DNA of 34,314 bases from a virus, in the IMG/VR virus record IMGVR_UViG_3300024062_000028, positions 1 through 34,314 of that record. One strand, 5' to 3'. The notes under the pieces were generated by a model. That model had not been told where the DNA came from. It saw only the letters and a list, made by a program, of their open reading frames with translations, and searched no databases. This document shows positions 1 to 34,314 of the stretch, in pieces. Both the position numbers and the translations under genes were made by a program. Positions within the stretch are counted from its first letter, which is position 1. Every line of letters begins with the position of its first letter.

Positions 1-1152
1 AGCTTGGTAGTATTGTTCATAAGAGTAAGTAGGGAAAAATACAGAATGATTACAATGTTGCCAGTTTAGACCCTGTCCTGTCATTTTTGCCTTTGTAATT
101 ATTCTTTTTATTTTGCCACTCGCAAAGTCTAATAATATTTGTTCTTTTTTCTCCATTGATTGACTACCTATTATTTCTACTGCTTCAGTATCTAATTTTT
201 TAATTAGTGCGCTTTCTTCATTTCTATTAACCCAGTATACGGACGTTTTACCTTGTGCTAATTCAACCGCTTTCTCACATCTTTCTTTTATAGTTTGCTT
301 TACTTCATTTCTTACCTCATTAAATCCTTTTGCTGGTCTATTAAACATTTCTATTTGACCGTCTATTTCTAATAAAGATTTATTTTTAATAGTATGCGTT
401 TTTACTATTAATTCAGGTAGTATATATTTTTCATCACTAAAACCTAAATCACTTGGCATCTTAACCATAATAGCCCATTGATTAACCCATGCAAAAAAAT
501 CATTTTCTGCGTGAGGTTTTAAATACCATTTATCTCCAGCGTGTTTTGGGTCTATTGAGTTATTATTATTTTTAAAAAACTTACCTAACATATCAGTATA
601 ACCCATATAACCTAAAGCCTCAGAACTTGTACCTAATTCTATAAAATCGTTAGGGCTTGGTGTTGCGGTACTTAAATATCTATACGGTAATTTTTTTACA
701 AATGACGTTACTTGTCCTTTAATTTTACCATCAAAGTTTTTTAATATACTACTTTCATCTAATACTACCCCTTTAAAATCTTCACTATTAAAATAGTGTA
801 ATCTTTCATAGTTACAAATAACTATGTTTTTTGAGTGTGTACCGTCCTTTGAGTATTCAATATCTGTTATACCCATTTTATTAGCTTCTACTATAAATTG
901 AAAGGCTACCGCTAAAGGTGTTAGTATTAGTACTTTTCCTTTTGTTTCGTTAACAATGTTTTGAGCTAGTGAAATTTGTATTAATGTTTTACCCATTCCA
1001 GTATCAGCAAATATTGCCATTCTACCTTTTTTACAAGCTCTAGTTATTATTTCCCTTTGAAAATCAAAAGCCATATCAGGTATAAAGTTTGGTTCAAAAC
1101 CAAAGCTACCTAGTAGATGCTTCTTTGTTTCTAAAAATTCTTTGTATTCCAT
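1..1152 (-). CDS. SNF2-type phage DNA helicase (C-terminus cut by window edge)
   Basis: The ATG at 1152 opens a frame that stays open for 384 codons to the window edge, so the C-terminus is missing. Motifs visible: a Walker A segment FADTGMGKT near residues 48-56, a motif II LDESS in place of DEAH near residue 132 (typical of SNF2-like ATPases), a motif III STATPSPND, and the start of the second RecA lobe including KAKMTGQGLNWQHC. Such enzymes translocate on duplex DNA and in phages are often encoded next to a VRR-NUC nuclease, as here (1198-1518). A TATATTTG promoter box lies 22 bases upstream, in the gap after the nuclease gene, so it may be transcribed on its own. Function in replication, repair or recombination is inferred from family and neighbours. 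Confidence 0.85.
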   Translation of the reverse strand, partial: MEYKEFLETKKHLLGSFGFEPNFIPDMAFDFQREIITRACKKGRMAIFADTGMGKTLIQISLAQNIVNETKGKVLILTPLAVAFQFIVEANKMGITDIEYSKDGTHSKNIVICNYERLHYFNSEDFKGVVLDESSILKNFDGKIKGQVTSFVKKLPYRYLSTATPSPNDFIELGTSSEALGYMGYTDMLGKFFKNNNNSIDPKHAGDKWYLKPHAENDFFAWVNQWAIMVKMPSDLGFSDEKYILPELIVKTHTIKNKSLLEIDGQIEMFNRPAKGFNEVRNEVKQTIKERCEKAVELAQGKTSVYWVNRNEESALIKKLDTEAVEIIGSQSMEKKEQILLDFASGKIKRIITKAKMTGQGLNWQHCNHSVFFPTYSYEQYYQA

Positions 1153-1174
1153 TTCCTTAATTATTTATTTTTGA

Positions 1175-1182
1175 CAAATATA
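1175..1182 (-). promoter_or_regulatory. Bacteroidetes-type promoter -7 box for the SNF2 helicase
   Basis: The minus strand reads TATATTTG, matching the Bacteroidetes TAnnTTTG consensus, 22 bases before the ATG at 1152. At the expected distance upstream (20 nt) the sequence is TTAG rather than TTTG, so the -33 element is weak. It lies in the 45-base gap after the VRR-NUC stop codon, which has none of the palindromes found between the genes further upstream. Confidence 0.5.
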
Positions 1183-1197
1183 AACACAATTATTTAA

Positions 1198-1518
1198 TTA
1201 AACTAATATATTTTTAAATTCTTTTAAATTTCTTACTAAATGATATTCATGCCCTAGTTTCTGAACACCCTGTTCAAAGCGTTTTTGTTTATCTGACTGT
1301 TTGCCTATTTCGTTTTTCACTTCTACAAATAGTACTTTGTTATTTAAAACTATTACTAAATCTGATACACCACTAAGTAAACCAGTTTGAAGTAAATCTT
1401 TCATAGCCATGTAACCACCTGAACGCTCATTAGGAACGCTAAAGCATAAGCCACGACCATAATAATTAGATCTAAAGTATTTTACTATTTCCTGTTGTAT
1501 TTTATTTTCTGCTTTCAT
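1198..1518 (-). CDS. VRR-NUC domain nuclease
   Basis: A 106-aa protein. I start it at the ATG at 1518 because the longer frame to 1653 would run through two intergenic palindromes and the end of the preceding gene. The core fits the VRR-NUC (PD-(D/E)XK) fold: GVSDLVIV with Asp near residue 53, then VLFVEVKN with Glu66 and Lys68, then a Gln near 78 in a KQSDKQKRF helix. Such stand-alone proteins are often encoded beside SNF2 helicases in phage genomes and are thought to cut branched or recombination intermediates. The next gene downstream is a SNF2-type helicase, so a joint role is likely. Family assignment is firm; the substrate is inferred. Confidence 0.85.
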   Translation of the reverse strand: MKAENKIQQEIVKYFRSNYYGRGLCFSVPNERSGGYMAMKDLLQTGLLSGVSDLVIVLNNKVLFVEVKNEIGKQSDKQKRFEQGVQKLGHEYHLVRNLKEFKNILV

Positions 1519-1535
1519 AATTATAAAAAAATATT

Positions 1536-1600
1536 GGTGCATTAAAACGCACCATAACAGCCTATAAACGCCATTAAAACGGGCGTTTATTTTGGTGTTA
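1536..1600 (-). repeat. Double palindromic spacer with CGTTTTAAT loops
   Basis: Two adjacent hairpins lie between the genes ending at 1598 and starting at 1518. The larger spans 1555-1600: ATAAACGCC (1564-1572) pairs perfectly with GGCGTTTAT (1582-1590), and the outer arms are TAAC at one end and GTTA at the other. The smaller pairs GGTGC (1536-1540) with GCACC (1549-1553). Both have the same minus-strand loop core, CGTTTTAAT. The TAA stop of the upstream gene is part of the outer TAAC arm. Confidence 0.75.
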
Positions 1601-1861
1601 TAAGACAATAGCACTTGAATAATTGTCGTAACCATCATTATCTCTACAACCATAGCAAGGTTCTACGTATTTACTAACTGCTTGGTGTTTACAAGTGCTA
1701 CAGTCTATAACACGTGGTATGGTTAAATTTTTAACCTTACCTTCCAGCTCTTTTACGTAGTTTTCTATCTTAGTTAATTCTAACTCAACCATTCCATAAG
1801 TGCCCATGCAGTGCAAGTCACTTACAAGTTTCTTTATTTCTAATACATTTTCTTTTATCAT
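1598..1861 (-). CDS. Small protein with paired CxxC motifs
   Basis: An 87-aa protein I do not recognise. The first 50 residues are helical and charged (KEN...KIENYVKELEGKVKNL), resembling a short coiled coil. The second half has DCSTCKH and EPCYGC, two CxxC pairs about 12 residues apart, which suggests a zinc-binding knuckle. It sits in the short-gene array between the replicative helicase and VRR-NUC gene, with a palindromic spacer after its stop codon. The start at 1861 is the first ATG after the upstream spacer. A nucleic-acid-binding or adaptor role is possible but not demonstrated. Confidence 0.7.
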   Translation of the reverse strand: MIKENVLEIKKLVSDLHCMGTYGMVELELTKIENYVKELEGKVKNLTIPRVIDCSTCKHQAVSKYVEPCYGCRDNDGYDNYSSAIVL

Positions 1862-1893
1862 CTTTTCTACTTTTAAATCGGTTAAAAATCAAA

Positions 1894-1911
1894 CCATACC
1901 ACTATACGTTA
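1894..1911 (-). repeat. TAAC-type spacer arm after a small gene
   Basis: On the minus strand this reads TAACGTATAGTGGTATGG. It resembles the arms at 2805-2821, 3238-3254 and 3562-3581 (consensus about YAACGnnTTGTGTATGG). The first three bases are the stop codon of the 1909-2100 gene. The opposite arm is reduced here, so this looks like a decayed or one-sided copy of the palindromic spacers in the array. Confidence 0.5.
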
Positions 1912-2100
1912 TACAACAGATAAATCACTAACCCACCTTAAACAAGGGTTGCCTCCTCCGTTATATTCTTTTGGTGGCTCTTTATCATACATCACCATAT
2001 AAGCAAATACTTTTTTACTTGTCCCTTGTATTATCTCTACTATTACCCCATAACCTAGAAACTCGTCATTTATTCTCTGTCCAACTCGTAATTTATCCAT
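1909..2100 (-). CDS. Unknown 63-aa protein of the short-gene array
   Basis: A 63-aa protein with no recognised family. The sequence begins KLRVGQRINDEFLGYGVIVEI, a beta-rich pattern seen in small SH3-like barrels, and continues with KVFAYMVMYDKEPP and a Gly-rich NGGGNPC turn before a WVSDLSVV end, which would suit a compact beta barrel. There is one Cys and no signal peptide or membrane segment. It is flanked by palindromic spacers on both sides (1894-1911 and 2105-2138) and shows no overlap with its neighbours, unlike the tightly coupled genes of the replication and head modules. Confidence 0.65.
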   Translation of the reverse strand: MDKLRVGQRINDEFLGYGVIVEIIQGTSKKVFAYMVMYDKEPPKEYNGGGNPCLRWVSDLSVV

Positions 2101-2104
2101 TGTA

Positions 2105-2138
2105 TAACATTATTTAAAAAGCATTAAAACGCTTTTTA
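2105..2138 (-). repeat. Palindromic spacer with CGTTTTAAT loop
   Basis: TAAAAAGC (2115-2122) pairs perfectly with GCTTTTTA (2131-2138) around the loop ATTAAAAC, which on the minus strand gives the shared GTTTTAAT core. A TAAC (2105-2108) marks the outer end. It occupies most of the gap between the gene ending at 2160 and the ATG at 2100. Confidence 0.7.
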
Positions 2139-2159
2139 TATTTACCATTAGCAATAATT

Positions 2160-2465
2160 CTAATATACTTTTTGCGTATTAACGTGTAAAGTTTTATAAT
2201 TTGCTTTCAATCTAACTATTTCCTCCTGTGCTTTTTCGTAAGTTGATAAGTAACTTATGGCATTGTGGTTTTTTGCATCTTCAACAATGTAAACAAAACT
2301 ATTGCTAACATTGTGTAAATCTAATTGCTCAATTTTTTCTATTCTCGAAACCAATTGGCGTTCTAACCAATTCTCATAAGTTTCAATTTCATCATTTCCA
2401 TTACCATTATCTGTACTTGTTGCGTTGTACATATTATACAACATCTGTTTTTTATCTTTTTCCAT
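2160..2465 (-). CDS. Unknown 101-aa acidic protein of the short-gene array
   Basis: A 101-aa protein with no recognised family. The N-terminal 30 residues are polar and acidic (NGNGNDEIETYENWLERQL). The middle and C-terminal parts are helical, with SFVYIVEDAKNHNAISYLSTYEKAQEEIVRLKANYKTL, which would suit a short helical hairpin. No Cys pairs, signal peptide or membrane segment are seen. It stops with TAG at 2160, and both flanks carry palindromic spacers (2105-2138 and 2508-2533). Real coding is supported by the clean start after the spacer and the lack of competing frames. Confidence 0.65.
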   Translation of the reverse strand: MEKDKKQMLYNMYNATSTDNGNGNDEIETYENWLERQLVSRIEKIEQLDLHNVSNSFVYIVEDAKNHNAISYLSTYEKAQEEIVRLKANYKTLHVNTQKVY

Positions 2466-2507
2466 ATCTGTTATTTAAAAATTAATCAACTAAACTTACA
2501 CCTACCA

Positions 2508-2536
2508 TTGTATGCAATTAAAAAAGCACACAACAA
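2508..2536 (-). repeat. Palindromic spacer, near-copy of 3581-3608
   Basis: On the minus strand TTGTGTGC pairs with GCATACAA (one G-U pair) around the loop TTTTTTAATT. The run GTATGCAATTAAAAAAGC followed by ACACAACAA (2510-2536) is nearly the same as the sequence at 3581-3608, over about 27 bases. The two copies sit between different small genes. Confidence 0.7.
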
Positions 2537-2554
2537 CGTGTATAAAAAATAAAT

Positions 2555-2791
2555 TTATTCAAGTTCTTTATCCGTTATTGCTTTGTACACGCTCTTTAAG
2601 TCTGCCATATCTTTAAGGGTTTTAATATAATACAAACCACCATCAACTTCACAGAAATGGCATAAATCCCATCTACCTTTAAATCTATTGCTTTTTATTA
2701 TACTAAATTCCCGTCTATCGCAATAACTACCATCGGTTTCTTTTCCGAATGTTTGCAGTTTATCTAAGTCTTTCTCTGTTATCATATCCAT
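2555..2791 (-). CDS. Unknown 78-aa protein of the short-gene array
   Basis: A 78-aa protein I do not recognise. It has an N-terminal helix (MITEKDLDKLQTFGKE), then a beta-rich middle with GSYCDRREFSIIKSNRFKGRWDLCHFCEVDGGLYYIKTL. The CHFC pair plus an earlier Cys could bind a metal but no full zinc-finger pattern is visible. The C-terminal helix ends in LKSVYKAITDKELE. The start ATG at 2791 follows the upstream stop by only 27 bases, and that gap is filled by a TAAC arm. No signal peptide or membrane segment. Confidence 0.65.
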   Translation of the reverse strand: MDMITEKDLDKLQTFGKETDGSYCDRREFSIIKSNRFKGRWDLCHFCEVDGGLYYIKTLKDMADLKSVYKAITDKELE

Positions 2792-2804
2792 AAATTTACA
2801 TTTT

Positions 2805-2821
2805 CATACACAATTCAGTTA
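2805..2821 (-). repeat. TAAC-type spacer arm overlapping a stop codon
   Basis: The minus strand reads TAACTGAATTGTGTATG, matching the YAACGnnTTGTGTATGG arm seen elsewhere in the array. The TAA is the stop codon of the 2819-3142 gene. No clear second arm is present in the 27-base gap, so this is a half-element. Confidence 0.5.
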
Positions 2822-3142
2822 TAAGACATTTAATCGTGCTATCAAACTACCATCTGTATCTAAACGCCCTGCCCACCATCCTAAACTAAACCATCCGTTA
2901 TCTAAGGTTCGTACAAATACTACATCTTCTTTGGCTTCTTTGAGTTTCCCCTTAACAAAATAGTCAGTTTCTTTATTGTAAAGCCAATGGCAGTGTTCAA
3001 CTTCTTCAAACCAATTAGCTTTAGTATCTTTATCTATTTTGTTAAATCGCACAAGTTCTGTTATTATAACTTTGTCGTGTCTGCTTGGGTTTATTTTCCC
3101 GTCATCAAAGTAATCGTATTCTTTATTAAGTTCTGGTATCAT
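2819..3142 (-). CDS. Unknown 107-aa Trp-rich phage protein
   Basis: A 107-aa protein with no assigned family. It reads as a beta-rich soluble domain with many aromatic residues: NKEYDYFDDGKI near the N-terminus, a central WFEEVEHCHWLYNKETDYFV, and GWFSLGWWAGRLDTDGSL near the end. Repeated hydrophobic-charged alternation and paired Trp suggest a small ligand- or protein-binding fold. Start is the ATG at 3142, after a long palindromic spacer (3165-3254). The stop codon is built into the next spacer arm. Function unknown. Confidence 0.7.
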   Translation of the reverse strand: MIPELNKEYDYFDDGKINPSRHDKVIITELVRFNKIDKDTKANWFEEVEHCHWLYNKETDYFVKGKLKEAKEDVVFVRTLDNGWFSLGWWAGRLDTDGSLIARLNVL

Positions 3143-3164
3143 ATCTTTAGTAAAAAACGGCTTA

Positions 3165-3257
3165 TAACAAAGTGTATAGTTAAAAAGCCTAATTAGTATT
3201 CGTTCATTTAATCAAAGTCTGTACATTGGCTTTCAAACCATACACAAACCGTTAGGT
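3165..3257 (-). repeat. attC-like long imperfect palindrome
   Basis: On the minus strand the 5' arm (3254-3228) begins TAACGGTTTGTGTATGG and ends GAAAGCC. The 3' arm (3189-3165) begins GGCTTTTTAAC and ends TTTGTTA. Aligned as inverted copies, they share TAAC, GTGTAT, GTT and AAGCC with small bulges, around a roughly 38-base loop. The bases at 3257-3251 read ACCTAAC, a perfect fit to the integron attC R'' box RYYYAAC, and partly precede the stop of the 3258-3506 gene. Size, TAAC/GTTA ends and bulged stem all resemble an attC site; recombination is not shown. Confidence 0.55.
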
Positions 3258-3506
3258 TTAATTTTCTATTATCAACCTACATTCATCACACCAAACCATT
3301 TCGGGGTAATTGTATTTAGGTTTTTCACATTTACAATTATTACCTATCCAATTTCTAATATTATTGTTTCTTTGTTCAATTGTTATTTCAGGGTGTTTTT
3401 CATTATACATCTTAATCAATTCCATTGTTTTAAGATGAGTATTTTCTTTAGCAAATTTTGCCATCCTTACCATATCTAAACTACTGTATCTATTTCTTAT
3501 AGCCAT
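3258..3506 (-). CDS. Unknown 82-aa protein bracketed by attC-like boxes
   Basis: An 82-aa protein. The N-terminal half is helical with a HTH-like rhythm (SLDMVRMAKFAKENTHLKTMELIKMYNEKHPEITIEQRNNNIRNWIG). The C-terminal part has CKC and CDEC (NCKCEKPKYNYPEMVWCDEC), a likely zinc ribbon. A small DNA-binding protein is a reasonable guess but unproven. Its 5' flank carries GTTAGGT (3538-3532), matching R' (GTTRRRY), and its 3' flank carries ACCTAAC (3257-3251), matching R'' (RYYYAAC). That is the order expected for one integron cassette. Confidence 0.7.
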   Translation of the reverse strand: MAIRNRYSSLDMVRMAKFAKENTHLKTMELIKMYNEKHPEITIEQRNNNIRNWIGNNCKCEKPKYNYPEMVWCDECRLIIEN

Positions 3507-3531
3507 ATCTTTTATTTTTAAATTAAACTAA

Positions 3532-3581
3532 ACCTAACACTTTGTATATGGCATTAAAACGATGCCATACACAATGCGTTG
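3532..3581 (-). repeat. attC-like palindrome with CGTTTTAAT loop
   Basis: TATGGCAT (3547-3554) pairs perfectly with ATGCCATA (3562-3569), and the arms continue imperfectly to TAACACTTTGTA on one side and TACACAATGCGTT on the other (3535-3581). The minus-strand loop is CGTTTTA. At the 3' end on the minus strand, GTTAGGT (3538-3532) matches the attC R' box GTTRRRY. The 5' end reads ATACAAC, one base off RYYYAAC. Confidence 0.6.
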
Positions 3582-3608
3582 TATTCAATTAAAAAATACA
3601 CACAACAA
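3581..3608 (-). repeat. Second copy of the 27-base spacer sequence
   Basis: GTATTCAATTAAAAAATAC followed by ACACAACAA is a near-duplicate of 2510-2536. GTATT and AATAC form a short hairpin around an A/T-rich loop. It directly adjoins the attC-like palindrome at 3532-3581 and lies between that element and the 3' end of the tRNA-like sequence. Confidence 0.6.
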
Positions 3609-3617
3609 TAAATATAA

Positions 3618-3711
3618 ATAATAGGGTAGGACTCGAACCTATGCCAAACGACTTTCACCGTTCTTGGAAAACCAAATCCTCGTTTGTTTATTTGTTAGCA
3701 ATACCCTACTA
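3618..3711 (-). tRNA. tRNA-like sequence, isotype unresolved
   Basis: The minus strand has a classical T-arm, GGTTCGAGTCC, at about 3640-3630. The ends can pair as an acceptor stem, AGTAGGG with CCCTATT (one G-U), followed by TA in the U8-A9 position. A 3-bp D-stem (TTG/CAA) and a variable-arm-like stem ACGG/TCGT can be drawn, giving about 94 nt, the size of a type II tRNA. However the D-loop lacks the usual GG, the T-stem is 4 bp or has a mismatch, and no anticodon arm is clean: CCA and TTG readings are both possible, each with mismatches. CCA is not encoded. It could be a divergent phage tRNA or a decayed one. Confidence 0.4.
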
Positions 3712-3734
3712 TTCATATTCTTTGCCGTTATAAA

Positions 3735-3986
3735 CTATTCCTTTGCTACGTTACCGCATTTTAAGCAATGTAATTCATTTATTAATGTTGTATCGTGTTT
3801 AATTTCTTTATCGCAAACACCGCAAAGCAACATCTCGCTATCGTTTTTACAACTAGATTTATAATTAATAGCTTTTATAGTGTCTTTTAACAAATTATCT
3901 ACAAACCATTTATTATTATCAGAACCTAGGTTTTCCCAGCCAAAGTCTTTTTTTAATTTACTTTTTAATTGTTTTAATGTAATCAT
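3735..3986 (-). CDS. Small zinc-ribbon protein, first gene of the array
   Basis: An 83-aa protein. The N-terminal half is basic and helical (ITLKQLKSKLKKDFGWENLGSDNNKWFVDNLLKDTIKAI). The C-terminal half has CGVCDKEIKH and CLKCGN, two CxxC pairs about 20 residues apart, a good zinc-ribbon pattern. Nucleic-acid binding is plausible but not shown. It follows the TATATTTG promoter at 4048-4055 and a roughly 60-base leader, so it appears to head the short-gene transcription unit. Just after its TAG stop the minus strand reads TTTATAACGG, again like the TAAC arms further down. Confidence 0.7.
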   Translation of the reverse strand: MITLKQLKSKLKKDFGWENLGSDNNKWFVDNLLKDTIKAINYKSSCKNDSEMLLCGVCDKEIKHDTTLINELHCLKCGNVAKE

Positions 3987-4047
3987 TTTTTATAAAGTTT
4001 TTTAATTAATTCACGCTACTAAGGTTATATAAATTAGTTATCGAGTA

Positions 4048-4055
4048 CAAATATA
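4048..4055 (-). promoter_or_regulatory. Promoter -7 box heading the short-gene array
   Basis: The minus strand reads TATATTTG (TAnnTTTG consensus), 61 bases before the ATG at 3986 and just after the SF2 helicase stop codon. The -33 position has only TTA. It would allow the array of small genes and the tRNA-like element to be transcribed apart from the replication operon. Confidence 0.5.
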
Positions 4056-4062
4056 AACATTA

Positions 4063-5655
4063 TTATTTATTTTCATAATATTTATTCAATTTATTAAATA
4101 CTTTTTTTTCAAAATCTTTTATAGTCCTTTTTCTGTTACCTTCTAAAGTTGATCCATGTAATGCAAAATAAATAGGTTTTATAAATGATTTGATCTTATC
4201 AGTTAAATATACTTTATTAGCTTTTACATTTTCTAAACTTGTATTAGCAAATATAAACATATCTAAAATATAGTTAGCTGTTAAATTTTTAGCATCATTT
4301 ATGTTTAAACCTTTAGCTTCTGAATATCTTAATATACTGTTTGGTGTAGGTGGTGGCATTTCTTTAACTTGTTCAGCTATCACTATCTTACTTTTAGCTT
4401 TTCTTTTAGTTGGTTCTTTTGCACCACATACTTCACAGTCATAACTTTCTATTAATGAATCACAATTATGGCATACTATAAAATCTTCTAATTCTCTTAT
4501 GCGTGTTTTTTTCTCTTTTTCATTATTGTATATTGTATCCCAGTCTACATTATCAGACCATGAACCAAAGCGACCTAAATTACCACCTAAATCAACACAT
4601 AAAAAAAACGGTTTAAATATTTTATCCGTAATACGACCACCACGCCCAACCATTTGATGATATAAACTTAAACTTTGAGTAGCTTTATTCAATATAATCG
4701 CTTCTACATCATCTACATCAAAACCAGTTGTAAATACACCAACTGACATTAATATACCGTTAGGTGTATCTCTAAACCATTCTACAACGTCTTTTCGACT
4801 TTCTTTAGATTTAGAATGATACGAACGAACATTATAGCCTTTCATTTTAAACATCTTATACGCTTCATCATTGGCTTCAATATTAGAATTGAATACCATA
4901 GTTTTCTTATCTAAACAATGTTCTTCATAGTTAGCTAATAAATTTTCAGTACTTGCTAAATTATTAAATACTTCATCCTGTGACTTTTTAGAATATTCAC
5001 CACTTGCATCTGTTTGTAATTTATCTAAATTAGGCAAATCACAGCTTAAATTATGTACTGGAGTTAAAAAACCTAAATCTATTAATTCTGATATTTTAAC
5101 GCCTTGTATTAAATCACCGTACCAACGTTTTAAACTAACTTTTAAAGTATATTTTTGTGTATCTTTTCCACAACAAATTGATTCTGTAGCGTGTTTTTCT
5201 CCGCAGTATTTACATTTATAATAGCTTTCAGTTTTCATTGTAACTGGTGTAGCTGTAAATCCTAATAAACGACCTTTAAATTCATTGAATACTTTTACAA
5301 ATTGTAAATTTTGTATTTCATCCACTATAATTAAATCAATATTATCAATATCAAATACACCTTTTTTGATACGGTTGTTTACAGTTTCTACCATTCCGAT
5401 TAATACTTCACCTTTGCCTATCGTTTTAGTTTTAGCTGTTATTAGTGATTTAGTTCTAGTAATATTTTTCGCTGTTTGTTCTAGTAATTCAGTACGATTT
5501 ACCAATATCAAAATACGTCCTTTATAGTTGTTAGCTAGGTAGCTAAATATAATTGTCTTACCTGAGCCAGTGCTGGACTGTATGCAATTTCTAGCGGTTG
5601 TACTTGCATTGATTTGATTTACTAGATTTTCCTGATAATCTCTAAGTTTAATCAT
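4063..5655 (-). CDS. SF2 DEAD/DEAH-box replicative-type helicase
   Basis: A 530-aa superfamily 2 helicase of the type III restriction/UvrB-like kind. Motifs in order: LRDYQ near residue 4, Walker A SSTGSGKT (27-34), DEIQ (112-115), TATP (134-137), and motif VI HQMVGRGGR near 340. Two zinc-knuckle insertions are visible: CKYC...CC (148-162) just after motif III, and CHNC...CEVC after motif VI. It overlaps the upstream primase gene by 4 bases (ATGA), so translation is probably coupled and the two proteins likely work together at the phage fork. DNA unwinding is inferred from family. The Cys-rich insertions are typical of phage versions. Confidence 0.9.
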   Translation of the reverse strand: MIKLRDYQENLVNQINASTTARNCIQSSTGSGKTIIFSYLANNYKGRILILVNRTELLEQTAKNITRTKSLITAKTKTIGKGEVLIGMVETVNNRIKKGVFDIDNIDLIIVDEIQNLQFVKVFNEFKGRLLGFTATPVTMKTESYYKCKYCGEKHATESICCGKDTQKYTLKVSLKRWYGDLIQGVKISELIDLGFLTPVHNLSCDLPNLDKLQTDASGEYSKKSQDEVFNNLASTENLLANYEEHCLDKKTMVFNSNIEANDEAYKMFKMKGYNVRSYHSKSKESRKDVVEWFRDTPNGILMSVGVFTTGFDVDDVEAIILNKATQSLSLYHQMVGRGGRITDKIFKPFFLCVDLGGNLGRFGSWSDNVDWDTIYNNEKEKKTRIRELEDFIVCHNCDSLIESYDCEVCGAKEPTKRKAKSKIVIAEQVKEMPPPTPNSILRYSEAKGLNINDAKNLTANYILDMFIFANTSLENVKANKVYLTDKIKSFIKPIYFALHGSTLEGNRKRTIKDFEKKVFNKLNKYYENK

Positions 5656-7889
5656 TTCTTTAAATGTCTATAAAATGTATTTCTACTAATATCTAAAGCA
5701 TCAGCTAAATCTTTTTTAGCTACTTTAGGAAATTTATTTGATACTAATATACTTAATTCCTTTGCTGGTTTTTCTTTGTGCTTATTAATAAATTCACTTA
5801 ATGTATTATTTTGTTTATTCTCAATCTTATTATTTTTAGCCATTGATATAAAATAATTAGATAATTCAGTAGCACCTTTTATAGATTCATCTGTAATTAC
5901 AGTAGCGTGTTCATCATTGTAAATTTTATTAATAAACTCTAATATCAAAGCAAATCTAGGTATGTATGTAATTTGCTTTGCAAACATCCCAGTATGGTTA
6001 GATAACTCATCTTCACTGTTCATTAAGTCTATTAGATGTTTATGGCTTTTAGTGTATTCTTTTTTAGCTGTAGTTGTTAATTCTAATATTCTAGGTATTA
6101 TTACACCATCTTCAATAGTTGTTAAATCCCTATCAATAACTTCTTTAATTTTAAAAATCACATCTCTATATTGATCAATTAATTTTTCATCTAATTCTTC
6201 TAAAGGTGGGTATTTAGCAGTTTTTTTAGGGTCGCAAAATAGCATACGATCCATAAAACCATTATTTTGATTTTCATTAGTTTGAAATTCTTTAAATATA
6301 GCTGGTTGAATACCTCCTAAAATTGGAATAAATGGATTTTCTACAAAAGCATCTTCACTAGTTTTACGATTTAATACAATTGCATCACCTGACCACGCAC
6401 TAAGAAAACGCTCTTTATCTGAGCCATCTCTATATTTATTCATATCCTTAAACCATCCAGCTAATTCATCTTTAAAAACTCCGATTGATTTAGGGTTATG
6501 ATAATGAATATCAATTAAAGATTCTATTGTAACATCATCTACTATTAATTGTGATTTAGTAGGTTCTTCAATACTAGCATTTACTTCTTTATCTTCTTTA
6601 GATAGCTTTTCATATTCTTTAAACTCCTTTTGGCGTTTCATGTAGCGCTTTATTTCTTGGCTATTAAGATCTAATAAAGGTTTTAAAATTAGTTTAATAT
6701 CAGGCGTTTTACCTACACCAGCTGAACCGATTACGCTTATCCATAAAATAGGGCTATCAATCCAACCATTCTTAACTTTTACTTTTAGCGTATTACCAAC
6801 CAATACCGAAATTAACCAAAGATAACTAACACACATAAAGTCAATACTAGCATTTAATTTTAGGTGACATTCATTAATATAATGTTGCACACCTGTAGGA
6901 AAAATATGTAAAGGAAATTCAGTATTTACTAAAGGTGTGATCTCTGTTATTGGTGTTTCTTCTCTTACATATCTATCTCCATAACCATCTGCATACGCTT
7001 GTTTAGTACTAGCTGAATAATCACCGCCGAAATACTTATAAGTATAAACATCAAATGAATTTAACGGCTTTTCATGTGGATAAATAGTACCTGTACTAAA
7101 TAAATACATCTTATTTGAATCGTCAAAAATATGACCGCTAAAATATGAATCGGAACCTTTACGCTTTATTAATGTAGATTTCTTTTTGTGTGCTATAATA
7201 TCAAAATCATCAGAACAAATATCTAAAATAGAATTTCTTTGTGAAAAATCTTCCCACGGTGATAACCCATCTTGTGTTATAGTTTGTCGTTTTTTTACTT
7301 TAGGTTGTACAACTTCTTCATAGTTATAAGTTTCTGAAATTTGCCATAACATTTTTCTATCTTCATCTGATATGTAATCTATTTCATGATATTGTAAACC
7401 CTTAACTCTTTTGTAAATATAAACAAATCCTTTTGTACCTCTAGATTCAATTAGAGCTTCTTTATAGCCTTTTGGCTTAGCTATTTTAGTATTACCTTGT
7501 ACTAATTTAGATTTGTATAAAATATGATAGCCTAAACTTTGAGTTTGAACAATGCAAAATTTACCGTAAAAGTTATCTATGTGGCTATCAAGTAAATCAA
7601 AGTATTCTTTTAAAAAACCATCACGATCTTGTTTAGTTTTTAATATCTTAGAATCTACATCTATAGCTTCTACATCAGATTGACCAGTTAACAACCCAAA
7701 AGAAACTGTTTCTTTATCTCTGTACCATCCATCAAACTGTAATAAATTAGCTGGTGTTTCATAAAAAGGCGTTGTACTAAATAAATTCGGTTTGTGATTG
7801 CCTTTATGTTCCTTGATAGGTATTACAGATAAACCTTTATTTAATAGGTTGCTGTAAAAACCCTCTTTTTGTTTTATTAGTTTTTTCAT
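5652..7889 (-). CDS. Primase-polymerase / DUF3987-type helicase fused replication protein
   Basis: A 745-aa multidomain protein. The N-terminal about 190 residues fit a Prim-Pol (AEP) domain: VEAIDVDSK with Asp77 and Asp79 as metal ligands, then SLGYHILYK with His122. The middle holds a helicase-like P-loop ATPase of the DUF3987 type, with Walker A GSAGVGKT (388-395) and Walker B FKDELAGW (472-479). The last 25 residues form a HTH, KDLADALDISRNTFYRHL, perhaps for origin recognition. It overlaps the helicase gene downstream by 4 bases. Its about 100-nt leader has a promoter and strong pseudoknot-type pairing. Likely the primase-helicase that starts phage DNA replication. Confidence 0.85.
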   Translation of the reverse strand: MKKLIKQKEGFYSNLLNKGLSVIPIKEHKGNHKPNLFSTTPFYETPANLLQFDGWYRDKETVSFGLLTGQSDVEAIDVDSKILKTKQDRDGFLKEYFDLLDSHIDNFYGKFCIVQTQSLGYHILYKSKLVQGNTKIAKPKGYKEALIESRGTKGFVYIYKRVKGLQYHEIDYISDEDRKMLWQISETYNYEEVVQPKVKKRQTITQDGLSPWEDFSQRNSILDICSDDFDIIAHKKKSTLIKRKGSDSYFSGHIFDDSNKMYLFSTGTIYPHEKPLNSFDVYTYKYFGGDYSASTKQAYADGYGDRYVREETPITEITPLVNTEFPLHIFPTGVQHYINECHLKLNASIDFMCVSYLWLISVLVGNTLKVKVKNGWIDSPILWISVIGSAGVGKTPDIKLILKPLLDLNSQEIKRYMKRQKEFKEYEKLSKEDKEVNASIEEPTKSQLIVDDVTIESLIDIHYHNPKSIGVFKDELAGWFKDMNKYRDGSDKERFLSAWSGDAIVLNRKTSEDAFVENPFIPILGGIQPAIFKEFQTNENQNNGFMDRMLFCDPKKTAKYPPLEELDEKLIDQYRDVIFKIKEVIDRDLTTIEDGVIIPRILELTTTAKKEYTKSHKHLIDLMNSEDELSNHTGMFAKQITYIPRFALILEFINKIYNDEHATVITDESIKGATELSNYFISMAKNNKIENKQNNTLSEFINKHKEKPAKELSILVSNKFPKVAKKDLADALDISRNTFYRHLKK

Positions 7890-7903
7890 TAGCTGTTAAA
7901 AAT

Positions 7904-7985
7904 AGAAAACCCGAATTACTGTAGCGCCTTGGATTGCATTTAGTAAAACGGGTTTCTGTATAAATTTCTTTGAAAGTTCCAAGGC
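7904..7985 (-). promoter_or_regulatory. Structured 5' leader of the primase gene (pseudoknot topology)
   Basis: On the minus-strand transcript, GCCTTGGA (7985-7978) can pair perfectly with TCCAAGGC (7933-7926). AGAAACCCG (7957-7949) can pair with CGGGTTTTCT (7913-7904) with one bulged T. The order a-b-a'-b' is that of an H-type pseudoknot. The second stem is followed by a T-rich run (TTTTCTATTTTTAAC) and ends 14 bases before the ATG at 7889. The first stem starts within a few bases of the predicted transcription start. A translational or attenuation control element is inferred. Confidence 0.55.
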
Positions 7986-7996
7986 TTTCGATATGA

Positions 7997-8004
7997 CAAA
8001 TATA
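7997..8004 (-). promoter_or_regulatory. Promoter -7 box for the replication operon
   Basis: The minus strand reads TATATTTG, 107 bases before the primase ATG. The -33 position has TTAG 19 bases upstream. The surrounding sequence GACAAATATAATAAACTTTT (+ strand, from 7996) is repeated exactly at the portal promoter (32360-32379). Confidence 0.6.
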
Positions 8005-8049
8005 ATAAACTTTTATTAATATCCTAATTTTTATATTATTTATTTACCC

Positions 8050-8227
8050 GATACATGTTACATTGTCGATACGTCACAAATGTATCACTAAAAAAAAAGC
8101 TCCCTACGGGTTTTTATTGGGCTAGAGCAAGGTTTGAGAGTAAAATGTTACATTGTTACGTCAGTTTTGGAAATTCTAAAAAACTAAAACTAAAAACTTC
8201 AATTATTATAGGGTTACAAATGTATCA
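8050..8227 (-). repeat. Repeated operator/iteron-like elements upstream of replication genes
   Basis: A 37-bp element at 8050-8086 is bounded by GATACAT and ATGTATC. Its left half TGTTACATTGT...TACGTCA (8056-8076) recurs with a 3-base deletion at 8146-8163. Its right half GTCACAAATGTATCA (8073-8087) recurs with one change at 8213-8227. On the minus strand the right halves contain TACATTTG, a possible TAnnTTTG box. The cluster fills the otherwise gene-free 7890-8268 region together with a terminator and the primase promoter. It could be a repressor operator set or origin iterons. Confidence 0.6.
8090..8128 (-). terminator. Probable intrinsic terminator of the recombination operon
   Basis: On the minus strand GCTC (8128-8125) pairs with GAGC (8102-8099), with CC/GG continuation and a 3-base bulge, followed by nine T residues (8098-8090). 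It lies between the MazG-like gene and the primase promoter, so it would insulate the replication operon. Confidence 0.55.
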
Positions 8228-8268
8228 TTTATGAATCAAAACACGATCAACGTCAATAAAACACCGTG

Positions 8269-8463
8269 TTAAGAAGGGTTACACTTTCGGCGCATACTTT
8301 GTAATTTTTCAATATAAAGTGTTGCATCCATTAATTCTTCTTTTAAGTGTTGCAAAAAATCATCATCATTATTTTCTTCTAAAGTTGTGTTATATTTTTT
8401 AATTCCAGCTTCAGAACGTTGTTTAAATTGATCAATTACTTTTTTTACTATTATGTCTTTCAT
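8269..8463 (-). CDS. MazG-like small protein (possible NTP pyrophosphohydrolase fragment)
   Basis: A 64-aa all-helical protein. The pattern FKQRSEAGIKKYNTTLEENN...FLQHLKEELMDATLYIEKL resembles the short phage proteins related to the all-alpha NTP pyrophosphohydrolase (MazG/DUF5664-like) families, where the EELxDA segment carries metal-binding acids. At 64 residues it holds only part of such a fold, so it may act as an oligomer or not be catalytic. An intrinsic terminator lies directly before its start, so its transcription may depend on readthrough. Assignment rests on motif resemblance only. Confidence 0.55.
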   Translation of the reverse strand: MKDIIVKKVIDQFKQRSEAGIKKYNTTLEENNDDDFLQHLKEELMDATLYIEKLQSMRRKCNPS

Positions 8464-8471
8464 TTTATTGT

Positions 8472-8507
8472 ATTAAAAAAAACCACCTAAATTAATCAGG
8501 TGGTTTT
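8472..8507 (-). terminator. Intrinsic terminator (works in both directions)
   Basis: AAACCACCT (8480-8488) pairs with AGGTGGTTT (8498-8506) around a 9-base loop. On the minus strand the stem is followed by eight T residues. It sits between the DUF3127 gene and the small MazG-like gene, only about 10 bases before the latter's start codon. Confidence 0.75.
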
Positions 8508-8536
8508 AGGTTAAACTTTTTTATTATTTTGTTGAT

Positions 8537-8848
8537 TCAAAAAGCAGGATCATTACTAGTTGTGTTAGGTGAACTTAGTAAATCAATTTTCCACGCATCC
8601 AAAGTATTGAATACTTTTACTATACCTTCCGCATTAGTCCATTCACGACCACGCAAATTAAAAAACACTTCTACCTGTTGACCTACTTTTAAAGTGTCTA
8701 ACAACTCCGTTTTATCTTGTGATGCTTGAAACTGTATAACTTGCGGATAATCTCCTTCAGTAGTCAATACAAATTCACGTAATTTAAATTTATCTGATAC
8801 TTGTCTAGTATCATTAATTACTTTTAATTCTCCTTTTAATGTGTACAT
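8537..8848 (-). CDS. DUF3127 family OB-fold protein, likely ssDNA-binding
   Basis: A 103-aa protein with the pattern of DUF3127, a family common in Bacteroidetes genomes and phages: LKGELKVIN near the start, KLREFVLTTEGDYPQVIQFQA, a central LKVGQQVEVFFNLRGREW, and a C-terminal DAWKI before a short acidic tail ending DPAF. The fold is expected to be an OB barrel, and the position next to an exonuclease and recombination proteins supports a single-strand DNA-binding role like SSB. The acidic and Phe-ending tail resembles SSB C-termini. Function is inferred from context. Confidence 0.8.
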   Translation of the reverse strand: MYTLKGELKVINDTRQVSDKFKLREFVLTTEGDYPQVIQFQASQDKTELLDTLKVGQQVEVFFNLRGREWTNAEGIVKVFNTLDAWKIDLLSSPNTTSNDPAF

Positions 8849-8855
8849 ATTTTAT

Positions 8856-9140
8856 TTATTTATTTATTTGATTTCTTTTAGCTTCTTCTAATCTTTCTGC
8901 GAATTTGCTACGTGGTTTTTTATTTTCATTGTAGTGTTTAAATTCCTTTTCATTTTTATTTAATTGAACTAACCCCCAAATAATAAGAACTATTAAAAAA
9001 ATAACTAATCCAAACCAAAAAGGCATAGTTACCACCCACCAACTCCAGTTAATTACATTTACTAATTTAAGTACAACAAAAGCCACACCTAATAATCCTA
9101 ATACACTTATACCACTACTACTAGTTTTTTCGTTATTCAT
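8856..9140 (-). CDS. Small two-helix membrane protein
   Basis: A 94-aa protein with two hydrophobic segments: about residues 11-30 (ISVLGLLGVAFVVLKLV) and 36-62 (VVTMPFWFGLVIFLIVLIIWGLV). They are separated by a short Trp-rich turn (NWSWW). The C-terminal 30 residues are charged and probably cytoplasmic (EKEFKHYNENKKPRSKFAERLEEAKR). It sits within the recombination operon, 5 bases after the YqaJ exonuclease gene, which is an odd place for a membrane protein. It could tether the complex to the membrane or act in exclusion; nothing in the sequence decides. Confidence 0.7.
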   Translation of the reverse strand: MNNEKTSSSGISVLGLLGVAFVVLKLVNVINWSWWVVTMPFWFGLVIFLIVLIIWGLVQLNKNEKEFKHYNENKKPRSKFAERLEEAKRNQINK

Positions 9141-9145
9141 AACTT

Positions 9146-9793
9146 TTAAAATTCTAATTGTTTAATTGATTCTTTTATTTCGTTTTCTAATTCAATAGCT
9201 TTAGCTTTAGCTACTTCTACTACATTTGAAACAGTCATTAAAACAGGCTTTGATTTAGTACCTAAATTTATTTCTGTTTTCCTTGTAATAGTTTCACAAT
9301 ATAAGGGTTTTATTTTGTTTTCAGGTCTAAAACTCGCAAAAGTTAAACTTTCTAATTCAGGGTTAACCGTGAAATAATGTAAACATTGGTGAATATGATC
9401 CAATGGAATACCACCGTTTAAAATAGTTTCAATGTGTTTTTTACTTGAAGGACATTTAATTTCTACAGCGTGTTTTTTATCAGCTGTTATGCCATCAGGT
9501 GAAATACCTAAAATACTAATTTCTTCACATTGTAACCAACCAGCATTTATAAAGTTATGACCAGTATATTTAATAGCTTCTTTTAATGCGTATGGTTCTA
9601 GCTCGTTACCTCTTTCCATAGCTTGGCTAGTATAATTATCTATTTCCTCAAAGTCCTCTAAAAATTGCCCTAATAGGTCTAGTTTTAAAGTATCACCTTT
9701 AGTAAATAATCCTTTTGATAATGTACCACCTACTTTTCTGTATTTTGTTTCGTGCCATTCAGGCGTTCCTTGTTTTACGTTTATTATTTTCAT
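9146..9793 (-). CDS. YqaJ/lambda-exonuclease-family recombination nuclease
   Basis: A 215-aa protein of the YqaJ viral recombinase family (PD-(D/E)XK fold). Visible motifs: GTPEWHETKYRKVGGT at the N-terminus (residues 9-24), MERGNELEP with Glu64, GISPDGI with Asp100, and AVEIKCPSSKKH with Glu111 and Lys113, the catalytic acid and lysine. Length fits the family. Such enzymes degrade one strand of duplex ends and feed an annealing protein. The flanking genes (9795-10328 and the DUF3127 protein) are the obvious partner candidates. No recognisable Erf, RecT or Red-beta gene is present. Confidence 0.9.
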   Translation of the reverse strand: MKIINVKQGTPEWHETKYRKVGGTLSKGLFTKGDTLKLDLLGQFLEDFEEIDNYTSQAMERGNELEPYALKEAIKYTGHNFINAGWLQCEEISILGISPDGITADKKHAVEIKCPSSKKHIETILNGGIPLDHIHQCLHYFTVNPELESLTFASFRPENKIKPLYCETITRKTEINLGTKSKPVLMTVSNVVEVAKAKAIELENEIKESIKQLEF

Positions 9794-9794
9794 T

Positions 9795-10328
9795 TTATTT
9801 TAATTTAGTTTTTAATTCCTCTTTCTTAGCTAATACAGTTGGTAGTGTTTTTTCATTCGGTTGTAATTCACCCCATGTAGTTTTAAGATCTTCTAAAGTT
9901 TTACATTCACCTAACATAGCTAAAGCTGGTTTATCATCTGTCTTATTAGTTGGTAATTGATATTTAACTTTAATACCCCCAGTAGTTTTACCCATCATTT
10001 TTACATTTTCATCAAAATATAATTCAATTTCTAAACCTACCCAGTTAGCAATATTTCTACTTTCAGTGGGTGTACATTTGTGTAAATCTTTGTAAATTTT
10101 AGCTATCTGTTTTCTATTACCTGAATTTACTACCATTGGTTTATAGTTGTCAAATTCTAAAAAATAACCATCTGTTTTATTACCTGATACGTTTACATTT
10201 GTATCATAATAACTTTCTTTAATAACTAAGATACATTTACCTTTTTCTGCTATTATTCCTTCAACATCTACACCAGCTAAATGTGTAGATTTTCTGTACT
10301 TCATGCTGTCTATTCCGTATTCTTTCAT
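9795..10328 (-). CDS. Conserved phage protein paired with the YqaJ exonuclease
   Basis: A 177-aa protein. The middle resembles a phage protein found beside exonucleases: LEFDNYKPMVVNSGNRKQIAKIYKD, then NWVGLEIELYFDENVKMMGKTTGGIKVKYQLP, a beta-rich segment that could form an OB-like barrel. The C-terminal 40 residues are helical and charged (LEDLKTTWGELQPNEK...KKEELKTKLK). It starts 16 bases after the HTH gene and stops 2 bases before the exonuclease. A ssDNA-binding or annealing helper role is plausible from context but I do not know a proven function for this family. Confidence 0.6.
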   Translation of the reverse strand: MKEYGIDSMKYRKSTHLAGVDVEGIIAEKGKCILVIKESYYDTNVNVSGNKTDGYFLEFDNYKPMVVNSGNRKQIAKIYKDLHKCTPTESRNIANWVGLEIELYFDENVKMMGKTTGGIKVKYQLPTNKTDDKPALAMLGECKTLEDLKTTWGELQPNEKTLPTVLAKKEELKTKLK

Positions 10329-10343
10329 TTTATTTTTATTTTA

Positions 10344-10634
10344 CTATTTATATTCGTTTTTTTCTTCTTCAGTCATTGTAGACCAATCACCTATCGTTTT
10401 AGCTTTTTTTATTGTATTAGCTTCTGACAATGATTTAATTGATAATTCAAAATTTGTTTCATTTTCTTTTTTAAAATTCATCTTTTCAATTTCTATAACT
10501 TTTAATTTATGCCTAGTTATAACCTGTGAAACAGTTGAATAATGACATTCTATTTTGTCGGCTATATCTTGTATAGATAATTCACCTTTATAAAATTCAG
10601 GTATTAGTTGTTTTACTTGATCTGATTTAGTCAT
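10344..10634 (-). CDS. Helix-turn-helix DNA-binding protein
   Basis: A 96-aa protein. Residues 14-43 form a clear HTH: FYKGELSIQDIADKIECHYSTVSQVITRHKL, of the resolvase/Hin-like or Trp-repressor-like kind. The rest is charged and helical (KKENETNFELSIKSLSEANTIKKAKTIGDWSTMTEEEKNEYK). Its ATG overlaps the stop of the preceding 52-aa gene by one base (TAATG), so expression is coupled. It may regulate the operon or assist origin/recombination functions. No partner domain is visible. Its binding site cannot be determined from the sequence. Confidence 0.75.
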   Translation of the reverse strand: MTKSDQVKQLIPEFYKGELSIQDIADKIECHYSTVSQVITRHKLKVIEIEKMNFKKENETNFELSIKSLSEANTIKKAKTIGDWSTMTEEEKNEYK

Positions 10635-10792
10635 TACCTTGCTTGTAGTTTACCGATTTTATCCATAAAACCCTGTTCACGTTCTTTTATTATTTCAGAA
10701 TATTCTTCATCATATTTTAGTAATGCGCTAATAGCAATTTGACTATAATACTTAATTTCCTGTTCCGTGTAATACGTGTTTTTATTTTTCAT
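10634..10792 (-). CDS. Unknown 52-aa helical protein
   Basis: A 52-aa frame in tight coupling: it starts inside the preceding zinc-ribbon gene (11-base overlap) and ends in TAATG with the HTH gene. The product is helical and charged (YYTEQEIKYYSQIAISALLKYDEEYSEIIKEREQGFMDKIGKL), with no domain recognised. Coupled starts and stops and normal codon use support it as a real gene. Function unknown. Confidence 0.65.
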   Translation of the reverse strand: MKNKNTYYTEQEIKYYSQIAISALLKYDEEYSEIIKEREQGFMDKIGKLQAR

Positions 10793-10922
10793 CTTGATTT
10801 ATTTTTGTTTTTGTTTTACAATTCGGGCAATTATAAACACCCTCTTTAATATTTTCTTTTACTTCTTCTAAATAGTGTTCTGTTTCACAAACAAAACATA
10901 CTACTGTTTTATAGTTTTTCAT
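10782..10922 (-). CDS. 46-aa zinc-ribbon protein
   Basis: A 46-aa protein with VCFVCE near residue 8 and NCPNCKTK near residue 33: two CxxC pairs about 20 residues apart, the pattern of a small zinc ribbon. It overlaps the preceding gene by 4 bases (ATGA) and the following one by 11 bases. A role as a small nucleic-acid-binding or transcription-related factor is possible; the sequence alone does not decide. Confidence 0.7.
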   Translation of the reverse strand: MKNYKTVVCFVCETEHYLEEVKENIKEGVYNCPNCKTKTKINQDEK

Positions 10923-11245
10923 AGTTTTTCAATTAGTGTTTGTAGTTCTGCACTTGGATCAATTTCTTCATAACCGTTTGTTATACTACAAAATTCGTTG
11001 TCATACTTCTCACCAAAGTGATAAAATTCTATTGTATAATCACCTACTGCTAAATAAACAGTTTCACCATCTTCATCTAGTTCTAAAAACCATTCTTCAT
11101 CATATTCTTTAGCTTTAATTAAATCAATTATAACTAATGATTCTAATTCACTAACACCATCTAATGCTTGTTTGTGTAGATTAATAGAAGATTCAGCTAT
11201 TTTTTTAAATCCTTCTAATGCGTTTACTATTGCTTTATTTTCCAT
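10919..11245 (-). CDS. Unknown 108-aa acidic protein, first gene of the recombination operon
   Basis: A 108-aa acidic protein. The N-terminal 45 residues are helical (VNALEGFKKIAESSINLHKQALDGVSELESL). The C-terminal part alternates strands and acids (WFLELDEDGETVYLAVGDYTIEFYHFGEKYDNEF). No family recognised. The promoter -7 box (11250-11257) ends only 4 bases before the ATG, so with a start site about 7 bases downstream the message would begin at or inside the start codon and may be leaderless. No second Met occurs in the N-terminal half. It is the first of several coupled genes. Confidence 0.7.
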   Translation of the reverse strand: MENKAIVNALEGFKKIAESSINLHKQALDGVSELESLVIIDLIKAKEYDEEWFLELDEDGETVYLAVGDYTIEFYHFGEKYDNEFCSITNGYEEIDPSAELQTLIEKL

Positions 11246-11249
11246 ACTG

Positions 11250-11281
11250 CAAATATAAGCACTAACTTTGTATTAAACAAA
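11250..11281 (-). promoter_or_regulatory. Strong Bacteroidetes promoter of the recombination operon
   Basis: The minus strand has TTTG (11281-11278), 20 bases, then TATATTTG (11257-11250), a full match to the Bacteroidetes consensus. The box ends 4 bases before the ATG at 11245. It follows the late-operon terminator at 11312-11338, so it starts a new transcription unit. Confidence 0.8.
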
Positions 11282-11311
11282 TTTATTTACAGTTATTTTT
11301 AAAATAAAACA

Positions 11312-11338
11312 GAAAAACCCACTATAAAAATAGTAGGT
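11312..11338 (-). terminator. Intrinsic terminator at the end of the late operon
   Basis: On the minus strand ACCTACTAT (11338-11330) pairs with ATAGTGGGT (11325-11317), with one G-T pair and a 4-base loop, followed by TTTTTC. It lies after the holin-like gene and before the recombination promoter. The stem is nearly the same as the hairpin before the portal gene (32279-32302). Confidence 0.8.
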
Positions 11339-11363
11339 GTATCAATGGTACCAATAGATTAAG

Positions 11364-11639
11364 CTATTTTAAAAGAGTGTTCAATTCTCTTTGTTGATTA
11401 TCTTGGTTAGTTTCAATTTTAACTAAAAGTAAGCTCATTGTTTGTAATGTTTTTGACATTCCTTTAATCATTTTTTCATTATCTGTATGCCTTTTGTCGT
11501 TAGTCTTTTGTGACTGTTTCCAAATGTAAAGTAATAATGATATTACTACACCAAAAACTACTGTAAGTGTCGCTATTGGTAACCAAATACCCTCATTTGT
11601 TTGCTCTATTGCTTTTAATATTTCTTCTGTTTGCTCCAT
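11364..11639 (-). CDS. Holin-like protein with one TM segment and coiled coil
   Basis: A 91-aa protein: a short acidic N-terminus (MEQTEEILKAIEQTNEG), one strong membrane segment at about residues 19-41 (LPIATLTVVFGVVISLLLYIW), then a charged coiled-coil tail (KQSQKTNDKRHTDNEKMIKGMSKTLQTMSLLLVKIETNQDNQQREL). This resembles small phage membrane proteins of the XhlA/holin class. It overlaps the preceding membrane-protein gene by 25 bases and is the last gene before the late terminator, a usual place for lysis functions. The lysis role is inferred; no endolysin is seen nearby. Confidence 0.6.
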   Translation of the reverse strand: MEQTEEILKAIEQTNEGIWLPIATLTVVFGVVISLLLYIWKQSQKTNDKRHTDNEKMIKGMSKTLQTMSLLLVKIETNQDNQQRELNTLLK

Positions 11640-11980
11640 TGTTCACTACTCATTATTACTGCTACTCCTATTATAAAACATATTAATACTTTAAAATACA
11701 TAACATTGTTTGTATTACTATTTAGTACCTCATAAGGTACACTTAAATTAAAAATCTCCATTAATAACCCACCAAAAAACCAGCTACCCAACAAAGTAGA
11801 AACCCTTTTTAATTTTTTATTTAACTTTTCAACTATAAAAGGTAAACTAAATCCTAAAAACGACAATAATAAAAATAAAATAATATAATATGCGTTATCA
11901 AAGTATTCAGTATTAGCCAATATAGGCGGTACTAGATTAAGCATAGACATTAGTAAAATTATTATTATTGTTAGTTTCAT
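11615..11980 (-). CDS. Multi-pass membrane protein, possible lysis factor
   Basis: A 121-aa protein with three to four hydrophobic stretches: the N-terminus (LTIIIILLMSMLNLVPPIL), residues about 31-52 (YYIILFLLLSFLGFSLPFIV), about 63-78 (STLLGSWFFGGLLMEIF), and about 95-110 (FKVLICFIIGVAVIMSS). Short loops and a basic C-terminus follow. The first stretch could be a signal peptide. Together with the overlapping downstream holin-like gene it forms a two-gene membrane pair at the end of the late operon. Holin or antiholin function is a guess from location and topology. Confidence 0.6.
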   Translation of the reverse strand: MKLTIIIILLMSMLNLVPPILANTEYFDNAYYIILFLLLSFLGFSLPFIVEKLNKKLKRVSTLLGSWFFGGLLMEIFNLSVPYEVLNSNTNNVMYFKVLICFIIGVAVIMSSEQWSKQKKY

Positions 11981-12001
11981 AGGGTTAAATTTAGTTTTTT
12001 T

Positions 12002-12172
12002 CTATCTAGGTGGGTTTTTTGGGCGCATTAAAGGACCTCCATCATCTGAGCCTACAAATTCTATTATTAAATCTTCACTTGTAGTTAAATCAGCTATTTC
12101 TAATTCAAATTCAAATGTACTTTGTCGAATGTTTGCGCCTTGTATCTCAGCTGTTATTTTTACTTTTTTCAT
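12002..12172 (-). CDS. Unknown 56-aa protein between fibre and membrane genes
   Basis: A 56-aa frame starting 5 bases after the SGNH fibre gene and ending 22 bases before the membrane-protein gene. The sequence starts with a beta pattern (KKVKITAEIQGANIRQSTFEFELEIADL), continues acidic (TTSEDLIIEFVGSDDGG) and ends in a Pro-rich basic tail (LMRPKNPPR). It may be a fibre accessory or chaperone-like protein by position. No domain recognised. Confidence 0.65.
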   Translation of the reverse strand: MKKVKITAEIQGANIRQSTFEFELEIADLTTSEDLIIEFVGSDDGGPLMRPKNPPR

Positions 12173-12176
12173 AATT

Positions 12177-13658
12177 TTAAATTGTGTCTATCACTGTTTT
12201 TAATTGTTCTGCTATTGTATAATAGTTTGATTCTGTTAAATGTACACCGTCTAAAAACTCGCCTGTACCAACACTTAATAAAGTTGTTATTGCCGTATCA
12301 TAATCTCCATCACTTGCGTAGTCCGCACGAGCTAACCAACAAGTAGGATGAGGAGGTAAAATATAATCACAAAAAGTAGCGTAGTCTGTTTGTATTTCAG
12401 TCATTAACCAATCTTGGTCTAAGTTGAATTGTGTACGTCCTACTGCGTTTGTATTCCCCGCATAGTTTCTACAAAATAAAGGGACTAAAATAACCGTAAA
12501 TCCAGTAGCTTGTGCTAATAAACAATAATCTTTTATGTTTTGTAGAGTTTGCTCTTTAGTCGAACCAAAAAAATAATCGTTTGTCATTTCTTGAACTACT
12601 AAAATATTATCCGTATAAGTAGCATTAAATTTAGGTGCTATTTCGCTTGCATAATCAGCTATCATGGCTGGCGTACCTTGACTTGGTACTCCGCAGTTTG
12701 TATGCTCGTAGCCTTGCATTATTAAGTCATAAGCTAATTTTCTAGCCGTTGCACTAGCTTGATAAACCATATGCGAATTACCGTCAAAAACTATACCTTT
12801 AGTTTGTAAACCTTGTTTTTGTTGTGTTGTGTTTTGGTAAGTTTCAAATATAGTACTAAGTGCTGTCACGTCTACATCAGGCACAGAATTAAAAGCACCC
12901 CAAACAATAGAAGAAGATTGATTTCTTCTTGAAGCAGGAGTTGATGCTGTATTGTTTTTAAATCCGTTTATGTATATATTTCTAGTAGTAAGAGAACCGC
13001 CACCATTTACATTTGTGGCTATTATTGAACCATTTAAAGCAATATACGAGCTTAAATCTGGTTTTCTAGTACTAATATAAACACCAGCATTCCCACTATT
13101 CGCCCCTTGTGTTAATCCAGCGTTCGGTGCATAAGCATAGCAAGCGTGCTGAACTTGATTAGAAAAGTTAGTGCTGAACAAAGTAGCTTGTGAGTTTGTG
13201 TTTCGTGAGCCGTAATTAAATGTTCCAGCGTTTATCTCATCTTTATAAGTTACAAATACCTCAGTAGTATCATTTTGCACCATATTTATGCTAGGCGTAA
13301 AATCTAAACTTAACCAGCCACTTGCTAAAAATCCTTTTTGCACACTTGGGTAAGATCCTTTGGTTGTAAATTGTGCCGTTGTTTGACTTGCAAAAGTACT
13401 GTTTGTGACTAAACTTTTAATTTCTATAAGTGAGTTTTGCCAATTTAAAGTAGGCGTGTTTATTATCATCCAAAAATTAGGGTCTTGAAAATAACCCAAA
13501 CTTTTTAAGCCTACGAATACATCATTAATAGCTGGTTTTATAATTTCGGGTACATCACCTACCGCATCAAAATACAATTGAGCGTCTGTATCATATCCTA
13601 TAGGGATAGGTGTATTATTAGATGAATTACCGCAACATTTTATAATTATATTACCCAT
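12177..13658 (-). CDS. Tail-fibre protein with SGNH/GDSL hydrolase domain
   Basis: A 493-aa protein. The first about 280 residues are beta-rich with many Asn, Thr and Gly, as in fibre or baseplate domains. The C-terminal about 205 residues fit an SGNH hydrolase: block I FDGNSH with Ser295, block II Gly323 (NCGVPSQGT), block III MTND with Asn360, and block V DGVHL with Asp470 and His473. All four catalytic blocks are present in the right order. Such enzymes remove acetyl or other ester groups from surface glycans, so it probably edits the host capsule or O-antigen during adsorption. Last of the large tail genes. Confidence 0.8.
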   Translation of the reverse strand: MGNIIIKCCGNSSNNTPIPIGYDTDAQLYFDAVGDVPEIIKPAINDVFVGLKSLGYFQDPNFWMIINTPTLNWQNSLIEIKSLVTNSTFASQTTAQFTTKGSYPSVQKGFLASGWLSLDFTPSINMVQNDTTEVFVTYKDEINAGTFNYGSRNTNSQATLFSTNFSNQVQHACYAYAPNAGLTQGANSGNAGVYISTRKPDLSSYIALNGSIIATNVNGGGSLTTRNIYINGFKNNTASTPASRRNQSSSIVWGAFNSVPDVDVTALSTIFETYQNTTQQKQGLQTKGIVFDGNSHMVYQASATARKLAYDLIMQGYEHTNCGVPSQGTPAMIADYASEIAPKFNATYTDNILVVQEMTNDYFFGSTKEQTLQNIKDYCLLAQATGFTVILVPLFCRNYAGNTNAVGRTQFNLDQDWLMTEIQTDYATFCDYILPPHPTCWLARADYASDGDYDTAITTLLSVGTGEFLDGVHLTESNYYTIAEQLKTVIDTI

Positions 13659-13659
13659 A

Positions 13660-15297
13660 TTAAAAGTGATTTCTAACTGCTAGTGAACTAACATTTGTAA
13701 AATTAGTATTAGGATTAGTTGAGGTAAATCTAGCAGGGTCAAGGTAGCTTTTACCCTCCCACCAAAAAGGAATAGATACAGCTGAACCAGAGTTTAAAAG
13801 ATAATGTAAAAACTTACTAAAAGTTTTATATGGAGTTAATAAAGTAGTAAACCCATCTGTAATAGAAATTTGATTTATATCTATTCTATTAGGAAAACGC
13901 CAATCAGAAAAACCACCATAAGTAAAAGTCTGCATCATTAAATTATTACCTATCCAATCATTAGAACCTATATAAATATCGTTTAAATACCACCCTAAAC
14001 CCGTATAATGGTCTACTAAATAATCAATAGTTGAACCGTCAGAACCATCAAACACAGTGCCACCTAAATCGTTAGTAGCTCTATCTAAATTGCCGAAAGC
14101 GTTATTATTTATTAATTTTGTTTCATCAGAAGAATCTAAAATAGGTTTAATGCCCTCCACTGTGTAATCAAAAACAGTTGTATTGTCTTTATACCATTTA
14201 ATGTCATAAGTTAAAAACTCAGTAATTTGATAACGTCCATTATCTCGAACGTATGAAATAGGATAAGAAACAGCTGGCGTACAAACAAAAGCAGTTTGAG
14301 CTGGTGTAGGTGTAGAAGTGCCGTCAGAATCTATATTTGTTACATCTTGAAGAATTAAGGTTCCTTGTGCTAAAATACTTTCGTTATAACTAGAATCTGA
14401 ATTAGTTACCGTTGAATCTGTTATAATTTGTGTTTCATTATCACCACTTGGTATAACATTTGTATAAAGTACATTACTATCTGAATCTTTAATTGTTTGT
14501 ATAGCATCACCACCGCCTGAAGTATTATAATAAAAACTACCCCCAGCTTGTACATATTCCTTAAAAACATTATTTTCATAAATGCTAACAGGGTTACAAA
14601 TTGATACTACTGGCATAGTATTACAAACATCAATTACATAAGGCAATTCAATTTTAAGTTGGCATCCACTTAATTGACCGTTTAAAATTTGTTTATCATA
14701 ACCTTTGTTAGTAATATATTCACCAAAATTAACGTGGTTAGTTACAGTATGCGAATCTAATTCACCAAATAAATCACGCCTTTTTTTTATAGTTCTAATA
14801 AAAAAATCTATTTCATTAAGCATTGGATGTATTGCTTCTGTGTAGTGTTTGTCTATATCCCAGTCTTGATAATAAGTATCAGTTAAAAAGAATAAATTTA
14901 AATCAGGTGTAATATTCTCAGCATCTTCAAAACGATCATTGTAATCAATATCTAAAAATTCGAGTAACCAAATAAAAGGATATTCTTTTGTGTTTTGGTT
15001 TGATATTTCACCATCAACTTTTTTTGGTGTACCATGTTTAAAAACAGGTGGTGTAATAGTAAATTCAGTAGCAGTAGGTATAATTGAACCCGTAACAGTT
15101 AATGATTCATTTAAAGCGAATGATTTTATTCTATAATCAACACCATCTATAGTTATTGATCTTTGAGAATTTAAGTAATAAGTATAATTAACATACAAAG
15201 TAAAACTACCATCTACATTAGTTATTACATTACTAATTAATAGTTTATGTTCAGTAGTGCTTATTACATCACTTAATATTTTAATAGGTAAAATCAT
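13660..15297 (-). CDS. Tail protein with DUF1566-like C-terminal domain
   Basis: A 545-aa structural protein. The N-terminal part is a beta-rich virion domain (VDGSFTLYVNYTYYLNSQRSITIDGVDYRI). The C-terminal about 170 residues resemble DUF1566, a C-type-lectin-like fold used in tail tips: NDLGGTVFDGSDG, LGWYLNDIYIGSNDWIGNN, GGFSDWRFPNRIDINQI and the closing PFWWEGKSYLDPARF. Host-surface binding is likely. It has its own promoter (15311-15337), unusual inside a tail module. It starts after a 41-base leader and ends 2 bases before the SGNH fibre gene. Confidence 0.7.
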   Translation of the reverse strand: MILPIKILSDVISTTEHKLLISNVITNVDGSFTLYVNYTYYLNSQRSITIDGVDYRIKSFALNESLTVTGSIIPTATEFTITPPVFKHGTPKKVDGEISNQNTKEYPFIWLLEFLDIDYNDRFEDAENITPDLNLFFLTDTYYQDWDIDKHYTEAIHPMLNEIDFFIRTIKKRRDLFGELDSHTVTNHVNFGEYITNKGYDKQILNGQLSGCQLKIELPYVIDVCNTMPVVSICNPVSIYENNVFKEYVQAGGSFYYNTSGGGDAIQTIKDSDSNVLYTNVIPSGDNETQIITDSTVTNSDSSYNESILAQGTLILQDVTNIDSDGTSTPTPAQTAFVCTPAVSYPISYVRDNGRYQITEFLTYDIKWYKDNTTVFDYTVEGIKPILDSSDETKLINNNAFGNLDRATNDLGGTVFDGSDGSTIDYLVDHYTGLGWYLNDIYIGSNDWIGNNLMMQTFTYGGFSDWRFPNRIDINQISITDGFTTLLTPYKTFSKFLHYLLNSGSAVSIPFWWEGKSYLDPARFTSTNPNTNFTNVSSLAVRNHF

Positions 15298-15310
15298 AGT
15301 TTGTTAAAAT

Positions 15311-15337
15311 TGTTACACTTTAATCAATACAAATATA
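15311..15337 (-). promoter_or_regulatory. Internal promoter with TGTAACA element before the DUF1566-like tail gene
   Basis: The minus strand reads TATATTTG (15337-15330), then 12 bases, then TGTAACA (15317-15311). The same box-plus-TGTAACA arrangement occurs at 32341-32368 (13-base spacing) and 8056-8084 (14-base spacing). The -33 position is weak. The box lies in the 41-base gap after the 15339-16256 gene. Confidence 0.55.
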
Positions 15338-15338
15338 A

Positions 15339-16256
15339 TCAAAAATTTCGTTTTCTTGTACTTTGGTTGTACTCAGTTAATTTAATAATATAAGATAAAG
15401 TACCATTGTATTCATGTTGAATAGGTTTATCAATACTTAAAAGGCTAACAAACTGCTTTTTATAATCAATCACATTATTATTATTATAATCATCTATTTG
15501 CATTTTATTTGCTAGTAAATCATCTTTAATAACGCTAGTGCTAACCGAATTAGAAACTTGTTTAATAGTTAAATCAAAGTTATCAGTAATTTGTGTTTGT
15601 ATTTGATGCAAATCACCGTTATTCAATTGTAAATTATCAATCGTTACATTTTCTTCATCTAGTTTTAATGATCCGTTTAACCTTGTTTGAGTTACCCAGT
15701 CACCTATTGATAAATCTCTATAGTCTAAACCGTTTTCAATATAACCATTTTTATACGTTGTTATTCTCACCGTTCCATCTGCATTTTCACAACTAAACGG
15801 CATTAATCTATAACAAAAATCTTCCTCTAGTATAGTATTACCAGCTACATTTTTAATTTCAATATTTAAATTATATTTACCAAACCCTTTAGATGTTGCT
15901 ATTGTACGCCAATTTAATACTAAACCCCAGTATTTTAATTTTAAATCATTCATAGGGTAAAAATCACCATAACTAGAATCAATTATTATTTCATTTAATC
16001 CGTTACTGCTTGTCAATGTAGCTATTACTGTAGCACCTTTTACAGTTCCATAGATATGACTAGATAAATCATTAAATTTTGTATTGTCGCTTGATAAATT
16101 AGCAAATACTGGTAAACATGAATCAGCACAAACATAGTAATTTTTACACGTTGTCGAATCATCATAAATAGTTACTTCTAAACTTTCTACTGTTCTTTTA
16201 GTTGCTAAATAGACGTCATTTCTTAAAAAGCTACTAGGGGGGTATAATTTTATCAT
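15339..16256 (-). CDS. Unknown 305-aa distal tail protein
   Basis: A 305-aa protein in the distal tail cluster. The sequence is beta-rich with few charged helices (VTIYDDSTTCKNYYVCADSCLP, YGTVKGATVIATLTSSNGLNEIIIDSSYGDFYPMND, YNLNIEIKNVAGNTILEEDFCYRLMP). Several Cys (positions about 37-47) could bind metal or form disulphides. No catalytic motif or named family is seen. Size and place between two large tail proteins suit a baseplate or fibre-connector role. It starts 6 bases after the 776-aa gene. Confidence 0.65.
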   Translation of the reverse strand: MIKLYPPSSFLRNDVYLATKRTVESLEVTIYDDSTTCKNYYVCADSCLPVFANLSSDNTKFNDLSSHIYGTVKGATVIATLTSSNGLNEIIIDSSYGDFYPMNDLKLKYWGLVLNWRTIATSKGFGKYNLNIEIKNVAGNTILEEDFCYRLMPFSCENADGTVRITTYKNGYIENGLDYRDLSIGDWVTQTRLNGSLKLDEENVTIDNLQLNNGDLHQIQTQITDNFDLTIKQVSNSVSTSVIKDDLLANKMQIDDYNNNNVIDYKKQFVSLLSIDKPIQHEYNGTLSYIIKLTEYNQSTRKRNF

Positions 16257-16262
16257 ATTTTT

Positions 16263-18593
16263 TTAATCATATAAACGACCGTAAACATTATATTCAATGT
16301 TTGGATCTAAATTTAAATTATTAGTATTACAAATTAATGTTACTTTGTTTGATACATTTATTATTTCTACTACTGTTGTGTTACCACTAGATAAAGTATC
16401 TGAAGCCTTTAAAGGATTTAGATCGTTACTCCAATCTTTTTGAGTTGATAACCTCCAAATATTAGAAATTTGTCCTACTCTTTCTATAAAAATTTCACCC
16501 TGTACTTTTGGTAAAATACCTAAAGTATGATCAAATTCTATTTCAATCCTAACATCTTGATTATTATAAATGTTATCAGTAATTTGATTGTTAATATCAT
16601 AGAAAAAAGTTGTACCAGTAAAAGGATTAGAACCGCTTACATCAAAATCTAATTCACTAGAAATATCTGAAAATATACGGTAAACAGTATCAGCACCTTG
16701 ATTACTCCCTATATTTAAATCAACTACGCCATAAATATCATAACTATTTAGCCCCGAATAATTAGAAGTCTTTTCATTTAAATTATTATTTTCTTCAGTA
16801 GCATCATAAAAAATATTAGCTACATTATTATTAGCTATCCATTCTCTCCATTTTACTTCAAATGCTAAAGTACCTACCCATTCTTGATAAACTGTACCGT
16901 AAACTGGTACAGTAGAAGCTAAAGTTAATCTATTAAAACTTTCATCAGCTGTTATATTAAATGAATTTTGATAATTTATATTAGCTAATTGATACTGATA
17001 GGTAGTTATATTAGGGTCTGTAAATACTCCACGACCTAAATTAAAAGTAGTGTTTGATATTTCAAATTGTTCTACGTCATTTTTATACGCTATTAATCTA
17101 AATGTACAATCTTTTACAGTAGCGTATTCACTAGCTTTAGTTTCAAAAATAAATCTAACCCCTAAAAAATCACCATCCCAACCAGTAAAATTAGTTAATT
17201 TAGAACCGAATTGTACTATATCAGAATCTGATTTATAAAAAACTATATCATTACCTTGAACTAAACCAGCTACATCATTATCAAAACTCCATAATTTAGA
17301 ATCTATTTTTAAATTAACCCTAGTAGATATATCAGGCGCTATTGAATTGTCATCTATTAAGACAGACATTAGCCAATTTTTAGTATCTTCAATTAATAAT
17401 TGTTGACTAGCTGAATAACTAACTGTAAAACCAACATCTAATAAAGTTGTATCAGCATTTAATGAAACTGAACAACCTGTTATTATTGTACTATTAATAC
17501 CTACAAAACCAACTTCAGTTTCTAAGCTATCAGTTAACCAAATATCATCAAAAGTATTATTTTTATTAGCATATTCTGAATCAGTTGGTAGTTTACTATG
17601 TTTTATGATTACCTCTTGACCAGCTACAAAGTTACTAGCGTTATTTTTAATTTGAAAAGTTACAGTATTTGTATCTGTACCTTCTAAAGTTTGTGATGAA
17701 TAAGAATTAGATATTACTAAATTTTGTATTTCATAATCATTATTAAAACCATTAAAATTTTCATTGTAATAACCTACTGAACCAGTAAAACCAGCATCTT
17801 CAAAAATACGATTATAGTTATTATTTGTTTCAGCTAAGAAAAAACCATAACCATACTTAAAAGAATTGGTACCAACTAAATTAGATGGTGTTAATAAATC
17901 TTCAATGTTATTTAATTGACCATCTACAAAATAAGGTATTTTAAAAGTGTGCTTTATTTCGTATTGGTGTGCATAATCTAAACTAGCTGTAGCTTTCATT
18001 TCAACCGTTCCTAGATCCCAGCTAGAACCATTTGAAATAATAGGTGTTAAAGTTTGAAATACACCAGTTAAACTATTACTATAATATGCTTGTTCGTTAT
18101 TATCAAAAGGTGATTGATAATTATTATTATTAGAAGTTAGTTGATTTAAGCCATACTTATAAAAAACTCGATCAGCTACACTAGTTACAACTATTTCAAA
18201 ATCTGTTCTATCTGAATCAACTAACCCAGCTAAATCTAAATTAATTTTAGTCACATTTAAAACATTACCATTTGAACCCGTTACACTAAATATAGTTTCA
18301 CTTACCGTATTACCATTCCAAGAAATATTAACAGTAGCACCAACGCTTAAACCTTCTAAAAACCAATTACCCCCAAAAGTAAAAGTTCCATAACTAGAAC
18401 CAGCTACATAATTAAATGAACCAAAATCAATAGCTTTTACTTCAGTATAAATAGATACGGTTCTAATTAGCTGTATAGTTTCACCAACATTACCTACTAA
18501 AATATCTGTATAATCGCCTAGATTATTAGAAAAATTAGATCCGTTTCTAAGTTCATTATAAAATTTAGTATCTAGTACTTGAAAATCATTCAT
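16263..18593 (-). CDS. Large unknown 776-aa tail protein
   Basis: A 776-aa virion protein, probably in the tail tip or baseplate. The sequence is Asn/Thr/Ser-rich and almost all beta strand, with repeated Ig-like sections (YGTFTFGGNWFLEGLSVGAT, FSVTGSNGNVLNVTKI, GADTVYRIFSDISSELDFDVSG). No transmembrane segments, hydrolase motifs or collagen repeats are visible. It starts 2 bases after the small 54-aa gene and is followed 6 bases later by the 305-aa protein. Its position suits a large host-facing tail component, but I know no family name. Confidence 0.65.
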   Translation of the reverse strand: MNDFQVLDTKFYNELRNGSNFSNNLGDYTDILVGNVGETIQLIRTVSIYTEVKAIDFGSFNYVAGSSYGTFTFGGNWFLEGLSVGATVNISWNGNTVSETIFSVTGSNGNVLNVTKINLDLAGLVDSDRTDFEIVVTSVADRVFYKYGLNQLTSNNNNYQSPFDNNEQAYYSNSLTGVFQTLTPIISNGSSWDLGTVEMKATASLDYAHQYEIKHTFKIPYFVDGQLNNIEDLLTPSNLVGTNSFKYGYGFFLAETNNNYNRIFEDAGFTGSVGYYNENFNGFNNDYEIQNLVISNSYSSQTLEGTDTNTVTFQIKNNASNFVAGQEVIIKHSKLPTDSEYANKNNTFDDIWLTDSLETEVGFVGINSTIITGCSVSLNADTTLLDVGFTVSYSASQQLLIEDTKNWLMSVLIDDNSIAPDISTRVNLKIDSKLWSFDNDVAGLVQGNDIVFYKSDSDIVQFGSKLTNFTGWDGDFLGVRFIFETKASEYATVKDCTFRLIAYKNDVEQFEISNTTFNLGRGVFTDPNITTYQYQLANINYQNSFNITADESFNRLTLASTVPVYGTVYQEWVGTLAFEVKWREWIANNNVANIFYDATEENNNLNEKTSNYSGLNSYDIYGVVDLNIGSNQGADTVYRIFSDISSELDFDVSGSNPFTGTTFFYDINNQITDNIYNNQDVRIEIEFDHTLGILPKVQGEIFIERVGQISNIWRLSTQKDWSNDLNPLKASDTLSSGNTTVVEIINVSNKVTLICNTNNLNLDPNIEYNVYGRLYD

Positions 18594-18594
18594 T

Positions 18595-18759
18595 TTATTT
18601 TTTATTAAATTGTTGTTTCTGACGTTTTAACCATCTGTCATACTGTGCTTTTTCTTCAGGTGTGGCTTTAGATAATAATTCTTTTTGAATACCTTTTAAA
18701 TGTTCTAAAGCTCCATTTAAACCATCTGTAGCACCTTTCAATTGTTCCTTTAAATTCAT
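18595..18759 (-). CDS. 54-aa helical tail-cluster protein
   Basis: A 54-aa protein reading LKEQLKGATDGLNGALEHLKGI, then KELLSKATPEEKAQYDRWLKRQKQQFNKK. It looks like a single amphipathic helix followed by a basic tail. It overlaps the preceding 602-aa gene by 4 bases (ATGA) and ends 2 bases before the next start, so it is firmly placed in the operon. A small chaperone or connector role in tail-tip assembly is possible but unproven. Confidence 0.65.
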   Translation of the reverse strand: MNLKEQLKGATDGLNGALEHLKGIQKELLSKATPEEKAQYDRWLKRQKQQFNKK

Positions 18760-20564
18760 ACAGTTACTTCTATTAAATTATCAATATACTTTTCAAATGT
18801 GTAATAGCTTACTATTGCAAAATCTCCGTCAACATTCCAGTTAACACTTGTAAATTTACTCAAATTTCCGTTAGAATCATTAAAAAAAGAATTATTTATT
18901 ATTTGTGCAAAAGATTCAGCACCAAAAGGAATACGTACATCAGTAAATATTTTCTTTTGATTTGTATTATTTAAATTAGTAGGGTCTTTAATTCCTGATA
19001 CAAAAGATTTATAACTATGATAATTATTATACAAAGCAACCGCCCCTACTTTATCAGTAAAATTAGTTGGTATTTTATCGTTTTCTAAATATACTATTTT
19101 AGGAGTGCTAAAAAAATGATTTTCTACTTTCATTGCACCTTCACGCAAAGTAATAGCTAATAAAAAATTATTGTTACTTTCTAAACCTTGATCAAAAAAA
19201 TCTGATAAAGTTTCAAATATTTCTTTTATATCTGCTATCATTGTTTGATTAGCGCCTACTAAAGATTGAAACGCTTCAAATAATTCATCAAGTGCATTTT
19301 TTCTAACGCATAAAGCGTATGGTATTTCAATTGAATCTACGCCTTTTATTAAAACATTTCTAGTATCATTTACTGTAATAGGTGAAACTATTGTTTCTGA
19401 AAATGAATCATTTACATCTGTTATAGTATGTTTGTCGCTATCGTCATCAGCGTAATTTATAAATGTACGTACTTTTAATTCGTCTACGTTGTAAGATTGA
19501 ATACCATTAGAAGTAAATGGTGAATCTTCAATACGTATATCGGGCATATTATAAGCTGGATTTAAAGTCCATGAAGAATCGTTATAAGGTAATAATTTAA
19601 TAACTCCATTTGATACGGCTACTTTAGTATAAAATAATTTGTTACATAAATCAAATGCTTCCGAAAGTGTATATCCATAATCATTAGGCTTTAAAATACC
19701 GCTTAAAGTACTTTGAAAAAAGTTTAAACCAGCACCGAAAAAACCGACTGGCGCACCCTCTTCATCTGTTTTATGTGGGCAAAGTACCACGTTTTCTAAA
19801 ACCGTATTAAAAGCACCAGTACCAGTATCTAAAGTATAACCCATGTATTCAGCACCTTGTTCTAAAAAAGTTTTTAATTTAATACCTCTATGATATCGAA
19901 CCAATGGAAATAAAGCTTTTTGTATTGCTTTTAATTGTTCTACTAAGCTGTTAATTATAACTACTAAATTTAATATAGTAGTACTAAGGTTAATTAATGC
20001 TTGTGCTACTCCTAAAGTAGTAATATCAGCACTAATATTAATAAATTTAAATATTTCATCAATACCACTTTTTACAGTTATAAAAGCCGTTCCTATAAGT
20101 TGTAAGTTTTCTAAAAGTGTTTTTCTATTCTCAATTAAATAAGGTATATTAACGCCCATACTAGTAGGCATTGCACCAGCTAAATTAGCATCTAAATTTT
20201 GAAGTAATAACATACTTATACCTTGCGCACGTTCACTAACTCCATTTAATGAATTAGTTTTAACTAAACTCATTTCACTTTCATTAGTTCCTTTTACTTT
20301 GTAAGTATTCCAATCTAAGTAACCGCTAAAAGGTATGTAATTATTAACTGTAATTTCAAATGGTATGCCCTCTGTAGCACCAACGTTATTAAAAAACCAA
20401 TCTTTAATTACTTCATTAGATTGATCAACAAAGTTTAAAGCACTAAAGTTAATATTAGCTTGTACGCTATCATTATCAAAGGTTGCATTTACTTCTAAAT
20501 TCTGCCATTCTCTAGGCGGTAAATTCTCTTGACCATTTATTTTAAAACTCGAAATAGTTGCCAT
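18756..20564 (-). CDS. Distal tail protein following the tape measure
   Basis: A 602-aa protein starting 4 bases after the tape-measure gene, the usual place of the distal tail or tail-tip hub gene. The N-terminus is beta-rich (ISSFKINGQENLPPREWQNLEVNATF), with WFFNNVG and FEITVNNYIPFSGYLDWNTYKV. A hydrophobic helical insert lies at about 165-215 (INISADITTLGVAQALINLSTTILNLVVIINSLVEQLKAI), which may form a coiled coil or membrane-contact part. The C-terminal half is again beta-rich. I cannot assign it to a named hub family, so the role comes from position. Confidence 0.65.
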   Translation of the reverse strand: MATISSFKINGQENLPPREWQNLEVNATFDNDSVQANINFSALNFVDQSNEVIKDWFFNNVGATEGIPFEITVNNYIPFSGYLDWNTYKVKGTNESEMSLVKTNSLNGVSERAQGISMLLLQNLDANLAGAMPTSMGVNIPYLIENRKTLLENLQLIGTAFITVKSGIDEIFKFINISADITTLGVAQALINLSTTILNLVVIINSLVEQLKAIQKALFPLVRYHRGIKLKTFLEQGAEYMGYTLDTGTGAFNTVLENVVLCPHKTDEEGAPVGFFGAGLNFFQSTLSGILKPNDYGYTLSEAFDLCNKLFYTKVAVSNGVIKLLPYNDSSWTLNPAYNMPDIRIEDSPFTSNGIQSYNVDELKVRTFINYADDDSDKHTITDVNDSFSETIVSPITVNDTRNVLIKGVDSIEIPYALCVRKNALDELFEAFQSLVGANQTMIADIKEIFETLSDFFDQGLESNNNFLLAITLREGAMKVENHFFSTPKIVYLENDKIPTNFTDKVGAVALYNNYHSYKSFVSGIKDPTNLNNTNQKKIFTDVRIPFGAESFAQIINNSFFNDSNGNLSKFTSVNWNVDGDFAIVSYYTFEKYIDNLIEVTV

Positions 20565-20567
20565 AAT

Positions 20568-23500
20568 TTAAAACATTGGTTTGTGGTTATTAATAGTTTT
20601 ATTTCCTATTCTAATAGTTTCAGTTGCTATTTTAGAAAGTGCATCATAATTAAATTTGTGTTCAGGTATTTGTATGTTTTGAATTGCTTGTGTATTTTTA
20701 GCTATTGCATCTACCATACGTGAATCATTATAGCTATCTATTGAGTTTACCGCATTAATAGCCCTACGACCTACAAATTCACCGTTTTTTAGCATAAGCG
20801 CACCTTTTACAATGTCGCTTTGTTTCATGTTACCTAATTTACGGCTATTTTCTACACCTATAATATGCTCATCTTTATGCGCTTTAATTATATGCGTATC
20901 TTTGTCACCGCTAATTGCATAAGCATTCCCTAAATCAGCACCTAAAGTAGTTTCAGTTCCTTTATAAAATCCTTTTAATTTATCTACAAAGCCTTTTATT
21001 TCACTTCCCGCACTTTCTAAGCCTGAACCATCACCAGCTTGAATCTTTTGATTTGCTAAATTTAATCCAGTCACTAAAATTAATAAGTTTCTTTTTTTCT
21101 TTTCAAGTGCTTCTATGTTTTCTCTTTCATTTGCGATAGCTTGTTTTTCTGCTTTTACTGATTCTTGAGCATCTAAATTACCTAGTTGTGCTTGTTGTTT
21201 TAAATCGTTTATTCTAGTTTCAGAATCAGTAATTCTATTATTACCTTTTTCTATTTGTGAATCAATGTTATTAACTGCACTTTGTAAACTAAGTTGCAAA
21301 ATATTATTTAAATCATCAAACATTTTCTTTGTCATAGCTACAAGTTCTTCTTGTGCTTTCTTTTCAGCTTCTAATCTTTCATCTATCTTTATTTGTGGAT
21401 CTTCACGCCCATCTTCAACTAAATCTAAAGCTAACTTTCTTTTTTTAGCTTCTTCTATATCTATTTTACGTATTTCTTCAGAACGTTTTTTTATAGCTTT
21501 AGTATTATCTTCTATATCAGCCGTATTTCTTTTTAACTTACCACTATTATCAGCTATGTTTACGGTGTAGTCGTGTATAGTGTCGTTAGTATCATTTGCT
21601 ATATTAGAAAATTCTTTTATAATTTCGTTTTGCTGAACTATTTGCCCGTTATTAATTTTTATTTCAGCGTTTAATATTCTTCTTAAATTATTTTCTCGCT
21701 CTATTTTCTCAAAACCTCTTAAATTAGAGTTGTTTTTTATATTTTCTGAATCTATATCAGCTTTTATTCTTAATTGCCTATTTTCTTCTTTTAATAATTT
21801 AATTCTGTCTTGACTTCTTTTTACAATTTTTAAAGCATTTTTTTCTTTTTGTATTTGTAGATCTCTAATCTGAAGATCCATTTGTTCTTTAGTTAATTTA
21901 CCTTCAGCTACTAAAAGTTCTAATTCTTTAGTTTTGTTTTTTATTTTTTCGTCTGTTATATCATTAAATTCTTTACCAAATTTGCTTGAATTTTCTTGTG
22001 CTTTATTAAATAAGTCTTGTTGTCTACGTGCTTCAGCCGCACCACTAGCAATATCATAAAACGCTACAGCTAATTCAATTAATAAAGTTATAGCTACCGC
22101 CATTCCTATACCTTTTAATGCTTTTCCAAATGCCTTAGCTTTTACACTCGCTTCTGACATTGCGCTCCCTGATTTACCTACTGTTTTATTATAAGCTCTA
22201 AATTCTTTTATTCTGTCTGCCATTTTTAAAGATAGCATAACAGCTTTAAAAGAAATAAAAGTTTTTATTACTAGACCTAGAACTTTAACAATAGTTCTAA
22301 AATTATTAGCTAAAAATTTAATACCAACTTTTAAACCACTTAACGCACCATTTCCATTAGCTAAACTCAAAATAAAACCTTCATAAGCTGACTTTAATAA
22401 TTTTAAAGCACCAGCTAAAGTATCTAATTGAGTGTCAGCCATTTCTTTAGCCGTACCGCCTGACATTTCTAAAGCTTTGGTAAGTTCATCAGCTTGTGCG
22501 CTATTTTCTGCTAAAATTACCCCCATAGTCGCACTACGTACACCAAACAATTCTACAGCCGTTTTATTTTTATTAGTCGATTCATTAATCTGTGTCATGG
22601 CTTCATCCCATGTTTGACCACTTTTTGCCAATTCTAAAAATATCTTTCTTAATCCAGTTCCTGAAGTACTTGCATCTATACCCCTATCAGATAAAACACC
22701 TAATAAACCCGTAGTTCTTTCAATACTTAAACCAGCTACACTAGCTGTAGTACCAACTATAGGTAATGCTGTAGCTAGTTTAGACATATCTAAAGCACTT
22801 TTAGAAGTTGAAGCACTTAACACGTCTACTACCCTTTGTGATTCAGTAGCTTCTAAACCGAAAATCCTCAAAGCTGAACCTACTTGCGTAGCTGATTGAG
22901 CTAAATCTGTACCCGTTGCTTGTGCTAGTTGTTGTATCGCCCCCGTAGAATCTAATATTTCTTGACGTGTAAATCCTAATTTTGCTAATTCTGTTTGAAG
23001 TTGAGTAATTTCTGAAGCAGTATTAGCTGTAGCTTCTCCTAATCTTTTAGCATCTTCTGTTAGTTCATTTATACCCTCTTTAGTTGTACCTAATATAGAA
23101 GCTAAATTAGCGTTAGCTTGTTCAAAATCTATTATTAAACCTATTGAAGATTTTAACCCCTGTGCTAGTAAAAATATACCACTTGTCAAACCTAATGCAC
23201 CAGCGAAAGACCTTAAACTACCCGTAGCACCTTTTAAAGCACTAGAATAATTACCTATATTTATTCTTTGCGCTGATAAGGCACTACTATTCTTTTTAAA
23301 TACGGCGTTAGACTGATTAATTTTAGTAATTAATTCTTGTTGTCTTTTTCTACCTGAAACAGTAGTTAAATTTAATTTTCTTAATTCTTGTTCATATTTT
23401 TTTACCTGTAATGATAATTTATTTAATGAACCAGCTTCAGCGTTTTCTAGCTTTATAGTTTCCCTTATTTCCTTTTTTTGTATTCTAGTTGCTTCAGCTA

Positions 23501-23789
23501 ATTTTAATTTAGCTTTTACCTCTAAATCTTCCGCTTGTCGTAGTTGATCGGTTACGGTTTTAGATTGCTTTTTTAAGTTTATAGATTTTTGTACTTCAGC
23601 GTTTATTTTTTGAATACCCTGAGCTGAATTAGGATTTACACCACCTAAACCACTTTTAGCAGTTGAAGCCGTTTTTTTAATCTGTGCATCTAATTCAGTA
23701 TAAACTTTCTTTAGCGTTTCAGCTTGTGTGATTGCATTTTTTAAATGACCATCTTCTATTATTTCACTTCCTTTTATCGGTTTAGCCAT
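20568..23789 (-). CDS. Tail tape measure protein (TP901-type)
   Basis: A 1073-aa tape measure protein, fixing tail length. Residues about 230-480 have the TP901/PhageMin_Tail pattern: DFEQANANLASILG, TELAKLGFTRQEI, ATGTDLAQSATQVG, ALPIVGTTASVAGLSIE, GVLSDRGIDASTSGTGLRKIF and GVRSATMGVILAE. Long coiled coils flank this (about 30-180 and 600-900). Two hydrophobic stretches, AGALGLTSGIFLLAQGL (about 195) and GIGMAVAITLLIELAVAFY (about 560), suit membrane insertion. At about 0.15 nm per residue the tail would be near 160 nm, an estimate from the general tape-measure rule. It overlaps the preceding gene by 8 bases. Confidence 0.92.
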   Translation of the reverse strand: MAKPIKGSEIIEDGHLKNAITQAETLKKVYTELDAQIKKTASTAKSGLGGVNPNSAQGIQKINAEVQKSINLKKQSKTVTDQLRQAEDLEVKAKLKLAEATRIQKKEIRETIKLENAEAGSLNKLSLQVKKYEQELRKLNLTTVSGRKRQQELITKINQSNAVFKKNSSALSAQRINIGNYSSALKGATGSLRSFAGALGLTSGIFLLAQGLKSSIGLIIDFEQANANLASILGTTKEGINELTEDAKRLGEATANTASEITQLQTELAKLGFTRQEILDSTGAIQQLAQATGTDLAQSATQVGSALRIFGLEATESQRVVDVLSASTSKSALDMSKLATALPIVGTTASVAGLSIERTTGLLGVLSDRGIDASTSGTGLRKIFLELAKSGQTWDEAMTQINESTNKNKTAVELFGVRSATMGVILAENSAQADELTKALEMSGGTAKEMADTQLDTLAGALKLLKSAYEGFILSLANGNGALSGLKVGIKFLANNFRTIVKVLGLVIKTFISFKAVMLSLKMADRIKEFRAYNKTVGKSGSAMSEASVKAKAFGKALKGIGMAVAITLLIELAVAFYDIASGAAEARRQQDLFNKAQENSSKFGKEFNDITDEKIKNKTKELELLVAEGKLTKEQMDLQIRDLQIQKEKNALKIVKRSQDRIKLLKEENRQLRIKADIDSENIKNNSNLRGFEKIERENNLRRILNAEIKINNGQIVQQNEIIKEFSNIANDTNDTIHDYTVNIADNSGKLKRNTADIEDNTKAIKKRSEEIRKIDIEEAKKRKLALDLVEDGREDPQIKIDERLEAEKKAQEELVAMTKKMFDDLNNILQLSLQSAVNNIDSQIEKGNNRITDSETRINDLKQQAQLGNLDAQESVKAEKQAIANERENIEALEKKKRNLLILVTGLNLANQKIQAGDGSGLESAGSEIKGFVDKLKGFYKGTETTLGADLGNAYAISGDKDTHIIKAHKDEHIIGVENSRKLGNMKQSDIVKGALMLKNGEFVGRRAINAVNSIDSYNDSRMVDAIAKNTQAIQNIQIPEHKFNYDALSKIATETIRIGNKTINNHKPMF

Positions 23790-24243
23790 TACTCATATTC
23801 TTTAAGGCGGTGTGCCATTCTATTACTGTAAATTCTTTTGGGTCTATTCTAAAACCTTTGTACTTTTCTAAGTGGTCTTTTAACGAATAAAAACCAATTG
23901 CTTCACCTGAATTTAATTGCTCTAAATCAGCTTCTAATATAGCTAATTTTGTGTTAATAAACCTATCTTTTGTCAAAATATATTCATAATTTAATATCGC
24001 TTTTTTCTTTAATAGTTTAATTCTCTTTGTGAATTTCTCATCCAATCCAAACAAATCAATATATTCATCTTGTAATTGATCCCACAATACACCAATTTTT
24101 TCATTAACTCTACCTTTACCGCTAATAAATAAATGTTTTAAATCACCTGTTTTTAAAATTTCGTACCAATTCCAAATTGGCATAAACTCAATTGATTGGT
24201 AAGTTTTTTCTGTAGTACTGAATATAGAGCTTAGTTGCTTCAT
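23782..24243 (-). CDS. Tail assembly chaperone candidate, downstream member
   Basis: A 153-aa frame directly before the tape measure gene, the classic place of the second tail-assembly chaperone (lambda T or GT position). It is helical and charged (WNWYEILKTGDLKHLFISGKGR, LFGLDEKFTKRIKLLKKKAILNYEYILTKDRF). The ATG at 24243 follows a TAA in the same frame and lies 56 bases inside the previous gene; a second Met at 24183, just after that gene's stop, is another possible start. The two frames differ by +1 (equal to -2). Either independent initiation or frameshift fusion is possible. Sequence similarity to named chaperones is not evident. Confidence 0.6.
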   Translation of the reverse strand: MKQLSSIFSTTEKTYQSIEFMPIWNWYEILKTGDLKHLFISGKGRVNEKIGVLWDQLQDEYIDLFGLDEKFTKRIKLLKKKAILNYEYILTKDRFINTKLAILEADLEQLNSGEAIGFYSLKDHLEKYKGFRIDPKEFTVIEWHTALKNMSNG

Positions 24244-24646
24244 TTATTAAAATTTGTAAATTATTATCAGTTAATCCTAAAACGTCTATACCGTATTCAT
24301 CAAATAAATTAGTATCTTCTTTAAAAGGATTTGCATCTATATTAATTAATGCTTTTTTTACTTGTACTTTCCAACTATCCCAAAAATCACCCTTATCATT
24401 TAAATCTATAAATGATCCAGCTTTTTTTCGCCCTTTTGTTATTACTTCTGTGGCATTGGAATAAGTACCTAAATGCGCACCTAAACTGTCTACTTTGTCT
24501 TTTCCTAACTGTTCATCAGTATTTAGGTGCGTAATTAGTTCTTTAATAAATCTGTTATCTAATACTAGCTTAAATATATTATCTTCTTGGTTTTTCAAAC
24601 CTATAAGATCAGTGGCATATTTGAATAAACTAGTATCTTTAAACAT
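24188..24646 (-). CDS. Tail assembly chaperone candidate, upstream member
   Basis: A 152-aa protein between the probable tail-tube cluster and the tape measure, matching the position of the first tail-assembly chaperone (lambda G position). It is mostly helical, with KDTSLFKYATDLIGL, KLVLDNRFIKELITHLNT and FDEYGIDVLGLTDNNLQILINEATKLYIQYYRKN at the end. No domain name is certain. It starts one base after the 61-aa gene's stop codon, and its last 56 bases overlap the next gene. The overlap has a run A AAA AAC in this frame, discussed under findings. Confidence 0.6.
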   Translation of the reverse strand: MFKDTSLFKYATDLIGLKNQEDNIFKLVLDNRFIKELITHLNTDEQLGKDKVDSLGAHLGTYSNATEVITKGRKKAGSFIDLNDKGDFWDSWKVQVKKALINIDANPFKEDTNLFDEYGIDVLGLTDNNLQILINEATKLYIQYYRKNLPIN

Positions 24647-24647
24647 T

Positions 24648-24833
24648 TTATTTTTCTTCTTTTTTTACTGTTTTTGCCTTTTTAGGCTTTTCAGTAGTGT
24701 CAATTCCTAATTCCTTAGCTACTTCAGCAATATCAAACCCTCTGAGTTTTCCAGCGTATGTAGCTTTGAACTCAGAGAATTTAACATTTTTAAAAGCTAA
24801 TTTATTAAAATGACTTTTAACAAATTCCTTCAT
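24648..24833 (-). CDS. 61-aa lysine-rich protein after the tail-tube gene
   Basis: A 61-aa protein. It starts in the TAATG overlap with the probable tail-tube gene. The first 45 residues are helical with a SAP- or HeH-like pattern (LAFKNVKFSEFKATYAGKLRGFDIAEVAKELGID). The end is strongly basic (EKPKKAKTVKKEEK). A small tail-assembly factor or DNA/tube-binding protein is possible. Tight coupling to the tail-tube gene supports it as real. Confidence 0.65.
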   Translation of the reverse strand: MKEFVKSHFNKLAFKNVKFSEFKATYAGKLRGFDIAEVAKELGIDTTEKPKKAKTVKKEEK

Positions 24834-25741
24834 TAAGGTATTGTAACTGTAATTGGTGACATTTCAAAGCCTACTTTTGAAAGTGTTACTGTTAATACAT
24901 CTGCTGAAGTTTGTGCTGGCATTACAAATGTGTAAACACCGTCAGCACCTTCTGTAACTGAAGTAGCTGTTACTGATAATGAAGTAGTTTCATTATAGAT
25001 AGCATAATCAGCTAATACCGCACCGCTAAACGCTGGTAATACAAACGGATTACCGTAAATTACTTTGTTAGTTAATACAAAACCTGTTGTACTTGGTGAA
25101 GTTGCTACACCTGTTACATCAATTAAACCTGAAATTTCTAGTAAATCTGTTGTAATAGTTTGAGCATCTAAAGTTCTTAAATCAGCATCTTTTACAGATT
25201 CTTTTACCATAAACTTCAAATGAACATTTTGCACTTCTGTAGCTGTTGGTTCTTTATAAACTGAAAATAAAGTACCTAATTCAATTTTGATAGGTATTAA
25301 ATCACCATCTTCATTAATAATACCAGTTAAATTACCGTTAATATCAATTTTAAAATAACCGTATTTACCGTTTGCAAAAGAATTTAAAACGCCTTCAAAC
25401 TGTGGGTTAGCTTGTGCGCCGTAAACCATACCGTCATAAGTTCTAGTACCTACTTTAGTGTTAAACGATACACCGTCAATATCTTGTGTAGTTGGTTCTG
25501 CTCTTTCACCGATTACGGTTTTCAAGTTCATTACTGGATACCATCTTTTTGAAGTATCAGTATTATTAATTAATGCGCTTACATAAGAAGCGTTTACTGC
25601 ATCTGAAGAAAGGATTTTATTTACCGTTCCATCATCCGCTACTTGTTTTACTAGGATTATCCCAGCATCTACATTTTTTTTTGGTACGCAAGACGGTTGA
25701 CCCGTATTACTAGCACCATTACTACAAGCATTTGTTGCCAT
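24833..25741 (-). CDS. Probable major tail (tube) protein
   Basis: A 302-aa protein, inferred to be the tail-tube subunit. It has its own promoter-like leader (25742-25873), as expected for an abundant virion protein, and lies upstream of the chaperone-position genes and tape measure. The N-terminus has several Cys (NACSNGASNTGQPSCVPKK). The middle is beta-rich (RTYDGMVYGAQANPQFEGVLNSFANGKYGYFKIDINGN). The C-terminal about 80 residues form an Ig-like domain (TTSLSVTATSVTEGADGVYTFVMPAQTSADVLTVTLSKVGF), a decoration often fused to tube proteins. Direct family recognition is weak; position and domain layout carry the call. Confidence 0.7.
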   Translation of the reverse strand: MATNACSNGASNTGQPSCVPKKNVDAGIILVKQVADDGTVNKILSSDAVNASYVSALINNTDTSKRWYPVMNLKTVIGERAEPTTQDIDGVSFNTKVGTRTYDGMVYGAQANPQFEGVLNSFANGKYGYFKIDINGNLTGIINEDGDLIPIKIELGTLFSVYKEPTATEVQNVHLKFMVKESVKDADLRTLDAQTITTDLLEISGLIDVTGVATSPSTTGFVLTNKVIYGNPFVLPAFSGAVLADYAIYNETTSLSVTATSVTEGADGVYTFVMPAQTSADVLTVTLSKVGFEMSPITVTIP

Positions 25742-25873
25742 AATTTTAAAATTTAATTTAATTTAATTTAGTGTGCTTTATACCATGCGCAAAGCAACTT
25801 AACGCAATATTTTTATTATAACAAATTTAACTTTTTTTTATTATATTTTATGTATTTAAATCATAATTAATAA
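25742..25873 (-). promoter_or_regulatory. Promoter-bearing leader of the tail-tube gene
   Basis: A 132-base gap, the longest in the structural region. The minus strand has TAAATTTG (25829-25822), matching TAnnTTTG, but no TTG at the -33 position. Downstream, TGCTTT and AAAGCA pair around an 11-base loop (about 25774-25796), and the last 30 bases before the ATG are a repeated AATTT/TTAAA run. This fits an A/T-rich initiation region for a strongly expressed gene. Confidence 0.5.
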
Positions 25874-27160
25874 CTATGGTACATCATTTACAATATCGGC
25901 TACTGTCATATTAACCATAGTAGCATCTAAAGTACCGTTTGTATCTTGTAAAGTTGGGTACGTGTCGCCATCACCCATACGCCACCAATTATTAGGGGCG
26001 CTTGTTAATGTGTTTAAATCAAAAGGTGAACCACTATTATAAATAGTAGAAGCGTTTGAACTTTCATCACTTGCCCATATTGCTAACTCATCTACATTGC
26101 AATTCCTCATATATTGACCTCCGCCCGTTTGTCTAGCAAATCTAAATTCGTCAGTAACTATACCACCGCTAAAGCCAAAATTAGAATTCGTATTAGTAGG
26201 TGTTTCTAATACTCCATTTTTATATATTTTAAAACGTGAATAACTTGTATTTATTCCACCACTTCCATTTTCAGTAGTTCCACCATCATAAACAAATAAC
26301 CAATGATCCCAAACACCTGAAGTAGTAGAATTGCTAGAACTAAATATATCTAAATTATTATTATTAGTGCCGTAAAATACAGCCATTCTTTGCCTAGAAC
26401 CATTGTTACCATTATATCTTATTTGTACCCGTCCTTCATTATTTGTATCATTACCGCCAAAACATAATACTGTTTGATTTTGATTATTAGATGTACCAGC
26501 CTTAAACCAAAAACCAACTGACCAAGCTGTACCAGTATTATTACCGCTTCTATAAAGAGGGTTTGAAGTATTAGCCGTTAAACTGCAATAGTCATTTTGT
26601 CTAAAAAACACGCTTTTTGTATTACTAAATGGAGGGCTTGAAACAGTTAAAACAATAGTTTCAGAATTTTCACCATAATAATTAATAGCTTTTACTGGTA
26701 TGTTATAAGTACCATTAACTAAAGATGAACCGCCTATTAATTTTCTTACATTACCTTCTACATTAACAATATCAGAAACAGTAGATAAATCCCACTCATA
26801 ACCTACCCCATAATCAGCAGTTAATTCATAATTAAGTGTTTGACCTTGAACTAAATTTACAGTTAAGTTAGAAGTTATTACAGGAATATTACCACCACCA
26901 CCGCCAGTAGCTTGAAAAATAGCGTTTAAATTATTAGTAGTAGTTTGCCCATCCGTACCCCATGGGATACCATTATTATCTTCAAATTCTGTATACTCAA
27001 TATCTGAAAGTATTTCTATATCCCTAGCAATATCAACTACTGAAAGTGTACTATCAGTTGGGTTATCTTGTACGGCTTGTAAATTATTTAAAAATTGCGC
27101 CCCGTTATTATCTTCAACAAATATAGCATTAGCGTTATTATCTCTGTAAATTACTATCAT
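25874..27160 (-). CDS. Virion protein with LamG/concanavalin-like C-terminal domain
   Basis: A 428-aa protein. The first 90 residues are a virion-anchoring part (IVIYRDNNANAIFVEDNNG), followed by an Ig/cadherin-like section at about 93-175 (NIPVITSNLTVNLVQGQTLNYELTA) and a C-terminal LamG/ConA-like jelly roll (about 185-420): AWSVGFWFKAG, DHWLFVYDGG, SRFKIYKNGVLE and NVDELAIWASDES. Such lectin-like domains bind sugars and are common in marine and freshwater phages as head or tail decorations. It overlaps the preceding gene by 4 bases. A glycan-binding adhesin or decoration role is inferred. Confidence 0.75.
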   Translation of the reverse strand: MIVIYRDNNANAIFVEDNNGAQFLNNLQAVQDNPTDSTLSVVDIARDIEILSDIEYTEFEDNNGIPWGTDGQTTTNNLNAIFQATGGGGGNIPVITSNLTVNLVQGQTLNYELTADYGVGYEWDLSTVSDIVNVEGNVRKLIGGSSLVNGTYNIPVKAINYYGENSETIVLTVSSPPFSNTKSVFFRQNDYCSLTANTSNPLYRSGNNTGTAWSVGFWFKAGTSNNQNQTVLCFGGNDTNNEGRVQIRYNGNNGSRQRMAVFYGTNNNNLDIFSSSNSTTSGVWDHWLFVYDGGTTENGSGGINTSYSRFKIYKNGVLETPTNTNSNFGFSGGIVTDEFRFARQTGGGQYMRNCNVDELAIWASDESSNASTIYNSGSPFDLNTLTSAPNNWWRMGDGDTYPTLQDTNGTLDATMVNMTVADIVNDVP

Positions 27161-27669
27161 ACACCCCCTTTTACAACTTGTATTACTGTACCAGCATTTT
27201 CTAAAGTACCGTCATTTTCTAAGTTAACTTGTATTTTAATGTAATTATCTTTTGTGTTACTATCACCCATATAAATTAAATCAGGTTTTAAGGCTAATCT
27301 ATAACCAACGCCTGAACCACTATCTAAACGCCCTTTTATAGTTTCAAGTTGGTAAATACCAGCTCCCGTACCTAATTCATACCTAAACTTTAAAAGGCTA
27401 TTATTTACACTAGGTGTTATTGTATAATCATTTCTAACAAATATAGTATCACCTATAAATAATTGTGTAGGATCAATATAACCAGTACTATTATCCATTA
27501 GTTGATTAATCCCGAATGGTAAACTTTTTAAATTAGTAAAAGCACCTAAACCATCATTAGGTATATCAGTCCAAGTATTAGCTAATAAAGTAACGGGAGT
27601 AGTACTAGTAGAAGAGTCATTATAATCTGCAAAACCGTTTTTTATTTTATCTTTTACGTTTATACTCAT
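27157..27669 (-). CDS. 170-aa virion protein, possible head-tail or decoration component
   Basis: A 170-aa beta-rich protein with 4-base overlaps on both sides (ATGA), in the connector region after the capsid gene. Segments such as TTPVTLLANTWTDIPNDGLGAF, GDTIFVRNDYTITPSVNNSLLKFRYELG and DNYIKIQVNLENDGTLENAGT suggest a jelly-roll fold. No catalytic motif. It could be a tail-completion or decoration protein. Family not recognised; role taken from position. Confidence 0.65.
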   Translation of the reverse strand: MSINVKDKIKNGFADYNDSSTSTTPVTLLANTWTDIPNDGLGAFTNLKSLPFGINQLMDNSTGYIDPTQLFIGDTIFVRNDYTITPSVNNSLLKFRYELGTGAGIYQLETIKGRLDSGSGVGYRLALKPDLIYMGDSNTKDNYIKIQVNLENDGTLENAGTVIQVVKGGV

Positions 27670-28022
27670 AGTATATTTCTATTTAAGTTAAAAGTAACAG
27701 TAGAACCACCACCAACATTAGTAGAAGTATAGACAAACCTAATATATTTAGGCGTAAAATATTCATCCTCAAATAATTCAGGCAATGAAAAGTTATTTAT
27801 ATTTTCATAAGTTGTAAAACTAGCTAAATCTGTAGTATTAGAAGCTTGAAATTCTATAGTAGGTTTAGGATTACCACCATTCAAAGTAGGAAACCAAATA
27901 TTTAGCGTATAACCTCTAAAATCTGTCCATTCTATAGCATCTGTGGTAAAATCTGCATCAGCTGGATAAGTAACAACATCAGTTGAACTAACTCGTACCG
28001 TTATTTGTTCCTTTATAGCCAT
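27666..28022 (-). CDS. 118-aa connector-region protein
   Basis: A 118-aa beta-rich protein (ITVRVSSTDVVTYPADADFTTDAIEWTDFRGYTLNIWFPTLNG, then PKYIRFVYTSTNVGGGSTVTFNLNR). It overlaps the DUF6712-like gene by 10 bases and the next gene by 4. The place is that of a head-tail joining or tail-terminator protein in other phages, but the sequence matches no family I can name. Confidence 0.65.
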   Translation of the reverse strand: MAIKEQITVRVSSTDVVTYPADADFTTDAIEWTDFRGYTLNIWFPTLNGGNPKPTIEFQASNTTDLASFTTYENINNFSLPELFEDEYFTPKYIRFVYTSTNVGGGSTVTFNLNRNIL

Positions 28023-28519
28023 ACTTCAACTTCTTTATGTTGTCCGTTGTATTCAGGGTAATCAGACGAATTTTCGCAAATATACCATTGAATAGTATTA
28101 TAATACCCTAAAGCTACGTTATAACGCTCATTTAACCCCATTTGTATAGTAGTAACGCTAGTTGCATTGCTAAACTCATTCTTTACATTACCGCTAATTG
28201 TGTTATGAAAATCAGAATCACGTACTATATTAAAATAACAAAAGCCTTTTAACATTTCTTTAATTCCTTTTGATTCTCTTATACAGTTATTATCATCTAA
28301 ATAAATAGCGTTGTAAATATCTAAGAATCTAGCCGTAACTGGTAACCCCGTAATTGGATCTAAATCAGCTACAAATAAATTGTATAACTCAACCCCTAAC
28401 AAATCACGCAAAAAATCAGATTCATATTCTTCAATATAAGCTTCTATCTTGTCGTTTTGATTTGCACCACCATTACTAATAGCGTAAAATCCTGTAAAAT
28501 CTGTAGGCGTTAAAAACAT
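28013..28519 (-). CDS. Head-tail adaptor-like protein (DUF6712-like)
   Basis: A 168-aa mainly helical protein resembling the DUF6712 adaptors of Bacteroidetes phages: LTPTDFTGFYAISNGG, KIEAYIEEYESDFLRDLLGVELYNLFVADL, a central RESKGIKEMLKGFCYFNIVRD, and the end GYYNTIQWYICENSSDYPEYNG. Such proteins take the place of gp6-type connectors that sit under the portal. It begins one base after the 48-aa gene. The assignment depends on overall pattern and position after the capsid gene. Confidence 0.7.
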   Translation of the reverse strand: MFLTPTDFTGFYAISNGGANQNDKIEAYIEEYESDFLRDLLGVELYNLFVADLDPITGLPVTARFLDIYNAIYLDDNNCIRESKGIKEMLKGFCYFNIVRDSDFHNTISGNVKNEFSNATSVTTIQMGLNERYNVALGYYNTIQWYICENSSDYPEYNGQHKEVEVWL

Positions 28520-28520
28520 T

Positions 28521-28667
28521 TTATTTCTTTTCTTTTGGTTTTCTTGTCGCTTTTACTTCTTCTGCTAATCCGTTTGCAATTAATTTCTTTGCTATTGCAT
28601 CAGTAGGTGATTTCATTTCTCCTGCCTTTAATCCACTAACATGATCTTTTAATATCTTAATTTTCAT
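28521..28667 (-). CDS. 48-aa small protein after the capsid gene
   Basis: A 48-aa protein (IKILKDHVSGLKAGEMKSPTDAIAKKLIANGLAEEV and a Lys-rich tail). Short proteins with this pattern (KFLKD, G-rich turn, AxxLIxxGxAEEV) commonly lie between the capsid gene and the first head-tail connector of HK97-type phages. It is preceded by a hairpin and ends one base before the connector start. Function unknown; the recurrent position suggests an assembly role. Confidence 0.75.
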   Translation of the reverse strand: MKIKILKDHVSGLKAGEMKSPTDAIAKKLIANGLAEEVKATRKPKEKK

Positions 28668-28692
28668 AATTTAAAGTCTTTTACCACCAAAT

Positions 28693-28714
28693 GCCCGACA
28701 CGTTAATGTCAGGC
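28693..28714 (-). terminator. Hairpin after the capsid gene, possible partial terminator
   Basis: On the minus strand GCCTGACA (28714-28707) pairs with TGTCGGGC (28700-28693), with one T-G pair and a 6-base loop. It lies 22 bases after the capsid stop codon. The following sequence (ATTTGG) is not a full T tract, so it may reduce downstream transcription or protect the capsid message rather than end transcription. Confidence 0.5.
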
Positions 28715-28736
28715 TTTAGTGTAATTATATTATTAC

Positions 28737-30005
28737 TTATGGTTTAAGTAAAGCAGTAATTGAAGTTGAAACAGTACCAGTTACAAAAGCATCTGTATCA
28801 TTCCCTTTAATTCTGTTTAATCCTCTCCATTCAACTAAAACAGTTCTCATGTTCTTAGTAAAATCATCTGAATCTAAACCAACTTGAATAGTCATTTCAC
28901 CTCTTGAAAAAACTGAAGCTTTTGAACCATCCATAGCTAAAAATGTATCTTGTGCAATTCCTGTATTTTTTACTACTGGAATACCATCTAAAGACATTTG
29001 ACCAGCTACATCTTGTAATCTATCTACATATTGTGCATCTGTCGCTTTAGCTAATCTTAAAGCAGTCATATCAGTAGGATGAACAACATAAACACTAGTC
29101 ATGTGGTTAGCTACTTCAATTTGATTATCTGCTACTGTTAATACATCTGCAATATTAGGATCTACTACACTAGTAGCAAATGCTCCAGCCGCCCAAGCAG
29201 TTGATTGTGGTATAATACCGTTTAAGTTTTGCCCTACATTATCACCGTTTAAGATTTGATCGTCAATATCTAAAGATAATCTTTGTGTCAATTCGTTGTT
29301 AATTTCCGAACGCATAAAATCAATATCACCTAACATTTCTGTAGATACTTTGATAAATGCCGTTCTTTTCTTAACAGCTGAAGAAACTACTACTAAATCA
29401 AAATCAATTTGATTTTTCAAAGTACCCTCTACAGTTCCAGCAGGTGCTCCTTCAACTCCTGTTTGCTCAACCCATGAAATAAGATTAGAAGTTGCAACAC
29501 CGTTAGAAATTAAATCTCTAATAAACGTTCTTCTTCTAGCAATGTTATTAACACCTGCTTCTCTTTGTTCTACTGGTACATTACCACCTGAAACGTTACC
29601 TATGATAGTCATATCACCTACTACTTTCATAGTAACTTTACCTTGACCAGTTTCAGACATAGCTTTTAATTCCTCAGCTTTTGCTTCTAATCCTTTAGTT
29701 AAAGATTCTTTTGAAGTTAAAGATACATCATCTTTAGAAACGTCTTTAGCATTTTTAATTGCTAATCCCATTGTTTTAAGTGTAGCATTTAAGTGCTCTA
29801 CTTGTTCTTCTCTAGCTTTTTCAATTGCATCTGCTAAAGATTTTAATTCTTCTTTAGTAGCTGATTTATCTGCTAAATCATTGTAAGCTTTTTTTAATTC
29901 TTCATTATACTTTACGTATAATTTTGCTTGTGCGTCACCTTCCATTTTTTCAAAAGCTGACATTTCAATTCCTTTTTCTACAAGGAAATCATTTAATGTT
30001 TTCAT
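28737..30005 (-). CDS. HK97-fold major capsid protein with N-terminal delta domain
   Basis: A 422-aa protein. Residues about 1-125 are a charged coiled coil (KAYNDLADKSATKEELKSLADAIEKAREEQVEHL), the scaffolding delta domain removed by the prohead protease. The rest fits the HK97 fold: RRRTFIRDLISNGV, NLISWVEQTG, FDLVVVSSAVKKRTAFIKVSTEMLGDIDFM (spine and E-loop region), and LSLDIDDQILNGDNVGQNLNGI, with the P-domain ending in RTVLVEWRGLNRIKGNDTDAFVTG. It follows the protease gene by one base. No separate scaffold gene is needed. Self-assembles into the shell. Confidence 0.92.
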   Translation of the reverse strand: MKTLNDFLVEKGIEMSAFEKMEGDAQAKLYVKYNEELKKAYNDLADKSATKEELKSLADAIEKAREEQVEHLNATLKTMGLAIKNAKDVSKDDVSLTSKESLTKGLEAKAEELKAMSETGQGKVTMKVVGDMTIIGNVSGGNVPVEQREAGVNNIARRRTFIRDLISNGVATSNLISWVEQTGVEGAPAGTVEGTLKNQIDFDLVVVSSAVKKRTAFIKVSTEMLGDIDFMRSEINNELTQRLSLDIDDQILNGDNVGQNLNGIIPQSTAWAAGAFATSVVDPNIADVLTVADNQIEVANHMTSVYVVHPTDMTALRLAKATDAQYVDRLQDVAGQMSLDGIPVVKNTGIAQDTFLAMDGSKASVFSRGEMTIQVGLDSDDFTKNMRTVLVEWRGLNRIKGNDTDAFVTGTVSTSITALLKP

Positions 30006-30006
30006 T

Positions 30007-30858
30007 TTATATGAATTTATTTAATTTATGACCTTTAGACTTAGTGCCTTCAGTATCGGTTTGAGTGTCTTTATCGGACGGCTCTAATTTATGAGTGTCA
30101 GCTGGTGACGGCTCAATATTTTTATTATCTAGTAATCCAGTTGCTCCATTAGAACCCCTTAATACTAAACTAGATTCACCTATATTTTTAGCTTCTGAAA
30201 CAATCCAAAAGTAATCTAATTCTTCAAAATCAGCTTTATTAGCTATTGTGTTAATATGGTTATCAAAATTAGTTTTTTCAGTTGCATCTTCTTTACTATC
30301 AGAATTTAATGCTAATTTGATATTAACGTATTGCATACGTACACTAGCCTCAATATCACTACCTGATTCTAGCCATTCTTTTGCTAGTGGGTTAATAATA
30401 TCATCTTTAGCTACTTTATAAATTAATGCTTGTGTATTACCAGCGTAATCTTTACCTATTGAACTAAAAGGAATCTCAGCTAATAACATTTCAATGTTTT
30501 CTTTTTTAGCTACTACATTAGCTAATTCCATTTTATGATCAGTAACTAAATAGTTTTTTCCTTGTTGCTCGTTAACTGTTTTATTCCAAATACCATCTAC
30601 GTGTAAATCAGAATGACTATCTAATATTTTAGTAGTGTTAACTGCTATGTAATAATAATTTGAATCAGTTAAAATACCTTTTGTAGTTGTTCCCAACTTG
30701 GTAACATCTATTGATTTAGCATTAACACCTAAACCCTTTTCAAAGCTCTTTTGTATCGTGCTACGTTTTAAAGAAATAATATCAGGCGCATTATCTTTTA
30801 AAGCCTTGAACAATTCAGCTTTTGTTTCGTATGTTGTATTTAGTTCTTTACAAATCAT
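30007..30858 (-). CDS. Probable prohead maturation protease
   Basis: A 283-aa protein between portal and capsid genes, the usual place of the HK97-type maturation protease. The core has NYLVTDHKMELANVVAK with a His near residue 107, and GSDIEASVRMQYV with a Ser near 172, patterns that would suit a His/Ser protease of the U35/S78 group. The C-terminal 45 residues are a polar, acidic and Lys tail. The first 60 residues are helical. It overlaps the small 41-aa gene by 4 bases. Catalysis is inferred from layout and partial motifs; it is more divergent than the capsid and portal proteins. Confidence 0.65.
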   Translation of the reverse strand: MICKELNTTYETKAELFKALKDNAPDIISLKRSTIQKSFEKGLGVNAKSIDVTKLGTTTKGILTDSNYYYIAVNTTKILDSHSDLHVDGIWNKTVNEQQGKNYLVTDHKMELANVVAKKENIEMLLAEIPFSSIGKDYAGNTQALIYKVAKDDIINPLAKEWLESGSDIEASVRMQYVNIKLALNSDSKEDATEKTNFDNHINTIANKADFEELDYFWIVSEAKNIGESSLVLRGSNGATGLLDNKNIEPSPADTHKLEPSDKDTQTDTEGTKSKGHKLNKFI

Positions 30859-30980
30859 TTTTCAATGGTTTTATTTTCTTTTAAGGCTTTTAACTTCTCT
30901 TTTATAGATTTAGTAGCCTTTTCGCTTAATCCTTTTTTTCTAAGTAAGTCTTGTATTTTATTCGCTTTCGTTTGTTCCAT
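30855..30980 (-). CDS. 41-aa basic helical protein between portal and protease
   Basis: A 41-aa frame overlapping the portal gene end by 23 bases and the protease start by 4 bases (ATGA). The protein is a single Lys-rich amphipathic helix (IQDLLRKKGLSEKATKSIKEKLKALKE). The coupling to the protease start supports translation. It could be only a coupling peptide or a small assembly factor. Function unknown. Confidence 0.55.
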   Translation of the reverse strand: MEQTKANKIQDLLRKKGLSEKATKSIKEKLKALKENKTIEK

Positions 30981-32253
30981 CTGTTACAATTTTATCAGCT
31001 AATTCATCTGTAATGCTGTAGTGGTATTTTAAAACCTCTTTTTTAGAATCGTTAGATATTGGCATATTTAAAACATCACTAAAACCCTCTACATTAATTT
31101 TGTTCTTTTCAGCTTGTTGTTTTTGATCAGCTTGTAAAGCTTCAATTTGTGTAGTGTCAATCCTTACTTCTTCATTAGTTCTATATCTAATATTTAAAGG
31201 CTTAACAATATCTTGATTTAACTTACCTACTATTTTATTAAGGTTTGGTAGTATAGCGTTGTTATACATTCCTTTAGTAGCTTCATTTAAATTATTAAAC
31301 GTACTAGATGAAGGATCGTTAAATAACTTACTATCAATATTAAATAAATTGCATAATTGTCTATCAGTTAAAACGCCTGATTGCATCAATTGTAAATCAT
31401 TAGCAGTCATTCCCATAGCTTGATATTTCAAACTTGCGCCAGTAACGGCTACTTGATTAACTTTATCAATACCACGTATCATTGAAGCAATTTTATCTTT
31501 AACAGCTTTTGCTTCTTCACGACCTAATTTAACCCCACCACCATTACGATTAGATTCATTAGTTAAAATACCTCTAACACCTTGGTTTTTTACTAATACG
31601 CTTAAAGCCTTTTGAATATCTGTAGATCCAGTTAGAGAATATAAACCAGCTTGTAATGGTGCTAAACCTTCTAAAGAATCTAAGCCTATTGTAGTAGGAT
31701 TAATGTACTTTAAATGGCTTATTATGTCAGCATCTATTCTATATTGCTTTTGTTTATCTGTTAATTTATATCCACTAGTCATAGTTAAATAACTTGTAGG
31801 CTCTAATGGTTGTATAATTCCACTAGGTATAATTTCTAGTGCATCAAAATTACCCTGATCAACTAAATTTGTTTTTCTTTGGTATAAATTACCACTAGAT
31901 AACAAATAAATAAAACAGGCTTCAATCCATTCTTTAGTATTTAAAAACTCACCACGATAAATAGCAGGTTGTTTTAAAATATCAAATACTTTACCACTTT
32001 CTACTTCTTCATCTTTTCGCTTATCCCAAACGATTAAAGGTATGTCAGCTCCTGTAGTGGTAATTTTATTTATAATTGAATATACAGTAACGTTTTGACC
32101 GTAACCTGTATCAATTAGTTTTTGCTCGTTTTGTGCTGAATGATTTACATTACCATCATCAAAACCAGTTAATAAACCGCTTAAATTAGGAGTTTGTAAG
32201 CTAATGTGTTGCTTATTAACGGAAGGAAAAAATAAATCTTTTATTATACCCAT
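30958..32253 (-). CDS. HK97-type portal protein
   Basis: A 431-aa portal protein, forming the dodecameric DNA gate at the head vertex. Visible family features: NVTVYSIINKITTTGADIPLIVWDK near residues 54-80, FLNTKEWIEACFIYLLSSGNLYQRK (about 103-127), SHLKYINPT, GLAPLQAGLYSL, and LTDRQLCNLFNIDSKLFND with STFNNLNEATKGMYNNAILPNLNKI (about 292-340). Length fits the family. It lies between terminase and protease as in HK97-like phages. A promoter and hairpin lie in its leader, so its expression may be set apart from the terminase transcript. Confidence 0.92.
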   Translation of the reverse strand: MGIIKDLFFPSVNKQHISLQTPNLSGLLTGFDDGNVNHSAQNEQKLIDTGYGQNVTVYSIINKITTTGADIPLIVWDKRKDEEVESGKVFDILKQPAIYRGEFLNTKEWIEACFIYLLSSGNLYQRKTNLVDQGNFDALEIIPSGIIQPLEPTSYLTMTSGYKLTDKQKQYRIDADIISHLKYINPTTIGLDSLEGLAPLQAGLYSLTGSTDIQKALSVLVKNQGVRGILTNESNRNGGGVKLGREEAKAVKDKIASMIRGIDKVNQVAVTGASLKYQAMGMTANDLQLMQSGVLTDRQLCNLFNIDSKLFNDPSSSTFNNLNEATKGMYNNAILPNLNKIVGKLNQDIVKPLNIRYRTNEEVRIDTTQIEALQADQKQQAEKNKINVEGFSDVLNMPISNDSKKEVLKYHYSITDELADKIVTDGTNESE

Positions 32254-32272
32254 TAATAATTATTATTATAAC

Positions 32273-32302
32273 CCAAAAAACCCACTGAATTAACAGTAGG
32301 TT
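32273..32302 (-). terminator. Terminator-like hairpin in the portal leader
   Basis: On the minus strand AACCTACTG (32302-32294) pairs with CAGTGGGTT (32287-32279), with one T-G pair and a 6-base loop, followed by TTTT. It lies about 20 bases before the portal ATG and about 60-80 bases after the promoter at 32361-32368. The stem nearly matches the terminator at 11312-11338. It could end a short transcript or act as an attenuator for the head operon. Confidence 0.65.
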
Positions 32303-32340
32303 CAATGAATTTATGGAAAATATTACATTTTGTCATCAAT

Positions 32341-32368
32341 TGTTACATCGCTATACGTGACAAATATA
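32341..32368 (-). promoter_or_regulatory. Portal-operon promoter with TGTAACA operator-like element
   Basis: The minus strand has TATATTTG (32368-32361), 13 bases, then TGTAACA (32347-32341). The whole stretch aligns with the element at 8056-8084 before the replication genes: both share box, T-ACGTAT in the spacer and TGTAACA. Twenty bases (+ strand, from 32360) are identical to the primase promoter region at 7996-8015. A shared regulator is inferred. Confidence 0.6.
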
Positions 32369-32403
32369 ATAAACTTTTTTAAATAATCGACTAAATTTAA
32401 AAA

Positions 32404-32613
32404 TTAATTACAATTAGTTGTTTGACTCATATTTAAACTAGGGTAATCTTTGTTACCTTGTTCTTCAAAGTCTTTCATTTCGTCCTTGGATCCAGTAAAT
32501 TCATAATCATAATTAGATGTACCTAGTTCTGAAGTTGTTTCTATTGTGCAAACCCAAGTTTTTGTACAGCTGGTTAATGCTATCACTGCTAAAAAAGTTA
32601 CTATCTTTTTCAT
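32404..32613 (-). CDS. Small phage-encoded lipoprotein
   Basis: A 69-aa protein when started at the ATG at 32613. It then has a classic lipoprotein signal peptide: MKK, a hydrophobic IVTFLAVIA and lipobox LTSC with the lipidated Cys at residue 16. The mature part is short, with three Cys and acidic Lys-rich segments (DYEFTGSKDEMKDFEEQG). The frame stays open to an ATG at 32730, which would add 39 residues and bury the signal; I prefer the later start. Phage lipoproteins often block superinfection or change the host surface. The gene lies between terminase and portal, outside the structural core, as a moron would. Confidence 0.7.
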   Translation of the reverse strand: MKKIVTFLAVIALTSCTKTWVCTIETTSELGTSNYDYEFTGSKDEMKDFEEQGNKDYPSLNMSQTTNCN

Positions 32614-32753
32614 ATTATATTTATTTATTATTCTATTAAATTTTATGTATGCTTTTGTTTTAGATGAATCAAAGGTAGATAAACTTTTTACTTGCTTATC
32701 ATCTAATACTTTTATTGTGTATAGTTTCATATTTATTTATTTTTATTTTTAAT

Positions 32754-32858
32754 ATAACCCACCGTACAAACCTATGTAAATTAAAAGCTATCCTAATTCC
32801 TATTATCGGCAGTGGGTTATTACTAGGCAACCCTTAACCTAATGTTATTAGAATAGCT
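32754..32858 (-). other. Structured intergenic region with interleaved inverted repeats
   Basis: ATAACCCAC (32754-32762) is complementary to GTGGGTTAT (32812-32820). AGCTATCCTAAT (32786-32797) is complementary, with one mismatch, to ATTAGAATAGCT (32847-32858). The pairs interleave. A smaller hairpin, GGGTT/AACCC, lies at 32814-32833. The second arm lies in the C-terminal part of the 30-aa membrane ORF. The 103-base gap up to the 32730 ATG holds no other gene I can support. Confidence 0.45.
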
Positions 32859-32926
32859 GTAACCAATAAACTAATTATTGATACAACTAAACTAATTTTA
32901 TATTGTTTATATTCTTTATCAGTCAT
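32834..32926 (-). CDS. 30-aa single-pass membrane peptide
   Basis: A 30-aa frame starting 4 bases after the preceding gene. The protein has a polar start (MTDKEYKQYK) followed by one hydrophobic segment (ISLVVSIISLLVTAILITLG). Such tiny membrane peptides are common in phage moron clusters. Coding is supported by spacing and topology only. Together with the lipoprotein next to it, it would give a two-gene envelope-directed pair. Function unknown. Confidence 0.45.
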   Translation of the reverse strand: MTDKEYKQYKISLVVSIISLLVTAILITLG

Positions 32927-32930
32927 TATT

Positions 32931-33161
32931 TTATTTTGCTTCATCCATCCAAACATCAAAAAAATAACTTATATTATTTTTAGAATATTCTAATTCAAAA
33001 TACATTGACCAAACTTTAGAAATACCGTTTTCAATATATTCTATTATAAATTTATCATTTTCTATTTTTGAAACACCACTACCAATTAAATTATAATCTA
33101 ATTTTGCGTTAGAATACCATTTATTTAATCTTTCGTTTGTGTAGTTTATTAAAGTTTTCAT
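32931..33161 (-). CDS. Unknown 76-aa protein after the terminase
   Basis: A 76-aa soluble protein with a helical start (INYTNERLNKWYSNAKLDYNLIG) and beta-rich aromatic end (DKFIIEYIENGISKVWSMYFELEYSKNNISYFFDVWMDE). No family recognised. It has its own strong promoter (33184-33213), about 23 bases upstream of its ATG, so it is expressed apart from the terminase. With the 30-aa membrane peptide and lipoprotein it forms a small accessory cluster between terminase and portal. Confidence 0.65.
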   Translation of the reverse strand: MKTLINYTNERLNKWYSNAKLDYNLIGSGVSKIENDKFIIEYIENGISKVWSMYFELEYSKNNISYFFDVWMDEAK

Positions 33162-33183
33162 AATGTTTTGTTTTTGTTTGATA

Positions 33184-33213
33184 CAAATATAAACATATAT
33201 ATTTAATAAACAA
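33184..33213 (-). promoter_or_regulatory. Consensus Bacteroidetes promoter of the accessory cluster
   Basis: The minus strand has TTG (33213-33211), 19 bases, then TATATTTG (33191-33184). This is the best match to the TTG-N19-TAnnTTTG consensus in the window. It lies partly in the 3' end gap of the terminase gene and points at the 76-aa gene. Confidence 0.8.
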
Positions 33214-33214
33214 C

Positions 33215-34314
33215 CTAAACAATAAAAAAATCTTGTTTTAATTCAAAATAATATCTCATCATTATAGAATCCCATTCATCAGGTGAACGTCCTATTAATT
33301 CTTTCACTTTGTCTTTTGGTATTACTCCTAGCTTTCCATCCTTGTCTATGTCTTTGATTTTAACTTGCTCCATTTCTTCACTGGTTACATCTTGTACATC
33401 ACAATCAGAACAATACTCTACAACTTCTCTACGGTCGATTTTCTTAGCCATTAATATACTACATTGACTTTTTAAGTTATCGTAATTTTCACCCATTAAT
33501 GCACGGCTATTATTTACAAACCCTATACAGTTTAAATAATCTACTACACCACCACCAACGCCATCTTCATCAGCTATAGTATTATTATTAGATATTTTAT
33601 ATTCACGTTGTAATTCAATAGCTTTTTCAACTACTTCATTTACTAAACTTTTACCCATTACATAACGAGCCACAACTACCCAACCATGCCATACCCTAAA
33701 TACAGTTTTATCTTTACCTTTTCGGGCTACATCAATAGACAAAAAATGTTCTCCTTCAGGTTTAATGTGGTTACCATTCCAATACGCTGTAATAGAATCA
33801 TAGTTTATTATTGTAGCTGGGTCGTTGTCATATTCCCAATTACCAAAATAAAGACGTTGTTTACTGGCTTTATCTAATTCAAGTAGACTATCAAGATAAG
33901 ATTTAGGGAGATGAGGGTTATCTGTTGGTAGTGCCTGTACGAATTTTCTTTGTCTTGGTAGTTCATTAGATTTTGATGGTTTATAGAATTTTTTATACGT
34001 CCAATTTTTAGCAGGGTTACAGCTACCTAACATTTTAGGCATCAAATCAAATTCAGTTAATTTATATCTAATACGTGATTTAACTACTTGCCATGCTTTG
34101 TAAACTAACTGATTACACTCATCTATAAAAGCGCCTGTAATTTCTAATGAACCTAAACTATCAAAATGCGGATCACTTGGATAAAGAAATAAATCTTTTA
34201 ATATTATTTCGCTACCATTTTTCCAAAAGATAGTATTTGATTGAGCGTTAAAAGTGTATTGGTCTGATATGCCTAGTTCATTAGTAATATCAAAGAAGCT
34301 ATTTAATGTAGTTT
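33215..34314 (-). CDS. Terminase large subunit (N-terminus outside window)
   Basis: The frame is open from the right edge to the stop at 33215, giving 365 visible residues; the start and Walker A lie beyond 34314. Visible motifs: Walker B ITGAFIDECNQL (about residues 57-68), coupling motif MLGSCNPAKNWTYKKF, and the RNase H-like nuclease with LSIDVARKGKDKT (first Asp), IADEDGVGGGVVDYL (second acidic site), and RSPDEWDSIMMRYYF (third). This is the packaging motor that cuts and pumps DNA into the prohead. No small terminase is visible; it probably lies upstream outside the window. Portal follows three small genes later. Confidence 0.92.
   Translation of the reverse strand, partial: TTLNSFFDITNELGISDQYTFNAQSNTIFWKNGSEIILKDLFLYPSDPHFDSLGSLEITGAFIDECNQLVYKAWQVVKSRIRYKLTEFDLMPKMLGSCNPAKNWTYKKFYKPSKSNELPRQRKFVQALPTDNPHLPKSYLDSLLELDKASKQRLYFGNWEYDNDPATIINYDSITAYWNGNHIKPEGEHFLSIDVARKGKDKTVFRVWHGWVVVARYVMGKSLVNEVVEKAIELQREYKISNNNTIADEDGVGGGVVDYLNCIGFVNNSRALMGENYDNLKSQCSILMAKKIDRREVVEYCSDCDVQDVTSEEMEQVKIKDIDKDGKLGVIPKDKVKELIGRSPDEWDSIMMRYYFELKQDFFIV

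Follow-up and report, generated by a model that had tools for sequence, protein, structure and literature searches.

The window analysed here, a stretch of viral DNA of 34,314 nt, quite probably carries an array of exchangeable single-gene cassettes of a lytic-type Bacteroidota phage, the hairpin sites of which would be worked by a recombinase supplied in trans. It looks like a bacterial integron in which the genes run in the reverse direction. It occupies the interval between the genes for a DEAD helicase and a VRR-NUC nuclease, where seven small minus-strand ORFs were located (Table 1), in agreement with the seven short genes of an earlier note on this DNA.

Table 1. Features of the cassette region in the window, listed in the direction of transcription (L002 is the closest phage)
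Positions	Strand	Feature	Basis
4063-5655	-	DEAD/ResIII helicase, conserved backbone gene, 5' side	family search; compared with L002
4038-4057	-	last stretch common with L002, TTTATATTTGTACTCGATAA, includes Bacteroidetes -7-like TATATTTG	alignment to L002
3735-3986	-	small gene 1, 83 aa, zinc-ribbon-like CxxC motifs	ORF; absent from L002
3621-3708	-	tRNA-like hairpin element	ARAGORN, Rfam, folding vs shuffles
3577-3609	-	degenerate site copy, ATTGTTGTGTGTATTTTTTAATTGAATACAACG	sequence only
3533-3583	-	recombination site (predicted), short CGTTTTAAT loop	R2 E 1e-6; folding
3258-3506	-	small gene 2, 82 aa	ORF; absent from L002
3164-3256	-	fourth site, long loop, TAACGGTTTGTGTATGG...CTATACACTTTGTTA (CCTAACGGTTTGTGTATGGTTTGAAAGCC...GGCTTTTTAACTATACACTTTGTTATAAG)	by eye; form as in L095/L089/L123 sites
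2819-3142	-	small gene 3, 107 aa	ORF
2803-2823	-	half site, TAACTGAATTGTGTATG, right arm lost; TAA is stop of gene 3	sequence only
2555-2791	-	small gene 4, 78 aa	ORF
2500-2544	-	degenerate site, CACGTTGTTGTGTGC...GCATACAATGGTAGGTG	sequence only
2160-2465	-	small gene 5, 101 aa	ORF
2103-2152	-	recombination site (predicted), short CGTTTTAAT loop	R2 E 6e-8
1909-2100	-	small gene 6, 63 aa; stop is TAA of next TAAC	ORF
1880-1913	-	half site, TATAACGTATAGTGGTATGG, one arm kept	sequence only
1598-1861	-	small gene 7, 87 aa; stop is TAA of next TAAC	ORF
1553-1602	-	terminal site, AACACCAAAATA-stem-CGTTTTAAT-stem-GGCTGTTATG	R2 E 8e-10; L002 comparison
1535-1552	-	second hairpin of terminal module, GGTG-CGTTTTAAT-GCACC	same module in other contigs
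1198-1518	-	VRR-NUC nuclease (PF08774), conserved backbone gene, 3' side	Pfam match; compared with L002

The covariance model R2, trained on 28 sites with the window and its closest relative left out, found three sites in the window, all of them within the array and on the strand of the genes, and the next match in the 34 kb that is not a site has an E-value of about 1. Of the palindromes described previously, three are therefore confirmed by an independent model and a fourth was recognized by eye, while four further copies are half or degenerate sites to which R2 gave no statistical support. The stop codons said to be built into the TAAC arm are real at 1598, 1909 and 2819, and at 3258 the stop lies 6 nt before TAAC, which corresponds to the "nearly" of that description. 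Folding is much better than in shuffled sequences for the stem at 3533-3590 (z -5.8) and for the terminal two-hairpin module (z -4.4), the second hairpin of which is followed by a T run. This module recurs beside different genes in other contigs (L222, L223, L225, L226, L228 and L091/L133), and we propose that, at the predicted end of the array, it is attI-like. At the opposite end, positions 4038-4057 are possibly the promoter of the array, judged from their sequence.

The sites belong to one family with a constant loop, CGTTTTAAT, and TAAC/GTTR ends, the stems of which vary between copies with the pairing kept. In the stems 88.6% of cells are paired (R helix 95.7%, L helix 86%), and double changes are in excess, with 76 double-change cells compared to 28.8 (sd 4.4) in shuffles, a count that was reached by none of 500 shuffles; the loop meanwhile stays constant. 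These are imperfect palindromes of the attC type, in which structure is conserved rather than sequence. The R boxes fit TAAC/GTTR, and the full 7-nt consensus RYYYAAC/GTTRRRY is present in part. Covariance models were used, because a loose inverted-repeat scan gave no excess (4900 compared to 5706 in the reversed sequence); an over-specific sequence pattern matched no viral contig. The same site family is present in cassette arrays of Bacteroidota chromosomes.

Direct evidence for exchangeable cassettes comes from the comparison of phages that differ at these sites. The closest phage, L002, whose flanking genes show 82-96% amino acid identity, lacks all seven small genes, and carries two other small genes in 807 nt where the window has seven genes in 2545 nt. 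The left breakpoint follows CGATAA and the right one lies at AA^CACCAAAATA: homology breaks beyond 4038-4057, with CTAATTTA in the window and TGAATAGG in L002, and resumes exactly at the AA^C of the terminal site. L089/L093 and L095 are otherwise unrelated, and the sole part they have in common is a 354-nt unit with 99% identity, which extends from one TAACG to the next. Likewise, L127 and L130 have a 334-nt unit in common, with TAAC at each end, and the homology between L091 and L133 begins exactly at the terminal TAAC. The cultured Flavobacterium phages mumin6-1 and tooticki6-1 are 99.9-100% identical in this region except for one cassette, within TAACGTT. As in integrons, these are single-gene cassettes, and they break at AA^C, which is complementary to G^TT of the R box. 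At the level of sequence, whole gene units are shown to be exchanged in a site-linked manner, with TAAC breakpoints; the evidence consists of recombination products, and no recombination event was observed. The covariance search, which the earlier note had named as its decisive test, links the palindromes to gene gain and loss, and in several independent comparisons small genes change presence and neighbours at palindrome boundaries, which supports the exchangeable cassettes proposed there. Taken by itself, the difference between mumin and tooticki could have arisen by a deletion through replication slippage between the 7-nt repeats.

Family searches with small gene 1 gave nothing above the cut-off, a homologue of small gene 3 (56% identity) is present in LR756504, an uncultured phage of 636 kb, and in named phages almost no relatives of the window's cassette genes were found. 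A Pfam search with ten cassette proteins of the large L102 array also yielded almost no functions. DNA methyltransferases occur among the cassette genes of several cultured phages (P12002L, P12024S and mumin). With regard to the function of the array, we infer that the cassettes probably carry early accessory functions such as restriction evasion, which is the least certain part of our explanation. The element between small genes 1 and 2 had been described as tRNA-like; its identity as a tRNA was dropped, since neither ARAGORN nor Rfam found a match and its fold is only weakly above that of shuffles (z -1.8).

A standard integron cassette consists of a gene followed by attC at its 3' end. In the phages, the unit is a site plus the gene downstream of it, both in the same direction. 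With respect to gene direction, 50 of 67 viral sites are same/same and one is opposite/opposite, whereas 26 of 34 Bacteroidota chromosomal sites are opposite/opposite and two are same/same; these counts are based on simple ORF calls in related contigs and are not independent. The chromosomal arrays show the order gene-then-attC with the same sites, in contrast to attC-then-gene in phages, where the phage P12024S has one reversed methyltransferase cassette. In the genome G093, four different left flanks join one site body with its right flank at AAC, and this assigns the breakpoint end to the site and not to the direction of the genes. We considered whether the orientation of the model had produced the reversed polarity, and rejected this, since the breakpoints lie at the same site end in the phages and in G093, with different gene directions. 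Accordingly, the integron-like reading stands as far as the exchange of cassettes at attC-like sites is concerned, but the polarity of the sites relative to the genes is opposite to that of a standard integron.

A cassette would then consist of a hairpin site and the gene it precedes, with the stop TAA at the end of the unit abutting the next AA^C. In integrons, IntI recombines the site as a folded bottom strand and cuts at G^TT; in our explanation, a tyrosine recombinase related to IntI and XerA would cut the folded site at AA^C, which is G^TT on the other strand, and insert or excise cassettes, preferentially at the terminal two-hairpin module beside the nuclease gene, which might act like attI. 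Since the window phage encodes no recombinase, the enzyme would have to come in trans, from the host or a co-infecting phage. The array genes would be transcribed from a phage early promoter, and because this promoter would read through the array, the genes could point towards the integrase end.

A search for PF00589 proteins in the window was negative, consistent with the previous statement that no integron integrase is present, and such a protein is encoded by four of 50 array-bearing viral records, two of them outside the IntI/XerA-related family. Nevertheless, some related phages apparently encode an IntI/XerA-related recombinase for such arrays themselves: two phage-like contigs, G428 (265.8 kb) and G435 (33.5 kb), each have a gene for a 267-aa recombinase where a cassette array of the same polarity has its 3' end, and the two enzymes are 70% identical. 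A related chromosomal recombinase of about 370 aa is located within 10 kb of sites in four genomes (rough expectation below 0.1); it adjoins arrays with these sites in G139, G116 and G317 and is decayed in G002. These recombinases reach 158-211 bits with TIGR02249 (cut-off 265), are 33-37% identical to a Bacteroidota IntI and lack the IntI-specific insert in the alignment, and those of the phages also lack the N-terminal domain of about 100 aa of the chromosomal ones. Twenty further full-length relatives of the recombinase of about 370 aa had no convincing R1 site within 1.4-20 kb of flank. Some have 130-nt attC-like palindromes nearby instead, and therefore the family, taken together, probably acts on more than one type of site. 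The integron-type tyrosine recombinase sought in host genomes was thus found as an IntI/XerA-related enzyme near the sites, although not as a true IntI, so that the term "integron-like" is right and "integron" would say too much. From these enzymes we infer the kind of recombinase that acts on the window phage.

It is unlikely that the cassettes are true integron cassettes, passively acquired from host integrons (CALIN) and moved by the bona fide IntI of the host. A true IntI was found in 105 of the 395 Bacteroidota genomes sampled, and P12002L has sites of the family in a region with an attC2 that IntI1 recombined into attI1 (PMC9892861). However, about a dozen IntI-adjacent regions contained no site of the family except one weak match (E 0.04), and had, where scanned, a different attC family. 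Nor is IntI clearly more frequent in genomes that have these sites (8 of 23 compared to 97 of 372), and an association with true IntI found no support on these grounds. Moreover, since the gene direction is reversed, simple copying from chromosomal arrays does not explain the phage cassettes, and the sole close match between genes of phage arrays and genome loci, L148, is a short contig of a MAG and has the polarity of the phages.

Homologous or illegitimate recombination by phage annealing recombinases, or replication slippage, at short common repeats and slippage-prone hairpins would need no site-specific enzyme at all. This would agree with a window without a recombinase and with breakpoints that always lie in a short common motif, and the 7 nt (TAACGTT) at both ends in mumin and tooticki suffice for a slippage deletion. 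We regard it as rather improbable, since units have been inserted into unrelated backgrounds that match them over only about 5 nt per end, the breaks occur at one site end only, at AAC and not at GTT or inside the stem, and dedicated recombinases stand at the array end in two phages. That the hairpins are generic terminators or RNA elements lying among the small early genes, with turnover by ordinary mosaicism, is very improbable: a T run follows the second terminal hairpin, and weak terminators are considered to be part of attC sites (PMC9892861), but the T run is absent at most sites, some phages (mumin, L091) have a start codon inside the site, and the site end is the breakpoint, so that hairpins with a T run and unrelated to gene gain or loss do not describe the family.

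Beyond the trans-acting recombinase proposed for the window, a wider reading has about even chances. It assumes a phage lineage of integron-like systems with site-first cassettes, a conserved loop, a terminal module and a phage-adapted IntI/XerA-related enzyme without the IntI insert; large phages would carry recombinase and array, and many smaller Bacteroidota phages the array only, depending on hosts or co-infecting phages and drawing on a shared pool of early genes. Phage accessory regions have a very fast turnover, which raises the question of how single genes can be exchanged so neatly. With exchange sites, a unit and a candidate enzyme now named in sequenced and cultured phages, this question becomes testable. 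Cassette exchange may also help to set the host range, as a methyltransferase difference was earlier suggested for host-dependent plating of Flavobacterium phages (PMC7077304). If the mechanism is true, an integron-like reaction would proceed with the gene direction reversed and with recombinases without the IntI insert, which is held essential in IntI (PMC8138268).

Phage attC clusters without integrase (CALINs) are already known in virulent phages, including the Polaribacter phage P12002L (Qi et al. 2023, PMC9892861). With at least two attC-type sites and no integrase the window fits the description of a CALIN, and P12002L (L298) has sites of the family at 30006-30058 and 30907-30957 (model R1, E 1.5e-11 and 1e-9) with the polarity of the window. 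Those CALINs, like the window, have attC-like sites among small genes or DNA methyltransferases in lytic phages; the parts of that account available to us report presence and IntI1 activity, and do not mention a family with a conserved loop, units in which attC comes first, a systematic reversal of polarity, a terminal module, exchange among near-identical phages or IntI-related recombinases that are encoded by phages and lack the insert. XerA-type or integron-integrase-like Bacteroidota recombinases (NCBIfam NF040815; below the cut-off of TIGR02249) are the relatives of the array enzymes, and a link of XerA-type recombinases to cassette arrays was not found in the searchable literature. Unlike sedentary chromosomal integrons, the window has no IntI, the related recombinases have no IntI insert and the phage site precedes the gene. 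The likeness to these integrons consists in single-gene cassettes, imperfect palindromes, pairing AAC/GTT ends, G^TT breakpoints and an integrase at one end of the array.

The virus contig of 34,314 bases carries on its minus strand, in this order, genes for a DUF3987 primase-helicase and a DEAD helicase, seven small genes, and genes for a VRR-NUC nuclease and an SNF2-like helicase. The small genes encode 63-107 amino acids each and none of them matched a family above curated cut-offs. Separating them are imperfect palindromes whose ends read TAAC and GTTR. The earlier note had described the genes as parted by palindromes with TAAC and GTTA ends, and this description holds: a short loop is present in three complete palindromes, a long loop in one more, and the others are degenerate or half sites. 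For one of the genes (2819-3142), an uncultured phage of 636 kb carries a homologue at 56% identity (LR756504.1, 35483-35782), and sites of the window's family were not detectable in that phage.

Two covariance models of the sites were built, R1 from an alignment of 30 sites of the window and related contigs, and R2 from 28 sites, with the window and its nearest relative left out of training. R2 recovers three sites of the window on the minus strand (see table); its scan of the window gave beyond these only reverse-strand echoes and chance matches. In the 30-site alignment, 88.6% of the cells are paired and 76 double-change cells were observed vs. 28.8 in shuffles (0 of 500 shuffles as high); the covariation signal is lost when the pairing partners are slid. 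Since the stem varies among the sites while the loop CGTTTTAAT stays constant, there appears to be selection on the hairpin structure and also on the loop sequence, the conservation of which is partly built into the sample, as sites were gathered partly via this loop. In some long-loop sites (in phage mumin6-1 and in contig L091, 2832-2950), the start codon and first codons lie inside the site, and the N-termini of these proteins are therefore constrained by the hairpin arm.

Positions of sites recovered in the window and of recombinase genes on phage-like contigs
Feature	Position	Strand	Remark
Site	1553-1602	minus	model R2, E 8e-10
Site	2103-2152	minus	model R2, E 6e-8
Site	3533-3583	minus	model R2, E 1e-6
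IntI/XerA-related recombinase	L300:16964-17767		phage-like contig (record G428, 265.8 kb; also L299)
IntI/XerA-related recombinase	L304:15738-16541		phage-like contig (record G435)

The earlier note had asked whether the small genes change presence and neighbours at palindrome boundaries, and several comparisons demonstrate that they do. In the nearest relative, IMGVR_UViG_3300024520_000321, the flanking proteins are 96, 94, 93 and 82% identical to those of the window, and none of the seven small genes is present. The interval between the flanking genes measures 807 nt vs. 2545 nt in the window and holds two different small genes with sites of the same kind; homology ends on the left after CGATAA and restarts on the right at AA^CACCAAAATA. 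One 354-nt unit, running from TAACG to the next TAACG, is 99% identical between contigs L089/L093 and L095, which are otherwise unrelated within the stretch compared. Contigs L127 and L130 have a 334-nt unit with TAAC at both ends in common, and in L091 and L133 the identical stretch starts precisely with the terminal site's TAAC. Among cultured Flavobacterium phages, one cassette is present in mumin6-1 and absent from tooticki6-1, inserted within TAACGTT between flanks that are 99.9-100% identical. Between the Nonlabens phages P12024S and P12024L, the difference is a methyltransferase cassette, again flanked by ends of this kind.

The terminal site, beside the nuclease gene, belongs to a module of two hairpins, the first with the layout AACACCAA-stem-CGTTTTAAT-stem-GGCTGTTATG and the second a short one with identical loop. 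The module recurs with different stems and other neighbours in five further contigs (L222/L224, L223, L225, L226, L228), and as a variant in L091/L133. We infer an attI-like role for it.

Qi et al. 2023 (PMC9892861) report 17 CALINs (attC clusters without integrase) among 10,705 phage genomes, Polaribacter phage P12002L included, and the recombination of P12002L attC2 by IntI1. Since the methyltransferase region of P12002L contains two sites of the window's family, this result is the best experimental support for an attC-like nature of the family, the match being made at the level of the region. In the open-access literature, we found no paper on reversed phage cassettes, the conserved loop or recombinases of the kind described below with arrays. 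A very large phage cassette array is present in a contig of 71,433 bp (L102); its first 13 kb hold 25 or more sites and some 35 tiny genes, and additional sites lie near 37 and 66-70 kb.

The cassette genes are mostly without known function. The arrays of cultured relatives contain DNA methyltransferases, and plating of Muminvirus on one host tracks methyltransferase presence (PMC7077304). Restriction evasion is a plausible role of some cassettes, a claim not extended to the seven genes of the window.

No tyrosine recombinase was found in the window, in agreement with the absence of an integron integrase stated in the earlier note. A PF00589 protein of any kind occurs in four of the 50 array-bearing viral records tested. 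Two of these four, G428 (265,845 bp with a 97-nt terminal repeat and genes for ribonucleotide reductase, a DnaB-type helicase and a protease) and G435 (33,465 bp, phage-like metabolic genes), encode a 267-aa recombinase, 70% identical between them. In both, its gene is located where a same-polarity cassette array has its 3' end; one of these arrays has more than 20 tiny genes. The phage enzyme is 39-44% identical to Bacteroidota recombinases of about 370 aa, which adjoin chromosomal arrays with window-family sites in three genomes (G139, G116, G317), and a decayed copy lies beside such an array in a fourth (G002). Relative to the orientation of the site, phages and chromosomes have the recombinase on the same side. 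The chromosomal recombinase lies within 10 kb of sites at 4 loci vs. <0.1 expected, a rough estimate from gene and site counts. Both the phage and the chromosomal enzymes are without the IntI-specific insert and score under the IntI cut-off. Palindromes of 130 nt that resemble attC were seen downstream of full-length relatives of the chromosomal recombinase (L277, L284, L292, L293), and may be additional site families of this enzyme class.

True IntI is present above the NCBIfam cut-off in 105 of 395 Bacteroidota genomes (27%), and the arrays of true IntI use a site family other than that of the window; many of the IntI genes are located at contig ends. A complete-genome survey lists very few Bacteroidetes integrons, and one complete Bacteroidetes integron is known to IntegronFinder 2.0 (PMC9024848).

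With related contigs included and by simple ORF calling, both flanking genes point in the direction of the site at 50 of 67 viral sites and opposite to it at one, the remainder being mixed or at contig ends, and the corresponding numbers for genome contigs are 2 and 26 of 34. Both same-direction sites on genome contigs are located on L148, a 5.5-kb MAG contig of phage-like appearance. The phage polarity also holds in the published annotation of Tenacibaculum phage JQ, Cellulophaga phage phi13:2 and Polaribacter phage P12002L. In P12024S, one methyltransferase cassette has a reversed site (33421-33472) of chromosome-like polarity. On the G093 chromosome, four contigs with different left flanks have one site body and right flank in common and break at AAC. 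Since these contigs also break there, the breakpoint end belongs to the site, and phages differ from chromosomes in the direction of the genes. All four (L181-L184) stop just past the common site and right flank, and this cassette thus exists in several copies.

Six phage exchange events have a changed upstream flank and a shared downstream flank, with the same site body in five of them, and the converse (upstream shared, downstream changed) did not occur among the informative phage comparisons; the mumin6-1/tooticki6-1 pair is consistent with a site body moving with the downstream gene. In the comparisons able to tell, the phage site body moves together with the gene downstream of it, and the phage cassette is therefore a site followed by a gene, the reverse of the standard integron cassette, in which the order is the opposite.
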